Assembly (NCBI RefSeq): GCF_900155475.1
Contig: NZ_FXAM01000001.1
Location: 3,358,881 to 3,422,880, forward strand
Direction: 5' to 3'
Source: Methylomagnum ishizawai
Lineage (GTDB): Bacteria > Pseudomonadota > Gammaproteobacteria > Methylococcales > Methylococcaceae
Length of the DNA: 64,000 nt
Shown in pieces: positions 1-64,000 of the stretch. The stretch's first letter is position 1, and each line of letters opens with the position of its first letter. Both the position numbers and the translations under genes were made by a program. The notes beneath the pieces are model-generated. The model was given only the letters and a program-made list of their open reading frames with translations. It did not search any database and was not told the DNA's origin.

Positions 1-7
1 GAGTGTT

Positions 8-141
8 GACGGGCGGTGCGTGGGCACGCTTCGGCGTGGCCGGTTTCCAAGTAGCCGGTTTTCCACCCCACGCACCGTCCGTCGCCCATTCTCCGTGGAA
101 AGAGAACGCGACGGTCCAAACCTTCTTACTTGGAGTCCGTC
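8..141 (+). promoter_or_regulatory. Structured leader RNA, copy 1, upstream of antirepressor-like gene
   Basis: The leader folds in an orderly way. P1 is a 17-bp stem of 8-24 with 67-83 containing one G.U pair. P2 is 25-29 with 34-38, closed by a UUCG tetraloop. P3 is 40-44 with 54-58. P4 is 79-85 with 108-114, continued by 89-93 with 102-106. P1 and P4 share 79-83. GACGG at 110-114 can instead pair with CCGTC at 137-141 beside the ATG at 142, and TCC at 115-117 with GGA at 132-134 of the Shine-Dalgarno sequence, which suggests a translational switch. The same architecture recurs at 962-1094 with compensatory changes. The fold is my inference from pairing; no known RNA family was recognised. 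Confidence 0.6.
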
Positions 142-684
142 ATGGCTAATCACGCCCAAATTGCGCCCTTTTCCTGGGGCGATGTCTCGCTTTCCCAGGC
201 CGTTCACGTCAACGGCATTCCCCATGCCACCAAAATCGCCATTGGGGAATGGCTTGAATATTCCTTCCCGCGCGAAAGCATCAACAAGATTCTGGAGCGC
301 AATCCCTACCTCGAAGCCTTCTCAGTCGAAGTCAACTTGACTTCGACTGACGGCAAAAACTACGACACCACGGTCTACCATCCCATGGGCTTTTTGCTCA
401 TCGTGATGGAATCCGGCCAGCCCAAGGCCCAGGCCGCGAAGGTCGCCATCGCCGCCTTCGTCTGGCATTTCTGCGGCGGGCAGGACATCGCGGCCAAGGA
501 CGCCATCCAGCTCCGCCAAGTCCTGCTCAAGACCCTCGCTGCCCTGCAATCCTGCCACTGCGCTTTTTCCCAGCGCATCCTGCTGGATCAAGTGCGCGAT
601 GTGTGCCGCCAACTCCGCCAGCCCATCCCCGACCTGTCCCTGATCGGCAAAGACCCTAAACAAACCGCGTTGGAGGGCTTCTGA
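142..684 (+). CDS. Phage antirepressor-like protein (variant N-terminal domain)
   Basis: This 180-residue protein starts at ATG 142, preceded by GGAG at 132-135; the first residues (MANHAQ) match the second paralog at 1095. The N-terminal 115 residues resemble no domain I can name firmly and differ from the BRO-N domain of the paralog. The last 45 residues, from CHCAFSQ to the end, closely match the paralog and finish with the identical string SLIGKDPKQTALEGF. By position and shared tail I infer a phage-type antirepressor or DNA-binding regulator. The reading frame ends 2 bp before the next start codon, so the two genes are probably co-translated. Confidence 0.5.
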   Translation: MANHAQIAPFSWGDVSLSQAVHVNGIPHATKIAIGEWLEYSFPRESINKILERNPYLEAFSVEVNLTSTDGKNYDTTVYHPMGFLLIVMESGQPKAQAAKVAIAAFVWHFCGGQDIAAKDAIQLRQVLLKTLAALQSCHCAFSQRILLDQVRDVCRQLRQPIPDLSLIGKDPKQTALEGF

Positions 685-686
685 CA
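638..686 (+). repeat. Direct repeat of the shared 3' gene end (second copy at 1609-1657)
   Basis: About 49 bp encoding the common C-terminus plus the stop and the first base of the next start codon are almost identical to 1609-1657, with two substitutions that I can see. The central parts of the two genes are unrelated. Near-identical flanks around unrelated cores fit a recent duplication followed by replacement of the middle segment. Confidence 0.8.
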
Positions 687-1102
687 TGGGTAGCCCGATA
701 GACCAACTGTTTCCCCAGGAAACCCTCGCCGCGCTCCGCAACGCGCCGATGCCGCCCTACAAAGGCAGGGAACCCAGCGAGATCGAGCTTAAGCGCATCG
801 AACAGGCCACGGGCTTGACGCTGCCTTCCATCCGGGCCTATGCTTTCCGCGCCGTCACATTGCTGGCGGTCGGGCCTGCAAACCCGCTGGATCTAGGCGC
901 ACAGCCCCCTTATTTCGCGTCTTGGGCATTTTTTACGCCCAAGTCACGCCTATCGAGTGCTGACGGGCGGTGCGTGGGAAGCCGAAAGGCTTGCCGTGAT
1001 CCTAGACCACGGATTTGCAGCCCACGTACCGTTCCGTCGCCCATCTCCCTGCAAAGAGACGCGACGGTCCTAAACCAAAGTCTAGGAGTCCGTCATGGCT
1101 AA
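686..1102 (+). CDS. Hypothetical protein, probably truncated by the downstream duplication
   Basis: ATG 686 follows the preceding stop by one base. The first 55 residues (MGSPIDQLF..., with a helical stretch near TGLTLPSIRAY) look like genuine protein. From about residue 75 onward the frame runs through an inverted repeat and then the whole second leader element. Its last 45 residues are therefore a translation of the leader structure and are unlikely to be native. I infer that a longer or different gene was cut when the second leader/antirepressor unit arrived. No family recognised. Confidence 0.35.
   Translation: MGSPIDQLFPQETLAALRNAPMPPYKGREPSEIELKRIEQATGLTLPSIRAYAFRAVTLLAVGPANPLDLGAQPPYFASWAFFTPKSRLSSADGRCVGSRKACRDPRPRICSPRTVPSPISLQRDATVLNQSLGVRHG
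921..943. repeat. 7-bp inverted repeat before the second leader
   Basis: CTTGGGC at 921-927 pairs with GCCCAAG at 937-943. The loop is T-rich on the plus strand. Because the T run is inside the loop and not after the stem, it is not a standard intrinsic terminator. It sits just ahead of the second leader and could mark a boundary of the duplicated unit. Confidence 0.4.
962..1094 (+). promoter_or_regulatory. Structured leader RNA, copy 2, upstream of BRO-type antirepressor
   Basis: This is the second copy of the element at 8-141. P1 is 962-978 with 1021-1038, with a wobble pair and a one-base bulge. P2 is 979-983 with 988-992 and carries a GAAA loop instead of UUCG. P3 is 994-998 with 1008-1012. 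P4 is 1034-1040 with 1061-1067, continued by 1044-1047 with 1056-1059. Against copy 1, three P2 pairs and one P3 pair change on both strands, and one P4 pair is lost from both strands together. GACGGTCC at 1063-1070 can pair with the Shine-Dalgarno/CCGTC segment at 1085-1094. Confidence 0.6.
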
Positions 1103-1655
1103 TCATGCCCAAGGCGCGTCCGCGCCCGTCCCGTCCGTATTTTCCTTCCAAAGCCTGTTCAATGTCCGCGTCCTGTCCGATGCCCAGGGCATGGAATGGT
1201 TCGTCCTGGCCGATGTCTGCAAGGCCGTCGATTATTCCAATCCATCCGATGCACAAAAACTGATCGATGTCGATGACCTAGAGAAATTCGAGGTCATCGA
1301 CAGCCTTAGCCGGGTCCAAACCGCTTGGTGCTGCACCGAACCGGGGCTTTACCAGTTCCTCGGTTCCTCCCAGGTCGAGAAGGCCAAGCCCTTCCGCAAG
1401 TGGGTATTTGGCGAAGTCCTGCCCGCGATCCGCCGCCAAGGCTTCTACGGCCAGCCGGTTTCCATCCAAGACCAAACCCGCCTTGAAACCCAACTCGGTC
1501 GTTACCTGGACCGGCTGGAAAGCTGCAACTGCGCTTTTTCCAAGAAGCTGACCTTGGACCGGATCGGCGTCATCTGCCGCCAGCTCCGCCAACCGCTGCC
1601 CGATATTTCCCTGATCGGCAAAGACCCCAAGCAAACCGCGTTGGAGGGCTTCTGA
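1095..1655 (+). CDS. BRO-N domain antirepressor protein
   Basis: This 186-residue protein has a BRO-N (prophage antirepressor) domain at about residues 15-117, recognisable by WFVLADVCKAV, the ligand-like EPGLYQF segment and the FRKWVFGEVLPAIRRQG helix. Proteins of this family are phage or plasmid regulators that bind DNA or repressor proteins. The C-terminal 45 residues are shared with the gene at 142. The start is chosen at ATG 1095 because AGGAG lies at 1084-1088. It is the clearest evidence that 1-3024 belongs to a phage or integrative element. Confidence 0.85.
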   Translation: MANHAQGASAPVPSVFSFQSLFNVRVLSDAQGMEWFVLADVCKAVDYSNPSDAQKLIDVDDLEKFEVIDSLSRVQTAWCCTEPGLYQFLGSSQVEKAKPFRKWVFGEVLPAIRRQGFYGQPVSIQDQTRLETQLGRYLDRLESCNCAFSKKLTLDRIGVICRQLRQPLPDISLIGKDPKQTALEGF

Positions 1656-1656
1656 C

Positions 1657-1875
1657 ATGGCCGCGCAAATCATCCCCTTCCCCAAACCCGGCCCCCGCCG
1701 CACGGCCTCCATGCGTGTCGAGGAAATCAAGCGCCTGCTGGCCCCCTTCTTCGTCGGGATGCCCAAGAAGGACCGGCTTGAATTCATCGCCGAAATCTAC
1801 GTTGACGCGCAGGAAGAAGCCGACTCATGGCGTTTCGCGGAGGGTCCGCCCGCGTTGACTGTTCAGGATCATTGA
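1657..1875 (+). CDS. Small hypothetical protein of phage-like cluster
   Basis: This 72-residue basic/acidic protein begins one base after the stop of the BRO gene, in the same arrangement as 684/686 in the first unit. It opens with a proline-rich stretch (IIPFPKPGPRR) followed by an amphipathic helical region (VEEIKRLLAPFF, then an EFIAEIYVDAQEEAD segment). No domain is recognised. Its tight coupling to the antirepressor suggests a regulatory or accessory role, which is only an inference. Confidence 0.5.
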   Translation: MAAQIIPFPKPGPRRTASMRVEEIKRLLAPFFVGMPKKDRLEFIAEIYVDAQEEADSWRFAEGPPALTVQDH

Positions 1876-1926
1876 GCTTTCCGCCACAGGGACGTGGCTT
1901 CCTTCAACCGATAAGAGAGCTTAAAA

Positions 1927-2217
1927 ATGGATTATCCCGACCTATTCAGCCCCACACCCACGCCGATCCACACGCCAGCGCCGCCGGGCCGGGGCTATAC
2001 CGGCGGCTACGCGGCCCGGCCCGGAACCGGCCCCCAGGGCGCAACCTGCCGCCAGTGCCAGCATTACGCCCTGGTCGAAGGCCATATCCGGTGGTACCGG
2101 AAATGCGGCCTGATGAAAGAGCGTTGGACGCACGGCAAGGGGAGCGACATCAAAGCGCGGTCCCCGGCCTGCGCGAAGTTTGAAGCCGAAATACCCGAAT
2201 TGGAGGTTCAGCCATGA
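1927..2217 (+). CDS. Putative small zinc-binding protein
   Basis: This 96-residue protein has a proline/glycine-rich N-terminal half (residues 1-40). Its C-terminal half has CRQCQHY, then KCG about 20 residues later and a final AC, a four-cysteine pattern that could bind zinc. Similar short Cys-rich proteins occur in phage and plasmid early regions. The stop overlaps the next start as ATGA at 2214-2217, so translation is coupled. Confidence 0.55.
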   Translation: MDYPDLFSPTPTPIHTPAPPGRGYTGGYAARPGTGPQGATCRQCQHYALVEGHIRWYRKCGLMKERWTHGKGSDIKARSPACAKFEAEIPELEVQP

Positions 2218-2570
2218 TCGAAAAGACCCTCTACACCGCAGGCTACGGCGCGGGCTGGACGCTGAGCGCCCTCGATGACGTATTGCGCGAGCGGAACGCC
2301 ATCCTGCTCGATACCCGGCTCAACCCGTGGTCCCGCATACCGACATGGCGGAAGGATTCCATCAAGGGCCATCTGGGCGAGTTGCGCTACGCGCACGTCA
2401 AGGGATTTGGCAACCTCAACTATCAGGGCGGTCCTATCAAGCTGGCCGATCCGCACCCCCTGCCGTTCCTGCCGCTTACAGGGCGGCTGGGTTTGTTCAA
2501 CGTGGATGAGGCGGACCTTGCGCCCATCGCCCAACCGCTGGCCGCAATGGACTTCCAGGAGGCGACTTGA
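2214..2570 (+). CDS. DUF488-like protein, short form
   Basis: This 118-residue protein begins LYTAGYG, followed by LLDTRLNPWS and a KGFGNLNY segment. These resemble the N-terminal half of DUF488 proteins, where the conserved pattern is an opening glycine-rich strand, a DxR motif and a later tyrosine/glycine region. The C-terminal CxE...CHR part typical of DUF488 is missing, so this is either a shortened phage version or a truncated gene. It overlaps the upstream gene by 4 bp and the downstream start by 3 bp. Confidence 0.5.
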   Translation: MIEKTLYTAGYGAGWTLSALDDVLRERNAILLDTRLNPWSRIPTWRKDSIKGHLGELRYAHVKGFGNLNYQGGPIKLADPHPLPFLPLTGRLGLFNVDEADLAPIAQPLAAMDFQEAT

Positions 2571-2836
2571 TGGCCACCCAACCGCTTTTAATCAAGATCG
2601 CCACCGCCGCCGAGATGATCGATTGCAGCCGGGCGACAATCTACCGGATGCTGTCGGCCCGCGAATACGCCGCCAAGATCGAGACTGGTGAAAAACAGGT
2701 GGAGGACGTACCCGCCGATGTGCGGCCTTACCTGGACTGCGGGTTTCCGCGGCCGGTCAAAAAAATCGGATCGTTGGGGGCGCGGCTGAGCCGGGCCGAG
2801 GTGGAGGCGTGGATTGCCAGGCAGGTTCAACCATGA
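2570..2836 (+). CDS. AlpA/excisionase-like helix-turn-helix protein
   Basis: This 88-residue protein starts at ATG 2570, which shares its A with the TGA of the upstream gene and is preceded by AGGAGG. Residues 9-30 (KIATAAEMIDCSRATIYRML) read as a MerR-like winged helix-turn-helix of the AlpA/excisionase group. The C-terminal SRAEVEAWIARQ segment matches the usual end of these proteins. Such proteins regulate integration or excision of mobile elements. No integrase is visible next to it, but the element continues left of the window. Confidence 0.65.
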   Translation: MATQPLLIKIATAAEMIDCSRATIYRMLSAREYAAKIETGEKQVEDVPADVRPYLDCGFPRPVKKIGSLGARLSRAEVEAWIARQVQP

Positions 2837-3024
2837 AACCCATCATGATTTGCCGCGAGTGCCGCCAACCCCTCACGGAAGAGGAGGTCGAATATTACGA
2901 AGATCGGTGCCGGTGCGAGCGTTGCGAGGGAGAATGGACGGAGCAGATCGCGGCGTGGAGAACTGGCGGTGAAGATGCGGAGCTTGATGCTTTGTATGAC
3001 CTGCCAGCGCCCACAGCGCATTGA
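2833..3024 (+). CDS. Small Cys-rich putative zinc-binding protein
   Basis: ATG 2833 overlaps the upstream stop as ATGA. The 63-residue product has CRECRQPL near the N-terminus and CRCERCEGEW about 15 residues later, giving two CxxC knuckles, and an acidic C-terminal tail. Function is unknown. It is the last plus-strand gene of the phage-like cluster. Confidence 0.55.
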   Translation: MKPIMICRECRQPLTEEEVEYYEDRCRCERCEGEWTEQIAAWRTGGEDAELDALYDLPAPTAH

Positions 3025-3182
3025 ATGTTATGCACTATGCTATACACTACAGCAATCCCACCAAGAAAACTGCCCTTCCTTATTCTGACCAATAAGCTAT
3101 TGAATTTAATCAAAATATATTGATTTTGACTTCGTGGGATATTTGGTAAATATCCGATAGGCTATCGGATGGTAAGCTATGG
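3025..3182. other. AT-rich convergent intergenic region with palindrome
   Basis: This is the border between the phage-like cluster and the minus-strand defence-like cassette. It contains a perfect 8-bp inverted repeat ATCCGATA / TATCGGAT at 3152-3159 and 3163-3170, just beyond the stop of the minus gene at 3183. There is no clear T run, so terminator function is uncertain. TAAGCTAT occurs on both sides (near 3090 and 3172). I see no gene here. Confidence 0.45.
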
Positions 3183-4136
3183 CTAACGCTTCGTGAGCTT
3201 GGGACCGATATAGACGATGTAGAGCGGTTCTTCGGCCCGTATTGGCCAAGAGAAATGCACACGTAACTGCGGCGTCTGGACTTTGCCATGCCAGGGGCAA
3301 AATAAATTCTCGCCAGGGTTCCCAGGATGCTTAAATGTCATTTTCCGCCGGTATTCAGAATCATTTTTCTCGGAATCTGAAGCATCCGAAAACAGCGCTT
3401 CACCTGTAAAAAAATTCTGATAGATTTCATGTCCTTCTTGAGTACGTTGCCCCTGCTCATCGAAACAAGATTTGAGACGGTTCAAAGTATCGAGGATAAA
3501 AGATAACCGCTCAGCCGCGTTGGGATTGAAAGGATGGCCTATCAATGGCGCGAATGCATCTTCTGAAAAGTCGAGATCAGGGCAGCGAAGCTTGACGGAT
3601 TTTCCTAATTCGGGCCATGAAACCAATCGTGTCTGAACATTTTTAAGAGCCGCCTCTACAGTAGATGGCTCCCAAAAATTCCCAAGCTCGATGGTTGTGT
3701 TTGCCTCCCCTGTTATCCAAGAAACCGATATTGGCGAAAACTGCCAGTCGGAAGGAGAGAAACTCACCAACTCCCGCCCGATACCATTCAGGCAGCACCA
3801 AGCGGCCTCTCCTATCGCGGTATCCGTCACGATTTCATTTTTAGACTCGAACCAATCATCCGGCCCGTGGCTACGGGAATCCTCCCAAAACGGTCCATAC
3901 TGGGTCAGCCATGGCATCAAAGAACGTCGCTCGCTGACGGTGAGCGCTTGGACCGCTTGAAACAATAATATTCCCGGCATCGCCATATTCTGAAGTAAAT
4001 TCCGGTGGCAATACAACTCCCGGCCAGAACGCCGGGCTATTTCCCGGATTACCATTACACGCCGGATAGCTTCCCTAAACACCGAATTATCAGAGTATTG
4101 TCCATGGAGCGAGAGGTCATTGACCATCAGGTCCAT
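3183..4136 (-). CDS. Unknown protein, third gene of DUF262/ATPase cassette
   Basis: This 317-residue soluble protein has no domain I can name. The C-terminal 50 residues are distinctive: a KHPGNPGE turn, CPWHGK, LRVHFSWP and YIVYIGPKL. That alternation of strands loosely resembles small RelE-like folds, but this is speculative. The start ATG directly abuts the TAA of the ATPase gene (4137-4139), with a G-rich ribosome-binding site in the ATPase 3' end. It is therefore the third member of one transcription unit. Its base composition is lower in GC than the flanking core genes. Its position after an ATPase suggests an effector or an accessory to it. Confidence 0.6.
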   Translation of the reverse strand: MDLMVNDLSLHGQYSDNSVFREAIRRVMVIREIARRSGRELYCHRNLLQNMAMPGILLFQAVQALTVSERRSLMPWLTQYGPFWEDSRSHGPDDWFESKNEIVTDTAIGEAAWCCLNGIGRELVSFSPSDWQFSPISVSWITGEANTTIELGNFWEPSTVEAALKNVQTRLVSWPELGKSVKLRCPDLDFSEDAFAPLIGHPFNPNAAERLSFILDTLNRLKSCFDEQGQRTQEGHEIYQNFFTGEALFSDASDSEKNDSEYRRKMTFKHPGNPGENLFCPWHGKVQTPQLRVHFSWPIRAEEPLYIVYIGPKLTKR

Positions 4137-5273
4137 TTATTCCCCCCACCCGGCGAAGTAATTCATATCCTTGTCGAACTGGTCGAAGAAACCCTCGGGC
4201 CAAACATCGATATTACCCGAAGCGTCTAGGATTGGGTTATCTACCTGCGCCATCTCGGAAGTGCGCGGCCTGAAAAAATATAGTGCCGTCTGTTCCGGGG
4301 CGAGTCTCCCGGTTTTCACTGCCCGGCGGATGCCATTCAAGATGTGGTCGCTGTGGGTTTCGATAATCACCTGCACACCGGCCCGTGCCACGTCCGCCAA
4401 GAACTGCCCCATCCGCCCTTGCCCAGCGGGATGCAAATGGACCTCGGGGTTTTCAATCAACAGAAGATCGCCTTTACCCGCCGAGAGCGCGGCAACCACG
4501 ATGGGCAGCACTTGGGTAAGCCCAAAACCGACGTGAACCGGGCGATGGAAATCGGTATCGTCGGAAGTCCGCAACCCGAGCGTCACCGCGTTGGCCTGCG
4601 GCACCGGCTGCAAACTTAGGGAACAATTTGGAAAGAATGTCCACATCCTGGCCTCAACTTGATGTAGGCGGGTATTGGGTCTTCCGGCCAGGACAAGTTC
4701 AGGTAACACCGGCTCGTCCCGCCCCCAGTGCAGCACACTAGCCGTCCGTTCGCCGGTCGGACCTACCACGGTCGCGCTTTGAGGGTCTTCGAGGGCATAG
4801 ACTTGGCGCGGCCCCACCCGCTCGGCGGTGAGATAGCTCAGCCTGTACAAACGTCCTGGTAGCGAACACCACCCTTCCATTTTAAGGGGAAGCAAATGGC
4901 GCAGCCACTTTGGCTGGTCAAACGTCTCGTGCCCCTTCATCACGCGCTCCACCGCCATCGACATTTCGGAGCGTTCCCCGACAAAGGTCCAGCGGTAATC
5001 CCGCTCGTCGTCGCTCAAGCCGATTTCCAGGCTGCGCCGCCCATGGATTTGGTCAACCACATCCAAGACCGTGCCGAGTTGGATGGCCGAACCGTTCAGC
5101 ATCAGTCGGGTGGACCATTCGTGTTCGCGCATGGTTTGGTGTAGTAGCACCAGCGCTTGCAACACCGAAGATTTGCCCGAGGAATTGGCCCCGGACAGCA
5201 CGGTCAACTCGGTCAATGGCAGGCTGAGCCGCTCGAAGCATTTGAAATGTTGGAGATCAATCTGGGTAAGCAC
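4137..5273 (-). CDS. AAA/SMC-type ATPase with DUF3696 C-terminus
   Basis: This 378-residue ABC/SMC-like ATPase has FKCFERLSL at the N-terminus and a Walker A (GANSSGKSS, about residues 28-36). A signature-like VGFGLTQVLP lies near 248-257, Walker B LLLIENPEVHLHP near 270-282 and ETHSDH near 305-310. The end (GNIDVWPEGFFDQ) is typical of DUF3696 proteins, relatives of the OLD and PtuA nuclease-associated ATPases. There is no Toprim nuclease domain. I chose GTG 5273 because GAGGAGGT lies 5 nt upstream, inside the last codons of the DUF262 gene. The resulting 17-bp overlap makes coupled translation likely. It probably acts as the sensor/motor of a defence module. Confidence 0.85.
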   Translation of the reverse strand: MLTQIDLQHFKCFERLSLPLTELTVLSGANSSGKSSVLQALVLLHQTMREHEWSTRLMLNGSAIQLGTVLDVVDQIHGRRSLEIGLSDDERDYRWTFVGERSEMSMAVERVMKGHETFDQPKWLRHLLPLKMEGWCSLPGRLYRLSYLTAERVGPRQVYALEDPQSATVVGPTGERTASVLHWGRDEPVLPELVLAGRPNTRLHQVEARMWTFFPNCSLSLQPVPQANAVTLGLRTSDDTDFHRPVHVGFGLTQVLPIVVAALSAGKGDLLLIENPEVHLHPAGQGRMGQFLADVARAGVQVIIETHSDHILNGIRRAVKTGRLAPEQTALYFFRPRTSEMAQVDNPILDASGNIDVWPEGFFDQFDKDMNYFAGWGE

Positions 5274-6354
5274 CGAATACCTCCTCGAACATTTTTTTTG
5301 CCGCATAAAAGCGGAATTTCACTTGCTTAACATCGCTAGTCGCATAATTAATAGATGCGATAAAATCCCCATCTTTCATTCGCGCAAAAAATACGTTTCT
5401 TAACTCCTCCGCATGGGCTTCTACCATACTTTCATTATATTTTGACAATCCAATAGACATCACATCCCAAAGGGAAGCATTGATTACTTTACGGGAGTGT
5501 TGATCTTGCTCGCATCTCCTAAACGCATGTCGATCAAAAACCTTCAAGTTATTGGAAAGGCCATTGCGAAAATCCGCAGAAAGCTTATTTAGCTCCGATT
5601 TTTCCAAGCCATTCATTTTTTTCAATGCCTCTCCTAAAAACTCATCCATATCTCCCCGATAGCTTTCCAAACCCAGCAATCGAAACGCGCAAAAGCGATT
5701 CACAAACTCGCGGTCCCGCATTGTCGATGGGGTCAGGCTCTTACCGGTAGCTTGTACGAACAAATCGGTTTCCGCCTCTTCTCTCAAAAAAGTCGTTGCC
5801 GCCCCCATGTAAATACAATTCCTCATTTGCTGACGGGTTAATGGCACCCCACCATTAACCCGCTCGAATATATCCAAACGCGCTCTTTCCGGCACCTTGG
5901 CATCGATCACATAAAGAATTAAATTACAATCCTCAATCCGATTTTGCATTTTTGGAGATAGGTTTTCAAATTTCTTCTTATTTAATTCAGCTTGTTTTTT
6001 TAGCCTTAACTTTAATTCGTTTTTAACAAACCGATTAAACGTGGAGAGCCTTTGCAAGCCATCCACCACAATCATCCGGCCTTCCTCGTCCTCGGCCAGA
6101 TAGAACACAGGCAAAGGAATCCGCATCAACACGGATTCGATCAATTTGCTCTGTTTATCTTCCGACCAAATGAAATCCCGCTGAAAATCAGGATTCATGA
6201 CGAAAGAACCCTTTTCTATTCTCCGCAAAACATCGTGGATCGTGCGGGTTTCGGTTCGAATCCATACCGTATCAATCGGATAATCGCCCCAGCCGGAATC
6301 TTCATCCCGGTCGAGACCTTCGATTTCCTCTTCAACTGACTTTTCTTGCTGCAT
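5257..6354 (-). CDS. DUF262 (ParB/Srx-like) protein, first gene of cassette
   Basis: This 365-residue protein has the DUF262 hallmarks FQRDFIW (about residues 57-63), RIPLPVFYLAE (78-88) and DGLQRLSTF (98-106), the last corresponding to the DGQQR motif. DUF262 occurs in GmrS/GmrD, SspE and other antiphage nucleases, where it hydrolyses nucleotides or nicks DNA. The usual DUF1524 HNH domain is absent, so any nuclease activity must come from this domain or a partner. The start is set at ATG 6354 because AGAGGA precedes it by 7 nt; a GTG at 6387 is an alternative. The gene is clearly lower in GC than neighbouring core genes, a sign of transfer. Confidence 0.85.
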   Translation of the reverse strand: MQQEKSVEEEIEGLDRDEDSGWGDYPIDTVWIRTETRTIHDVLRRIEKGSFVMNPDFQRDFIWSEDKQSKLIESVLMRIPLPVFYLAEDEEGRMIVVDGLQRLSTFNRFVKNELKLRLKKQAELNKKKFENLSPKMQNRIEDCNLILYVIDAKVPERARLDIFERVNGGVPLTRQQMRNCIYMGAATTFLREEAETDLFVQATGKSLTPSTMRDREFVNRFCAFRLLGLESYRGDMDEFLGEALKKMNGLEKSELNKLSADFRNGLSNNLKVFDRHAFRRCEQDQHSRKVINASLWDVMSIGLSKYNESMVEAHAEELRNVFFARMKDGDFIASINYATSDVKQVKFRFYAAKKMFEEVFGAYPD

Positions 6355-6429
6355 TTCACATTCCTCTATGCAAATCGGGCCACACACAAGGTCCGATTCT
6401 GTTCAATACAACAGGCGCGAACCGCCGCC

Positions 6430-8760
6430 CTACAGTATTTTCTTGAACCGCTCCAACAACACCGTTTGCGCCTCCACCCCCGGCGAATCTTCGACCGGCT
6501 CCACCCGCTGGTACGTCCCCTCCGGTCCCAAGCGCCAAGCCTGGGAATCGTCCCTGAGATAAAGCTCCAGATCGTCGCGGATGCGGTCGGCCAGCTTCTT
6601 GTTCTCGATGGGGAAACACGCCTCCACCCGGCGGAACATATTGCGCGGCAGGAAATCGGCGCTGGCGGCGTATAACTCGGGGGCACCGCCGTTCTCGAAG
6701 CTATAGATGCGGCTGTGTTCCAGGAAGCGCCCGATCAGGGAACGGACCTCGATCTTGTCCGACACGCCCGCAACCCCAGGCCGCAAACAGCAAATCCCGC
6801 GCACGATCAGCTTGATCTCCACCCCGGCCATCGAGGCCCGGTACAAGGCCTGGATCAATTGCGGCTCGGCCACGGCGTTGACCTTGACCACGATCCGGGC
6901 CGGTCTTCCGGCCTGGGCGTGTTCGGCCTCGCGCTGGATTTTCTTCAACAACGATTGGTGCAGGGTGAAGGGCGATTGCAGCAACTTGTTGAGCTTGCCC
7001 ATCTTGCCGAGGCTGGTGAGTTGCACGAACACCTTGCGCACGTCCTCGCCCAAGGCCTGGTCCGCCGTCAGCAGGCAATAATCGGTATAGGTCCGCGCAG
7101 TGCGGGGATGGTAGTTGCCGGTGGACAAATGGGTGTAATAGCGCAGCCGTTTCCCCTCCCGGCGCAGGATGGAAATCAGCTTGCCGTGGGTCTTGTAGCC
7201 GACGATGCCGTACACCACCTGCGCCCCGGCCTCCTGCAAGCGGGTGGCGAGCGAGATATTGGCCTTCTCGTCGAACCGCGCCCGGAGTTCCACCACCACG
7301 GTGACTTCCTTGCCCGCCCGCGCCGCCTTCATCAAGGCTTCGACGAAGGGCGAATTGGGACCGGTGCGGTAGAGGGTCTGGCGGATGGCAACCACCTGCG
7401 GATCGTCGGCGGCCTGCCGCAGCAATTCGATAATGGGCGCGAACGATTCATAAGGATGCTGCAACAGGATGTCCTGCTTGCGGATGGCCTCGAACAAATC
7501 GTGCCCGGCGACCAACTGCGGCGGACAACCGGCGGTGAACGCCAGATATTTGAGATCGGGCCGGTCGATCAAATCGTAGACATCGCGCACCCGGCTGAGG
7601 TTGACCAAGCCATCGACCTTGTATAGCCGGTCGGCGCTCAGGCCGAACTGGGTCAGCAGGTAATCGATCAGGCCGTCCGGGCAGTTGTCGGCCACTTCGA
7701 TACGCACCTCGTCGCCATAGTTGCGGCTGCTCAATTCGCCTTCCAAGGCCCGCAGCAAATCGTCGATTTCCTCCTCGTCCAGATACATCTCGCTGTTGCG
7801 GGTGACGCGGAATTGATAGCAGCCGCGCACCTTCATCCCGTTGAGGAGTTCGTCCACGAAGTTGTGGATGATGGACGATAGGAACACGAAGTCGTGGGGA
7901 CCGCTGTCGGTTTCGCCCGGCGGCAATTGGATGATGCGCGGCAGGGAGCGCGGCGCTTGCAGGATCGCCAGCTCGATATCGCGGCCGAAGGCGTCCTTGC
8001 CCGATAGCGGGATGATGAAATTCAGGCTCTTGTTGAGGATGCGCGGGAAAGGATGGGCCGGGTCCAGGCCGATGGGGCTGAGGATCGGCAGCAATTCCTC
8101 CTCGAAATATTGCTTGAGCCAGGCCTGTTGCGACTCGTTCCAGCCGCCGCGGCGGATGAAGCGGATGTTTTGCTCGGCCAGCAGGGGCAGGATGACTTGG
8201 TTCAACACCCGGTATTGTTCGGCCACCAGTTCGTGGGCGCCGGCGCTGATGGCGGCGAGGGCTTCCTGCGGCGTGAGGTGGTCGGGTCCGGTGCGGACCG
8301 CGCCGAGTTCGGCCCGTTGGATCAGGCCCGCCGTGCGGACCTCGAAGAATTCGTCCAGGTTGGAGCAGGAGATACACAAGAAATTGAGCCGTTCCAACAG
8401 GGGCACGCGGTCGTCTTTGGCTTGTTCCAGCACGCGGCGGTTGAATTCCATCAGGCTCAATTCCTGGTTGATATACCAGCGGCCATCGGTCAGGTCCACC
8501 ATTTCGCCCTCCCCGGCCCCTTCTTCCCCGATAGCCCTACGGTCGTGGCGGAGGCCGGAGGATTCGGGATTGTCTTCCATATTGCCGATCATGTACTTGG
8601 CGGCGCGGATCATGCGCGTGGCCTTGGTTTTGCTGAGTCCGGGGATTTTGAGCAATTGCTCGACGTGGGCGGTGGCGAGTTCCTCGACCGAGAAGATGCC
8701 ATGCTCCGCGAGGCTGGCGCGGGTGGACTTACTGATGCCTTTGACGTTGTTGATAATCAA
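6430..8760 (-). CDS. ppk1: Polyphosphate kinase PPK1 with N-terminal helix-hairpin-helix domain
   Basis: This 776-residue enzyme reversibly transfers the ATP gamma-phosphate to polyphosphate. The PPK1 core starts near residue 93 (RWYINQELSLMEFNRRV), with CSNLDEFFEVR soon after. The phospho-histidine region is YYTHLSTGNYHPRTAR, and a YKTHGKL segment precedes it. Ahead of the core, residues 4-57 form two helix-hairpin-helix units (NNVKGISKSTRASL and KIPGLSKTKATRMI), which normally bind DNA or RNA and are not part of standard PPK1 proteins of about 690 residues. A charged linker (60-90) joins them. The frame is continuous, so this looks like a real fusion. Confidence 0.93.
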   Translation of the reverse strand: MIINNVKGISKSTRASLAEHGIFSVEELATAHVEQLLKIPGLSKTKATRMIRAAKYMIGNMEDNPESSGLRHDRRAIGEEGAGEGEMVDLTDGRWYINQELSLMEFNRRVLEQAKDDRVPLLERLNFLCISCSNLDEFFEVRTAGLIQRAELGAVRTGPDHLTPQEALAAISAGAHELVAEQYRVLNQVILPLLAEQNIRFIRRGGWNESQQAWLKQYFEEELLPILSPIGLDPAHPFPRILNKSLNFIIPLSGKDAFGRDIELAILQAPRSLPRIIQLPPGETDSGPHDFVFLSSIIHNFVDELLNGMKVRGCYQFRVTRNSEMYLDEEEIDDLLRALEGELSSRNYGDEVRIEVADNCPDGLIDYLLTQFGLSADRLYKVDGLVNLSRVRDVYDLIDRPDLKYLAFTAGCPPQLVAGHDLFEAIRKQDILLQHPYESFAPIIELLRQAADDPQVVAIRQTLYRTGPNSPFVEALMKAARAGKEVTVVVELRARFDEKANISLATRLQEAGAQVVYGIVGYKTHGKLISILRREGKRLRYYTHLSTGNYHPRTARTYTDYCLLTADQALGEDVRKVFVQLTSLGKMGKLNKLLQSPFTLHQSLLKKIQREAEHAQAGRPARIVVKVNAVAEPQLIQALYRASMAGVEIKLIVRGICCLRPGVAGVSDKIEVRSLIGRFLEHSRIYSFENGGAPELYAASADFLPRNMFRRVEACFPIENKKLADRIRDDLELYLRDDSQAWRLGPEGTYQRVEPVEDSPGVEAQTVLLERFKKIL

Positions 8761-9045
8761 GCTGCGGCTCCGCTCTGGGGGTGGATTCGGGCAGCATCAT
8801 AACCCAGTGCCGGGCCGGTGAGGGCCAGTGTCGCCCACCTGCGGCGCGGCGAAATACGGGTTTATCAATCCATGTCCCCGGCCTCCCGGATTCCACCGTG
8901 TTCCAGCCGGACCACGGCCCTACCGCACGTCCAGAATACCGGCCCCGGTCCCCTTTGACAGGAATCAGCCCCCTCCCGAGAATAACGCCCTCCCCGGCCC
9001 GCATCCCACGCCGGGGCAAACCCACCCGACCCCGAGGAAACATCG
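8761..9045. other. Divergent intergenic region between ppk1 and a membrane protein gene
   Basis: This GC-rich spacer must carry the promoters of ppk1 (minus) and the gene at 9046 (plus). I see no convincing -35/-10 pair, riboswitch or repeat. Reading frames across it are antisense shadows without a recognisable product. Confidence 0.4.
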
Positions 9046-9714
9046 ATGAACAAATGGGCATGGCAAGGCTTACTGGCGCTGACCCTGGTCTGGGCGCCGC
9101 CGCCCTTCCCCGCCGCCGCCGCAACCTCCCCCACGCCCACCGTGACCCCCGACAACCCATCCATCCCCCTGGTGCTAAACGGCATCACCGTCATGGTGTT
9201 CCGCAGTCCCTTCATGGGACTATCGCCCAGCGAGCGGGCCGAGGGCGCGAAAAAACGTCTCCAGGAATTCCTGCAAGAATACGGCTACGACGAGATCGGT
9301 GTCGGCTCCACCCCGCAAGGCCCCGCAGTCACCATCCACGAGGACATCATGTTCGTGGTGACACCCGGCGATATCCGCGATATTCCCGGTGCCAACCTGC
9401 GCGCCACCGCCGAACAAGCCGCCGAGGCGCTCCGCAGCCTGGAATCCCAGGAGCGGATGGAAGCTTTCAAGAGCAAGGTCACTGGCTTCAAGGTCAGCAC
9501 CAAATGGCTATTGATCCTGGTCGGTGTCGCCGGGGCCATGGTCGGGGGGCTTTATTTCCTCAAATCCCGCTATCTCGGCGGCGACCCCGGCTCGCTGGAA
9601 TGCCCGCGTTGCGGCAATGAATCCTCCGTCGAGTACGAAGAAGAACCCTCCTCCTTCCGCGTCATCTACAAATACCATTGCCGCGCCTGCGACTACCGCT
9701 GGTTCGGCTCGTAA
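9046..9714 (+). CDS. Membrane protein with MscS-like periplasmic segment and C-terminal zinc ribbon
   Basis: This 222-residue protein has a signal peptide (1-26), a proline-rich linker and a periplasmic region. In that region LSPSERAEGAKKRL and IHEDIMFVVTPGD resemble the N-terminal sensor domain of some MscS-family channels. One transmembrane helix follows (about 150-170), then a cytoplasmic zinc ribbon with CPRCG and CRACDYRW. The channel domain of MscS is absent. The combination suggests an envelope sensor or adaptor, but the function is unknown. It stands alone between ppk1 and kdsD. Confidence 0.6.
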   Translation: MNKWAWQGLLALTLVWAPPPFPAAAATSPTPTVTPDNPSIPLVLNGITVMVFRSPFMGLSPSERAEGAKKRLQEFLQEYGYDEIGVGSTPQGPAVTIHEDIMFVVTPGDIRDIPGANLRATAEQAAEALRSLESQERMEAFKSKVTGFKVSTKWLLILVGVAGAMVGGLYFLKSRYLGGDPGSLECPRCGNESSVEYEEEPSSFRVIYKYHCRACDYRWFGS

Positions 9715-9801
9715 AGCCGCTCCCAGGCCCGGCACGGAAACCCAAGCCCCCGCCCGCCCGTTCATGGCATAATCCGCGCTTTTGATCGTCCGCCCGTCCC
9801 G

Positions 9802-10812
9802 ATGAGCCCGCCCCCGGAACACCGCCGCGCCCCGCCACCCACCGACGCCGAAACCCTCTGCCGCACGGGACGCAAGGTCATCGCCACCGAAGCCGGGGCG
9901 GTCGCGGCCCTGGCCAGTCGCATCGACGCGGGTTTCGTCGCCGCCTGCCAAACCATGCTGGCCTGCCGGGGCCGGGTGGTCGTCACCGGCATGGGCAAAT
10001 CCGGGCATATCGCGGGCAAGATCGCCGCCACCCTGGCCAGCACCGGCACCCCGGCTTTTTTCGTGCATCCGGGCGAGGCCAGCCATGGCGACCTCGGGAT
10101 GATCACCCGCGAGGATGTGGTACTGGCCTTGTCGCATTCCGGCGAATCCGTGGAAATCCTCACCATCCTGCCCTTGCTCAAGCGCCTGGGCGTGCCCTTG
10201 ATCGCCATGACCGGCCAGCCCGCTTCCACCCTGGCCCGGCAGGCCGACGCCCATCTCCATACCGGCGTGGCCGAGGAAGCCTGTCCTTTGGGCTTGGCCC
10301 CGACTTCCAGCACCACCGCCGCCCTCGCCATGGGCGACGCCCTGGCGGTGGCCCTGCTTGAAGCCCGCGGTTTCACCGAGGAGGATTTCGCCTTCTCCCA
10401 TCCGGGCGGCAGCCTGGGGCGGCGGCTGTTGGTGCGGGTGCGCGACATCATGCACACGGGCGCGGAAATCCCCTGGGTGCCGGAACACGCCCTGGTGCTG
10501 GACGCGGTGCTGGAAATGACCGCCAAAAACCTCGGGATGACCGCCATCGTCGATGCCGGACAACGGGTGCTGGGCATTTTCACCGACGGCGATCTGCGGC
10601 GGCTGCTGGAAAAGGCGGGCGATATCCATGCCGTCCCGGTGGCGGCGGCGATGACCCGGACTTGCACCCGCGTGACGGCGGACCGCTTGGCGGCGGAGAC
10701 GGTCAGGATCATGGAAGGCAAGCGCATCAACGCCTTGCTGGTGGTGGACGCGGCGGGACGCTTGATCGGCGCCCTCAATATGCACGATTTACTCAGGGCC
10801 GGGGTGCTTTGA
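9802..10812 (+). CDS. kdsD: D-arabinose 5-phosphate isomerase
   Basis: This 336-residue enzyme converts ribulose 5-phosphate to arabinose 5-phosphate, the first step of Kdo synthesis for lipopolysaccharide. It has a SIS domain (about 45-180) with [16 protein letters not shown], the [11 protein letters not shown] segment and ALSHSGES. Two CBS domains occupy about 210-335. It heads the gene string kdsD-kdsC-lptC-lptA-lptB, and its stop overlaps the kdsC start by one base (TGATG). Confidence 0.96.
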
Positions 10813-11348
10813 TGCCGGAGACAGCGAGACAGGCGGCGTTGCAACGGGCCGCGAACATCCGCTTGGCGATTTTCGATGTGGATGGGGTGTTGACCGATGG
10901 CCGCTTGTTCTTCGACAGCGAAGGGCGGGAATACAAGACCTTCCACGCCCGCGATGGCCTGGGACTCAAGCTCCTGCGCCGGAGCGGGGTCGAGACCGCC
11001 GTGATTTCCGGGCGTTCCTCCCCCATCGTGGCCCGGCGCATGGCCAGCCTCGATATCGCCCATGTCCACCAGGGTTGCGAGGACAAGCTGGCGGTGTTCG
11101 GGCGGCTCCTAGAGGAACTCAAGCTGGAACCCGGACAAGTGGCCCATGTCGGCGACGATTGGATCGACCTGCCCTTGCTGCGGCGGGTGGGCTTGGCGGT
11201 GGCGGTGGCCGATGCCCACCCCGGCCTCCGCGAGCATGTCCATTGGATTACCCGCAATCCTGGCGGGCTGGGCGCCGCCCGCGAAGTCTGCGATCTCATC
11301 ATGGAGGCCCAAGGCACGCTGCGGGGCATATTGGACCGCTATTCCTGA
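10812..11348 (+). CDS. kdsC: 3-deoxy-D-manno-octulosonate 8-phosphate phosphatase
   Basis: This 178-residue HAD phosphatase removes phosphate from Kdo-8-phosphate. The nucleophile motif FDVDGVLTDG is near residue 20-29, FHARDGLGLKLL follows, and VGDDWIDLPLL carries the metal-binding aspartates. Length matches the family. The start at 10812 is fixed by overlap with the kdsD stop. Confidence 0.96.
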   Translation: MPETARQAALQRAANIRLAIFDVDGVLTDGRLFFDSEGREYKTFHARDGLGLKLLRRSGVETAVISGRSSPIVARRMASLDIAHVHQGCEDKLAVFGRLLEELKLEPGQVAHVGDDWIDLPLLRRVGLAVAVADAHPGLREHVHWITRNPGGLGAAREVCDLIMEAQGTLRGILDRYS

Positions 11349-11352
11349 ACCG

Positions 11353-11970
11353 ATGCCCAGTTTCAAAACCCTCGCGAGCTATCTCCTGCTCGGATCATTG
11401 GCCCTGCTCACCTGGTGGGGCGCGGAATACCTGGCACCCAAGGAGTTCAACCCGTCCAAGCCCGCGGTCGGCAAGATCGATTACTATTCCAAGAACATCC
11501 GTCGCACCGTGATGGACGCGACCGGCCATCCCAAGGAACTCCTGCTGGCCGAGACCCTGACCCATTACGAGAACGACAACCACACCGAACTCGGCCACCC
11601 CGTCATGACCCTGTATTCCAGCAAGGGCCAGCCCTGGGTCATCCACGCCGACGCGGCGCTCCTGCCCGGCGAGGGCGAAACCATCTACCTGCAAGGCGCG
11701 GTGCTGGTGGAACGGGAAGGCGGCGACGACAAGGGCAACCGGCCCATCCGCATCGAAACCACCGACGCCAGGGTCCAACCGGACAATAATTATGCCGAAA
11801 CCGACACCTTCGTCCGGGTCTTGAGCGAGGGCGACACCTTGACCGGGGTCGGGGGCAAGGTGTGGTTCGGGGACGACCTCAGGTTCAATATCCTGTCCCA
11901 AGTCCGGCGGGTATCGATCCCCAAGGAAACGCCGGATTCGAACGGCAAACGTGGCAGGTTCGGCGGATGA
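11353..11970 (+). CDS. lptC: LPS export protein LptC
   Basis: This 205-residue bitopic inner-membrane protein takes LPS from LptB2FG and passes it to LptA. One N-terminal helix (YLLLGSLALLTWWGAEYL) anchors a periplasmic beta-jellyroll with the characteristic TVMDATGHPKELLLAETLTHY and ADAALLPGEGETIYLQGAV segments. It starts 4 bp after kdsC and lies immediately before lptA, the standard order. Confidence 0.93.
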   Translation: MPSFKTLASYLLLGSLALLTWWGAEYLAPKEFNPSKPAVGKIDYYSKNIRRTVMDATGHPKELLLAETLTHYENDNHTELGHPVMTLYSSKGQPWVIHADAALLPGEGETIYLQGAVLVEREGGDDKGNRPIRIETTDARVQPDNNYAETDTFVRVLSEGDTLTGVGGKVWFGDDLRFNILSQVRRVSIPKETPDSNGKRGRFGG

Positions 11971-12043
11971 ACCCATGTGCGGCCCGCCTCCCCAATCTCC
12001 CTTCTCCACAGCGGACGGCAATCCCAAGCAGCAAGGTACGACG

Positions 12044-12607
12044 ATGAACAAGATCAAACAAGGCGGGAATCCCAAGCTGTCCGGGCTGGCGCTACTGGGT
12101 CTCCTGGCCGCGGCCCAGCCCGTCCCGGCCCTGGACAGCGACTCCAAACAGCCCATGTACATCGAGTCCGACACCGCCACTTACGACGAAAAGAAAGGCG
12201 AAACCATCTACGTCGGCAATGTCAAAGCCACCCAGGGTAGCCTTGAGGTCTACGGCGACAAGATGACCGTCTACCAGAAGGACAACAAGACCGACAAGAT
12301 CATCATCCTGGGAAGGCCGGCCCGGCTCAAGCAAAGGCCGGAAGGCGGCGACCAGGACATGCACGGCACCGGCCAGCGGGCCGATTATTTCCCCGAAACC
12401 GGCATCCTCATCCTCTACGACAAGGCCGTGACCTGGGAAGGCGAGGACATCAACATCAGCGAACATGTGGTCCGCAGCGACCGCATCGAATACGACACCC
12501 GCAACTCGCTCTACAAAGCCGGCAACGCCAGCACCGGCAGCAAGCGCGTGCATGTCACCATCCAGCCCAAGAAAGAAGCAGAAGACAGCGCCAGCCCCGC
12601 CCCATGA
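12044..12607 (+). CDS. lptA: Lipopolysaccharide transport periplasmic protein LptA
   Basis: This 187-residue protein has a signal peptide (KLSGLALLGLLAAAQPVPAL) followed by the LptA beta-jellyroll, which bridges LptC and LptD across the periplasm. PMYIESDTATYDEKKGETIYVGNVKATQGS is the typical first half of the domain. I set the start at ATG 12044, with AAGG upstream, because the longer in-frame extension has no signal-peptide character. The stop overlaps lptB as ATGA (12604-12607). Confidence 0.93.
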   Translation: MNKIKQGGNPKLSGLALLGLLAAAQPVPALDSDSKQPMYIESDTATYDEKKGETIYVGNVKATQGSLEVYGDKMTVYQKDNKTDKIIILGRPARLKQRPEGGDQDMHGTGQRADYFPETGILILYDKAVTWEGEDINISEHVVRSDRIEYDTRNSLYKAGNASTGSKRVHVTIQPKKEAEDSASPAP

Positions 12608-13329
12608 CCACCCTCACCGCCACCCAGCTCGCCAAGCGCTACAACCGCCGCAACGTCGTCGATGGCGTTTCCCTGAACATGCAGACCGGGGAAATTGTCG
12701 GCCTGCTCGGCCCCAACGGCGCGGGCAAGACCACCAGCTTCTACATGATCGTCGGCCTCATCAGCCCGGACAGCGGCAATATCCAGATGGACGGGCGCGA
12801 CATCACCCATTTGCCCATGCACTCGCGGGCCAAGCTCGGCATCGGCTATTTGCCGCAGGAACCCTCGATCTTCCGCAAGCTCAGCGTGGCCGACAACCTC
12901 CGGTCGGTACTGGAACTGCGCCAAGGCGTCGGGCGCAAGCAGCGCGAACAGATCATCGAGGAGCTATTGGACGAATTCAACATCGGCCATCTGCGCGAAC
13001 AGCCCGCCATGGGCCTCTCGGGCGGCGAACGGCGACGGGTGGAAATCGCCCGCGCCCTGGCCTGCGAGCCGCGGTTCATGCTGCTGGACGAACCCTTCGC
13101 CGGGGTCGATCCCATCTCGATCATCGATATCCAGAAGATCATCGACCACCTCAGGCTGCGCGGCATCGGCATCCTCATCACCGAACATAACGTCCGCGAA
13201 ACCCTGGGGATTTGCAACCGGGCCTATGTCCTGGCCGGCGGCAAGGTCATCGCCGAGGGCACCGCCGAGGCCATCGTCGCCCACCCGGAAGTGCGCCAGC
13301 ATTACCTCGGCGAAAACTTCTCGCTGTGA
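12604..13329 (+). CDS. lptB: LPS export ABC transporter ATP-binding protein LptB
   Basis: This 241-residue ATPase powers LPS extraction with LptF and LptG. Walker A is GPNGAGKTTSFY (about 38-49), the signature is LSGGERRRVEIARAL, Walker B is FMLLDEPFAGVD, and the switch histidine is in ITEHNVRETL. Translation is coupled to lptA by a 4-bp overlap. LptF and LptG are not in the window. Confidence 0.97.
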   Translation: MTTLTATQLAKRYNRRNVVDGVSLNMQTGEIVGLLGPNGAGKTTSFYMIVGLISPDSGNIQMDGRDITHLPMHSRAKLGIGYLPQEPSIFRKLSVADNLRSVLELRQGVGRKQREQIIEELLDEFNIGHLREQPAMGLSGGERRRVEIARALACEPRFMLLDEPFAGVDPISIIDIQKIIDHLRLRGIGILITEHNVRETLGICNRAYVLAGGKVIAEGTAEAIVAHPEVRQHYLGENFSL

Positions 13330-13431
13330 AACGCGGCTTTCGCGGCGGCTATACTAAAGTTAGAATGGGGCCAACAAAGAAATGGTACGTCCATTGCTAG
13401 ATATATCATAACGGCACGGATTTTCAGCGAG

Positions 13432-14904
13432 ATGAAGCAGACCCTCCAACTCCGCCTCGGCCAACAACTCACCATGACCCCGCAGTTGCAGCAAGCCATC
13501 AAGCTGCTACAGCTGTCGAGCCTGGACCTACAACAAGAAATCCAGCAAGCCTTGGATTCCAACATGATGCTGGAAATGGCCGAGGACGAGGGCTTCTCCC
13601 CCCCGGAAGTCGTCCACGACCTCAGCGAGCCCAAATCCTCCGAACCCGAACCCGAATACCGCGAACTCGGCAATATGGACGCCCCGGCGGATATCCCGCA
13701 GGAACTGGCGGTCGATTCCTCCTGGGACGAGGTCTACGACAACCTGCAAAGCTTCACGCCCGCCTCCTCCGGCGATTCCGACAACGACGACTTCCTGCTG
13801 CAACGGGCGCCGGCCCAGACCCTGCAAGACCTCCTGGTCTGGCAGATGGAGCTGACCAATTTCAGCGAGACCGATTACGCCATCGCCACCGCCATCATCG
13901 ACAGCATCAACGACGAGGGCTACCTGACCACCCCCGTCGCCGATATCCATCAAGGGCTGGCCGGCCAGATGCCCGGCCTCGAACTCGACGAGGTGAAGGC
14001 GGTCCTGCACCGGATACAGAGCTTCGACCCGCCCGGCGTCGCCGCCACCGACCTGGCCGATTGCCTGCGCATCCAGCTCCTGCAATTGCCCGAGGACACC
14101 CCCTGGCGCAAACAAGCCCTCAGCCTCGTCACCCACCACCTCGATATCCTGGCGAAGAAAGACCTGAACCGGCTCAAGCGCAACCTGGATATCGGCGACG
14201 AGGACTTGAACCACATCGTGGCCTTGATCCGCAGCCTGGAACCCAAGCCCGGCAGGCTCATCAACACCGGGGAATCGCAGTACATCATCCCCGATGTGTT
14301 CGTGTTCCGGCAGGGCGAACAATGGATCGTGACCCTCAACCCGGATATCGCGCCCAAGCTCAGGATCAATCCGTTCTACTCCAACATGATCAAACGGGCC
14401 GACTCCAGCTCGGACAACGTGACCATGAAGAACCATTTGCAGGAAGCCCGCTGGTTCATCAAAAGCCTGCAAAGCCGCAACGAAACCCTGCTGAAAGTGG
14501 CCCGCTCCATCGTCGAGCGCCAGAAGGATTTCCTCGACTACGGCGAAACCGCCATGAAACCCCTGGTCCTGCGCGACATCGCCGAGGAGGTCGGGATGCA
14601 CGAATCGACCATTTCCAGGGTCACCACCCAGAAATACATCCACACGCCCAACGGGGTGTTCGAGTTCAAATATTTCTTCTCCAGCCACGTCTCGACCAAC
14701 GCCGGCGGCGAATGCTCGGCCACGGCGATCAAGGCGTTCCTGCGGGAGATCGTCGATCGGGAAGACCCGGCCAAACCCCTGAGCGACGATGTGATTTCCA
14801 AACAGCTGAAGGAGCGCGGCATCAACGTCGCCCGCCGCACCATCGCCAAATACCGGGAAGCCATGGCGATTCCGCCGTCCAACGAACGCAAACGGGTGTT
14901 CTAA
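13432..14904 (+). CDS. rpoN: RNA polymerase sigma-54 factor
   Basis: This 490-residue protein directs polymerase to -24/-12 promoters and needs AAA+ enhancer-binding activators. The N-terminal activator-interacting region I contains LRLGQQLTMTPQLQQAIKLLQ. The core-binding domain follows, and the C-terminal RpoN box ARRTIAKYREAM ends the DNA-binding part. Its position directly after lptB and before hpf is the standard proteobacterial order. About 100 bp separate it from lptB, so it may have its own promoter. Confidence 0.97.
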   Translation: MKQTLQLRLGQQLTMTPQLQQAIKLLQLSSLDLQQEIQQALDSNMMLEMAEDEGFSPPEVVHDLSEPKSSEPEPEYRELGNMDAPADIPQELAVDSSWDEVYDNLQSFTPASSGDSDNDDFLLQRAPAQTLQDLLVWQMELTNFSETDYAIATAIIDSINDEGYLTTPVADIHQGLAGQMPGLELDEVKAVLHRIQSFDPPGVAATDLADCLRIQLLQLPEDTPWRKQALSLVTHHLDILAKKDLNRLKRNLDIGDEDLNHIVALIRSLEPKPGRLINTGESQYIIPDVFVFRQGEQWIVTLNPDIAPKLRINPFYSNMIKRADSSSDNVTMKNHLQEARWFIKSLQSRNETLLKVARSIVERQKDFLDYGETAMKPLVLRDIAEEVGMHESTISRVTTQKYIHTPNGVFEFKYFFSSHVSTNAGGECSATAIKAFLREIVDREDPAKPLSDDVISKQLKERGINVARRTIAKYREAMAIPPSNERKRVF

Positions 14905-15005
14905 GTCACCACACGGAACCCCGCCCAGCCCGGCGCGGACCGACGCGCCACCCACCCTCCCGCACCGAATCCGCGGGAGGCCGATTCCATCAACCGAGAC
15001 CCACT

Positions 15006-15293
15006 ATGCAAATCCAAATCACCGGCCACCACATCGAAGTCACCGACTCCATCAAAAACTATGTGACCGAGAAGTTCGCCAAACTGGAGCGCCACTTCGA
15101 CCAAGTCATCGACATCCATGTCATCCTGGAAGTGGAAAAGCTGGCCCAGAAGGCCGAGGCCACGGTGCAGGTCAACGGCAACAAACTGTTCGCCGAGGAC
15201 ACCCAGGAAAACCTCTACGCCGCCATCGACAACCTGATCGACAAGCTCGACCGCCAAGTCCTCAAGCACAAGGACAAAACCCAGAATCATTGA
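15006..15293 (+). CDS. hpf: Ribosome hibernation promoting factor (short form)
   Basis: This 95-residue protein binds the decoding region of the 30S subunit and helps form hibernating 100S ribosomes. The sequence opens MQIQITGHHIEVTDSI, and FAEDTQENLYAAIDNLIDKLDRQ is the conserved second helix. The short length places it in the Hpf/YfiA short class. Location behind rpoN fits. Confidence 0.94.
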   Translation: MQIQITGHHIEVTDSIKNYVTEKFAKLERHFDQVIDIHVILEVEKLAQKAEATVQVNGNKLFAEDTQENLYAAIDNLIDKLDRQVLKHKDKTQNH

Positions 15294-15311
15294 TAAGCTA
15301 GCCCGCGACCG

Positions 15312-15335
15312 CCGCCCCGGCCCCCGCCGGGGCGG
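15312..15335 (+). other. GC-rich hairpin between hpf and rapZ
   Basis: CCGCCCCGGC at 15312-15321 and GCCGGGGCGG at 15326-15335 form a perfect 10-bp stem with a CCCC loop. A T run is lacking, so it is more likely an intercistronic RNA-stabilising or pausing structure than an intrinsic terminator. It sits where ptsN is found in many relatives. Confidence 0.5.
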
Positions 15336-15365
15336 GAACCCCCCCAACCTAGCGACCCCCCCGCC

Positions 15366-16223
15366 ATGAACCTGGTCATCGTCAGCGGACTGTCCGGCTC
15401 GGGCAAGAGCATCGCGCTGGAAACCCTGGAAGATTGCGGCTATTACTGCATCGACAACCTGCCGGTGGTGCTGTTCGAGTCCTTCGTGCGGCGGGCCTTG
15501 ATCGGCAGCCATCCGCCCCTGCACAAAGCCGCCATCGGCATCGACGCCCGCAACCAAACCGCCAGCCTCGCCCAATTCCCCTCCACCCTGGAATTGGCCG
15601 ACCAATTCGGCATCGAATGCCGCATCCTGTTCCTGCAAGCCGAATCCCACACCCTGCTCAAACGCTTCAGCGAAACCCGCCGCAAGCATCCGCTCACCAG
15701 CGCCAACCATCCCCTGAGCGAGGCCATCGAACTGGAACGCCAACTGCTGGAGCCGGTCGCCAGCCGCGCCCATCTGTTGATCGACACCACCTACACCAAT
15801 GTCCACCAACTGCGCGAATTGGTCCGGCAACGGGTGGTGGCCCAGCGGGAAAACCTGATGTCGCTGTATTTCCTGTCGTTCGGCTACAAGAACGGGATGC
15901 CGCTGGACGCCGATTTCGTGTTCGACCTGCGCTGCCTGCCCAATCCGCATTGGGAACCGGCGCTCAGGGCCAAGACCGGCAAAGATGCCGAAGTGGTGGA
16001 GTTCCTGGAACGCATCGACGATGTGCGGCAATACCTGGAAGATGTGGCGCATTTCCTGGAACGCTGGATTCCGCGCTTCAAGGCGGAAAACCGCAGCTAC
16101 CTGACCGTCGCCATCGGCTGCACCGGCGGACAGCACCGCTCGGTCTATCTGGTGGAAGCCCTGGCGGCGCGGTTCGCCTCCTCCGACCATCATTTACTGG
16201 TGCGCCACCGCGATTTGCGCTAG
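15366..16223 (+). CDS. rapZ: RNase adapter RapZ
   Basis: This 285-residue P-loop protein has Walker A GLSGSGKS at residues 8-15. In enterobacteria it delivers the sRNA GlmZ to RNase E and so tunes GlmS synthesis. The C-terminal part with IGCTGGQHRSVYLVE is the conserved sensor and RNA-binding region. ptsN and npr, which usually flank it, are not present here. Confidence 0.94.
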   Translation: MNLVIVSGLSGSGKSIALETLEDCGYYCIDNLPVVLFESFVRRALIGSHPPLHKAAIGIDARNQTASLAQFPSTLELADQFGIECRILFLQAESHTLLKRFSETRRKHPLTSANHPLSEAIELERQLLEPVASRAHLLIDTTYTNVHQLRELVRQRVVAQRENLMSLYFLSFGYKNGMPLDADFVFDLRCLPNPHWEPALRAKTGKDAEVVEFLERIDDVRQYLEDVAHFLERWIPRFKAENRSYLTVAIGCTGGQHRSVYLVEALAARFASSDHHLLVRHRDLR

Positions 16224-16274
16224 GCCGCCCCCCCATCCCCCGGCGGAAATCCGCCCCGCTAGGCATTGCATCCC

Positions 16275-17501
16275 ATGACCCCGAAATCGTCCATCCTGCT
16301 TTCCCTGTTGTTGGCCGCGGCGCTCCCGGTCCATGCCGCCCACAAGCCCTCAAAACCGGCCCCGCGCCCGGAAACTCCACCGGCGGCGGCCCCGGCGGTC
16401 AAGGCCGATACCCTGACCCTGGCCTATCTCACCCGGCAGGACGCCAACCCGCCGACCGTGCCGTTCTTCGATCCGGTCATCATCGATAGCGGCTTGCAAG
16501 GGGCGCGGCTCGGCATCCAGGATGACAACACCACCGGGCGCTTCACCCGGCAAAATTTCGTCCTGAAAGAAACGATCCTGCCGCCCGAGGGCGATGTGGT
16601 CGCGGCCTTCAAAGCCCTGGCCGCCGAGGGCCACCGCCATTTCCTGCTGGACCTGCCCGCCCCATTGCTGCTGGAACTCGCGGCCCTGCCCGAGGCCCAA
16701 AACGCCCTGCTCTATGACACCGCCAGCCGCGACGACGCCCTGCGGGCCGAATCCTGCCGGGCCAACCTGCTGCATCTCCTGCCCAGCCGGGCCATGCGGG
16801 CCGATGCCCTGGCGCAATATCTTGCTAAAAAGCGCTGGCAGAAATGGTTTTTGGCGATAGGCCCGAACGAGGGCGACAGGCTCTACGCTGCGGCGGTCCG
16901 TAGCTCGGCCAAGAAATTCGGAGCCAAGATCGTGGCGGAAAAGCCCTGGGAACACAGCTTCGACGAACGCCGCAGCCCAGAATCGGAAGTGCCGGTGTTC
17001 ACCCAGGGCGTGGATTACGAGGTTTTGATCGTGGCGGACGAATCCGGGCTGTTCGGCGATTATCTGCCCTACCGCACTTGGCAGCCCCGGCCCGTAGCGG
17101 GCACGCAAGGCTTGGTGCCGACCGCTTGGCACCACACTCACGAAGCCTGGGGCGCGTTGCAATTGCAAAACCGCTTCCGGGCGCAGGCCGGGCGCTGGAT
17201 GGCGGAAGCCGACTACGGCGCTTGGCTGGCGGTCCGCGCCATCGGCGAGGCGGCGACCCGCGCCAAATCGGTGGAATTCGAGCCGGTGAAGGCGTTCATG
17301 CTGGGCGAGCAATTCGCCCTGGCCGGGTTCAAGGGCGTGCCCTTGTCGTTCCGAAGCTGGGATCGTCAATTGCGCCAGCCGGTGTTATTGGCGGCGGAGC
17401 GTTCGCTGGTGGCGGTGGCCCCTATCGAAGGCTATTTACATCCCAGGAACGAGTTGGATAGCTTGGGGATAGACCAGGCAGAGTCGAAGTGTAAGTTTTA
17501 A
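16275..17501 (+). CDS. ABC-type substrate-binding protein of PQQ-dependent alcohol dehydrogenase systems
   Basis: This 408-residue periplasmic protein has a signal peptide (SILLSLLLAAALPVHA) and a proline/alanine-rich linker. LTLAYLTRQDANPPTVPFFD and GARLGIQDDNTTGRFT then mark a branched-chain-amino-acid-type binding fold. The same features define the family annotated as the binding protein of PQQ-dependent alcohol dehydrogenase clusters in methylotrophs. No permease or ATPase is adjacent. ATG 16275 is preferred over an upstream TTG at 16266. The annotation supports a methylotrophic host. Confidence 0.8.
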   Translation: MTPKSSILLSLLLAAALPVHAAHKPSKPAPRPETPPAAAPAVKADTLTLAYLTRQDANPPTVPFFDPVIIDSGLQGARLGIQDDNTTGRFTRQNFVLKETILPPEGDVVAAFKALAAEGHRHFLLDLPAPLLLELAALPEAQNALLYDTASRDDALRAESCRANLLHLLPSRAMRADALAQYLAKKRWQKWFLAIGPNEGDRLYAAAVRSSAKKFGAKIVAEKPWEHSFDERRSPESEVPVFTQGVDYEVLIVADESGLFGDYLPYRTWQPRPVAGTQGLVPTAWHHTHEAWGALQLQNRFRAQAGRWMAEADYGAWLAVRAIGEAATRAKSVEFEPVKAFMLGEQFALAGFKGVPLSFRSWDRQLRQPVLLAAERSLVAVAPIEGYLHPRNELDSLGIDQAESKCKF

Positions 17502-17523
17502 TACACCACGCCCCCAAATCGGA

Positions 17524-17789
17524 TATGGCGCGAGCTATTTCTACAATACCATGATCCTTGAAAGGATCGGGTTCGTTCTTGAAGAACTCGGGCAATTTGC
17601 CGAACAAAGCTTCGTCTGTGTGCCAGAAGGTCGTTTGCAGCGTGTGGCGGAGGGTTCGCGCCTTACCGTCCGCCCATTCCACCTTCACTTTTTTCCGGCA
17701 GGCGCATGGGCGCGCTGGAAACAGTTCGGTGGTGCAACCGGCCTCTTTGCGGAGAACGTCGTCATATTCTTGAAGGCTTGTTCAAACAT
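17524..17789 (-). pseudogene. Type I restriction-modification scar: hsdM 5' end joined to hsdR 3' end
   Basis: On the minus strand, ATG 17789 begins MFEQAFKN. After a frameshift the sequence continues YDDVLRKEAGCTTEL, which is the usual start of HsdM methyltransferases. About 15 residues later the frame reads EWADGKARTLRHTLQTTFW and LFGKLPEFFKNE, typical of the C-terminal part of HsdR. The middle of hsdM, any hsdS and most of hsdR are missing. This is best read as a deletion relic of a type I system, not as a functional gene. Confidence 0.75.
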
Positions 17790-17859
17790 GCGGGGGCAAT
17801 CACTCGGGTGGAAAGGGCGGCGGGCGCGGTGGGTTCCGGTGCGGAATTTGGATGGGGTG

Positions 17860-18858
17860 TTAGTCGGCTGTCCGGGATTCATCGCGGGGTAAGCAATGCC
17901 GGGCCGCGTCCAGCAGCACCTCGATTCCCGCGCCGGGTCGATTGCCGCGCTCGCCCAATTGGCGCCGCCAAATCCGCCCACCCGGCAGGCCATGGAACAA
18001 CCCCAGGAGATGGCGGGCGATACTGTGCAAGCGGGTGCCACCGGCCAGTTCCACCTCGACATAAGGCAGGAAGGCTTCCAGGATCGCGTGGCGGGACGGG
18101 ATGGGATGGTCGTCGCCATAGAACCGGGCGTCGGCCCCGGCCAGGATATAGGGGTTGTGGTAGGCCGCCCGACCGATCATCACGCCGTCGAAGCGGGCGA
18201 GGTGCGGTTCGGCTTGGTCGAGGTCGAGGAGGCCGCCGTTCAGGATGACCGCGAGGTCCGGGAAATCGGCTTTGACCCGTTCCGCCACGTCGTAGCGCAA
18301 GGGCGGGATTTCGCGGTTTTCCTTGGGCGACAAGCCCTTCAGCCAGGCTTTGCGGGCGTGGATGACGAAGGTTTGGCAACCGGCGGCGGCGACCGTGGCG
18401 ACGAAATGGGCCAGTTCCCCGTAGGAATCGCGCTCGTCGATGCCGATGCGGGTCTTGACCGTGACCGGGATCGCCACCGCCGCCCGCATGGCGGCGACAC
18501 AGTCCGCCACCAATTCCGGCTCGGCCATCAGGCAAGCCCCGAACCGGCCCCGCTGCACCCGGTCGCTGGGGCAGCCCAGGTTCAGGTTGATTTCGTCGTA
18601 GCCCCGCGCTTCGGCGATGCGGGCGCAGGCGGCGAGTTCATCCGGGTCGCAGCCGCCGAATTGCACGGCCAGCGGTTTTTCCTGCGGATCGAAGCCCAAC
18701 AGCCGGTCTTGGTCGCCATGCAGGATCGCGCCGGTGGTGACCATCTCGGTGTACAAGAGGGCGTGGCGGGAAATCAGCCGCAGGAAATAACGGCAATGGC
18801 GGTCGGTCCAATCCAGCATGGGCGCAACCGAGAGCGGATTCGCTGAAATATTTGTCAT
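17860..18858 (-). CDS. dusA: tRNA-dihydrouridine synthase A
   Basis: This 332-residue FMN enzyme reduces uridine 20/20a in the tRNA D-loop. Landmarks are VAPMLDWTDRHCRYFLR at residues 11-27, the catalytic-cysteine segment LNLGCPSDRVQRGRFGACLM, TVKTRIGID and IHARKAWL. The 5' end of dusA is a known attachment site for prophages and islands, and broken mobile-element genes flank it here on both sides. The gene itself appears intact. Confidence 0.96.
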   Translation of the reverse strand: MTNISANPLSVAPMLDWTDRHCRYFLRLISRHALLYTEMVTTGAILHGDQDRLLGFDPQEKPLAVQFGGCDPDELAACARIAEARGYDEINLNLGCPSDRVQRGRFGACLMAEPELVADCVAAMRAAVAIPVTVKTRIGIDERDSYGELAHFVATVAAAGCQTFVIHARKAWLKGLSPKENREIPPLRYDVAERVKADFPDLAVILNGGLLDLDQAEPHLARFDGVMIGRAAYHNPYILAGADARFYGDDHPIPSRHAILEAFLPYVEVELAGGTRLHSIARHLLGLFHGLPGGRIWRRQLGERGNRPGAGIEVLLDAARHCLPRDESRTAD

Positions 18859-18963
18859 ATCAAGGATTTATATGGCGTGACTGGTCCGCATCGGGAAGGA
18901 TTCGGCCTGATTCGGAACTATAATCGGGTCAAAGTCCCAGCACAAACCCGAGCATGTCCCAGC

Positions 18964-19080
18964 CATGGTCTATTCCTGCATGAGGGTGGGCGAGGCTGCG
19001 GCATCCCGTGGGATGACGTAGACCCGGAGGCGCGGACGATGCTGGTCAGGGACAGGAAGCACCCAACCGAGAAGGTTGGC
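18964..19080 (+). pseudogene. Tyrosine recombinase (integrase) remnant beside dusA
   Basis: In one frame 18964 onward reads MVYSCMRVGEA; in the next frame CGIPWDDVDPEARTMLVRDRKHPTEKVG follows. Together they match the box I region of phage integrases (an arginine in MRVGE, then W-D-D-V-D and I/VRDRKxP). A frameshift near 18993 joins the two pieces. The N-terminal arm, core-binding domain and the rest of the catalytic domain are absent. It lies about 100 bp upstream of the dusA start, which fits a decayed dusA-integrating element. Confidence 0.65.
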
Positions 19081-19123
19081 GAAATACTTCCGCCACCCGC
19101 AAGACCCGCCTGAAAAGGACTCA

Positions 19124-19357
19124 TTAAACCACCGGCTTGGTTTCCCTCCGCCACTCCCGGATAGGCGTCAAATCATCCCAGTTCAACGCGATTCCCAATC
19201 CGCCATCATCCTTGATGACCCGCAGACGGTTCTTATCCTTGGTCAAAAAAAGCACCTTGCCATAAGTCCGGGGAACGCGCAGGGCTTTCCGCGCCGCATC
19301 CTTCACGTTTTCCTTGGTTTCGACCAGCCGCGCCAGCGGTTCGTCGCCGTGGTACAT
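19124..19357 (-). CDS. Hypothetical small protein
   Basis: This 77-residue protein starts at ATG 19357, with GGGAG 5 nt upstream; an earlier ATG at 19369 is possible. The sequence is mixed charge (LARLVETKENVKDAARKALRV, then VLFLTKDKNRLRVIKDDGG) and looks soluble. No family recognised. It lies between the integrase relic and a terminator, and may be a leftover island gene. Confidence 0.45.
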   Translation of the reverse strand: MYHGDEPLARLVETKENVKDAARKALRVPRTYGKVLFLTKDKNRLRVIKDDGGLGIALNWDDLTPIREWRRETKPVV

Positions 19358-19393
19358 AATATCTCCCATGCCTCACCCATCGTCCACCACGCA

Positions 19394-19426
19394 AAAAGGC
19401 CGGGAAGGTTCCCCTCCCGGCCTTTT
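19394..19426. terminator. Bidirectional intrinsic terminator
   Basis: AAAAGGCCGGGA at 19394-19405 pairs with TCCCGGCCTTTT at 19415-19426, a 12-bp stem with a 9-nt loop and T runs on either strand. It can end transcription of the minus-strand transporter gene that stops at 19523, and anything arriving from the left on the plus strand. Confidence 0.75.
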
Positions 19427-19522
19427 CCATTCAAGCCCGCCCCATTCTACCAACCGGGCGGGCATATATACCCCCTTCCGAACATTACCACGGCAAGCCC
19501 GGAATACCGGCCCCCCGACTAT

Positions 19523-20593
19523 CTACGCCGATTTATACAGCCATACACCCCGCTGAACCATTGTAAAATCAACCAGCGAGGCTATAAGGTGCTGGACGAG
19601 GTTATAAAAGATAATCGGCAACATCACCTCCGGGTGGTCGGCTAGCGCGATGGAAACCAACACCAATCCTGTGCCGTTGTTGTTCATGCCCAAACCAAAC
19701 ATCAGCGCAACCGTGTTCGTCCGGCTAGCGTGAAAGATTCGTGCGACCAGATAGCCCGTGGCGAATGCCGACAGGCACAACGCCACCACGATCACCAGCA
19801 AAATAGCCAGGAAATCAAAATCAGGCTGGGATAATGCCTTGGGCAGGCTCAACGAGGCGTTGGAATAATTGAGCAACAGCAGAACAATATAGTTGACCAG
19901 TCTGATAGCGGATTTGGCGCTGGCAAGTCGCCGCTCGCCCATAACCCGTTGCATCAGCACACCCAACAACGAGGGCAGGACGACCCAAACGCCAAGGAAC
20001 GACACCACGCCATCGGCGGCAACCTCGTGTAAATCCTCGGAATAATCGCCCGTAGTGACGAAGCCGACCGCATGGAGGACCAGCGGGGTGAGCAAGGGAC
20101 TCAGCAAGGTGGTGGACAGCACCAAGCCTAAACTCAAAGCGAGATTACCGTCGGCGTTTTGCGCCCAAGCCGTGGAAGCACCGGCAATCGGCATGGCGGC
20201 GACCAACGCGAGACCCACCAGAATGTGCTGGACCTCTTCCGGGTTATGCCAACGCGCCATGACCAAGTTCACCCCCATGATGAAGCTCAGCGGCGTAATC
20301 AAATTACCCGCCAACCCCGCCAACAACAACTGCGGCTTGTACGCCAATTGGGCGAGTTCCCGATGTTTCACGCCTAGGCCCGCATTGAACAGCAATAACG
20401 ACAACATCACGGGTGGCAAAGAAACATCGATTTTGTTCTGTAGCAAAACAACGCTACCCAATTCAACTTCCCGCATCCAAACGCCAAATCCCGGCAGTAG
20501 CGCGGCGACAAAATAAGACGAGATAATCATCCAAATAAAGTAGTGGTGGATGAAATGGGTAAGGAGTTCGATGGGTTTTTTGATGGGATTCAT
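19523..20593 (-). CDS. BASS-family (bile acid:sodium symporter-like) transporter
   Basis: This 356-residue integral membrane protein has about nine or ten hydrophobic helices. LLFNAGLGVKHREL, AAMPIAGASTAWAQNADGN and GLGMNNNGTGLVLV resemble the conserved helix-break and sodium-site regions of the BASS family, which includes sodium-coupled organic-anion carriers. The substrate cannot be told from sequence. It lies in an accessory segment next to a truncated EamA transporter gene. Confidence 0.8.
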   Translation of the reverse strand: MNPIKKPIELLTHFIHHYFIWMIISSYFVAALLPGFGVWMREVELGSVVLLQNKIDVSLPPVMLSLLLFNAGLGVKHRELAQLAYKPQLLLAGLAGNLITPLSFIMGVNLVMARWHNPEEVQHILVGLALVAAMPIAGASTAWAQNADGNLALSLGLVLSTTLLSPLLTPLVLHAVGFVTTGDYSEDLHEVAADGVVSFLGVWVVLPSLLGVLMQRVMGERRLASAKSAIRLVNYIVLLLLNYSNASLSLPKALSQPDFDFLAILLVIVVALCLSAFATGYLVARIFHASRTNTVALMFGLGMNNNGTGLVLVSIALADHPEVMLPIIFYNLVQHLIASLVDFTMVQRGVWLYKSA

Positions 20594-20627
20594 GGATTAT
20601 TCTCGATGGGGTAGCCAAGCTTCGGGG

Positions 20628-20984
20628 CTACCGTTTGATGGCTAGCACAAGGACGCCCAAGCCCACCAGGAAAATCCCGGACCATTCCCGCAGCGATGGG
20701 CGTTCGTTGAGAAAAACCACGGCGAATAGCACTACTAGCACAAGACTGATTGTATCGACCGGGGCCACTTTGTAAGCATCGCCGATTTTCAACGCCCGGA
20801 AGTAGCATACCCACGAGGCTCCCGTCGCCAACCCCGACAGCATCAGAAACCACCATGTCCTTACGGGCAGATACAAAGGATTGCTCCATTTTCCTGTGGC
20901 ATATAGAAACCCGGCAAGAACGGCCAAAATAATGGCGGTACGGACTAAGGTTGCCAAATCGGAGTCTACGCCTTCAAGGCCAAG
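20628..20984 (-). pseudogene. EamA-family transporter fragment lacking its N-terminus
   Basis: Minus-strand frame GLEGVDSDLATLVRTAIIL..., with four hydrophobic helices and the ending FLVGLGVLVLAIKR, matches small EamA/DMT transporters of about 140 residues. The first helix that should precede GLEGVDSD is missing. Going upstream the frame meets a TGA within a few codons. Only a TTG at 20957 could start a shortened product of 109 residues. I read it as a 5'-truncated gene, probably cut by a rearrangement near 20985. Confidence 0.6.
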
Positions 20985-21284
20985 CCCACCCGCTTCCGAA
21001 CATCAGGATGGGCCTAGCCTCGTATGGCCGGACAGCTTGGTGGGATTTTCCAAATCGGATGGCGTGAGCGGTGGTCATGAACCTGGGCTCGGAGGATCAA
21101 TCGCTATTTGAGTGCGGAATTCACCTGATCCGAGTGACAAATTAGCTGATCGATCCGCAAATACATAACAGACCTTGTTTCCCTATGAAGGCATGATTCC
21201 CGGCGGGGGAAACCCGGACGCCGATGCCATTCCCCAGCGATACACCATCCCGCCCACAACGCGCCCTCATAAAGGAAAAAAGCC
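20985..21284. other. Non-coding region upstream of the secreted protein gene
   Basis: This 300-bp stretch separates the truncated EamA gene from the secreted protein gene. CCAAATCGGA occurs near 20964 and again near 21049, which may mark a rearrangement end. An AAAGGAAAAAAGCC purine-rich ribosome-binding region precedes ATG 21285. I see no RNA gene or clear promoter. Confidence 0.4.
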
Positions 21285-22178
21285 ATGAACATCCATCCGA
21301 ACCGCCCCCTCACCGCCCTGACCCTGGCCCTGGCCCTGGCCGTTGCAGGAACCGCCCATAACGTGGCACTGGCCGAGGTCTTGCCCGTCCAAAATCCCTC
21401 GTTCGAGGAACTACCGCCGGAAGTTTCCGCGAGCCTGCCGGGCGGCAACGCCACCCAACTGCCCGGCGGCATGTTCGTGGGGTCGTTGAACAACTTCCAA
21501 ATCCCCGGCTGGGAGGTCTACAACCCAGACGGCATCGGCCTGAACGGCAACTTCACACCAGGGCTGTTAAACCCGAACAACCCCGGCGTTTTCGACACCG
21601 TCTTCGACCCGGCGCAGGCACCGGACGGGCATCATGTGGCGCTGCTCTGGGGCGATCACACCCAAGTTCCCGGCCCTGGCCCCGACCCGAACGTCGCCAA
21701 CCATCCGCTGGGCTTGCAACAGACCCTGGCGGGCGTCACCCTCCAGCCCGATACCCGCTATTTGCTGAGCGTGGATGTCGGCAATATCGGTAGCGGGCTT
21801 GCCTTCCCCTTCGGCAACACGGACTTCGCGAACCTCGAGTACTTCGACCTCGACGGCTTTCCCGGCTATGCCGTGCAACTCCTGGCGGGCGCTACCATCA
21901 TCACCCAACGCGTCAACATCGGCATCCCGCTGGAAGGCAAATTCAAGCGGATATCGATGGAGGTGGCCGTGACTTCTGTCGAGGAATGGGGGGCATTGAT
22001 GGACGACCAACATCCGCTGACCATCAGGCTGGTCAATCTGAACGTCCCTGGAACCCAGAACGCCCCAGGCATCGAGGTGGACTTCGACAATGTCCGGTTG
22101 GAAACCCAACCTCTGGAAACCGGGGTTTCGCCCACGGTGTTGTGGAAACCCAAGACCTCGTTCACGACCAAGCCCTAA
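21285..22178 (+). CDS. Secreted protein with predicted beta-sandwich, unknown function
   Basis: This 297-residue protein has a signal peptide (TALTLALALAVAGTAHNVALA). The mature start LPVQNPSFEELP and repeated glycine/aspartate loops (IPGWEVYNPDG, HHVALLWGDH, DTRYLLSVDVGN) suggest a galactose-binding-like beta sandwich, as in some extracellular carbohydrate-associated proteins. A GDH...YAVQLLAG middle part and a IEVDFDNVRLET end support that fold. There is no PEP-CTERM or LPxTG anchor. The gene ends exactly where an IS remnant begins, so its native C-terminus may be lost. Confidence 0.55.
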   Translation: MNIHPNRPLTALTLALALAVAGTAHNVALAEVLPVQNPSFEELPPEVSASLPGGNATQLPGGMFVGSLNNFQIPGWEVYNPDGIGLNGNFTPGLLNPNNPGVFDTVFDPAQAPDGHHVALLWGDHTQVPGPGPDPNVANHPLGLQQTLAGVTLQPDTRYLLSVDVGNIGSGLAFPFGNTDFANLEYFDLDGFPGYAVQLLAGATIITQRVNIGIPLEGKFKRISMEVAVTSVEEWGALMDDQHPLTIRLVNLNVPGTQNAPGIEVDFDNVRLETQPLETGVSPTVLWKPKTSFTTKP

Positions 22179-22551
22179 GGAGTCTGTCGGACTTGAGTAC
22201 TGGCGAATTGACCTGAAGGGTTGTCGGGCGGCTTGTGGTCCGGTTTCCGGCTCCTTTCGCCGATGGAGGAGGCCCTGTGGCGCTGATGAGTCGCGCGACC
22301 GGCGCTTTCCGCGCCATCGGGGCGCGGTTCGCCCCCCTTCAGGCGAAGCGCAGCACGTTCATCCGCTTCAGGTTGAAGGCCAGGGTGACGAGCGTCCACT
22401 CGCCGGTGACGGCGGCCAGGCCCCGGAGCGAGAATTGGCGGAAGCCCATGACGTGCTTGATGATCCCGAGCACCGGCTCGACGGTGGATTTGCGCTTGGC
22501 GTAGCGGGCGCGTCCGTCCTTCGTCCTCAACCGCCACGCCATTTTCCTCAC
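22179..22551 (-). mobile_element. IS1182-like transposase remnant with one element end
   Basis: Minus-strand 22339-22551 encodes the last 70 residues of an IS1182/IS5-type DDE transposase. YAKRKSTVEPVLGIIKHVMGF, GEWTLVTLAFNLKRM and a stop are clear. The non-coding part to 22179 probably contains the element end; GTCTGTCGGACTT near 22183 would fit a terminal repeat. The N-terminal two-thirds and the other end are missing, so the element is dead. It abuts the stop codons of both neighbours. Confidence 0.7.
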
Positions 22552-22554
22552 CGG

Positions 22555-23244
22555 TCAGCGGGAACGGTCGGATGGCGGCGGGCCAGCCAGCATCGGCAGG
22601 GTCGCCAGGAGTTCCAATTGCCGGATGGCCCGGCGCTGGTTGGCCCAATAGCGGGCCAGCGCCAGCAAGGCCACGGCCAGCGCCGCGAGGCAGCCATAGA
22701 ACAAGGTCTTGAGTTCGGCCAGTTCGCCCTTGAGGTCGGTTTTGTGGAGGGCGGCGGCTTGGCCCGCCGCCATGGGTTGGTAGCGCCCATGCTCTTGGCG
22801 GGCCGAATCCAGCCCCAGCGTGGTGCCGGCCCGTTCGGTGTAGGCTTCGAGGGTTTGCAGGTCGTTCTTGAGCGATTCGAAGGCGCGGAGGTCTTCCAGC
22901 GCCACCTTGCCGGATTCGACGCTTTTTTCCAGCGCCTTGAGCCGGACTTCGACCGAGTCGGCCAGGAGGGCGTTGAACTTGGTTTGCAGAGCTTCCATGT
23001 GCTGGTTAAGGGCGCGGAGCCGGGTGTCGCCGCCGGTGTCCGCCGCCCATTGGGCTTCGAGATGGTTGACGAAGCCTTGGACCTGGAGGAACAGCACCAG
23101 CACCGCGGCCAGCAGGACGCCCGCCGCCAGCGCCGCGAAAATCCCGCTGGCGCGTCTTTGCGGCACCGGCAGGGCTTGCCGGACCAGGCCGCGCTGGCCA
23201 GACCGGTTAGCCACCACTCGCTTGCCTCGATATTGTTCGTACAT
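22555..23244 (-). CDS. Two-TM protein with periplasmic coiled coil, unknown function
   Basis: This 229-residue protein starts at ATG 23244 (GGGGAA upstream); longer starts have no ribosome-binding site. It has a basic N-terminus, one helix (IFAALAAGVLLAAVLVLFLQV), about 100 residues of heptad-like charged helix and a second helix (FYGCLAALAVALLALARYW). The layout resembles sensor or chemoreceptor-like input modules without an output domain. The stop lies next to the IS remnant, so an output domain could have been deleted; this is inference. Confidence 0.55.
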   Translation of the reverse strand: MYEQYRGKRVVANRSGQRGLVRQALPVPQRRASGIFAALAAGVLLAAVLVLFLQVQGFVNHLEAQWAADTGGDTRLRALNQHMEALQTKFNALLADSVEVRLKALEKSVESGKVALEDLRAFESLKNDLQTLEAYTERAGTTLGLDSARQEHGRYQPMAAGQAAALHKTDLKGELAELKTLFYGCLAALAVALLALARYWANQRRAIRQLELLATLPMLAGPPPSDRSR

Positions 23245-23346
23245 TCGGACTTCCCCGTGAGCCGTCGCGGATGGCCGCGTGCCGCGCCCAGGGTGGTTCC
23301 ATGGGGCCGCCGCCAATTTCGACCGGCAAATATCGCAGAATAGCCT

Positions 23347-24099
23347 TCATCGGTCAATTAAGGCCCGGGCCGCTTCCAGGGTCCGCTTCATGTCGCGCAC
23401 GGCGGGGTCCAGTCCGGTCATGACCGCCCGCGCCACGATGGCATGGCCGATGTTGAGTTCGTGGATATTGGAGATGCGGCAGATATCGGCGACATTGTGG
23501 TAATGCAGGCCGTGGCCGGCGTTGACGGTCAGGCCGAGTTCCCCGCCCAACCGGGCCGCCGCTTGCAAGCGTTCGAGTTCGCGCCGCCTCGCGCCGGGGC
23601 CGGCGGCATCGGCGTAATGGCCGGTATGGAGTTCGATCACGGGCGCGCCCGCCCGCGCCGCCGCTTCGATCTGGCGCGGGTCGGCGTCGATGAACAGGGA
23701 GACTTCGATGTCCGCTTCGGCCAGGGCGGCGCAAGCGTCCTTCATGCGGGCGATGTCGGCGGCGACATCCAGGCCGCCTTCGGTGGTCAATTCGGCGCGT
23801 TTCTCGGGCACCAGGCAGCAGGCGGCGGGCCTCGTTTTGCGGGCGATGGCGATCATCTCGTCGGTCACGGCCATTTCCAGGTTCAAGCGGCTGTGCAGCA
23901 GCGCCGCCAAAAGTTCGATATCGCGGTCCTGGATGTGGCGGCGATCTTCGCGCAGATGGGCGGTGATGCCGTCGGCCCCGGCCTGCTCGGCGATGAGGGC
24001 GGCTTGGACGACTTCCGGGTAGCGGGTGTGGCGGGCCTGGCGCAGCGTGGCGATATGATCGATGTTGACGCCCAGGAGGATGGGGGCTATGGCGTTCAT
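23347..24099 (-). CDS. pdxJ: Pyridoxine 5'-phosphate synthase
   Basis: This 250-residue TIM-barrel enzyme condenses 1-deoxyxylulose 5-phosphate with 3-amino-2-oxopropyl phosphate to form pyridoxine 5'-phosphate. [33 protein letters not shown] and [11 protein letters not shown] are family signatures. ATG 24099 overlaps the recO stop by 4 bp. It is the last gene of the long rnc-era-recO-pdxJ string. Confidence 0.97.
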
Positions 24100-24818
24100 G
24101 CGTGGGTTGCTTTCCCTGTGGATGGTTGGAACAAGTCGCGGCTTTTGAGGCCGCGGCCATCGAGATAATGCTGGACGACCCGCCGCATCAGGTGTTTGGC
24201 TTCCTTGAGCGCCGCCGGGGTTTCCAGGCGGTCGCGGCCCAGGTCCAGCAGGGTAGAACCGTGGATGGCCCCGGGCTGCCCAGGCGGACAGGCCACCGGG
24301 CCGGATTCGATGTGGTAGGCGTAGGTTTGGGCGGGATCGATGGGTTGGCCGGAACCGGCCTCCCGGTCCAGGCACAGCCCATAGCCCAGGTATTCCAGCA
24401 AACCGACCTCGAAGCCGCGCAGGGCGGGTTCTGGGCAATCTTCGGCCTGGGCGAGCCGCCCCAGCGTGTCCAGGTACAGCCGGAACACTTCCGGGTAGGG
24501 GTCAAGGGGCGGGAGCAGGTACGAGAGCAGTTCGTTCAGGTAGAAGCCGCAGTAGAGCGCGGTGCCGTGCAGGGCGATAGCCGCGCCGCAGGGTTCCGCC
24601 GCCGTCAGCACCGGGAGTTCGCCCCGGCCCGCCCAGGCCAGCCGCAAGGGGGCGAAGCATTGCAGGAGGACGGCAGTTAGATTGCGCCCGCGTTTCGCGC
24701 CCTTGGCGAGCAGGCTCAAGCGGCCTTGTGGCTCCGAGAAAATATCCAGCAGCAGGCTGGTTTCGCGGTAGTCGCGGCGGCGGAGGATGACCGCGTCCTG
24801 GCCGGGTTCATTCGGCAT
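24096..24818 (-). CDS. recO: DNA repair protein RecO
   Basis: This 240-residue protein loads RecA with RecF and RecR at gaps and anneals SSB-coated DNA. The N-terminal OB fold contains [23 protein letters not shown] and AKGAKRG. The central part has [16 protein letters not shown], and the zinc-binding cysteines of some RecO proteins are absent. It overlaps era by 11 bp and pdxJ by 4 bp. Confidence 0.94.
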
Positions 24819-25689
24819 AACCCAGGCTGCGTAGGGCGCGTTCGTCGTCCGACCAGTTTTCCTTGACCTTGACCCAGAGTTGCAGGAACACCTTGCCCTC
24901 GGTCAGGCGCTCCAAATCCTGGCGGGCGCGTTCGCCGACCTTTTTCAGCACTTCGCCCTGCTGGCCGATGACGATGGCTTTCTGGCCTTCCCGCTCCACC
25001 CAGATCAAGGCGGCGATGCGGGTCAGTTTGCCCTCGGTCTGGTATTGCTCAATCTCCACGCTGAGGGCGTGGGGTACTTCCTGGCCCAGCGACCTGATCA
25101 GCTTCTCGCGGATGATTTCCGCCGCCAGGAACCTGAGGCTGCGGTCGGTGAGTTGGTCTTGGTCGAAGATCGGTTCGCCCTCGGGCAGGAGTTCCATGAT
25201 CTTGTGTTCCAGCGCGTCCAGATTGTGGCCGCGCAGGGCCGAGGCCGGGATCAGGGCGGCGAAGGGATGGCGCTGCTGGGCGCTTTCCAGGAAGGGCAGC
25301 AGGGCGGCTTTATCCTCCAGCCGGTCCACCTTGTTGATGACCAGGATCACCGGGGCGGCGGAGGTCTGGATGCGTTCCAGCACCAGGTCGTCCTCGGCCA
25401 GCCACACGGGCCGGTCCACGATCCACACGATCACGTCCACGTCCAGCAACGCCGTGCCCGCCGTGCGGTTGAGATAGCGGTTCATGGCCCGCTTCTGGCT
25501 GGCGTGGATGCCGGGGGTATCGACGAATACCGCCTGCCCCGCCTCCGTGGTTTTGATGCCGTGGATGCGGTGGCGGGTGGTCTGCGGGCGGCGCGAGGTG
25601 ATGCTGATTTTCTGGCCGATCAGATGGTTGAGTAGGGTCGATTTGCCCACGTTGGGGCGGCCCACCAGGGCGACATAACCTGCTTTCAT
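24808..25689 (-). CDS. era: GTPase Era
   Basis: This 293-residue GTPase matures 16S rRNA 3' ends and assembles the 30S subunit. G1 is GRPNVGKS (11-18), G2/G3 are QTTRHRIHG and DTPGIH, and G4 is NKVD. A C-terminal KH domain includes IVIGQQGEVLKKVG. The start overlaps the rnc stop by 4 bp. Confidence 0.97.
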   Translation of the reverse strand: MKAGYVALVGRPNVGKSTLLNHLIGQKISITSRRPQTTRHRIHGIKTTEAGQAVFVDTPGIHASQKRAMNRYLNRTAGTALLDVDVIVWIVDRPVWLAEDDLVLERIQTSAAPVILVINKVDRLEDKAALLPFLESAQQRHPFAALIPASALRGHNLDALEHKIMELLPEGEPIFDQDQLTDRSLRFLAAEIIREKLIRSLGQEVPHALSVEIEQYQTEGKLTRIAALIWVEREGQKAIVIGQQGEVLKKVGERARQDLERLTEGKVFLQLWVKVKENWSDDERALRSLGYAE

Positions 25690-26378
25690 GATTTGAATCC
25701 GAAGTCCTGGACCAGTTTGGCCAGCATTTTCTCGGCGGCTTGCTGCTCGGCTTTCTTACGCGAGGAGCCGGTACCCTCGCAGGTCTCGGCGGTCAGCGCG
25801 ATGCGGCATTCCACCACGAAGGTTTGGTCGTGCGGTTGGCCGACCACCGATTTGAGGATATAGACCGGCAATTCCAGGCCACGGGCCTGCATGGCTTCCT
25901 GGAGCCGGGTCTTGGGGTCTTTCTTCCAATCCTGCACCGACAGGGCCTCGATCTGCTCGGCGAATTGGTTGAGGATCCAATGGCGGCAGGCGTCCATGCC
26001 CTGGTCCACCAGCAGGGCGCCGATCAAGGCTTCCAGGGCGTCGGACAGGATGGAATCGCGCCGGTAGCCGCCGCTCTTGAGTTCCCCCGAACCCAGGATG
26101 AGATAGTCGCCGAGGTTCAGCCTGCGGGCGAGGTTGGCGAGCGAGGTCTGGTTGACCAGCATGGCCCGCAAGCGGCTGAGGACGCCCTCGTCGGCGTCGC
26201 GGAATTTGCCGTACAGGCGTTCGGCGATCACAAAACCCAACACCGCATCCCCGAGGAATTCCAGCCGTTCGTTGTTATCCGATTCGGCGCTGCGATGGGT
26301 GAGGGCGCGCTTCACCAGCAGCGGATTCCTGAAGTGCAGGCCCAGTTTCCTGGTGAGTTTTTCCGGCTCTTGGATCAA
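25686..26378 (-). CDS. rnc: Ribonuclease III
   Basis: This 230-residue enzyme cuts double-stranded RNA in rRNA precursors. The catalytic signature is NERLEFLGDAVL (about 36-47), and DALEALIGALLVDQG carries further metal ligands. The C-terminal double-stranded RNA-binding domain ends GTGSSRKKAEQQAAEKML. It overlaps the DUF4845 gene upstream by 4 bp. Confidence 0.97.
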   Translation of the reverse strand: MIQEPEKLTRKLGLHFRNPLLVKRALTHRSAESDNNERLEFLGDAVLGFVIAERLYGKFRDADEGVLSRLRAMLVNQTSLANLARRLNLGDYLILGSGELKSGGYRRDSILSDALEALIGALLVDQGMDACRHWILNQFAEQIEALSVQDWKKDPKTRLQEAMQARGLELPVYILKSVVGQPHDQTFVVECRIALTAETCEGTGSSRKKAEQQAAEKMLAKLVQDFGFKS

Positions 26379-26752
26379 CGTGCGGCTACCTCAATAGAAT
26401 CGTCGAAATGGGCGACGATATCGATATTGCCCATGATGGGCTGGGTGACATCATAAGCGATTTGTATCGTTATACCGGAACCGTCCTTGGTGATATAAAC
26501 ATTATCCTTGGTGACACTGTTGATCATGTCGATATCCCAGTGTTTCGCTAGGCTAAGGAGGACTTCCTGCTTGGATCGCGTCGCCAAGTTGGCATCGCTT
26601 TTCAAGGATTCCAGGGAAGCGACCACTTTGTAGTGGTCCAGGTAAATCGGGCCGATCTTGATAATCAGCATCGCGAAAAAGCCGACCAAGCACATCAGCA
26701 ACGCGAAGCCGAGGAAGGTCATGCCACCTTGGCGAACGGGAGTTTGATTCAT
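26375..26752 (-). CDS. DUF4845 membrane protein
   Basis: This 125-residue protein has one N-terminal helix (FLGFALLMCLVGFFAMLI) and a small periplasmic domain. DUF4845 proteins are found between lepB and rnc in many gammaproteobacteria, as here. The function is unknown; location suggests a link to signal peptidase or RNase III processing. Confidence 0.85.
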   Translation of the reverse strand: MNQTPVRQGGMTFLGFALLMCLVGFFAMLIIKIGPIYLDHYKVVASLESLKSDANLATRSKQEVLLSLAKHWDIDMINSVTKDNVYITKDGSGITIQIAYDVTQPIMGNIDIVAHFDDSIEVAAR

Positions 26753-26811
26753 GGACCATGCCCCTAATTATGGTGGTTACGAGAGCGACGCCCGTTTGGG
26801 AAGCCCCTGGA

Positions 26812-27597
26812 TTATTTTAGCGAGGTGCCGATCCGGTTGAAGGCGATGCCGCCGTCCCAGCTCATCCAGATGAAGAAGGCTTTGCCGACTAGGTTGGCTT
26901 CCGGCACCGTGCCCCAGAACCGGCTGTCGTTGCTATTGTCGCGGTTGTCGCCCATGACGAAGTATTGGCCTTCCGGTACGGTCCATTCGCCTTCCTTCGC
27001 GGCGGGTTCGCCAACCCGCGCCAGGATATCGTGGGTGACGCTGCCCAAATCCTCGCTGAGCAGGGTTTCGCCGCCCCATTGGCTACCCGGTTGGCTGCCT
27101 TCGTAGATTCCCAGCGCGGTCTGCTTAACCGGCTCGCCGTTCACATACACCTGTTTATGGACATAGCCGATGCGGTCGCCGGGGAGGCCAACGATGCGCT
27201 TGATGTAATCCATGGTCGGGTCTTTGGGATAGCGGAACACCACGATATCGCCCCGCGCCGGTTGGCCCATCTCCACGATCTTGGTGTTGATGACCGGCAG
27301 GCGGATGCCATAGGTGAATTTGTTGACCAGGATGAAATCCCCGACCAACAGGGTCGGCATCATCGAACCGGAGGGGATGCGGAACGGCTCCACCAGGAAC
27401 GAGCGCAGCAACAAGACGATGAGGACGATGGGAAAGAACGAACGGGCGTATTCCACCAGGATGGGTTCTTTATCCGGGGGCGGCGGTTCCACGCCTTGAA
27501 CCCGCAGCATCAGCACATAGCCACCCCACACCACGCCGGTCACCAAGGTCGCCAGCACCAGGAAAAAAGAAAAATCGAAGTCCATGCCGCCGCCCAT
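26812..27597 (-). CDS. lepB: Signal peptidase I
   Basis: This 261-residue inner-membrane peptidase removes signal peptides from exported proteins. Two N-terminal transmembrane helices (to about residue 75) are followed by the catalytic serine in PSGSMMPTL and the lysine in YIKRIVGLPGD. MGDNRDNSNDSRFWG is a conserved box. The start shares its A with the lepA stop codon. Confidence 0.96.
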   Translation of the reverse strand: MGGGMDFDFSFFLVLATLVTGVVWGGYVLMLRVQGVEPPPPDKEPILVEYARSFFPIVLIVLLLRSFLVEPFRIPSGSMMPTLLVGDFILVNKFTYGIRLPVINTKIVEMGQPARGDIVVFRYPKDPTMDYIKRIVGLPGDRIGYVHKQVYVNGEPVKQTALGIYEGSQPGSQWGGETLLSEDLGSVTHDILARVGEPAAKEGEWTVPEGQYFVMGDNRDNSNDSRFWGTVPEANLVGKAFFIWMSWDGGIAFNRIGTSLK

Positions 27598-29402
27598 CAG
27601 GAATCTTTGTTGACGCGCAGGACCGCGAGGAAGGCTTCCTGCGGGATGTCGATCTTGCCCACTTGTTTCATGCGTTTCTTGCCCGCTTTTTGTTTTTCCA
27701 GCAGTTTGCGTTTACGGCTGATGTCGCCGCCGTAGCATTTGGCCAACACGTTCTTACGCATGGCCTTGACCGTGGAGCGGGCGATGATCTTGGAGCCGAT
27801 GGCGGCTTGGATGGCGACCTCGAACATCTGCCGCGGGATCAAATCCTTCATGCGTTCCACCAAATCGCGGCCCCGGCTTTGGCTGATATCGCGGTGGACG
27901 ATCAGGGACAGGGCGTCCACCCGCTCGTCGTTGATGAGGATGTCCAGCTTGACCAGGGGCGCGGCCTGGAAGCGCTTGAATTCGTAGTCGAACGAGGCGA
28001 AACCGCGGCTGACCGATTTGAGCCGGTCGAAGAAATCCAACACTACTTCGCTCAGGGGCAATTCGAAATTGATCGCCACCTGCCCGCCCATGTATTGCAT
28101 GTTCTTCTGCACGCCGCGCTTTTCGATGCATAGAGTGATGACGTTGCCGAGATAATCCTGCGGCACCAGGATATGGGCTTCGATGATGGGCTCGCGCACT
28201 TCCTCGATTTCGTTGGGCGAGGGCAGTTTCGAGGGGTTGTCGATCTGGATCGTGGAGTCGTCGGACTTCAGGACTTCGTAGACCACGGTGGGGGCCGTGG
28301 TGATGAGGTCGAGGTCGTATTCGCGTTCCAGCCGCTCCTGGATGATTTCCATGTGCAACATGCCGAGGAAGCCGCAGCGGAAGCCGAAGCCCAGCGCCTG
28401 CGAGGTCTCGGGCTCGTATTGCAGGGCGGCGTCGTTGAGGTTGAGCTTGTTCAGCGCCTCGCGCAAATCCTCGTAATCGTCGGATTCGACCGGATACAGC
28501 CCGGCGAACACCCTGGGCTGGACCTTCTGGAAGCCCGGCAAGGGCGTTTCGCACGGGTGGTCGCTGACGGTGATGGTGTCGCCGACCGGGGCACCGAAGA
28601 TGTCCTTGATCCCGGCGATGACATAGCCCACCTGCCCGCAACCCAGTTGTTCCATGTCCAAGGGCTTGGGGGTGAACACACCCAGCTTTTCCACCTGATG
28701 GCTCTTTCCGGTGGACATAATCACTATCTTTTGTTTCCGCTTGATGGAGCCATTCACCACCCGCACCAAGGACACCACACCCAAATAATTATCGAACCAG
28801 GAATCGATGATCAGGGCTTGGACCGGAGCATCCGGGTCGCCGGTCGGGGCGGGGACTTTGGCGACCAGTTGTTCCAACAAGTCGTCGATGCCGAGGCCGG
28901 TCTTGGCGCTGATCCTCAGCGCCTCGTCGGCGGGCACACCTATGATTTCCTCGATTTCGGTGCAAACCTTGTCCGGGTCCGCCGAGGGCAGGTCGATCTT
29001 GTTCAACACCGGCAGGACTTCCAGCCCTTGCTCGATGGCGGTATAGCAGTTAGCAACGCTTTGCGCCTCGACGCCCTGGGCGGCATCGACCACCAGCAAA
29101 GCCCCTTCGCAAGCCGCCAGCGAGCGCGACACCTCGTAGGAGAAATCGACGTGGCCGGGCGTGTCGATCAGGTTGAGCTGATAGGTTTCGCCATCCCGCG
29201 CCTGGTAATTCAAGGTCACGCTCTGCGCCTTGATGGTGATGCCGCGTTCGCGCTCGATGTCCATCGAGTCGAGGACTTGGGCGGACATTTCCCGCTCGCT
29301 CAAGCCCCCGCAAATCTGGATGAAACGATCCGCCAGCGTCGATTTGCCATGGTCGATATGGGCGATGATGGAGAAATTACGGATGTGTTTTTGTTCGGCC
29401 AC
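27597..29402 (-). CDS. lepA: Elongation factor 4 (LepA)
   Basis: This 601-residue ribosomal GTPase affects translocation and initiation quality. G1 is AHIDHGKST (14-22), followed by [12 protein letters not shown] and NKIDLP. The C-terminal domain with [26 protein letters not shown] is specific to LepA. It is followed directly by lepB. Confidence 0.98.
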
Positions 29403-29406
29403 GGGC

Positions 29407-30831
29407 TCAGTCCTTGAGTTTCAGGGCCAGGAACAAGGAACTGCCGCGCCTTTGCACCAGCATCGCCACGGATTTGCCCTTGGGCAGGTTCTTCACCAGG
29501 TCTTTGAAATGATTCAAGTCTTTCACGGTTTGGTCTTGGACCCGGAGGATCACGTCGCCGCGCCGGAGTCCCGCGTCGTAGGCCGGGCCGGGCGTGACAC
29601 CCTGCACCAGCACGCCGTTCTTCGGCACTTCCAGTTGTTCGCGCATTTCCGGGGTGAGGTTGATGGCGTTGAGTCCCAGGCGCTTGAGGGTTTCGCCGCC
29701 TGTCGGTTCTTCCTTGCCGCTGGCTATCGCCGGTTCTTCTTCCGGCAGGGAGCCGATCTTGAGCTGAATATCCTTGGGCGAACCCTGGCGCAGCACCTTG
29801 ACCGTGGCGGTGTCGCCGATCTTGGTCATGCCGACCAAGGGCGGCAGTTCGGCGGAGGCGTTGATTTCCTGGCCATTGAAGGCAGTGATGATATCGCCGA
29901 TCTGGAGACCGGCCTGTTCCGCCGGACTCTTGGGCAGGATTTTGGAGACCAGGGCGCCTTCCGGTTTCTTCATGCCGAAGGATTCGGCCAGTTCGCGGGT
30001 CACATCCTGGATTTGCACGCCTAGCCAGCCGCGTGAAACATGGCCTTGGGATTTCAGTTGATCGACCACCCGCATCGCGACTTCGGTGGGGATGGCGAAC
30101 GATAGCCCCATGAAACCGCCGGTACGGCTATAAATCTGCGAATTGACCCCGATCACTTCGCCGTCGAGGTTGAACAAGGGACCGCCGGAATTGCCGGGAT
30201 TGATCGCCACATCGGTCTGGATGAAAGGCACGTAGTTATCGCTTGGGAGGCTGCGGCCCTTGGCGCTGACGATGCCGGCGGTCACCGAATGGTCGAAACC
30301 GAACGGCGAGCCGATGGCCAGCACCCATTCGCCGACCTTGAGCTTATCGGCGGAACCCATCTTCACCGTCGGCAAATCCTGGGCATCGACCTTGAGCAGG
30401 GCGATATCGCTACGCTTGTCGGAGCCGACCAGCTTGGCGACCAATTCGCGGCGGTCTTGCAGGCGTACCACGATCTCGTCGGCATCCTTCACCACATGGT
30501 GGTTGGTGATGATGTAGCCGTCCGGCGAAATCACGAAGCCGGAACCCAGGGATTTGGATTCGCTGGGTTCGCCGCCTTCGGGACCACCCTCGCCGAAATA
30601 GCGGCGCAGGAAATCGTCGAAAGGCGTGCCCTCGGGCGGCGGTTCCATGCCTTCCGGCAGTTCCGGGCGTTCGACCGCGGCCATTTTCTGGGTGGTGCTG
30701 ATGTTGACCACGGCCGAGCTGTTCTTTTCGACCAGCACGGTGAAATCGGGTAATTGGGCGGTGGCGGACGGCGGCACGGTCGCCAGCAAGGAAAAGCATA
30801 GGAGCGCCGCGGCCCACTTGGATTTAAGCAT
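29407..30831 (-). CDS. degQ: Periplasmic serine protease DegQ/MucD
   Basis: This 474-residue HtrA-family protease degrades misfolded envelope proteins. It has a signal peptide ([19 protein letters not shown]), then a trypsin-like domain with triad residues in TNHHVV (His), RSDIALLKV (Asp) and NPGNSGGPL (Ser), and two PDZ domains ([11 protein letters not shown] and [21 protein letters not shown]). ATG 30831 is chosen because the signal peptide begins there. Its place after rseC in the sigma-E operon matches mucD. Confidence 0.95.
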
Positions 30832-30890
30832 GACTAACTCCCAAGTTATCAGGGAACCATAGGGTAAGGAATGGGATGGGGACAGCGCGA

Positions 30891-31334
30891 TCAGCCGAGT
30901 TTCCGCAATACCACGGGGCGCGGTGTATTGCGCGAGGACAGCCGTGAAAATTTCAGGAAGGCGAGGGTCGCGGCCAGACCGGCCAAACCGCCCGAGGCGG
31001 CCGCCGGATCGGCGGGGGTGGCAAAAGCGTCGCCCAGCGTTTGGCCCAGGAGGGCACCGGCCAGCAGTCCCAGCAGTGGTAGCAGGTAGATCGCGAACGA
31101 GCCTTTGACGATGGCCCCTTCTTCGATCCCCAGGACCACGCGGTCGCCCACCCGCACCTCGATGGGGGAAGACACCGCGAGGCGGGCCAGATCGGGCTTG
31201 CCTTGTTCCAGGTAATCGGCGACACCGGCGGTGGCGCAGGGGGTTTTGCAAGCAGCGCAGGCCGATTGCCGGGGTTTCCCCACCCAGACTTGATCGGCTT
31301 CGACGCGGATGACCAGGGCCTCTTCTTCGATCAT
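30891..31334 (-). CDS. rseC: SoxR-reducing/sigma-E regulator RseC (MucC-like)
   Basis: This 147-residue membrane protein has a Cys cluster CAACKTPCATAG near residues 25-36 and two helices (FAIYLLPLLGLLAGALLG and ASGGLAGLAATLAFL). RseC proteins act in sigma-E control or in reducing SoxR. The start at 31334 overlaps the rseB stop by 4 bp. Confidence 0.85.
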   Translation of the reverse strand: MIEEEALVIRVEADQVWVGKPRQSACAACKTPCATAGVADYLEQGKPDLARLAVSSPIEVRVGDRVVLGIEEGAIVKGSFAIYLLPLLGLLAGALLGQTLGDAFATPADPAAASGGLAGLAATLAFLKFSRLSSRNTPRPVVLRKLG

Positions 31335-32338
31335 GGCTGTTCCGTATCCCGGTGGCGCAGGCCGTGGGCGATGGCCTCCACGGTTTTGGCGGGCACCTCG
31401 CCCATCACGGTCGCGAGGTAATCGCCGATCTTGACGGACTCGGCGTTGATGGTGCCGATTTTCTTGGGATGCTCCTTGGGCGGGCCGCTTTTCTGGTCCT
31501 CGATATAGATCGAGACCGAGGAAAAACCGTCGCTCAGAAGGATATGCTCGACCTTGCGGTCGTTCGGCGGGCGCTGCAAGTGGCTGTACGACACGATTTG
31601 GAAGCCATCCGGCACATCGTGCAATTCCCAGTGTAAGGAATCCAGCGGCAGGGCTTCGCGCTGGCTGGTTTGCCGGGTGAATTGGTCGGTGGGCATCGAG
31701 GGGCTGAGGTCGCCGCTGGCGAAGCTGGGTTCGAGGTCCAGCGAGGTGAACACCATTTGTTCGATCGCTTGTCCGTCTTCGCCCAGAATCTCGAACTTGA
31801 GCGGCAGCTTGGAGTCGGTGTCGATCCAAATGCGCCGGGCATAGCGGTAAGCGTCGAGCGGCGCGATATCGACCACTTGCGACAAGCGGCGGGCCACGTA
31901 TTCCTGTCCTTTCAATTCGACCCGGTAATCGCGGGACAACTGGGTCAGGTCGTCCGGGATATCCAGCAACACCGAACGGGTGGAAGGTTTATTCTCGATG
32001 AAGACCGTTTTGGTTTCGGGGTAGTAGCAGGCCACTTTCTGGGCATCGCGCACCACTTCCCGCAAGGGGCTGTTCATCGAGACCAAACGTTCCTGCTCCT
32101 TGCCGCCATTGACGGCGTGGAACAATTGGAAGCTTTCGACCTGCTTATCCTTGAGGTAGGCGACGGTGCCCTTGTAGTTGAGCTGGCCCACGGCATGGCG
32201 CATATCGGTGAGCCAGCCCAAGGCCGGCGGCTGTGGTGGGGCCACCGGCTCGGCAACGAGGCCCAGCGCCGCCAATAGGCATAAGGCACCCAAGCCTGTG
32301 GCCAAGCCCTTGCGGAGCCGGGATGGCGGGAACGACAT
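31331..32338 (-). CDS. rseB: Periplasmic sigma-E regulator RseB (MucB)
   Basis: This 335-residue periplasmic protein binds RseA and shields it from proteolysis until mislocalised lipids or LPS are sensed. It has a signal peptide (GLATGLGALCLLAALGLVAEP), a MucB lipoprotein-like N-terminal domain (YKGTVAYLKDKQVESFQLFH) and a C-terminal RseA-binding domain. ATG 32338 is preferred over a GTG at 32350. Confidence 0.9.
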   Translation of the reverse strand: MSFPPSRLRKGLATGLGALCLLAALGLVAEPVAPPQPPALGWLTDMRHAVGQLNYKGTVAYLKDKQVESFQLFHAVNGGKEQERLVSMNSPLREVVRDAQKVACYYPETKTVFIENKPSTRSVLLDIPDDLTQLSRDYRVELKGQEYVARRLSQVVDIAPLDAYRYARRIWIDTDSKLPLKFEILGEDGQAIEQMVFTSLDLEPSFASGDLSPSMPTDQFTRQTSQREALPLDSLHWELHDVPDGFQIVSYSHLQRPPNDRKVEHILLSDGFSSVSIYIEDQKSGPPKEHPKKIGTINAESVKIGDYLATVMGEVPAKTVEAIAHGLRHRDTEQP

Positions 32339-32356
32339 GAGCGCGGCCACCAGCGG

Positions 32357-32881
32357 TTAGCGCGGGGAGCCGGAACTGACCAACCGCACCGAGGGCAACA
32401 TGCCCTGGGCACCGGACAGATAGGCGGTTTCATAATGGGCGACCAGATAGTCGCGGAACTCCGGATCGACCGAGGCTTGGGTGTCGCCGGCCTGGCCGAT
32501 GACGTTCGGGCCGTTCATCGGGGAATAATCATGCAGGGATTGCCCCACCATCACCGCCACGGCGGCTAGGGATGCGGCCAAGGCCAGGGTGACGGCCTTA
32601 TCCCGATAGCCCATATCGCGCCGGGTGGCGGATTTGGCGGCTTGTGGGGCCAGGATGGTGGGTTCGTCGGCCAGCGCGGCGCTGATGCGGTCCACGAAGC
32701 CGCTATCGGGCACCAAACTGGATTGGGAGCGCAGCGCCATACCGACTAGGTTGTAGCGGTGCCATTGCGCCCGCAAGGCGGGATCGGACTCGATCCCGGC
32801 CAGTAATTTCAAGGATTCATCGCGCCCCAACTCATCGTCGAGCATGAGGCTCAGCTTCTGCTTTAGGCTGTCTTCGATCAT
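32357..32881 (-). CDS. rseA: Anti-sigma-E factor RseA (MucA)
   Basis: This 174-residue single-pass membrane protein holds RpoE at the inner membrane. The N-terminal LKQKLSLMLDDELGRDES and AQWHRYNLVGMALRS are the sigma-binding domain. The helix is near ALAASLAAVAVMVG, and the periplasmic tail ends near HYETAYLSGAQGMLPSV, probably the RseB/protease contact. ATG 32881 has AGGGG upstream; a longer start at 32911 is less likely. Confidence 0.9.
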   Translation of the reverse strand: MIEDSLKQKLSLMLDDELGRDESLKLLAGIESDPALRAQWHRYNLVGMALRSQSSLVPDSGFVDRISAALADEPTILAPQAAKSATRRDMGYRDKAVTLALAASLAAVAVMVGQSLHDYSPMNGPNVIGQAGDTQASVDPEFRDYLVAHYETAYLSGAQGMLPSVRLVSSGSPR

Positions 32882-32891
32882 GGACGTGCCC

Positions 32892-33464
32892 CTAACCAAG
32901 TAAATGTTCAAGTTTCTTGTCGATGGCCTCGCGGGCCCGGAAAATCCTGGACCTCACGGTACCTACCGGACAATTCATGACTTGCGCGATTTCGTCATAG
33001 CTCAAGCCATCGAACTCGCGCAAACTGATCGCCGTGCGTAATTCTTCTGGAAGTTCGTCTAAAGCCAATTGGATTACTTCTGCCAGTTCTTCGCTCAGCA
33101 CGAGACCCTCGGGAGTCTCGTTGTCTTTTAGACGAACCGCGGATTCGAATTGTTCCGCCTCGTCTATATCGATCTCGTCGTCGGAAGGACGCCGCGCCCG
33201 CATCGCCAAATGGTTTTTGGCGGTATTGATCGCGATCCGGTAAAGCCAGGTATAAAACGCGCTCTCGCCGCGGAAACCTGGCAAGGCCCGATAGGCTTTG
33301 ATAAAGGATTCTTGGGCAACGTCCAAGGCTTCGTGAGGGTCTTTGATGTATCGGTTGATCAACTGGGCGATCTTGTATTGATACTTGCGGACGAGGATAT
33401 CGAACGCTTTTTTGTTGCCCTGCTGTACCTGCCGGACCAATTCCTCGTCGAGTTGTTCTCCCAT
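32892..33464 (-). CDS. rpoE: RNA polymerase sigma factor RpoE (AlgU-like)
   Basis: This 190-residue ECF sigma factor of the envelope stress response has region 2 (HEALDVAQESFIKAYRALPGFRG, with YTWLYRIAINTAKN) and region 4 (LPEELRTAISLREFDGLSYDEIAQVMNCPVGTVRSR). It starts the rpoE-rseA-rseB-rseC-degQ operon, which continues into lepA. I do not see a clear GAACTT/TCTGA autoregulatory promoter upstream. Confidence 0.97.
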   Translation of the reverse strand: MGEQLDEELVRQVQQGNKKAFDILVRKYQYKIAQLINRYIKDPHEALDVAQESFIKAYRALPGFRGESAFYTWLYRIAINTAKNHLAMRARRPSDDEIDIDEAEQFESAVRLKDNETPEGLVLSEELAEVIQLALDELPEELRTAISLREFDGLSYDEIAQVMNCPVGTVRSRIFRAREAIDKKLEHLLG

Positions 33465-33900
33465 TCCGGGGAATCCTTACGTAAGGGGGCGTCCGCCCTC
33501 GACGGCGGGTCGCCAGGGTTCGAGCGCGGGCGACCGTGGACTGATGGTCGGGGATTGTCGTCTGGGCGTGGATGCTGTAATTCCTGGGATGGCGATAAAA
33601 CCTTCCGAATCCGGCCCAGTGTTGCCAAAAAGCATTATCGTCGTTTACCCGGCACCGTTCAATCGGTGTTCCCGCCCATATCGGTGGGCGCTGGGCCCGC
33701 TGGGGCGATTCGCCATCTCCGCCGATCCCTCCTGGGCCGAACCGCCCACATTGTAACCACCCACCGCCCGAATCCGGCACGGGGCTTGTTGAAACAGAGC
33801 GCACCCGGCCCATGGCATTTCCGGCAGGCGCTTGGACCGCTGTTTAAGGGCGGGGAGTTTTACAGTAGGATGACGGGATTCCTTAAATCCGGTTTCAACG
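33465..33900. other. Divergent rpoE/nadB intergenic region
   Basis: This 436-bp GC-rich region lies between rpoE (minus) and nadB (plus) and must contain both promoters. I searched by eye for a sigma-E type box (GAACTT-16/17-TCTGA) and for -24/-12 elements and found nothing convincing. No RNA gene or riboswitch is evident; TTTACAGTAGGATGACGG near 33858 could form part of the nadB leader. Confidence 0.4.
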
Positions 33901-35496
33901 ATGTCATCACTCGCATACGACGTTCTGGTCATAGGCAGCGGTGCTGCCGGCCTCAGTTTGGCTTTGCGGCTGGCCGATCATGCGCGGGTCGCCGTGCTGT
34001 CCAAGACCGCCCTGACCGAATCCAACACCCTCTACGCCCAGGGCGGCATCTCGGCGGTGCTGGACGAGGGCGACTCCATCGAATCCCATATCCAGGATAC
34101 CTTGGTCGCCGGTGCCGGGCTGTGCGACCCCGAAACCGTGCGCTTGGTGGTTTCGCATGGCAAGGAATGCATCGACTGGCTGGTCGAACGCGGTGTACCG
34201 TTCACCGAGGTCGAGTCGGAAAATGGCGGGCACCATCTCCATCTGACCCGCGAAGGCGGCCACACCCACCGCCGGGTGGTCCACGCCGCCGACGCCACCG
34301 GCCTCGCGGTGGAAACCTCGCTCGAACAACATACCCGCGCCCACCCCGGCATCGCGGTGTTCGAGTATCACAATGTCATCGATCTCATCACCGCCAAGAA
34401 GCTGGGCGGACGCGAGCCGCGGGTGTTGGGGGCCTATGTGCTGGACAGCCAGGCGCAAAAGGTCAAGACCTTCCGCGCCCGCCATGTGGTGCTGGCTTCA
34501 GGCGGGGCCAGCAAGGTCTACCTCTACACCAGCAATCCCGATATCGCGACCGGTGATGGCATCGCCATCGCCTGGCGGGCCGGGGCGCGGGTGGCCAATA
34601 TGGAATTCATCCAGTTCCACCCGACCTGTCTATTCCATCCCCATGCCCGTTCCTTCCTGATTTCGGAGGCGGTACGGGGCGAAGGCGGACGCTTGCTATT
34701 GGCCGACGGTTCGCCCTTCATGCCGCGGTTCGATCCCCGCGGCGAATTGGCCCCGCGCGATGTGGTGGCCCGCGCCATCGACCACGAGATGAAGCGCTTG
34801 GGGGTCGATTGCGTATTCTTGGATGTTTCCCACCAGCCCGCCGAGTTCATCAAAAGCCATTTCCCCACCATTTATGCCCGTTGCCTGGAACTGGGCATCG
34901 ATATCACCCGCCAGCCGATCCCGGTGGTGCCGGCGGCGCACTATACCTGCGGCGGCGTCCTCACCGATCATGGGGCCCGCACCGATATTCCGGGGCTGTA
35001 CGCCGTGGGCGAGGTGGCTTGCACAGGACTCCATGGCGCGAACCGGATGGCGAGCAATTCCCTCTTGGAATGTTTGGTGTTCGCCAAGCAGGCGGCGGAG
35101 GATATCCTGCAGGGTTTACAGGATCAACCCAACCCGCCGGAATTGCCGGAATGGGATGAATCGCAAGTAACCGACTCCGACGAGGAAGTGGTGGTTTCCC
35201 ATAACTGGGACGAAATCCGCCGGTTCATGTGGGACTATGTCGGTATCGTCCGCACCGATAAGCGCCTGCAACGGGCTTTGCGCCGGGTCGAGTTATTGAA
35301 GCAGGAAATCGCCGAGTATTACGGCAATTTCCGCGTGACCAGCGATTTATTGGAGTTGCGCAACCTCGTGATCGTGGCTGAATTGATTATCCGCTCGGCC
35401 TTGTTGCGCAAGGAAAGCCGGGGTTTGCATTTCACCTTGGATTATCCCGGCTTGGAGGAGCGGAAACCGCCGGGGAATACCATCCTGGTGCCCTGA
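33901..35496 (+). CDS. nadB: L-aspartate oxidase
   Basis: This 531-residue FAD enzyme makes iminoaspartate in de novo NAD synthesis. The N-terminal Rossmann motif is [17 protein letters not shown] (about 9-25). [13 protein letters not shown], the active-site [12 protein letters not shown], and the C-terminal [24 protein letters not shown] are family signatures. NadA is not in the window. The gene is divergent from rpoE. Confidence 0.97.
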
Positions 35497-35501
35497 AAGC
35501 C

Positions 35502-36461
35502 TCAAGGCTTGACCGCCACCCCCCAGGGATATTGCCCCACCGCCACCGACTTCAGCACCTTGCGCTGCACGAGGTCGATGATGGAGACATCGTTGCTGGC
35601 CCCGTTGGTGGTGTAGAGCCGCTGATGGTCGGGCGAGAACGCCAAATTCCACACCCGCTGCCCGACCAGGAAATGATCGACGACTTCGAGCTTCTGGGCG
35701 TCGATCACCGCCACCCGGTTGGACGGCCCCAGGGCCACGTAGGCATAGCGCCGCTCGGGGTCGATCTTAATGCCCACCGGCTGGATTTTCTCCTGGGTCA
35801 CGCCGGGGATTTTGAAACTGATCTTGCCCACCGGCTGGCGGGTCGCCACCTCGATCACCGACACCGTGCCCGCGATTTCCGAACTCACCCAAAGCTGCCG
35901 GCCATCGTCGGTGAAGGCGCAGGCGCGGGGGCGCGGATCGACCAGGGTGTTGTCGGCAACCGCCAGGGTTTTGCGGTCGATCCAATGCGCCATATTGGTG
36001 GTCTCGCTGGTCGCGGCCACCCAGGTACCGGCCGGGCTGGCGCAAACGCCTTCCGGTTCCACCCCGACCGGAATGGTTTTCACCACCTTCTTGCTGGAGA
36101 TATCGACCACCGTGACTTGGTTGTCGTCCTCGTTGGAGACATAGAGCGCCTTGCCGTCCGGATCGAGGGCGAAGGTTTCCGGGTCTTTGCCCGAGGGCAG
36201 TTTGCCGATCACCTTGAGCGTCACGGTATCGACCACCTTGATGGCGTCCTCGTCGCTGACCGCGACATAAAGCTGCTTGCCGTCCGGGGAGAGGGCGATG
36301 CCGCGGGGGCGCTTGCCGATCTTCACCGTCTTCAGCAGTTTGCCTTCCGGCGCGACCACGGCCAGGGCGTTGTCTTTTTCCAGGGTGACATAGAGGGTTT
36401 CGGCGTGCAGCGGGGCGGAAGCCAGCCACAGGCCGAGCAGGAAACGCGCGGATTTGTTCAT
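35502..36461 (-). CDS. PQQ-dependent catabolism-associated beta-propeller protein
   Basis: This 319-residue periplasmic protein has a signal peptide (FLLGLWLASAPLHAETL) and about seven YVTN-type propeller blades, for example RGIALSPDGKQLYVAVSDEDAIKVVD and PETFALDPDGKALYVSNEDDNQVTVVD. It matches the beta-propeller family associated with PQQ-dependent alcohol metabolism. The start overlaps the DUF4263 gene stop as ATGA, so they are translated together, an unexpected pairing. It supports, with 16275, a methylotroph. Confidence 0.75.
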   Translation of the reverse strand: MNKSARFLLGLWLASAPLHAETLYVTLEKDNALAVVAPEGKLLKTVKIGKRPRGIALSPDGKQLYVAVSDEDAIKVVDTVTLKVIGKLPSGKDPETFALDPDGKALYVSNEDDNQVTVVDISSKKVVKTIPVGVEPEGVCASPAGTWVAATSETTNMAHWIDRKTLAVADNTLVDPRPRACAFTDDGRQLWVSSEIAGTVSVIEVATRQPVGKISFKIPGVTQEKIQPVGIKIDPERRYAYVALGPSNRVAVIDAQKLEVVDHFLVGQRVWNLAFSPDHQRLYTTNGASNDVSIIDLVQRKVLKSVAVGQYPWGVAVKP

Positions 36462-37090
36462 AGCAGGGAGGCTCGGGTGGAAAGATGTTTTTGATCGGCG
36501 TGATAGGCCGCTTCGTACAGCCGCAATTTGGCGGCGAGGTGCTGGTATAGCTCGTCGTAGGTGACGCAATGCAGGGGCTTGTCGTCGGCCAGGAGATGCT
36601 CGCGCCGCCAGTGCAAGCGCTTGATTTGGTCCGGGTCGAGCCGAGTTTCCAGCCCGGCTATGAAGAGCCCTTGAAAACCCGAATAATGCGGGCCGAACCG
36701 CCGCAGGGATTGGTTGCTGCCGCGGGTTTCGGCCAGCCGCCAAAACCAATCGATCATCCGGCCACAACCCCGGTCGAATTGTTCCGCCCAATCCTCCCCG
36801 CCGCCGTCGCCCAAAGCCACGAAGCAGAATTCGCCGGCCACGGAATCGCCGATGGCGATATCGCAGGTGGAAACTCCAAGCAAGTCGTAGTCGAACGCCA
36901 AACGGTCGGCCTGGGCCAGATAGGGGAAATAGGCTCCGATGAAGGCCGAGAGGTGTTTATGCCGCCGGAACCAGTCGAGTATATCCGGGCCATGGACGAA
37001 GGTTTCCGGCGCGTTGAACTGGGTCGCCAAACCGGCCAGTTCCTTGCGGCATTGCCAGGGATCGAAAGCGAATTCCTCGAAGCTTTGCAT
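36458..37090 (-). CDS. DUF4263 (Shedu-like) protein
   Basis: This 210-residue protein matches the C-terminal nuclease region of DUF4263/SduA-type proteins. CDIAIGD and FCFVALGD strands are followed by FDRGCGRMIDWFWRLAE, GLFIAGLETRLD and RLHWRREHLLADDKPLHCVTYDEL. Shedu nucleases carry a PD-(D/E)XK site in this strand region. The aspartate in CDIAIGD is visible, but the acidic residue expected around FVALGD is unclear, so activity is doubtful. It is coupled to the propeller gene by a 4-bp overlap and follows a toxin-like gene by 3 bp. Confidence 0.6.
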   Translation of the reverse strand: MQSFEEFAFDPWQCRKELAGLATQFNAPETFVHGPDILDWFRRHKHLSAFIGAYFPYLAQADRLAFDYDLLGVSTCDIAIGDSVAGEFCFVALGDGGGEDWAEQFDRGCGRMIDWFWRLAETRGSNQSLRRFGPHYSGFQGLFIAGLETRLDPDQIKRLHWRREHLLADDKPLHCVTYDELYQHLAAKLRLYEAAYHADQKHLSTRASLL

Positions 37091-37093
37091 GGG

Positions 37094-37369
37094 CTAATAC
37101 ACCGAATAGAACATCTTTTCCAGACGCCGATGGGCGACCACATCTAAAACCTCGGTTTCTCCTTGTTCGTACCTGAATAATATCCTGAGTTCCGGGGTAG
37201 CGCGGAGCAGGTAGGTGGATTTTTCTCCGGTCAGCCGCTGCACATGGCGGAGGATATATTCGTCGTCCGGGAAACGGGCGAGCAAATGGGTTTGGTATTC
37301 GATCCGATTGCGGTCTTGCGGCAGCAGGGAGCGGATGGCGATGGCGGCTTGGGGGCTTATGGTGACCAT
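37094..37369 (-). CDS. RelE/ParE-superfamily toxin-like protein
   Basis: This 91-residue basic protein has the C-terminal pattern TYLLRATPELRILFRYEQG, then EVLDVVAHRRLEKMF, like RelE/ParE toxins (RxxFxY...ILxVxxxR). ATG 37369 sits 8 bp after the stop of the short putative antitoxin; a GTG at 37390 would overlap it. It probably targets mRNA on ribosomes or gyrase; which cannot be told. Confidence 0.6.
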   Translation of the reverse strand: MVTISPQAAIAIRSLLPQDRNRIEYQTHLLARFPDDEYILRHVQRLTGEKSTYLLRATPELRILFRYEQGETEVLDVVAHRRLEKMFYSVY

Positions 37370-37377
37370 GGGCGGTA

Positions 37378-37500
37378 CTAGGATTTCCACCCCCGCTTGG
37401 GTTCCCGGAATTCGGACTGCATTTCCATCCGCGTTCCTTGGATTCCGTTACGCAAGCGGCGTAGGTGTTCGAGAACCAGGTTTTCGACATTATCGGTCAT
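37378..37500 (-). CDS. Putative short antitoxin partner of the RelE/ParE-like toxin
   Basis: This 40-residue product begins MTDNVENLVLEHLRRLRNGI, a helix seen in many tiny proteins next to PIN or RelE toxins, followed by basic residues. It precedes the toxin gene in the same direction. The size is small for an antitoxin, so the C-terminal part may have been lost. Confidence 0.45.
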   Translation of the reverse strand: MTDNVENLVLEHLRRLRNGIQGTRMEMQSEFREPKRGWKS

Positions 37501-37636
37501 GGCGGGACTCCGGTGGGTGGATGGTGATTCAGCGGTCCTATTGTGCCCGAATCCGGGCCTTAATATTTTCCCAATTTTGACGACGTTGTTGCATAAACAG
37601 CTGATTTTGGAGGTTCCATCATCATAGGAGCCCTCA

Positions 37637-37780
37637 ATGGAGGACAGCCATGACCACCCTACCCCTCCGGCGCAATCCACCTTCCCCGCCCACCGCCCAG
37701 ACCGCCGGGCGCTTATGTTGGCGCAGTCGCTGATGGGCAAGGATTCCCCTGCGGCGATGGGCTTCGGCTATCGCTCCTAA
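37637..37780 (+). CDS. Possible 47-residue protein
   Basis: A short plus-strand frame starts at ATG 37637, with AGGAG 7 nt upstream, and ends at TAA 37780. The product (MEDSHDHPTPPAQ...) is rich in proline and histidine and has no similarity I recognise. Its end overlaps one of the flanking repeats (see 37744). It may be spurious. Confidence 0.25.
   Translation: MEDSHDHPTPPAQSTFPAHRPDRRALMLAQSLMGKDSPAAMGFGYRS
37744..37776. repeat. Diverged direct repeat flanking a toxin-antitoxin pair (second copy near 38603-38635)
   Basis: GATTCCCCTGCGGCGATGGG followed by a CTTCGGCTATCGCTC-like stretch closely resembles GATTCCCCCACGGCGATGGG and its continuation near 38603-38635. About 80% of positions agree. 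The two copies bracket the DUF3368/UPF0175 gene pair, which fits insertion between repeats or a cassette. Confidence 0.55.
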
Positions 37781-37792
37781 CATCGCGCTGGC

Positions 37793-38266
37793 TTATTCCC
37801 CAACCTGACGTGCTAATTTGTCCACCAAGCCGTGGTTATACCGAATCCCTTGCCGCACCATGGCTGCGGCGGCGTCCCGGAAAGAGGGAATCCAATTCTG
37901 CTGCTTGGCCTTGAGCAAAACGCCCAAGGTGCCAGTCACTTTCAAGCCGAGGTATTCGGCCATATTACGCCCTATTTTCTCGTCGATGATGACCCAATCG
38001 GCGTTCAACTTGCGGGCCATGTCGAGCGTGTGTTTTTCACCCTTATCCAGTTCGAGCAAAACCGTGGGATATTGGACGGGCGTGGATTCGACTACTTTCA
38101 CCCATGGCAAGGCGCGAAGATCGGGAACCCTTATGATTCCACCCACTGCGCATTCCTCTATGACTTCGCCCACCAAATGAATCTCGGTGAATAAGCGCGG
38201 CAATAGATCGAGTTGCCCGATACCATTGAGCGCGATCAAAGGCGTGGTATTGGAGAAAACGATCAT
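37793..38266 (-). CDS. DUF3368 PIN-like toxin
   Basis: This 157-residue protein opens IVFSNTTPLIALNGIGQLDLLPRLF, typical of DUF3368 (PIN-domain relatives). VIIDEKIGRNMAEYLGLKVTGTLGVLLKAK carries acidic residues of the metal site. DUF3368 proteins pair with UPF0175 antitoxins as putative toxin-antitoxin units. The start overlaps the antitoxin stop by 4 bp. Confidence 0.8.
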   Translation of the reverse strand: MIVFSNTTPLIALNGIGQLDLLPRLFTEIHLVGEVIEECAVGGIIRVPDLRALPWVKVVESTPVQYPTVLLELDKGEKHTLDMARKLNADWVIIDEKIGRNMAEYLGLKVTGTLGVLLKAKQQNWIPSFRDAAAAMVRQGIRYNHGLVDKLARQVGE

Positions 38267-38517
38267 AGCAACGCGGTTTCCCTGGCCAGATCGTCTTCCG
38301 AATCCTCCAGCAAAACCGCCCCTGCGTCGAAGGCTAGGCGTAGGAATTCAACGCGCCCGATATTCAGCCAAGTTGCCGCCGTGCCCGACGATAATTTTCC
38401 TTCTTTGAACAAGCCGATGGCGGTTTGGTGCTTGATATATTCGGCGAAACCTTCGGCGTTTAGGTGCAGCCCTAACAGCAATTCCGTGGGGCAATCGATT
38501 TGGATGGTGTGTTTCAT
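38263..38517 (-). CDS. UPF0175-family antitoxin
   Basis: This 84-residue protein with a helix-turn-helix-like core (IKHQTAIGLFKEGKLSSGTAATWLNIGRVEFLRL) matches UPF0175. It lies immediately upstream of the DUF3368 gene on the minus strand and is coupled to it by ATGA. It probably represses its own operon. Confidence 0.8.
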   Translation of the reverse strand: MKHTIQIDCPTELLLGLHLNAEGFAEYIKHQTAIGLFKEGKLSSGTAATWLNIGRVEFLRLAFDAGAVLLEDSEDDLARETALL

Positions 38518-38649
38518 GGTTATCTTCGGATTGTATGGGATTCGTGCCCGCAGCGTCTCGGGTTGCGCCGGGGGTGGGATGTAGCGGAATCCGGCGGGCG
38601 GTGATTCCCCCACGGCGATGGGTTTTGGCTGTCGCGCTTGCACCAAGTA

Positions 38650-38717
38650 GGGTGGGCACGTATTCCGTGCCCACCGCGATGCACGAAGAGGGTGGGCATG
38701 AGTACATGCCCACCCTA
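38650..38717. repeat. Pair of REP-like palindromes
   Basis: GGGTGGGCACG / CGTGCCCACC at 38650-38675, with a 5-nt loop, and GGGTGGGCATG / CATGCCCACCC at 38690-38715, with a 4-nt loop, form two strong hairpins. They resemble REP/BIME elements common in proteobacteria and lie at the end of the toxin-antitoxin segment. They could also terminate transcription of the minus gene at 38742. Confidence 0.7.
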
Positions 38718-38741
38718 CCCGGCTCTACCCATCTTGGCGCT

Positions 38742-39101
38742 TTATATACCCAGGATATTTTTTATGCCAGACGCTTGATAGCTTGCTATATTAAATAGCT
38801 CTTTTAAAGCTGGCGAATATTCCTCCACCTTCCAAACAACTAAACCATGCCCTTGAACAATACAAATACCAAGACTCTCCATCCAATGAAATTCACTTTC
38901 ATCCATATAATACTTATATCTAATCTCATACACACCGACCTTTACATTCTTGTAATCCGCCTCTATATACAGAGGGACATAGTTTTCCGTAGCCTGACCT
39001 AAAGAGTACGGAACCTCCTGCACAGACCAAGAAATATTTCCGCTAGTTGTTTCTCGTATAAGCTGCGTAATTAAACGCTCTTTTTCGCTAGAAAGGTCCA
39101 T
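38742..39101 (-). CDS. AT-rich hypothetical protein (second gene of pair)
   Basis: This 119-residue acidic/aromatic protein (EIRYKYYMDESEFHWMESLG, GHGLVVWKVEEYSPALKELF) is encoded at a GC content far below its neighbours, so recent acquisition is likely. Three bases separate it from the upstream gene. No family recognised. Confidence 0.6.
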   Translation of the reverse strand: MDLSSEKERLITQLIRETTSGNISWSVQEVPYSLGQATENYVPLYIEADYKNVKVGVYEIRYKYYMDESEFHWMESLGICIVQGHGLVVWKVEEYSPALKELFNIASYQASGIKNILGI

Positions 39102-39104
39102 AAA

Positions 39105-39422
39105 TTATTCCTCCCACTTTGTATCTTTAGCCATCTGGTGGAGACCAGAAACAACCCCACTTAGTTTAGCGTACAAATCCCAAGAGCCATCTTTATCAAG
39201 CCCTTTTGCCATCATATCATTAGCTGCATTAATAAAAACCTGAATTCTACTTTTTTGCGAGTCATGTATTTTAGATAAATTACTCTCCAATAGCGCGACA
39301 GCTCTTTGAATTTTGGCAGGAACCAAGCGGTCTTCTTTTTCGTATTCTTTTAAGCTAGAAAACAAATCTGTCGCGATTTTGTCTAAATCATTAAAAATCT
39401 CTGGCATTCTTGCTTTTCTCAT
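39105..39422 (-). CDS. AT-rich hypothetical helical protein (first gene of pair)
   Basis: This 105-residue protein of helical character (IFNDLDKIATDLFSSLKEYEKE, RAVALLESNLSKIHDSQKSR) could form a four-helix or coiled bundle. The start may be at 39422 or 39407. With the following gene it forms an AT-rich two-gene unit, perhaps an effector/immunity or toxin/antitoxin pair, but there is no direct evidence. Confidence 0.55.
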   Translation of the reverse strand: MRKARMPEIFNDLDKIATDLFSSLKEYEKEDRLVPAKIQRAVALLESNLSKIHDSQKSRIQVFINAANDMMAKGLDKDGSWDLYAKLSGVVSGLHQMAKDTKWEE

Positions 39423-39701
39423 AAATGAATTTCTTATTTTTCTAGCCTCGACAAATAAAAAAACAAGTCACCACAAACCCAACTATTGATACCACCGAAG
39501 CAATATCAGCTATCAAGACCGGCAAATAGCTACTCAACTTAGAATCCCCCTTAAGAAATTCAAAAATAGCGATAACCTAGCTCAGCGCATAGGCTATCTA
39601 TTTTCCAAAACATTGGCTTTAAGCGAACCCACGCATCAAATAATGTCAGCCATCAAAACATATACCCTGAACTCCAGCATAAAATCTATCACGCCGTAAC
39701 C

Positions 39702-42700
39702 TCACCGCCCTTTCCCCTCATTTACCCCCTTCCAAGCCTCCTCCAACCGCTTCCCCGAAACCGGATAAGCCGTCTTCAAGGTCTGCGCGAACAAGGACAC
39801 CCGGAACTCCTCCAAATGCCAGCGGAACGCATCCCGCCCAGGGTCCAGCTTGCTGGCGGGCGCTTTCACCGCCTCCCAATACCGCTTCAGGAACGGCTCC
39901 AACTCCTTGAACTGCTTGAGGTCGCGCAACGGGTCTTGCACGCATTTCTCCGCCCGGAACCACAGCGCCTTGAGATAGCGCGGCATTTCCCGGATGCGCG
40001 TGTACGGCGTCGTCACCCAAAACCCGGCGTGGACCAGCAAGGCCAGTTGCGCCTGCATATCGTCCTTGGCGGGCGCGGGGCGCATGGCTTTCAGCTTGGC
40101 CTGGGCCTCGCCGTAGGTTTGCAACAGGGTTTGGGCGGTTTTCGCCATCTCCTCGGCCTTCAGCACCAACTCGGCCCGGTGCGCTTGCAGCCGCGCCGCG
40201 AATTGCGCGGCGCTACGAATATCCGGCTGATCCTCCAAAAACAGCGCCCCCATGATCCGGTCCAGCAAATCCTCCCGCAATTCCCGCCCCGGCTTCAGTT
40301 CGGGATAGAGGAACGGATGGGCGGGCAGTTGCTTATACAACAGCTCGGCCTGGGCGTTCACCAACAGGTTTTTCTTGAGGTATTTCAGCTCTTTCGCCAG
40401 GGTCAGGCGGAACAGCCTGGCCAGTCCCAAACCGTGCTGGCGTTCGGCTTCCTCGGGGGTATCGAACACCCGCACGCCGATGGTTTCGCCCTCGTCCACC
40501 ACCGCCGCGAAACCGTGGATCATCTGCCCGTCGTGCTGGCCCTCGAACTCCCGCGGCAAATCGCCGAAGTTCCATTCCTTCAATTTGGTATGCAGATAAG
40601 CCTGCCGGGCCAGCGCCTGGAAGGTCTGCCCGGCGTCGGCGGAATGGCGGCGTTTCAATTCGTCCAGGTCGCGGGAACGGTCCACCACGGCGTTGTATTC
40701 GTCCACCACGGCCAGGGTCATCCGCAGATGGGCGGGCAGGCCGTCCTCGGAGAAGGCGGTGACGGGCACGCTGGTCCCGCCGGTTTTCTTGAGCGCCGCA
40801 CCCAGTTGCTCGAACAAGCGGCCCCGCCCGAAATCCAGCATCGGCAACACCCGCTCGGCATGGTCCGGCACCGGCACGAAATGGATGCGCCAAGTCTTGG
40901 GCAAAGCCTTGATCAGCGCGACCACCTTTTCCCGCAACAGGCCGGGCACCAGCCAGCGGAACGGCTCGGGGTCGAGCCGGTTTAAAAGATGCAGCGGCAC
41001 GATGCAGGTCACGCCGTCCTCCGCGTGGCCCGGCTCGAAGCGGTATTGCAAGGCCAGCTTGACCGGCCCGACTTGCAGCGTGTCCGGGAAATTCACGGCG
41101 TCGAGCGAGGCGTCTTCCTTGCGGGTGATTTCCTCGCGGCTCAGGCAGAGGAGCTTGGGGTTCTGCCGCTCGGCGGTTTTGCGCCAACGCTCGAAGGTGA
41201 CGCCGTTCACCACATCCTGCGGGATGCGCTCGTCGAAGAAGCGGTACAGCCACGCCTCGTCCACCAGCAAATCGACCCGCCGCCCCTTTTGCTGGAGATA
41301 TTCGGCTTCTTCCAGGAGCTTCATATTGTTGAGGTAGAACGGCGCTTTGCTATCGTAATCCATCTGCACCAGGGCGTGGCGGATGAAGATTTCCCGCGCT
41401 TCCTGGGGGTTCACCCGCTCGAAGGGAATCTTGCGCCCGGCCTGGATCACCAGGCCGAACAGGCTGGTCCGCTCATGCACGGCGACGCGGGCAGCTTTGC
41501 GCTCCCAATGCGGGTCGTAGTGCTGGTAATTGACCATGTGCGCCCCGACCATTTCGATCCAGTCCGGCTCGATCTTGGCGACGGTGCGGGCGTAGACCTT
41601 GGTGGTTTCGACCTGCTCGGCGCAGACGATCCATTTCGGCTTGGCCTTGAATTGGAAAGAACCGGGATGGATGAAATGTTTCAGGCCACGCGCCCCGACG
41701 TATTCGTTCTGCTCCTGTTTCAAACCGACATTCGACAGCAGCCCCGATAGCAAAGCCCGGTGGATTTCACCGTATTCGCCCGGTGCCAGATTCAGCTTCA
41801 AATCCAGTTCGCCCTTCACCACGTCCATGATTTGGCTGTGGATGTCGTGCCATTCGACCATGCGGATATAGGACAGGAAGCCATCCTTGCACCAAGCGCG
41901 GAGCTTGGCCCGGCTCAGGTGCTTCTTCTGTTCCTCGAACGCCTTCCACAGGTTGAAGAACGACAGGAAATCCGAATGCTCATGGCGGAAGCGCCAATGC
42001 TTCTGGTCGGCGTAAAGGGCTTGGTCGGCGGGGCGTTCCCGCGGGTCGGGGATGCTGAGCGCGGCGACGATGATGGCGATTTCGTGCAGGCAACCGCTGT
42101 CCGCCCCGGCCAGCAGCATCCGGCCCAAACGCGGGTCCACCGGCAGCTTGGCGAGTTTGCGGCCTATGTCGGTTAAGCCCTTCTTTTCGTCGAGGGCGTT
42201 GATTTCCTGCAAGGTCTTGAGGCCGTCGCGGATCAGGCGTTCGTCGGGCGGTTCCACGAACGGGAAGGCCGAGATTTCGCCCAGCTTCAGCGCGTGCATT
42301 TGCAGGATGACCGCCGCGAGGTTGGTGCGGAGGATTTCCGGGTCGGTGAATTCGGGCCGGTTGAGGTAATCCTGCTCGGAATACAGCCGGATCGCGATGC
42401 CGGGACCGACGCGACCGCAGCGCCCGGAACGCTGGTTGGCCGAGGCGCGGGAGACTTTTTCGATGGGCAGACGTTGCAGTTTGCTGCGGTGGCTATAGCG
42501 GCTGATGCGGGCATAGCCGGTGTCGATCACCGAGCGGATGCCGGGGACGGTGAGCGAAGTTTCGGCCACGTTGGTGGATAGCACGATGCGGCGGGTGCCG
42601 GTGGGCTTGAACACGCGCTCCTGTTCGGCTTGGGACAAACGGGAGTACAGCGGCAGGATTTCGCAGTGCTGCGGATGGTGCTTGCGGAGGGATTCGGCGG

Positions 42701-43631
42701 TTTCGCGGATTTCGCGCTCGCCCGACAGGAAAATCAGGATGTCGCCCGCCGCTTGGTCGCGCCAGAGTTCGTCCACGGCGCTGAGGATGGCTTGTTGCTC
42801 GGCCTTGTCGGTTTCGTCCTCGCCTTCCTCCACGTCCTCGACCGGGCGGTAGCGGATTTCGACCGGGTAGGTGCGCCCGGACACATTGATGATGGGCGCG
42901 TCCTGGCCGCCCTGGCCGAAATGGCGGGCGAAGCGTTCCGGGTCGATGGTGGCCGAGGTGATGATGAGCTTGAAATCCGGGCGCTTGGGCAACAGCCAGC
43001 GCAGATAGCCCAGCAGGAAATCGATGTTGAGGCTGCGTTCGTGGGCCTCGTCCACGATGAGGGTGTCGTATTGGTCGAGGAAGCGGTCGTGCTGGGTTTC
43101 GGCCAATAGGATGCCGTCGGTCATCAGTTTGACGAGGCTTTCCGGTTTGGTGTGGTCCTGGAACCGCACCTTGAAACCCACCGCCTGCCCCAAGGGTTGG
43201 CGCAATTCCTCGGCGATGCGGTGGGCGACGCTGCGGGCGGCGATGCGGCGCGGCTGGGTGTGGCCGATGAAACCGCTCACGCCCCGGCCCGCTTCCAGGC
43301 AAATTTTCGGAAGCTGGGTGGTTTTGCCCGAACCCGTTTCGCCGCAGACGATGACGACTTGATGGTTGAGGATGGCTTCGAGGATGTCCTGGCGCTTGTC
43401 GGATACCGGCAGGTCGGGCGGATATTCCAGCTTGGGGACGCTTTTGGCCCGCGCTTCCCGCGCCGCGACCGATTCGGCGAGGCGGGTTTGGAGTTCCTCC
43501 AACGGCCCCGCGATGTCCTTGCCGGACTTGGCTTCGCCGCGTAGGCGGTCGAGGGTGCGGCGGAGGCGGTGTTGGTCTTTGCGGAGGCAGCGGGGGATGA
43601 GCTTTTCTTGGGGTTTGAAGTCGGGGGTCAT
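39702..43631 (-). CDS. hrpA: ATP-dependent RNA helicase HrpA
   Basis: This 1309-residue DEAH-box helicase acts in mRNA processing and rescue of collided ribosomes in E. coli. Motif I GETGSGKTTQLPK, motif II DEAHERS, SATID, and the late NQRSGRCGRVGPG box are visible in the N-terminal half. HA2 and OB-type domains and the long DUF3418 C-terminal part follow. ATG 43631 matches the usual N-terminus MTPDFKPQEKL; a longer frame to 43694 has no ribosome-binding site. It is flanked on both sides by AT-rich genes. Confidence 0.96.
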   Translation of the reverse strand: MTPDFKPQEKLIPRCLRKDQHRLRRTLDRLRGEAKSGKDIAGPLEELQTRLAESVAAREARAKSVPKLEYPPDLPVSDKRQDILEAILNHQVVIVCGETGSGKTTQLPKICLEAGRGVSGFIGHTQPRRIAARSVAHRIAEELRQPLGQAVGFKVRFQDHTKPESLVKLMTDGILLAETQHDRFLDQYDTLIVDEAHERSLNIDFLLGYLRWLLPKRPDFKLIITSATIDPERFARHFGQGGQDAPIINVSGRTYPVEIRYRPVEDVEEGEDETDKAEQQAILSAVDELWRDQAAGDILIFLSGEREIRETAESLRKHHPQHCEILPLYSRLSQAEQERVFKPTGTRRIVLSTNVAETSLTVPGIRSVIDTGYARISRYSHRSKLQRLPIEKVSRASANQRSGRCGRVGPGIAIRLYSEQDYLNRPEFTDPEILRTNLAAVILQMHALKLGEISAFPFVEPPDERLIRDGLKTLQEINALDEKKGLTDIGRKLAKLPVDPRLGRMLLAGADSGCLHEIAIIVAALSIPDPRERPADQALYADQKHWRFRHEHSDFLSFFNLWKAFEEQKKHLSRAKLRAWCKDGFLSYIRMVEWHDIHSQIMDVVKGELDLKLNLAPGEYGEIHRALLSGLLSNVGLKQEQNEYVGARGLKHFIHPGSFQFKAKPKWIVCAEQVETTKVYARTVAKIEPDWIEMVGAHMVNYQHYDPHWERKAARVAVHERTSLFGLVIQAGRKIPFERVNPQEAREIFIRHALVQMDYDSKAPFYLNNMKLLEEAEYLQQKGRRVDLLVDEAWLYRFFDERIPQDVVNGVTFERWRKTAERQNPKLLCLSREEITRKEDASLDAVNFPDTLQVGPVKLALQYRFEPGHAEDGVTCIVPLHLLNRLDPEPFRWLVPGLLREKVVALIKALPKTWRIHFVPVPDHAERVLPMLDFGRGRLFEQLGAALKKTGGTSVPVTAFSEDGLPAHLRMTLAVVDEYNAVVDRSRDLDELKRRHSADAGQTFQALARQAYLHTKLKEWNFGDLPREFEGQHDGQMIHGFAAVVDEGETIGVRVFDTPEEAERQHGLGLARLFRLTLAKELKYLKKNLLVNAQAELLYKQLPAHPFLYPELKPGRELREDLLDRIMGALFLEDQPDIRSAAQFAARLQAHRAELVLKAEEMAKTAQTLLQTYGEAQAKLKAMRPAPAKDDMQAQLALLVHAGFWVTTPYTRIREMPRYLKALWFRAEKCVQDPLRDLKQFKELEPFLKRYWEAVKAPASKLDPGRDAFRWHLEEFRVSLFAQTLKTAYPVSGKRLEEAWKGVNEGKGR

Positions 43632-43678
43632 TAGAAAAAACTGATTTGCAAACTTTCGGAAATCAAATAACACAGTTA

Positions 43679-44431
43679 TTACTGAGGGGAACAACTAGCA
43701 TTTTTTATAGATGTCCTTCCAGCATAAATTTGAACCTCATCGGCTGGCGGTGTAACCGTATAGGTTTGCACCGCTGCTGGCTCGCCCGCATTATCATAGA
43801 TAATGCATTTCACGTTTTGCGCTTTACTAGTGGAAACAACAATTCTATAAAAACCATCTGCAATTTCGTAAAATCTTGTTACCTTAAAATCCGGCTTATA
43901 TTTTTTTCGTATTTCTGCCATCTGCCTTTCCAAATTCTCCTTAGACCAAATAGGATATAATTTACTATCTTCAAATATGAAGACCGGTGGTAACAACTCA
44001 CCACTGTGCCCGTCGTGACTTACCGAAACCCAAGCAGAAAAATCTTTGCATTTCAATTCCAAGTCTTCTCCTTGCGCATACTTGGACTTCCATCCCTCAC
44101 GCGGAAATCCATAATTGTTGACAAGCTTCTGAACGGCTTCTTCCGCATTTTTTAAAAAATGTTTATCATTGTACTGCAATTTGAAGCTTATAAGCTTACC
44201 TTTCATAAAAGCAGAAGTGTAATACTCATAATCATCAAGTCTTGTCGTTTCTGAAAACTTTTTGGCTGCTGATGCTATCTTTGATTCAAAATCTTTTTTA
44301 CTAATTCCAAGAGCAATCCCTTCAATCCTTGGAAATTTATCGATGGTAAGCTCGCAATCCGCGCTTGAATAGCAAGGCAGAGTAAATAATGCAGATATAA
44401 AAAAAGGGAGGACAATTTTGACTATATTCAT
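43679..44431 (-). CDS. AT-rich secreted protein of unknown function
   Basis: This 250-residue protein has a signal peptide (KIVLPFFISALFTLPCYS) and no family I recognise. FPRIEGIALGISKKDFESKI resembles lipoprotein-like proteins that track divergent folds (for example the G-x-S-x-x-x-F pattern), and the end PPADEVQIYAGRTS is polar. GC content is far below that of hrpA, suggesting import. ATG 44431 (MNIVKIV) is the likely start. Confidence 0.5.
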   Translation of the reverse strand: MNIVKIVLPFFISALFTLPCYSSADCELTIDKFPRIEGIALGISKKDFESKIASAAKKFSETTRLDDYEYYTSAFMKGKLISFKLQYNDKHFLKNAEEAVQKLVNNYGFPREGWKSKYAQGEDLELKCKDFSAWVSVSHDGHSGELLPPVFIFEDSKLYPIWSKENLERQMAEIRKKYKPDFKVTRFYEIADGFYRIVVSTSKAQNVKCIIYDNAGEPAAVQTYTVTPPADEVQIYAGRTSIKNASCSPQ

Positions 44432-44566
44432 TGCTGCCACCTAGTTTTAAATTCATGTTATTGAAATAACCTTTTAATTTTCTCGAAGTTCTAGCCCGTG
44501 TAGCCCTGATTAGCTCAACTCAATTCGGAAGCATGAAACCTGTGCCCTCGAAATACACGGCATGAT

Positions 44567-44914
44567 TTATAACCCCAAACAATACCTCACAGCCTGCTCG
44601 ACTTTTGCCATTGCGTCCCCTATCAACCGGCCAGCCAAGGGCTTGACAAACCGTGCCGAATCCAAAGATCGAACTTGAAAACCCAAGAACACGGTTTCCA
44701 TCGGCAACCCGCTTTCCGCTGTGGAAACCCGCACATTCGTTGGGTGGTCGATGGGCATATTTTCACCCTTGGTCCCAACGATAACGGTGACGACCAAGGG
44801 AAGGCGGTTAATGGCATCGATAGATATGACGAGGACGGGCCGCTTTCCCGCTTGCTCCCGCCCTTGGGTTGGATTTAAATCGACAAAATAAATATCCCCG
44901 CGCTGTATCGCCAT
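44567..44914 (-). CDS. mazF: MazF/PemK-type mRNA interferase
   Basis: This 115-residue toxin cleaves RNA at short sequences. The sequence opens IQRGDIYFVDLNPTQGREQAGKRPVLVIS, the CcdB/MazF fold signature, with VIVGTKGENMPIDHPTNVRV and GLPMETVFLGFQVRSLD. The start shares its first base with the antitoxin stop region (44914). Confidence 0.9.
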   Translation of the reverse strand: MAIQRGDIYFVDLNPTQGREQAGKRPVLVISIDAINRLPLVVTVIVGTKGENMPIDHPTNVRVSTAESGLPMETVFLGFQVRSLDSARFVKPLAGRLIGDAMAKVEQAVRYCLGL

Positions 44915-45147
44915 TATTGAAGCTCAAAACCATCTGACATAGCCACGTCAAACTCCTTCTCAATAGCCCGCAACTCTCTTTGAATATTCGGGTCAGCCGC
45001 CATCGCCGCCAATTGATCCTCAATTGAGGATTCAGCCGCAAGCTGTTCCCGGATATGCTGGGCAACCCGTTCAACCAACCATAATTGCTCGGCGATGGGG
45101 AATTGCCGGATGCGGTTTTCGATTTCCACTAGCCTGACCATGTTCAT
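44914..45147 (-). CDS. MazF-associated antitoxin
   Basis: This 77-residue acidic protein directly upstream of mazF is coupled by a one-base overlap. It has a helical N-terminus (RLVEIENRIRQFPIAEQLWLVERVAQHIRE) and a charged C-terminal helix (IQRELRAIEKEFDVAMSDGF). It resembles the antitoxin class with an internal helix and not MazE AbrB folds. GTG 45156 is an alternative start. Confidence 0.75.
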   Translation of the reverse strand: MNMVRLVEIENRIRQFPIAEQLWLVERVAQHIREQLAAESSIEDQLAAMAADPNIQRELRAIEKEFDVAMSDGFELQ

Positions 45148-45190
45148 ATCAATCACCGGATAAGTGCCCTAGAAAAACTCGACGAGGCTA

Positions 45191-45385
45191 TCAACCAGCC
45201 TCGGATTCTCGCCACCGCCGACGCGCAAGCTCCGCCGCCTCATGCGCCATCCGCGCTAACTTGTCGATGTCATATCCCGCTTCCCGGTTAATATCGCGCT
45301 TAACCTGCCAAAGCTCGGCAAGGATGGGATCGGGGGCACACAGGCGCTCGGCATGAATATCGTCCAATTCGGCTTCGATATGCAT
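45191..45385 (-). CDS. Small hypothetical protein, possible antitoxin relic
   Basis: This 64-residue protein contains DPILAELWQVKRDINREAGYDIDKLARMAHEAAELARRR, a pattern of short proteins often found by toxin-antitoxin loci. It lies just upstream of the MazF pair. Function is unknown. Confidence 0.5.
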   Translation of the reverse strand: MHIEAELDDIHAERLCAPDPILAELWQVKRDINREAGYDIDKLARMAHEAAELARRRWRESEAG

Positions 45386-45503
45386 GGGATGTTTCCTGGA
45401 TGGCGGGCTTGGGATAGAACCGGATTATAGGGCCATGAAGGCCACCGGGGAGAACTAAGCCGCTAGGTCGGCCCAAGGGCCATGCCAACCGCAGGATTCG
45501 CAG

Positions 45504-45529
45504 CGGATTGGGCAAGACCGCCCAATCCG
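45504..45529. other. 10-bp perfect hairpin downstream of tyrS
   Basis: CGGATTGGGC (45504-45513) and GCCCAATCCG (45520-45529) pair perfectly around a 6-nt loop, 24 bp past the tyrS stop. No T run follows on the minus strand. It may stabilise the tyrS mRNA end or act as a terminator with Rho. Confidence 0.45.
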
Positions 45530-45552
45530 ATAGAGGCGGGAAAAATAAAAAC

Positions 45553-46749
45553 TCAGGTCAAACGCACCTTGGCGAACTTGCGCTTGCCGACCTGCAAGAT
45601 ATAGGTATTGCCGCCCTTGAGCGCCAGCTTCTGCTCGGCCACCTTCTCGCCGTCGATCTTGACGCCGCCCTGCTGGATCATGCGGTTGGATTCCGAAGTG
45701 CTGGCCGTCAGCCCTAAATCCTTGAGCAGGCTGGCCAAAGGATAACCGCCCTCCCCCGCCGGGAGTTCGCGCTCATCCAAATCCTCCGGCAGCAAACCCT
45801 GCTTAAACCGCGCCTCGAAGGCTTCCAGCGCGGCCACGGCGGCGGCGGGTCCATGGAAGCGCTCCACGATCTCCTGGCCGAACCGCACCTTGTAATCGCG
45901 GGGATTCGCGCCTTCCGCGCAAGCCCGTTTCCAGCCTTCAATTTCGGTCATCGGCTTGAAGCTCAAAAGCTCCATATAGCGCCACATCAAGTCGTCCGAC
46001 ACCGACATCAGCTTGCCGAACATCTCGGCGGGCGGCTCGTTGACGCCGACATAATTGCCCAGCGACTTCGACATCTTCTGCACCCCGTCCAAGCCTTCCA
46101 AGATCGGCATGGTGAGGACGACCTGCGGCGGCTGGCCGTAGACCTCCTGCAACTGCCGCCCCACCAGCAGGTTGAACTTCTGGTCGGTGCCGCCCAGTTC
46201 CACGTCGGCCTTGAGCGCCACCGAGTCGTAACCCTGGATCAAGGGATAGAGGAATTCATGGATGGCGATGGGCTGGCCGCTCTTGTAGCGGTTGTTGAAA
46301 TCGTCGCGTTCCAGCATACGGGCCACGGTGTGCTTGGCCGCGAGTTGGATCAAATCGGCGGGGCTCATGGCGTTCAGCCACTCGCTGTTGAACACCACCC
46401 GGGTCCGTTCCGGGTGCAGGATTTTGAAAATCTGCGCTTCGTAGCTCTTGGCGTTCTCGACGACCTGCTCGCGGGTCAGGGGCTTGCGGGTGGCGTTCTT
46501 GCCGGTGGGGTCGCCGATCATGCCGGTGAAATCTCCGATCAGGAACACCGCCTCGTGCCCGAGTTCCTGGAACTGCCGCAGCTTGTTGAGGAGGACCGTG
46601 TGCCCGAGGTGCAAATCCGGCGCGGTGGGATCGAACCCGGCCTTGACCCGCAAAGGCCGCCCTTCGGCCAGGCGTTTCGCCAAATCCTCCTCGCGGATGA
46701 CATCCACAGCGCCCCTGCGGATGACCGCCAATGCTTCATCGACAGACAT
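45553..46749 (-). CDS. tyrS: Tyrosyl-tRNA synthetase
   Basis: This 398-residue class I synthetase has [13 protein letters not shown] (the HIGH-type motif near residue 45), the tyrosine-binding [30 protein letters not shown] and KMSKSLGN. The C-terminal S4-like domain (about 335-398) includes [13 protein letters not shown]. It is of the TyrS type with a short linker. Confidence 0.96.
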
Positions 46750-46884
46750 ATCAATACCTTGGTGGGAAAAGGCGGGGATTTTATAACAGGCGGGACCGGG
46801 ACGCCGCTAAATCGTCGCGGCCCGGCAGGGGGAATGAGCAAGCCCTGGAGTCCAAAGCCAGCTTTGGACTCCGGTTGGGAGAAA

Positions 46885-47220
46885 TCAGACGGAAAACGAC
46901 GAACCGCAACCGCAAGTGGTGCTGGCGTTGGGATTGCGGATGACGAACTGGGAACCTGACAGCCCTTCGGTATAGTCGATCTCGGCCCCGCTCAAATACT
47001 GGATGCTCATGGCATCGACCAGCACGGTGACGCCGTTCTTCTCGACCAGGGTGTCGTCCTCGGCCACGCTGTCGTCGAAGGTGAAGCCATATTGGAAACC
47101 GGAACACCCGCCGCCGGTGACATAGACCCTGAGTTTCAAGGCGTCGTTGCCTTCCTCGGCGATGAGTTCGCTGACTTTCACGGCCGCGCTGTCGGTGAAT
47201 TTGATCGCTGCTTCGCTCAT
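46885..47220 (-). CDS. erpA: Iron-sulfur insertion protein ErpA
   Basis: This 111-residue A-type carrier delivers Fe-S clusters to apo-proteins. The three conserved cysteines are in [12 protein letters not shown] and the C-terminal CGCGSSFSV. The family [15 protein letters not shown] segment is clear. Confidence 0.96.
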
Positions 47221-47297
47221 GGCGCACTTCCTGGGGTTGGTGTGGGAGGTGCGCGATTATGCGATTAACCCAGTATTTCGGTCAACAATAGGGCCAT

Positions 47298-47318
47298 AAA
47301 AAATCCCCGGCACGGGGA
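47298..47318 (-). terminator. Intrinsic terminator of the rlpA-like gene
   Basis: On the minus strand, TCCCCG/CGGGGA (positions 47313-47318 and 47304-47309) forms a hairpin with loop TGC, followed by six T (47303-47298). This is a good rho-independent terminator. A weaker hairpin (47342-47350 with 47373-47381) lies just before it. Confidence 0.8.
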
Positions 47319-47401
47319 GCGGTGAACCCAGGCCAAATAGCTTCGGCTGCGCCGTATGCGACTCCTTACGATGCAGCCGAAACCACTATCTACCCCCGGC
47401 C

Positions 47402-47815
47402 TCAGCCATCCTCGTCATCGTAACCGATGACTTCGTACCTGACCTGGGCCAAGCCCGACCTCAAAAAACCCAGTTCGAGGGCGGCCCGTTTGGAAAGGTC
47501 CAGCACGCGGCCCTTGCGGGGATGCCCCCGGTCGTTGACCCGGACTTCGACGCTGCGGTTATTGGAAAGATTGGTGACCCGCAAGCGGGTACCGAATGGC
47601 AATGATCGGTGCATGGCGGTGAACTCGTTCTGGCTGAACCGTTCGCCGCTGGCGGTCCTCCGTCCATGGAACCGATTACTGTAATAAGAAGCGATGCCCG
47701 TATGATGGGACTCCGCTTCGGCCTTTGGACTTGCCGTTTTGGCATGACCAAACGTACAGAAAGATGCCAAGTAAACCGACAGAATGGAGTGAGCAATCAG
47801 TCGTTGCTTTTGCAT
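47402..47815 (-). CDS. RlpA-like double-psi beta-barrel protein
   Basis: This 137-residue exported protein has a signal peptide (LIAHSILSVYLASFCTFGHA) and a double-psi beta-barrel with ASYYSNRFHGRRTASGERF, PFGTRLRVTNLSNN and VRVNDRGH. RlpA proteins act on septal peptidoglycan; here the SPOR domain is missing. It has a terminator downstream. Confidence 0.85.
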   Translation of the reverse strand: MQKQRLIAHSILSVYLASFCTFGHAKTASPKAEAESHHTGIASYYSNRFHGRRTASGERFSQNEFTAMHRSLPFGTRLRVTNLSNNRSVEVRVNDRGHPRKGRVLDLSKRAALELGFLRSGLAQVRYEVIGYDDEDG

Positions 47816-48040
47816 CCGTCACCTCCGTTTTGGTTGCTGCTAGTGAACGTCGCGAAGGGGATGGTAGCCGATAATTCTAAGTCAGCCAACCCTTAGTAGC
47901 GGATCGTTATAACAGGGATAAAACAATCCTTGTTTTCAACTTGGCGAGCCATCGCCAAATCCCTTTCAGAATCAAGGACCAACCCTATGCACGGAGGTGG
48001 GGAACCCGGACATCCGCAAGCTTCTTTCTTTTCTCCCGGA

Positions 48041-49453
<1,413 letters not shown>

Positions 49454-49768
49454 TTATCCAGATTTGGCGTGGGCCAGGGCGGGCAGGCTGATGACATGGG
49501 CCAGATCGAAACGCTTGAGCAGGGCTTCGATAGCGCGCCCGGCCCGTTCCGGCTCGTCGTAGAACTCGACGACCAGGGGCAAGTCCAGCGACAAATCCAG
49601 CAGGGACGAGGCGTGCAACCGGCCATCGCCGCCGACGCCGATGACGCCGCGCGACACGGTCAAACCGGCCACGCCTTGTTCCTCGCGCAGGAATTTCACC
49701 AGCTTATCCAGCACATGCTGGCCCTCGCGCACATAGACGCGCACCCAAGTGATCGGACGGGTATTCAT
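49454..49768 (-). CDS. DUF190 protein, PII-like
   Basis: This 104-residue protein has a PII-like fold: YVREGQHVLDKLVKFLREEQGVAGLTVSRGVIGVG and LPLVVEFYDEPERAGRAIEAL. DUF190 proteins occur beside crcB fluoride channels. The start overlaps the crcB stop by 4 bp. Confidence 0.8.
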   Translation of the reverse strand: MNTRPITWVRVYVREGQHVLDKLVKFLREEQGVAGLTVSRGVIGVGGDGRLHASSLLDLSLDLPLVVEFYDEPERAGRAIEALLKRFDLAHVISLPALAHAKSG

Positions 49769-50451
49769 AACTGCCTCCCGATATAAAGCCCTAATCCCAC
49801 CGCCACCGCGCTACCCAGGGCGCTGGCGGCGAACCCGCCCACCAGCCCGCTCCAACCGGCCCCGGCGGACGCCAACCCCGGCAGTACGGCCAAGGCCGAA
49901 CCCGTGGCGGTCAAGCCCAAAATAACAACCAAGGCGATGGCCTGGACCGGAACCGCCCAGCCCCAGCGGCGGAACACCGATTCGGCGCACAACCCGGCCA
50001 AGCCGCCCAAGGTCAAGATCAGCAACCAGCGCCCATAGGCCCAATCCTGGCCCAGCCCCAAATAGACCCCGCCCGCGAACAATCTGCGCCCCACGATCAG
50101 GCCCACCCAAACCGCCGCCACGCACAACACCACGCTGAGGAGCATATTGGCGGCGGCTTTCCAATAACCGCCTTGCTCGATGAGATAAAAAGACTCGATG
50201 GCGAAAGTGGAAAAGGTCGTGTAAGCCCCGAGGAACCCGATCAACACCGCCGCCCGGTATTCCACCACGGCGGAAAAGCGTTGCAGCATCAGTTCCGTGA
50301 GGAAGCCCATCAGGAAGGAGCCGGACACGTTGACGAACAAAGTGCCCACCGGAAAATCCCGGCCCAGCCAGCCATAGATGGCGTTGGCGGTCCAGAACCG
50401 CGCCAAGGCACCAACCGAACCGCCCAGGGCGATGGCCACCAAGGTATTCAT
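49765..50451 (-). CDS. crcB: Fluoride channel CrcB with C-terminal membrane extension
   Basis: This 228-residue membrane protein exports fluoride as a dimer. Residues 1-125 form a complete CrcB unit: [25 protein letters not shown] and [12 protein letters not shown]. Residues 126-228 add three further hydrophobic segments, ending GLYIGRQL, where normal CrcB ends at about residue 125. The extension might be a degenerated second CrcB unit. The start overlaps mtnA's stop by 4 bp and the stop overlaps the DUF190 gene. Confidence 0.85.
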
Positions 50452-51542
50452 CGGGCCGGAATCCAAGCCGCGCCGCCGTCGATGGCGTCGCGCAAAGCCC
50501 GCATGGACGCGGGACCGGGATTCAGCACCACGCCATGCTCGGTGACGATGGCGTCGATGAGGCTGGCCGGGGTCACGTCGAACACCGGGTTCCAGGCCGA
50601 AATGATGCTGTCTTCGCGCAGGAAATAGGGATTCAGCAATTCGCGCGGGTCGCGTTCCTCGATTTCGATGCCGGCCCCGGATTCGGTGCGCCAATCGATG
50701 GTCGAGACCGGGGCCGCGACCATGAATTTGACACCATGATGGCGGGCGGTGACCGCCAGGGCATAGGTGCCGATCTTGTTGGCGGTGTCGCCATTGGCGG
50801 CGATGCGGTCGGCCCCGACGATGACCCATTGCACTTGGCCGGATTTCATCAGATACGCCGCCGCCGAATCGGCGACGAGCCGGGCCGGGATACCATCCTG
50901 TTCCAATTCCCACACCGTGAGGCGGGAGCCTTGCAGCCAGGGCCGGGTTTCACTGGCGAAAACCTTGCCCAAGCCACGGCGGTGGGCGCTGCGGATCACG
51001 CCCAGGGCGGTGCCATAGCCGCCAGTGGCGAGCGAGCCGGTATTGCAATGGGTCAAAACCCCGGTCGCGCCCGCCAGCAGATCGGCCCCGAGTTCGCCCA
51101 TGCGGCGGTTCGCGGCCACATCGTCGGTATGGATGGCGCGGGCGGCTTCCAGCAAGGCCGGGACGGGGTCGCCCGCCAACCCCTGGATCAAACCGCGCAT
51201 CCGCTCCAAGGCCCAAAACAAATTCACCGCTGTGGGCCGGGACCGGGCCAAGGTGTCGAGATCGGTTTCGATGGCGGTTTTCCAGGTGGCGGGTGCGGCG
51301 GCATAACGCGCTATCGCCGCCAGCACCACGCCATACGCCGCCGCGATGCCGATGGCGGGAGCGCCGCGCACGCGCATGGTGGCGATGGCCTCGGCCACCG
51401 CGCCGACCGTGGCGCAGTCGTCATAATGGAGTGTGCCGGGGAGTTGGCGCTGGTCGAGTACGCGCAACAAGCCCTCTTGCCAGTACAGGGCGCGGACGCT
51501 GTCTTTGCTTTCGGTGGGATGCGGGATCGGGATCGCGGTCAT
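50448..51542 (-). CDS. mtnA: S-methyl-5-thioribose-1-phosphate isomerase
   Basis: This 364-residue enzyme converts methylthioribose-1-phosphate to the ribulose form in methionine salvage. The N-terminal [15 protein letters not shown], the catalytic cysteine in [17 protein letters not shown] and the aspartate in [19 protein letters not shown] identify it. No other salvage genes lie beside it. Confidence 0.95.
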
Positions 51543-51810
51543 GGCTGTGGGATCGGGCTGGAAAAGTCGGGCATTTTATGACAGGGGGCGCGGGGCAACA
51601 AATTCGGCACCGGGATGGTTGGGTGCCCGCCATGCTTGATGTGCGGCATCCGCTGGAGAACTGTGCGCAGATATCCAGGATTTTTAGGAATCCGCAGCTT
51701 GAACTTTCCCCCCGCCGCGCTCTCTATTTCCAGCGACGGCGGTATCCCGGCTGGCGGACCGCCACACCATCTTCCAACCTGGATTTATCGAGATGACCGT
51801 GGGAGGGCGT

Positions 51811-52011
51811 ATGTATTTGGAAGCCTTCATCTGGAGCTGGGTCCACCTGCATCCCGGCTACCTGCTCAGGCAAACGGCCAAATTCCTGGGATTGGCCGCC
51901 TTGATCTTGCTGCCGCTGTTCCTCAGTAATATCTATCTGGTCAAGCAGGGCTTCACCCCCACCGCGCCCAGTTTCCATATCGAGGCCAGCCCCGACGAAA
52001 TACCGCATTAG
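51811..52011 (+). CDS. Small single-TM membrane protein
   Basis: This 66-residue protein with start ATG 51811, preceded by GGGAGG, has an aromatic N-terminus, one transmembrane helix (FLGLAALILLPLFLSNIYLV) and a short tail. No family is recognised. It converges with rlmB by a 4-bp overlap of the stops. Confidence 0.6.
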   Translation: MYLEAFIWSWVHLHPGYLLRQTAKFLGLAALILLPLFLSNIYLVKQGFTPTAPSFHIEASPDEIPH

Positions 52012-52763
52012 GCCGGAATGCGCCCCAGCCGCTGCCGCACCGCCTCGAACAACAGGATGCCGGTGGCGACCGAGAGGTTCAGGCTTTCCACCTGCCCGGC
52101 CATGGGGATTTTGACCAGGAAATCGCAGCGCTCGCGGGTCAGCCGTCGCAAGCCCTTGCCTTCCGCGCCCACCACCAAGGCGAGGGGCAGGTTCAAGTCG
52201 GTTTGGTAGACCGAACGCTGCGCCTCGCCCGCCGCGCCCGCCACCCAAATCCCGCTGTCCTTCATCCAGCCCAAGGCCCGCACCAGGTTGGTCACCCGGT
52301 AGATCGGCACGGTTTCCGCCGCGCCGGAAGCCACCTTCGCCACCGTCGGCGTGATGCCTACCGCTTGATCCTTGGTCAGCACCACGCCGCGCACGCCCGC
52401 CGCATCGGCGGTGCGCAGGCAAGCGCCCAGGTTGTGGGGGTCCTGGACTTGGTCCAGCACCAGGAACAAGGGCAAAGGTCCGGGATTTTCCAAAACCTCG
52501 CGCAATTCATACTCGCCCAATTCGCCCGGCATCAGCAATTCCATCACCACGCCTTGGTGATGCTTGCCTTCGGCCAGGGCATCGAGACGGCTTTTACCGG
52601 CGGTCTGGGCCACGATGCCCAGGGCGTCGAGTTGCCGCACCAGGGCGGCGATACGGGCATCACTGCGGCGCTCGTCCAACCAGACGTTGACGATCTTGTC
52701 GGGGCTGTGTTCCAGGGCCGATTCCGCCGCGTGCAACCCCGCCACTTTGCGCCGCGCCTTCAT
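52008..52763 (-). CDS. rlmB: 23S rRNA (guanosine-2'-O-)-methyltransferase RlmB
   Basis: This 251-residue SPOUT-class methyltransferase modifies G2251 of 23S rRNA. The N-terminal substrate domain (GLHAAESALEH) is followed by LVLDQVQDPHNLGACLRTADAAGV, and SLNLSVATGILLFE forms the knot. ATGA overlap with rnr indicates coupled translation. Confidence 0.95.
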   Translation of the reverse strand: MKARRKVAGLHAAESALEHSPDKIVNVWLDERRSDARIAALVRQLDALGIVAQTAGKSRLDALAEGKHHQGVVMELLMPGELGEYELREVLENPGPLPLFLVLDQVQDPHNLGACLRTADAAGVRGVVLTKDQAVGITPTVAKVASGAAETVPIYRVTNLVRALGWMKDSGIWVAGAAGEAQRSVYQTDLNLPLALVVGAEGKGLRRLTRERCDFLVKIPMAGQVESLNLSVATGILLFEAVRQRLGRIPA

Positions 52764-54982
52764 TTGCGCCTCCGTTTGCGGGAACGGCCCGCCGGGGCCG
52801 GTTTGGCTTCGGCCTTGACCAGTTCGAGGTCGATCTTGCGCTCGTCCAGGTCCACCCGCGCCACCACTACTTCGACGCTATCGCCGAGCCGGTAGATTTT
52901 GCCGGTGCGCTCGCCCTGCAAGCGGTAGCCGACAGGATCGTAATGGAAATAATCCTTGTCGAGGGTGGAGATATGCACCAGCCCCTCGATGAAGACATCC
53001 TTCAATTCCACGAAGAAGCCGAAACCCGTCACCGTCGAAATCACGCCTTCGAACTGCTCGCCCAGCTTGTCCTGCATATATTCGCATTTGAGCCAGGCCA
53101 CCACGTCGCGGGTGGCGTCGTCGGCGCGGCGCTCGGTGAAAGAGCAATGTTCGCCCAGCACCACCATATCGTTGGGCGTGTAGGGAAATTCGCCCTTCTG
53201 CTTGCCTTCCAGGGTATGGCGGATAGCGCGGTGGACCAAGAGGTCCGGGTAGCGCCGGATCGGCGAGGTGAAATGGGTGTAGGCATCCAGCGCCAGACCG
53301 AAATGGCCTTTCTTCTCGGGGCTATAGACGGCTTGGGACATGGAGCGCAGCAAGATGGTCTGGATCAAATGCTCGTCCGGGCGCCCGGCGATTTGATCCG
53401 ATAGCACGAAATAATCCTTGGGCTCGGGCGTGTCGCCGCCGCCCAGGTTCAGGCCCAAACGCCCCAGGAACGCCCGCAAGTCGGTCAGCTTCTCCGCGTT
53501 CGGGCCTTCGTGGACGCGCACCACATGGGGGATTTTCTGGCGGGCGAGATAGCGGGCGGTGGCGGTGTTGGCAGCCAACATGCATTCCTCGATCAAGCGG
53601 TGGGCGTCGTTACGGACCACCGGCACGATCTTCTCGATCTTCTTGCCCTCGCCGAATACGATGCGCGATTCCTGGGTGTCGAAATCCATCGCGCCCCGTT
53701 CCTCGCGGGCGCGGCGCAATACCCGGTACAAGGCATGGAGTTCTTCCAGATGCGGCAGCAGGTCGCGGTATTGGCGGCGCAACCCCTTGTCGCCCTCGAC
53801 CAGCAGCTTGGCGACTTCCGTGTAGGTCAGCCGCGCCTTGGAGCGCATCAGGCCGGAGAAGAAACGCGCGCGCAAAATGCCGCCCTCGGCGGTGATGTAC
53901 ATCTCGCACACCATACACAGCCGCTCGACCTCGGGCTTGAGCGAACAAAGACCGTTGGACAGGATTTCCGGCAACATCGGAATCACCCGGTCCGGAAAAT
54001 AGACCGAAGTGCCGCGCTTCCGGGCCTCCTCGTCCAAGGCCGTACCGGGCAGCACATAGGCGGACACATCGGCGATGGCGACGTAGAGCTTCCAGCCCTT
54101 GGGCGTGCGCTCGCAATACACCGCGTCGTCGAAATCGCGGGCGTCCTCGCCGTCGATGGTGACGAGGGGCAGATGGCGCACATCCTCGCGGCCCGCCTTG
54201 GCCGCTTCGGGCACGTTCTCGTCCATCCCGGCGGTTTGGGCGAGGACCGCGTCGGGCCATTCGGCGGGCAGGTCGAAGCTGCGGATCGCGACTTCGATTT
54301 CCATGCCGGGGGCCATATGATCGCCGATGACCTGGGTGATCTTGCCGATGGGATCGCGCTGGCGGGTGGGCTGCTCGATGAGTTCGACCAGGACGAACTG
54401 CCCCGGCTGGGCGGCGCACAGATGCTCTTCGGGAATCAGGATATCGTGGGCGATATGCTTGTTATCCGGCACCACGTAGGAGATACCGCGTTCCTGGAAC
54501 AACCGCCCGACCAGTCTTTGGGTGTTGCGCTCCAACACCTGGATCAAGCCGCCTTCCCTGCGCCCACGCCGGTCCACCCCGCGCACGCTGACCAAGGCCC
54601 GGTCGTCGTGCATCAGGGCGCGCATTTCCTTGGAAGAGAGATAAAGGTCTTCGCCACCTTCGTCCGGGCGCAGGAAGCCGAAACCATCGGCATGGCCGAT
54701 GACCCGGCCCGCGATCAAATCGGCGCGGTCCACCGCGCAATAGCGGTCGCGGCGGTTCTTCAAGAGTTGGCCGTCGCGCTCCATGGCGTTCAAACGCCGC
54801 CGCAGAGATTCGATGTCCTCAGCCTCGGTCAGTCCCAAATGGGTGGCGATTTCCTCCAACTTCTGCGGCACCCCGCGTTCTTGCATAATTTCCAAGATGA
54901 GTTCCCGGCTGGGGATGGGACGCGCGTATTTTTCGGCCTCGCGCTCGGCGAACGGATCCTTTAGGTTGCTGTGTTTTGCCAT
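52760..54982 (-). CDS. rnr: Ribonuclease R
   Basis: This 740-residue 3'-5' exoribonuclease degrades structured RNA. A winged helix (N-terminus) and cold-shock domains precede the RNB domain, where DGEDARDFDDAVYCE carries the catalytic acids. A C-terminal S1 domain (FEGVISTVTGFGFFVEL) and a basic tail follow. The product is in the usual rnr-rlmB order. Confidence 0.96.
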   Translation of the reverse strand: MAKHSNLKDPFAEREAEKYARPIPSRELILEIMQERGVPQKLEEIATHLGLTEAEDIESLRRRLNAMERDGQLLKNRRDRYCAVDRADLIAGRVIGHADGFGFLRPDEGGEDLYLSSKEMRALMHDDRALVSVRGVDRRGRREGGLIQVLERNTQRLVGRLFQERGISYVVPDNKHIAHDILIPEEHLCAAQPGQFVLVELIEQPTRQRDPIGKITQVIGDHMAPGMEIEVAIRSFDLPAEWPDAVLAQTAGMDENVPEAAKAGREDVRHLPLVTIDGEDARDFDDAVYCERTPKGWKLYVAIADVSAYVLPGTALDEEARKRGTSVYFPDRVIPMLPEILSNGLCSLKPEVERLCMVCEMYITAEGGILRARFFSGLMRSKARLTYTEVAKLLVEGDKGLRRQYRDLLPHLEELHALYRVLRRAREERGAMDFDTQESRIVFGEGKKIEKIVPVVRNDAHRLIEECMLAANTATARYLARQKIPHVVRVHEGPNAEKLTDLRAFLGRLGLNLGGGDTPEPKDYFVLSDQIAGRPDEHLIQTILLRSMSQAVYSPEKKGHFGLALDAYTHFTSPIRRYPDLLVHRAIRHTLEGKQKGEFPYTPNDMVVLGEHCSFTERRADDATRDVVAWLKCEYMQDKLGEQFEGVISTVTGFGFFVELKDVFIEGLVHISTLDKDYFHYDPVGYRLQGERTGKIYRLGDSVEVVVARVDLDERKIDLELVKAEAKPAPAGRSRKRRRK

Positions 54983-55106
54983 TTTTGGAGTCGGTGTTCC
55001 TTGATGATTATTTTGCTGATTGTGACAGAAATTCCCCGCCTACCTTAGCGCATCGTGGTTCGGAAAAGGATTGTCGGCGGCGGGCACGCTTTTTAAAAGC
55101 GAAGGG

Positions 55107-55135
55107 TTGACACGCTTCCGCCATGATCGCATAAT
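55107..55135 (+). promoter_or_regulatory. Sigma-70 promoter of tRNA-Leu
   Basis: TTGACA at 55107-55112 and CATAAT at 55130-55135 with a 17-bp spacer form a near-consensus promoter, placing the start about 35-40 nt upstream of the tRNA at 55180. The same region also serves the divergent rnr gene. Confidence 0.8.
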
Positions 55136-55179
55136 ACCGGCTCCACACGGGCTGATACTTCAAACCACAGCCCACTCGT

Positions 55180-55264
55180 GCCGAGGTGGTGAAATTGGTA
55201 GACACGCATGATTCAGGTTCATGTGAGGCGACTCGTGGAGGTTCAAGTCCTCTCCTCGGCACCA
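55180..55264 (+). tRNA. tRNA-Leu (anticodon CAG)
   Basis: The acceptor stem GCCGAGG pairs with CCTCGGC, CCA is encoded at 55262-55264, and a D arm (GTG...CAC), the anticodon arm CATGA-TTCAGGT-TCATG and a long variable arm are present. The loop gives the anticodon CAG, which reads CUG leucine codons. Confidence 0.95.
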
Positions 55265-55362
55265 CCTCCCCGCCTTATTAAATCCCCCGATCCGGCTTTT
55301 TATTTCCGTCGCAAAATGGTTCGACCGCCCCCTTGCGGGGACGGCCATATTCTATTATCGCC

Positions 55363-56673
<1,311 letters not shown>

Positions 56674-56692
56674 TCAAAGGCGCGGCTGCGCG

Positions 56693-57889
56693 TTATCGGG
56701 GGTCCAATCCCACTATTTTCCATTCCGAACCCAACTTGCGGAGTTCAGACTGGCAACCCATCGCCTGGGCGTTTTCGGTCTGTCCTGGCAATTCCTGCAC
56801 CACGGTCTTGCCCGCCGCCCGCAGGTCGCGGATGATCTCGTGCAGGTCGGGGTCGTCGGCGACGGGAGCGAAAATGGCCGACGCCGCCGCGCCTCTCCCA
56901 TCCGTCCCAGCCAAACGGGCCAACACCCGTAAATCGGCGCTGAACCCGGTCGCCGGGCGGGCACGGCCAAACACCTTGCCAATCTCGTCGTAACGTCCAC
57001 CGCGGGCGATTTCCCGGCCATAACCCGGCACGAAAGCCGCGAACACCACCCCGGTTTGGTAGTGGTAGCCGCGCAACTCCGCCAAGTCGAAATTGACCGG
57101 CAGCGCCGGGAACAACCGGCCCAGACAGGCGGCAATCGCGTCGAGGTCGGCCAGGGCGGAAGCCACGAATTCCCCAGCCTCGCCCAAACGCCGCCTTGCG
57201 TCGGCGAGGATGGCATAGGGACCGTTCAGGTCCAACAACGCCAGCAAGCGCTCCGCCATCACTCCCGCCACCCCTGCGGTTTCCAGGAATTCCACCAACT
57301 CGGTACGGTCCTTGCGCTGCAAAATGGCGAACAATTCGGCCTCCTGCCCGGCATCCAAGCCGGCCTGCTGGGCCAGCCCGCGATAAATGCCGACATGCCC
57401 GAGGTCCAGATGCACCTCGGCGATTCCCATCACCGCCAGCATTTCCAGCACCAGGCGGATAATCTCGATATCGCTGGCATTGCCGGCATGGCCATATAAT
57501 TCCGCGCCCACCTGCATGGGGGCACGGGTTTTTTCCAGGTGATCCGATTGGGTGTGCAATACCGTACCGAGATAACACAGTCGCGCCGGTCGGTCGCCGC
57601 GCGCGGTACGGGCATCGATACGGGCCACTTGCGGGGTCATATCGGCGCGGATACCCATCATCCGACCGCTGATCTGATCGATCAACTTGAAGGTCTGGAG
57701 ATCGAGGTCATACCCCGTCCCGACCAACAACGAATCCAGGAATTCGATAATGGGCGGAATCACCATCCGATAACCCCAGCTAGCGAACAAGTCCAACACC
57801 TTGCGCCTGAGGTATTCGATGCGCTCCGATTCCTCCGGAAAAACCTCCTCGATACCTTCCGGTAATAACCAGCGATCTTGCTTCAACAT
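56693..57889 (-). CDS. hisZ: ATP phosphoribosyltransferase regulatory subunit
   Basis: This 398-residue HisRS paralog is an allosteric partner of short-form HisG. LPEGIEEVFPEESERIEYLRRKVLDLF begins a HisRS-like core with RADMTPQVARIDA. The histidyl-tRNA synthetase anticodon domain is missing. It lies between hflC and purA, as in several gammaproteobacteria. Confidence 0.93.
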   Translation of the reverse strand: MLKQDRWLLPEGIEEVFPEESERIEYLRRKVLDLFASWGYRMVIPPIIEFLDSLLVGTGYDLDLQTFKLIDQISGRMMGIRADMTPQVARIDARTARGDRPARLCYLGTVLHTQSDHLEKTRAPMQVGAELYGHAGNASDIEIIRLVLEMLAVMGIAEVHLDLGHVGIYRGLAQQAGLDAGQEAELFAILQRKDRTELVEFLETAGVAGVMAERLLALLDLNGPYAILADARRRLGEAGEFVASALADLDAIAACLGRLFPALPVNFDLAELRGYHYQTGVVFAAFVPGYGREIARGGRYDEIGKVFGRARPATGFSADLRVLARLAGTDGRGAAASAIFAPVADDPDLHEIIRDLRAAGKTVVQELPGQTENAQAMGCQSELRKLGSEWKIVGLDPR

Positions 57890-57893
57890 CGAT

Positions 57894-58754
57894 TTATTTG
57901 AGCTTCTTGAAGTACTGGAAGAACTCGGAGTCCGGCTCCAACACGATCATATCGTTATCGTTCTTGAACGCCTGCCGATAGGCCATCAAGCTGCGATTGA
58001 ACTGGAAGAATTCCCGGTTTTTGCCATAGGCCTCGGCATAGATTTCGGAAGCCTTGGCATCACCTTCGCCGCGGCGGGTTTCGGCGTCCTTGTAGGCGCT
58101 GGCCAACAAGACCTCGCGCTCCCTATCAGCCTCGGCGCGGATGCGCTCGGCGGCCTCGGCCCCCCTGGAACGGAACTCCCGCGCCACCCGATCGCGCTCG
58201 GCCACCATGCGGCGATAGACCGAAGAACTCACCTCTTCCGGCAAATCCACGCCCATCACCCGGATATCCACCACCTCGATCCCCAGCCCCTCCACCGCCG
58301 GATTCACCAGCTTGGTCAACACATCACGCAATTGGTCGCGCTCGGAGGATACCAATTCGCGGATGGTTCTTTTGCTGAATTCGCTGCGCAAAGCGTCCTT
58401 GGTGATCTGGTCAAGGCGGATATTGGCCTGGGCCTTATCCCCGGCCACCGAGGTATAGAATTTCGCCACATCGTTGATCCGCCATTTGACGAACCAATCC
58501 ACGATGACATTTTTCTTTTCCGAAGTCAGGAAACGCTCGGGCTTGGATTCCAAGGTGAGAATCCTATCATCGAATTTCTTGACCTGTTGCCAGGGCAATT
58601 TCACCTGGAAGCCCGGCTCGAAATCGGTGCGGACGATTTTCTTGAATTCCAATAGGATGGCTTTTTCGGTTTCGGACACCGTGAAGGCCGATAAGGACAC
58701 GGCCAGCAACGCGAATACCCCGGCCCCCAATAACAGGACGTTCTTATTAGCCAT
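57894..58754 (-). CDS. hflC: Protease modulator HflC
   Basis: This 286-residue SPFH protein is anchored by one N-terminal helix (VLLLGAGVFALLAVSLSAF) with a periplasmic domain. With HflK it encloses the FtsH protease. It starts 2 bp after the hflK stop. Confidence 0.95.
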   Translation of the reverse strand: MANKNVLLLGAGVFALLAVSLSAFTVSETEKAILLEFKKIVRTDFEPGFQVKLPWQQVKKFDDRILTLESKPERFLTSEKKNVIVDWFVKWRINDVAKFYTSVAGDKAQANIRLDQITKDALRSEFSKRTIRELVSSERDQLRDVLTKLVNPAVEGLGIEVVDIRVMGVDLPEEVSSSVYRRMVAERDRVAREFRSRGAEAAERIRAEADREREVLLASAYKDAETRRGEGDAKASEIYAEAYGKNREFFQFNRSLMAYRQAFKNDNDMIVLEPDSEFFQYFKKLK

Positions 58755-58756
58755 GA

Positions 58757-59956
58757 TTATTGTCCCCTGCCTTCGCGGCCCCGCGAAGTCGTTGCACGCA
58801 ACCCCCTGAATCCGCTGTCCGGGGAAGTTTGGACCGTGGCCGGTGGGCTTTCGGCTTCCCTGGCGACGGTGGTAGAAGCGGGTGGCCGCTGCAATTTATC
58901 CAGCGGCAGATACATAATATTATTAGAGCCTTTCATATCCACCAGCACTGTCCCGGTCTGCTCGAAAATTTCCTGCATCGCATCCAGGTACATGCGCTCA
59001 CGGGTCACTTCGGGCGCTTTTTCGTATTCGGCCAAGAGTTGCCTGAAACGGGCCGATTCGCCTTCCGCCCTGGCAATCGACCGCTGTTTATAAGCCTCGG
59101 ACTCTTCCAGCAACCGCGCCGCCGCGCCGCGGGCCTTGGGCACCACTTCGTTGGCGTAGGCTTCGGCCTCGTTCTTCAAGCGTTGTTCGTCCTCACGGGC
59201 CTTGATGGCGTCCTCGAAGGCGCTTTGGACTTCCTCCGGCGGTTGGGCATCGACCAGGCTGACATTGGTGACCCGGATGCCGGTTTGATATTGATCCAAG
59301 GTCTGTTGGATTTCGGTCTTGATATCGTCCGCGACCCGACCCCGGCCTTCGGTCAGGACAAAATCCATGGTGTTCTTACCAATCACGGCACGTTGGGCGC
59401 TCTCGATCACCTGCTTGAGGGTAGCGTCGGGGTCGGAGACATTGAATAGATAGGCTTGGGCATCCTTGATCTGGTATTGCACGGCCAACCGGATGTCGAT
59501 GATGTTTTCATCCTCGGTCAACATCAGGGCTTCTTTGGGCACCGAGGCCAAGCTTTGCTGACGCCCGCCGGAGCGATAACCAATTTCCAGGAAGCGTTGC
59601 TGCTCCATATTCACCACATCGACCTTTTCGATGGGTGCCGGGATATGCCAATGCAAACCCGGCAAAGTGGTATCCACATAGCGGCCAAAACGGGTCACCA
59701 CGGCGCGGCTACCCTCGTCCACCGAATAAATACCCCCGAACAGGGTCCATACCCCCAAACCGATGGCGGCGATAATCCCCACCATCCGCAAGGGAGCGCT
59801 ATCCCCGCCACCCGCACCCGGAGCCCCGCCGCCAAAAATCCTGCCGATCTTGTCCTGCAAACCCCGCATGACCTCGTCCAAATCCGGCGGCGTTTCTTGT
59901 TGGTCGCGCCCGCTCCAAGGATCTTTTTTATTACCGCCCGGTTCATTCCAGGACAT
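58757..59956 (-). CDS. hflK: Protease modulator HflK
   Basis: This 399-residue partner of HflC has a glycine-rich cytosolic N-terminus, one transmembrane helix (MVGIIAAIGLGVWTLFGGIYSV) and the SPFH domain. The C-terminal tail after STTVAREAESPP is polar and disordered. Confidence 0.95.
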   Translation of the reverse strand: MSWNEPGGNKKDPWSGRDQQETPPDLDEVMRGLQDKIGRIFGGGAPGAGGGDSAPLRMVGIIAAIGLGVWTLFGGIYSVDEGSRAVVTRFGRYVDTTLPGLHWHIPAPIEKVDVVNMEQQRFLEIGYRSGGRQQSLASVPKEALMLTEDENIIDIRLAVQYQIKDAQAYLFNVSDPDATLKQVIESAQRAVIGKNTMDFVLTEGRGRVADDIKTEIQQTLDQYQTGIRVTNVSLVDAQPPEEVQSAFEDAIKAREDEQRLKNEAEAYANEVVPKARGAAARLLEESEAYKQRSIARAEGESARFRQLLAEYEKAPEVTRERMYLDAMQEIFEQTGTVLVDMKGSNNIMYLPLDKLQRPPASTTVAREAESPPATVQTSPDSGFRGLRATTSRGREGRGQ

Positions 59957-60083
59957 CGCACAACTCCCGTACCAGAAAAACTACAATTTAAACCACCGGG
60001 ATCAGCCGTTTCGCCACCGCCATGGGCATGGATTCCCTGGATGAATCCATGCTGCTAGTTATTCGATAAATAACCACGCTTCT

Positions 60084-61376
60084 TCAAACCCCGGATGAAT
60101 CTCCCGGTCCGGCCAGCGTCTCCACCCCGGATGGCAAGCGCAAACGACCCAAATCCATCTTGGAAAGCTCGACTTCCAAGGTACATCCACCCTCGTCGTC
60201 GAAGCGTTCGCTCAGCACCCGCGCCATATCGTACAAACGCGCCCGCAACGCGGCCTCGCCGGGAGCGATGTGGATACTCCGGCGCACCATCGATTCGCTA
60301 AAGTATTCGCCCATGGCCTCGATTAACAAGGGCAATCCCGCGCCGGTCTGGGCGGAAATCCAGACGCCCGTGGGAAGACCCTGTTCATTCCGCTCTAGGC
60401 GGGGGATCGCCCCATCCAGGCGGTCGATCTTATTGAAGACCCGGATTTGGCAAACTTCATCGGCCTCGATCTCGCCCAAGACAGTTTCCACCTCGGCCAT
60501 GGTGGCTTCGAGGTTTTCGTCGCTGGCATCAATCACATGCAGCAGCAAATCGGCCTCGATGGTCTCCTTAAGCGTGGACTTAAAAGCCGCGACCAATTCA
60601 TGGGGCAGATGGCGGATGAATCCCACCGTGTCGGCGAGGACCACCGTCAGTGCTGGCGTCAGGGAAAGCCGCCGGAAGGTCGGATCGAGCGTGGCGAATA
60701 ACTGATCCGCAGCGAACACCGCAGCTCCGGTCAGGGCGTTGAAGAGGGTAGACTTGCCGGCGTTGGTATAACCCACCAAGCCTATAGTCGGTATTTCCGC
60801 CCGCTTCCGCGCCACCCGGCCTTGGCCGCGTTGCTTCTCGACCTTGTCCAAGCGTTTTTGGATTTGGCTGATCCGCTTGCCGATCAAGCGCTTGTCGGTC
60901 TCCAACTGGGTTTCGCCAGGGCCGCGCAAACCGATCCCGCCTTTCTGACGCTCCAGATGGGTCCACCCGCGTACCAAGCGGGTGGAAATATGCCGGAGTT
61001 GGGCAAGTTCGACTTGCAATTTACCTTCGAAGGATTGAGCCCGCTGGGCGAATATATCCAGGATCAAGCCGGTGCGATCCACGACGCGGACAGAGAGTTC
61101 CTTCTCCAAGTTGCGTTCCTGGCTGGGTGTCAACGGGTGGTTGAACAAGACCAATTCCGCTTGGTGGTCTTTGACGGTCTGGGACAATTCCTCGAGTTTA
61201 CCCTTGCCGATATAACTGCGGGGATCGGGTACACGCCGATTCCCGGTGACCACGGCAACCGGTTCGGCCCCAGCGGAGATGGCCAGTTCGCGTAATTCGG
61301 CCAACGATTCCGTATCCTCGCCGCCGACAGCATGGACCAGCACCGCGCGTTCACCTAGCTTAGGACGCTCGAACAA
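60084..61376 (-). CDS. hflX: GTPase HflX
   Basis: This 430-residue ribosome-associated GTPase splits stalled ribosomes after stress. The N-terminal HflX domain contains RVPDPRSYIGKGKLEEL and TRLVRGWTHLERQKGGIGLRGPGE. The GTPase part has GYTNAGKSTLFN and NKIDRL. The only good start is TTG 61376, since an in-frame stop lies just upstream. Confidence 0.95.
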   Translation of the reverse strand: MFERPKLGERAVLVHAVGGEDTESLAELRELAISAGAEPVAVVTGNRRVPDPRSYIGKGKLEELSQTVKDHQAELVLFNHPLTPSQERNLEKELSVRVVDRTGLILDIFAQRAQSFEGKLQVELAQLRHISTRLVRGWTHLERQKGGIGLRGPGETQLETDKRLIGKRISQIQKRLDKVEKQRGQGRVARKRAEIPTIGLVGYTNAGKSTLFNALTGAAVFAADQLFATLDPTFRRLSLTPALTVVLADTVGFIRHLPHELVAAFKSTLKETIEADLLLHVIDASDENLEATMAEVETVLGEIEADEVCQIRVFNKIDRLDGAIPRLERNEQGLPTGVWISAQTGAGLPLLIEAMGEYFSESMVRRSIHIAPGEAALRARLYDMARVLSERFDDEGGCTLEVELSKMDLGRLRLPSGVETLAGPGDSSGV

Positions 61377-61440
61377 AAACCCGTTTCTCCACGATCTGAA
61401 TCATAAGCGATGGCTAGCCTGTGAGGTGATTGGTCAAGGG

Positions 61441-61686
61441 TCAGGCTTCTTCCTCGAAGCCTTCCTGTCCATGGGGCAAGCGGATTTGGCGGGCCGGAAC
61501 GATGGTCGAAATCGCGTGTTTGTAAACCATTTGGCTTACGGTATTCTTCAAGATAATGACATATTGGTCGAACGAGTCCACTTTGCCTTGCAATTTGATG
61601 CCGTTCACCAGATAAATCGACACTGGGACGTGTTCTTTTCTCAAAGCATTCAAAAACGGATCTTGCAGATTTTGCCCTTTTGACAT
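61441..61686 (-). CDS. hfq: RNA chaperone Hfq
   Basis: This 81-residue Sm-like protein pairs small RNAs with mRNAs. The Sm1 motif lies in [22 protein letters not shown] and the Sm2 motif is KHAISTI. A short acidic tail (EGFEEEA) ends it. A small hairpin (61706-61722) lies in its leader. Confidence 0.97.
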
Positions 61687-61835
61687 CCTATTTCTCCTTA
61701 TTGTTATAGGTTAACAACCTATGGTATCGGTGCGAAGCTGGATAAAACAGGAACACCCTGTTCAGCGTTGCACAGGTTTATATTTGGATTCAGACTTCCA
61801 TTCCCAAGCGACGGAGCCACTCACCATGGCAATTA

Positions 61836-62222
61836 TCACCCCTTCTGGTTGAGCAACTCGATCTTATAGCCATCGGGATCCTCCACGAAAGCGATAACAG
61901 TCGAACCATGCTTCATCGGGCCGGGCTCGCGCACCACCTTGCCCCCACTGGATCTGATTTGCTCCACAGCCGAGTATACATCCTCGACCTCAATGGCAAT
62001 GTGGCCGAATCCGGTGCCCAAATCGTAACTTTTGGTATCCCAGTTATGGGTTAACTCTATCACGGTTTGCGTGGATTCCTCGTTATAACCCACAAAGGCC
62101 AAGGTAAATCTACCGTCGGGATATTCATGCCGACGCAGTAGACGCATCCCCAACACTTCGGTATAGAAGTTGATCGATCTCTCCAAATCCCCTACCCTAA
62201 GCATGGTGTGGAGAATTCTCAT
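61836..62222 (-). CDS. gloA: Lactoylglutathione lyase (glyoxalase I)
   Basis: This 128-residue metalloenzyme isomerises the methylglyoxal-glutathione adduct. Metal ligands fit [40 protein letters not shown] and the C-terminal YKIELLNQ. A start one codon earlier at 62225 is equally possible. It occupies the place taken by miaA next to hfq in many relatives. Confidence 0.94.
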
Positions 62223-62252
62223 CATTCCTCTCCGTCTTTATTTCATTAGAAG

Positions 62253-63596
62253 TCAAGCCCCCAAGATTTCAGATAGGGTATTGGCCAAATAATCCGCAAA
62301 GCCCCGGACTTTTTCAATATCCTCGCCCTCGACCATGATTCGAACCAAAGGTTCAGTGCCCGAGGGGCGCAAAAGCACCCGTCCACAACCCCGCATGGCC
62401 TGCTCAATCTCCGCCTTGACCCGCTGTACCGGTTCGATGGCATCTAGATCGACCTTTTGGCTGATCCTCACATTGACCAAACATTGCGGATATTTTGTCA
62501 TGCCCTGCTTGAGATCAAGCAAAGTTTTCTTAGTACTATGCATGGCTTCCATGACTTGCAGGGCGGAAATAATACCATCGCCGGTGGTAATCCGATCTCG
62601 GCAAATGATATGGCCCGAGCTTTCCCCGCCCAAATTACTTTCATGGCGGAGCATCATTTCCATTACATAACGATCGCCCACCGCCGCCCGCTTGAAATTG
62701 ACACCCATTTTTTCCAAGGCTTGTTCAAGACCCAAATTACTCATTTGTGTACCCACCACTGGGCCATGCAATAATCCTTGTCCCAACCGCGCCATGGCGA
62801 TAATGTACAGGATTTCATCGCCGTCCAACACTTCCCCGGTATGATCGACCATAATCAAACGGTCGCCATCGCCATCAAGGGCGATGCCGAAATCGGCCCT
62901 TTCCGTCACCACGGCTTGGCTCAACCGGGCAGGTTGGGTGGCACCGATACGGTCGTTGATATTCAAACCATTGGGCTGGGCACCAATAGCAACCACGCTC
63001 GCACCGATTTCCGTAAAAACATGGGGCGCGATATGGTAAGTCGAGCCATGGGCACAATCGACCACAATCTTGGTACCGGTGAAATCCAACCGGGCGGGAA
63101 TAGTGCTTTTACAAAACTCTATATAACGACCGGCAGCGTCGGTCATTCGCGACGCCTTGCCGATACAACCGGAATCCACGGTCGTCATGGGTTGTGAGAT
63201 TTCCGCCTCGATCTGCAATTCGATCTCGTCGGGAAGTTTCATGCCATCGGGACCGAAAAATTTGATCCCGTTATCGTAATAAGGGTTATGGGAGGCACTA
63301 ATGACAATACCCGCCTGCGCCCGGAAAGTCCGGGTCAGATAGGCGACCGCCGGGGTGGGCATCGGCCCCAATAATTGGGTATTCACACCTGCTGCCGATA
63401 AACCCGCCTCCAGAGCCGATTCGAACATATAGCCCGATATCCGGGTATCCTTCCCGATCAGGACGGTTTGATGCTGCCCCCCCCTGGCGAACACCCGCCC
63501 GGCAGCCCATCCCAGCTTAAGCACGAAATCCGGTGTGATGGGGTATTCGCCTACCTTACCCCTAATCCCGTCCGTGCCAAAATAGGTTTTTTTCAT
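62253..63596 (-). CDS. glmM: Phosphoglucosamine mutase
   Basis: This 447-residue enzyme interconverts glucosamine 6- and 1-phosphate for peptidoglycan and LPS. The phosphoserine loop is [16 protein letters not shown], the metal loop [11 protein letters not shown], and the sugar loop GGESSGHI. It is the first gene after ftsH; folP, often in between, is absent. Confidence 0.97.
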
Positions 63597-63668
63597 TAGT
63601 TTCCTCTCACCAGCCTATGCAAGAAATCCATTCCCCTTCGCTTCCCTTGGCAAATCCCACACGCATCA

Positions 63669-63698
63669 AACCCGCGCCCTTGGAGACGCGGGGGCTTT
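63669..63698. terminator. Possible terminator between ftsH and glmM
   Basis: CCCGCG and CGCGGG, around a 10-nt loop, form a hairpin 20-50 bp past the ftsH stop. On the minus strand the stem is followed only by TTTGA, so the T run is short and the call is tentative. Confidence 0.4.
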
Positions 63699-63718
63699 CT
63701 ATTGCCTGAGGAAATCAG

Positions 63719-64000
63719 TCAGTGCTGTTCAGCGGCTTTGCCAATTCCACCCGGCCCTTGGGTTTTAGCGTCTTTGGAACCCAAAGCGCTACCATCGCTA
63801 GGCGGCGATTCTTCCCAGCTTTGCGGTGGACGGGGTAGTTTGCCTTCCATGATATCGTCGATCTGAAACCGATCTATGGTTTCATATTTAATCAAGGCAT
63901 CGGCCATCACATGCAGTTTTTCGAGGTTTTCCCGCAGGATACGCTCGGAACGTTCGTAATTGCGGTCGATCACCGAGCGGATTTCCTCGTCGATAAGATG
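63719..64000 (-). CDS. ftsH: ATP-dependent zinc metalloprotease FtsH, C-terminal part
   Basis: The gene enters from beyond position 64000. The visible 93 residues read LIDEEIRSVIDRNYERSERILRENLEKLHVMADALIKYETIDRFQIDDIM, the helical end of the FtsH peptidase domain, plus a disordered tail (WEESPPSDGSALGS). FtsH is a membrane-bound AAA protease. hflK and hflC, its partners, lie 4-6 kb away in the same window. Confidence 0.93.
   Translation of the reverse strand, partial: HLIDEEIRSVIDRNYERSERILRENLEKLHVMADALIKYETIDRFQIDDIMEGKLPRPPQSWEESPPSDGSALGSKDAKTQGPGGIGKAAEQH

Follow-up and report, generated by a model that had tools for sequence, protein, structure and literature searches.

C4 antisense RNAs have been known since 1990, and processing by RNase P to an RNA of about 77 nt is a trait of the family. 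In phage P1, the annotation places c4 at 48343-48419, followed by a2 at 48423-48429, b2 at 48452-48459 and icd at 48470. The C4 RNA of P1 and P7 is described as processed, with RNase P acting at its 5' end, and as acting on target mRNAs; the RNase P site of P1/P7 and of Acinetobacter is described with GG (PMC5320573, partial text). Two other systems are relevant here: the Salmonella RNA IsrK, which was studied in prophage Gifsy-1, and sRNA-Xcc1, which is located upstream of symE in Xanthomonas integrons (PMC12444791, partial text).

The window analyzed here, a stretch of 64,000 nucleotides from Methylomagnum ishizawai, contains two structured leaders at an offset of 954, for which the original prediction knew of no described RNA family and suggested a covariance-model search. 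That search against Rfam found the C4 RNA (RF01695) in both leaders, starting at window positions 2 and 956. The paired arrangement is confirmed, and each leader is a C4 antisense RNA, a kind already known from phages; the supposedly undescribed layout is that of RF01695, with RF03163-like elements upstream. A new riboswitch or a new RNA family is ruled out by these matches. The E-values over the 64 kb window (3e-11 for copy 1, 6e-06 for copy 2) indicate that the fold is not due to chance, in agreement with the proposed selection for RNA structure. The family threshold is 45 bits, which copy 2 exceeds by just 2.3 bits. As RNAs, the two copies are unremarkable within the C4 family. The features of the two cassettes are:

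2-89, plus strand: C4 antisense RNA, copy 1 (RF01695, 68.7 bits)
46-53, plus strand: loop b' of copy 1, TCCAAGTA, perfect complement of 127-134, TACTTGGA
59-66, plus strand: junction a' of copy 1, TTTTCCAC, forming seven Watson-Crick pairs and one G-U with 95-102
79-85, plus strand: c' of copy 1, CCGTCGC, the 3' strand of C4 stem P1, complementary also to 108-114
95-102, plus strand: target a2 of copy 1, pairing with a'
108-114, plus strand: segment c of copy 1, GCGACGG, which covaries with c'; hairpin T1 spans 79-114 with a2 in its apical loop
127-134, plus strand: target b2 of copy 1, overlapping the Shine-Dalgarno GGAG at 132-135
142-684, plus strand: gene under copy 1, 180 aa, ATG at 142
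815-844, plus strand: promoter-like site of copy 2, TTGACG-18-TATGCT, from sequence alone
838-890, plus strand: c4-a1b1-like element of copy 2 (RF03163, 25.0 bits, below the threshold of 46.7)
873-886, plus strand: a1 of copy 2, 12 of 14 columns pairing with C4
892-897, plus strand: b1 of copy 2, just outside the RF03163 match
956-1044, plus strand: C4 antisense RNA, copy 2 (RF01695, 47.3 bits)
1000-1007, plus strand: loop b' of copy 2, TCCTAGAC, perfect complement of 1080-1087, GTCTAGGA
1014-1020, plus strand: a' of copy 2, TTTGCAG, perfect complement of 1049-1055
1034-1040, plus strand: c' of copy 2, pairing with segment c
1049-1055, plus strand: target a2 of copy 2, pairing with a'
1061-1067, plus strand: segment c of copy 2; the most stable predicted fold here is T1 (P 0.97)
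1080-1087, plus strand: target b2 of copy 2, overlapping the Shine-Dalgarno
1095-1655, plus strand: gene under copy 2, Bro-N antirepressor, 186 aa (Pfam Bro-N, 1.4e-17; phrog_130 anti-repressor, 1.2e-32)

We read each leader as a phage-derived C4 antisense cassette, complete in itself, that silences its own antirepressor gene, and put the probability of this reading at about 0.9. Within it, the family membership, the complementarities with their covariation, the gene families and the array were all directly observed. The base pairs drawn in the original prediction hold against the leader sequences. In P2, copy 1 has CACGC/GCGUG closed by a UUCG loop and copy 2 has AAGCC/GGCUU closed by GAAA, with three of five pairs exchanged on both strands (C-G to A-U, C-G to G-C, G-C to C-G), and P3 carries a single full exchange, G-C to U-A. 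The helix named P4 lies outside C4, in the target half of the leader. A further compensatory pattern connects the two halves of the leader and is not internal to the hairpins: between copies 1 and 2, a', b' and their own targets are altered in concert. The complementarity of a' and b' to a and b, with b over the ribosome-binding site, is that expected of a C4 RNA.

In the host genome (5.48 Mb, 8 contigs), 13 C4 matches were found, all over threshold. One of them starts 983 bases upstream of the start of copy 1 (G000:C1:3357899). Copies 1 and 2 are two of three tandem cassettes, copy 1 being the middle one; the third, like the a'/a and b'/b pairs, escaped the earlier description, which was made without searches on a window that cuts through the array. 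Such a triple array is unusual, and of the 48 genomes in the set, 4 have C4 RNAs spaced by less than 2 kb. Elsewhere, four C4 RNAs with their own leaders lie 354-598 bases apart, start to start, at G319:C9 1700-3092 (L172), an array of another make. A blastn search with window positions 1-1700 against 50,697 phage and 72,556 plasmid records returned nothing at E up to 1e-5. Beside the array, the minus strand at 3183-6387 encodes a GmrSD_N protein along with a DUF3696-containing AAA ATPase, perhaps a defence operon.

The antirepressor expected downstream of a C4 RNA was recognized under copy 2 by its Bro-N domain and under copy 1 via a weak PHROG match and the predicted fold only. Pfam gave nothing for the copy 1 protein, and its PHROG match is phrog_245 anti-repressor (E 0.0022). 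Its AlphaFold model (pLDDT 82.9) matched 22 entries of a viral library at E up to 0.001, many of them named repressor-domain or Bro-N, with modest TM-scores (query-normalized at most 0.48); against the PDB there was nothing at E up to 0.001, the best being 0.30. The copy 1 gene product is probably a Bro-N-like antirepressor. The first codons at 142-180 and 1095-1135, like those of many related loci, frequently contain a GC hairpin (GGGCG-AAAT-CCGCCC type) whose sequence varies (by eye). We also considered a coding element as the origin of the base pairs. The 138-aa frame at 686-1102 crosses C4 and has no Pfam or PHROG match, and this explanation was set aside. This frame and an equivalent one at 8614-9030 in L037 each begin where an antirepressor gene ends, cross the promoter, C4 and the leader, and close shortly past the next start codon; their outline resembles that of orf45 of Gifsy-1.

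To quantify the pairing across the family, we combined 82 matches from 61 related genomes, 53 of 65 matches from 369 genomes of the class (12 repeated loci already in the set) and phage P1, giving 136 loci. Three were dropped for having no start codon by the rule used, leaving 133. The score was the mean best ungapped pairing, compared between cognate and permuted partners in 5000 permutations. The order of each cassette was the same as in phage P1: C4, site a, site b at the Shine-Dalgarno, start codon. Cognate pairing was never reached by permutation (0/5000 each): 18.45 against 14.56 permuted for a (highest permutation 15.36), 21.83 against 14.82 for b (highest 15.78) and 20.93 against 16.93 for c (highest 17.80), a third pairing described below. 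With partners exchanged inside genomes only (19 genomes, 96 loci), the result was again 0/5000 for each of a, b and c. Thinning an earlier collection of 80 loci at 85% identity left a non-redundant 65, and these behaved likewise. Scores below 15 were given by 9 loci for a, 14 for b and 6 for c, with genomes G332 and G424 accounting for 6, 8 and 4 of these, respectively. In the loci of these two genomes (L148-L153, L155-L164), target a or b of the C4 RNA is weak, and four G424 loci score below 15 for b and not for c. The upstream sites behaved similarly in 132 loci: a1 scored 26.03 against 18.47 permuted and b1 23.54 against 21.14 (0/2000 each). The score of a1 exceeded that of a2 in 120 of 132 loci, in windows of 80 and 35 nt, the wider of which somewhat favors a1.

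The third covarying pairing, c:c', joins the 3' strand of C4 to leader segment c. Its hairpin T1 excludes the outer part of the C4 closing stem P1. In 132 loci, the seven c:c' columns were 89.9% canonical, compared with 80.6% for permuted leaders (highest of 100: 83.0%), and 123 cells were doubly changed, compared with 74.8 (highest 91); the register of c was picked per locus, and likewise in the permuted controls. Since permutation does not account for relatedness, loci of the same genome were also set against each other. For C4 positions -11 to -5 at which bases differ within a genome, 516 of 602 c':c cells were canonical with their own c and 258 of 602 with swapped partners. At 186 positions both partners differed and the pair was canonical in either locus; at 43 the partner was retained. 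The span of T1 is nearly constant (median 35 nt), with site a between its arms. Forcing T1 cost a median of 2.3 kcal/mol relative to C4 and leader folded separately; in 36 of 133 loci the forced hairpin was the more stable. The case for a switch thus rests on covariation rather than energy. For copy 1, T1 was at -69.0 against -67.3 for the separate folds, the unconstrained minimum being a C4 fold at -69.6 (P(T1) 0.26). For copy 2, T1 was itself the minimum (-66.4), and for the upstream array member the values were -63.8 and -64.6. It is possible that c:c' represents a choice between C4 precursor and messenger. The pairing is not mentioned in the literature searched, comprising search listings and the available parts of PMC2864571, PMC8198154, PMC12197685 and PMC5320573.

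Segment c might alternatively be a third contact in trans, made by the 3' strand of C4 on the target messenger, and not part of a switch. The sequence evidence is equal for cis and trans, and we regard this as a minority reading that deserves some weight. The order of the targets, a-c-b, is nevertheless at odds with b'-a'-c' in C4, as a:a' and c:c' together would cross, and the nearly constant span with a in the loop also argues for the cis hairpin. Part of the proposed dual pairing of GACGGTCC (110-117) holds: it has two partners, one of which is the covarying 3' strand of C4, but the Shine-Dalgarno partner is weak. The latter pairing, T2, between the 3' part of the GACGGTCC region and the Shine-Dalgarno side, reached a score of 12 or more in 99 of 133 loci, and its observed mean was reached by 0/5000 permutations over all loci. 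It is weak because 99/5000 permutations within genomes reached the observed mean, and T2 was rejected as an equally conserved switch.

Could the cassettes be decayed prophage remnants that have inherited the structure and lost the function? The copy 2 score is close to threshold, and a methyltransferase-like start before the first array member runs into cassette sequence. On the other hand, all three array genes are open, and the cognate pairs are intact in three of three members despite their sequence differences. We therefore consider decay improbable. At L037 about 7600-7900, the methyltransferase-like start (MELMVDLFAGGGGASSGIE) is joined to cassette sequence as if by recombination. Least probable of all, and only barely credible, is a cis-acting leader switch (riboswitch or thermosensor) with no separate antisense RNA, which could point to the masking of the Shine-Dalgarno by T2 and to the predicted minimum of copy 2, a T1 fold with the start region paired, but which fails to predict the covariation of b' and a' with distant leader sites and a second, upstream site pair, and sits poorly with the processed P1/P7 RNA that acts on target mRNAs (PMC5320573, partial text).

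The self-contained antisense cassette would work as follows. Transcription from the promoter-like site, one of which precedes each array member (by eye), would read through the a1b1/isrK-like element into C4 and then the antirepressor gene. C4 would fold into P1-P2-P3 and be excised from the transcript, the 5' cut being ascribed to RNase P by analogy with P1/P7. In both window copies, stem P1 begins with GA and not GG, placing GA at the presumed cut site. The P3 loop b' would bind the Shine-Dalgarno region and the junction a' the site upstream of b; through this pairing, translation of the antirepressor would be blocked and the element kept silent. The suggested control of antirepressor translation at the Shine-Dalgarno is supported by analogy with P1, whereas the main element is an antisense RNA and not, as had been thought, the leader acting as a switch by itself. 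In an unprocessed transcript, the 3' strand of C4 may instead pair with segment c (T1), opening the outer part of stem P1, so that a single molecule would become either C4 precursor or messenger. Expression, processing and repression in the host are expected on these grounds, their core function being carried over from P1/P7.

Since a', b' and their targets have changed together, each of copies 1 and 2 would be expected to repress its own gene and hardly affect that of the other. We compared the longest Watson-Crick run in b'/b in a 13 x 13 matrix of the C4 RNAs and genes of the host. The cognate run was 7-9 in 12 of 13 pairs, and non-cognate runs were 3-6, with one exception: the C4 RNAs at 3357899 and 4097925 are interchangeable (run 7) and share one target. 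The locus at contig position C4:44397 had no b run above 4, probably owing to a wrong start codon by the rule used; a separate pairing scan gave CCTTCGTG/CATGAAGG for it. The a' sequences fall into groups common to two or three of the 13 loci. Nine distinct downstream proteins were scanned against Pfam (3 Bro-N, 2 Phage_pRha, 1 KilA-N, 1 AntA and 2 without family); two more cassettes encode copies of these, and two were outside the scan. About 12 antisense-target pairs in one genome, differing by a few loop bases, offer a resource for studying how specificity evolves, and such a natural set would be useful for building insulated regulators.

The upstream elements of the array fit c4-a1b1 (RF03163) in place and complementarity, with scores of 35.7, 37.0 and 25.0 bits (25.0 for copy 2) that are all below threshold. 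The isrK family (RF01394, threshold 50) scored 32.1 and 32.5 bits in the first two members, and copy 2 had no isrK match at E up to 0.01. Another cassette of the host genome passes the isrK threshold (55.1 bits); it is the one above threshold among seven isrK matches in this genome, and all seven end 13-22 nt before a C4. Of 27 new C4 loci of the class, 20 were sampled. An isrK match (E up to 0.01) lay no more than 60 nt upstream of C4 in 17 of them, exceeding the threshold in 3, and c4-a1b1 was matched in 12, exceeding its threshold in 4.

Because isrK lies next to C4 so often, we examined prophage Gifsy-1. There, orf45 covers a C4 scoring 69.0 bits, with isrK (79.3 bits) on one side and anrP on the other (L212 34131-34316, minus strand). 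With c4-a1b1 at 48.1 bits, all three families are above their thresholds; RAGATH-16 was discarded at 18.3 bits against 65.6. With +1 set at 34316, ten checked bases or codons agree with PMC4825925 (partial text). In this numbering, orf45 AUG 107 and 119 coincide with the C4 start, the published IsrK mutations G28 and G31 lie in a1 and C159 and C162 in a', and G114 and C175, paired in structure B of that paper, are partners in stem P1 of the predicted C4 fold. The basal expression of anrP was 4 in wild type, 93 in isrK-G28A, 218 in G31A, 484 in C162U and 926 in C159U, and the double mutants gave 224 and 327, which are 56 and 82 times wild type (PMC4825925, partial text, Table 1D). The doubles regain the isrK-orf45 helix and the wild-type gel conformation (same source). 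That they remain far above 4 despite the restored helix fits a C4 acting at two sites, one of which is restored: changes in a' would weaken repression at two sites and changes in a1 at one, and the doubles would restore pairing with a1 and not a2. A pure decoy role of a1b1 for IsrK is insufficient alone, as a decoy by itself would lower basal expression, and G28A and G31A raise it.

Two-site repression with titration in trans would account for these values, and other rows of the paper's data do not conform. Several results speak against C4 as the simple explanation: the C4 stem forms in structure B, which is the translationally active form, and activation needs orf45 translation and is lowered by stop and start-codon mutants (PMC4825925, partial text, Table 1C). 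Mutations at 119-121 raise basal expression to 11 and 16 only (PMC4825925, partial text); these positions are in stem P1, and the rise is smaller than loss of C4 should give, again against the simple reading. We infer that the link is likely and that C4 under orf45 amounts to a partial reinterpretation of the IsrK data, offering another account for part of the genetics of this published locus. The part of PMC4825925 that was searched contains no "c4 RNA", Citron, Schuster, phage P1, Rfam or RNase P, and in the available texts of a literature search for IsrK with "C4 antisense", a joint mention appeared only inside a table.

A comparable organization was seen around sRNA-Xcc1 (RF02221). Thirteen relatives of the copy 1 gene were compared (identity 33-61%). 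C4 lies directly before the relative in L195, L199 and L200, and sRNA-Xcc1 in L193 (Nitrosovibrio) and L198 (Magnetococcales); in L197, sRNA-Xcc1 precedes a further gene with a similar start. The remaining loci had neither a C4 nor an sRNA-Xcc1 match directly there. The sRNA-Xcc1 loci (L193, L197, L198, L213-L242) have C4-like sites both downstream, near the Shine-Dalgarno, and upstream. In 33 loci, comprising 30 of 43 matches (14 of the 30 below the family threshold) and 3 more, cognate pairing beat all 5000 permutations for downstream b, a and c; in 32 loci, cognate upstream a beat all 5000 and upstream b all but 5. Six downstream proteins were scanned: three SymE, one KilA-N (host genome) and two without family. 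In the host, an sRNA-Xcc1 match of 60.5 bits precedes the KilA-N gene (contig C4:14623-14711, L220), and contig C1 has two matches below threshold. No link between C4 and sRNA-Xcc1 was made in the available parts of the literature searched.

Taken further, C4, isrK/c4-a1b1 and sRNA-Xcc1 may be one widespread phage module, a tentative idea that we hold to be somewhat doubtful. In such a module, one promoter would give a terminated isrK-type RNA with a1b1 that titrates C4, then C4 and an a2b2 messenger; T1 would decide between C4 and messenger, the a'/b' codes would diversify quickly enough to provide about a dozen insulated channels in a single cell, and IsrK would activate anrP at least partly by sequestering the C4 under orf45. 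Beyond the known family, our analysis adds the third pairing, the specificity set and the links to IsrK and sRNA-Xcc1.

Compared with known systems, the cassettes share with the C4 of P1/P7 the fold, the layout, the a/b targets at the Shine-Dalgarno of the antirepressor operon and the upstream a1b1-like sites, and c:c' is present in P1 as well (CCTGCCACC/GGTAGCAGG, 8/9). They differ in having no icd between C4 and antirepressor, in the three tandem cassettes and in targets that differ per copy. The Group 1 sRNAs of Acinetobacter baumannii (PMC5320573, partial text) are likewise many C4-type RNAs per genome, 21 there and 13 here, with variable a'; their targets were left open there, whereas here 12 of 13 match b in their own leader. 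With IsrK-orf45-anrP, two of the three array members share an isrK-like element just upstream of C4 (below threshold), although the published account, in the available part of PMC4825925, invokes cis structures A and B, orf45 translation and IsrK in trans. Finally, sRNA-Xcc1 occupies the same place as C4 and follows the same a1b1/a2b2 logic, with a' and b' matching upstream and downstream sites, but its stem sequences differ, and the Rfam output places the two in no common clan.
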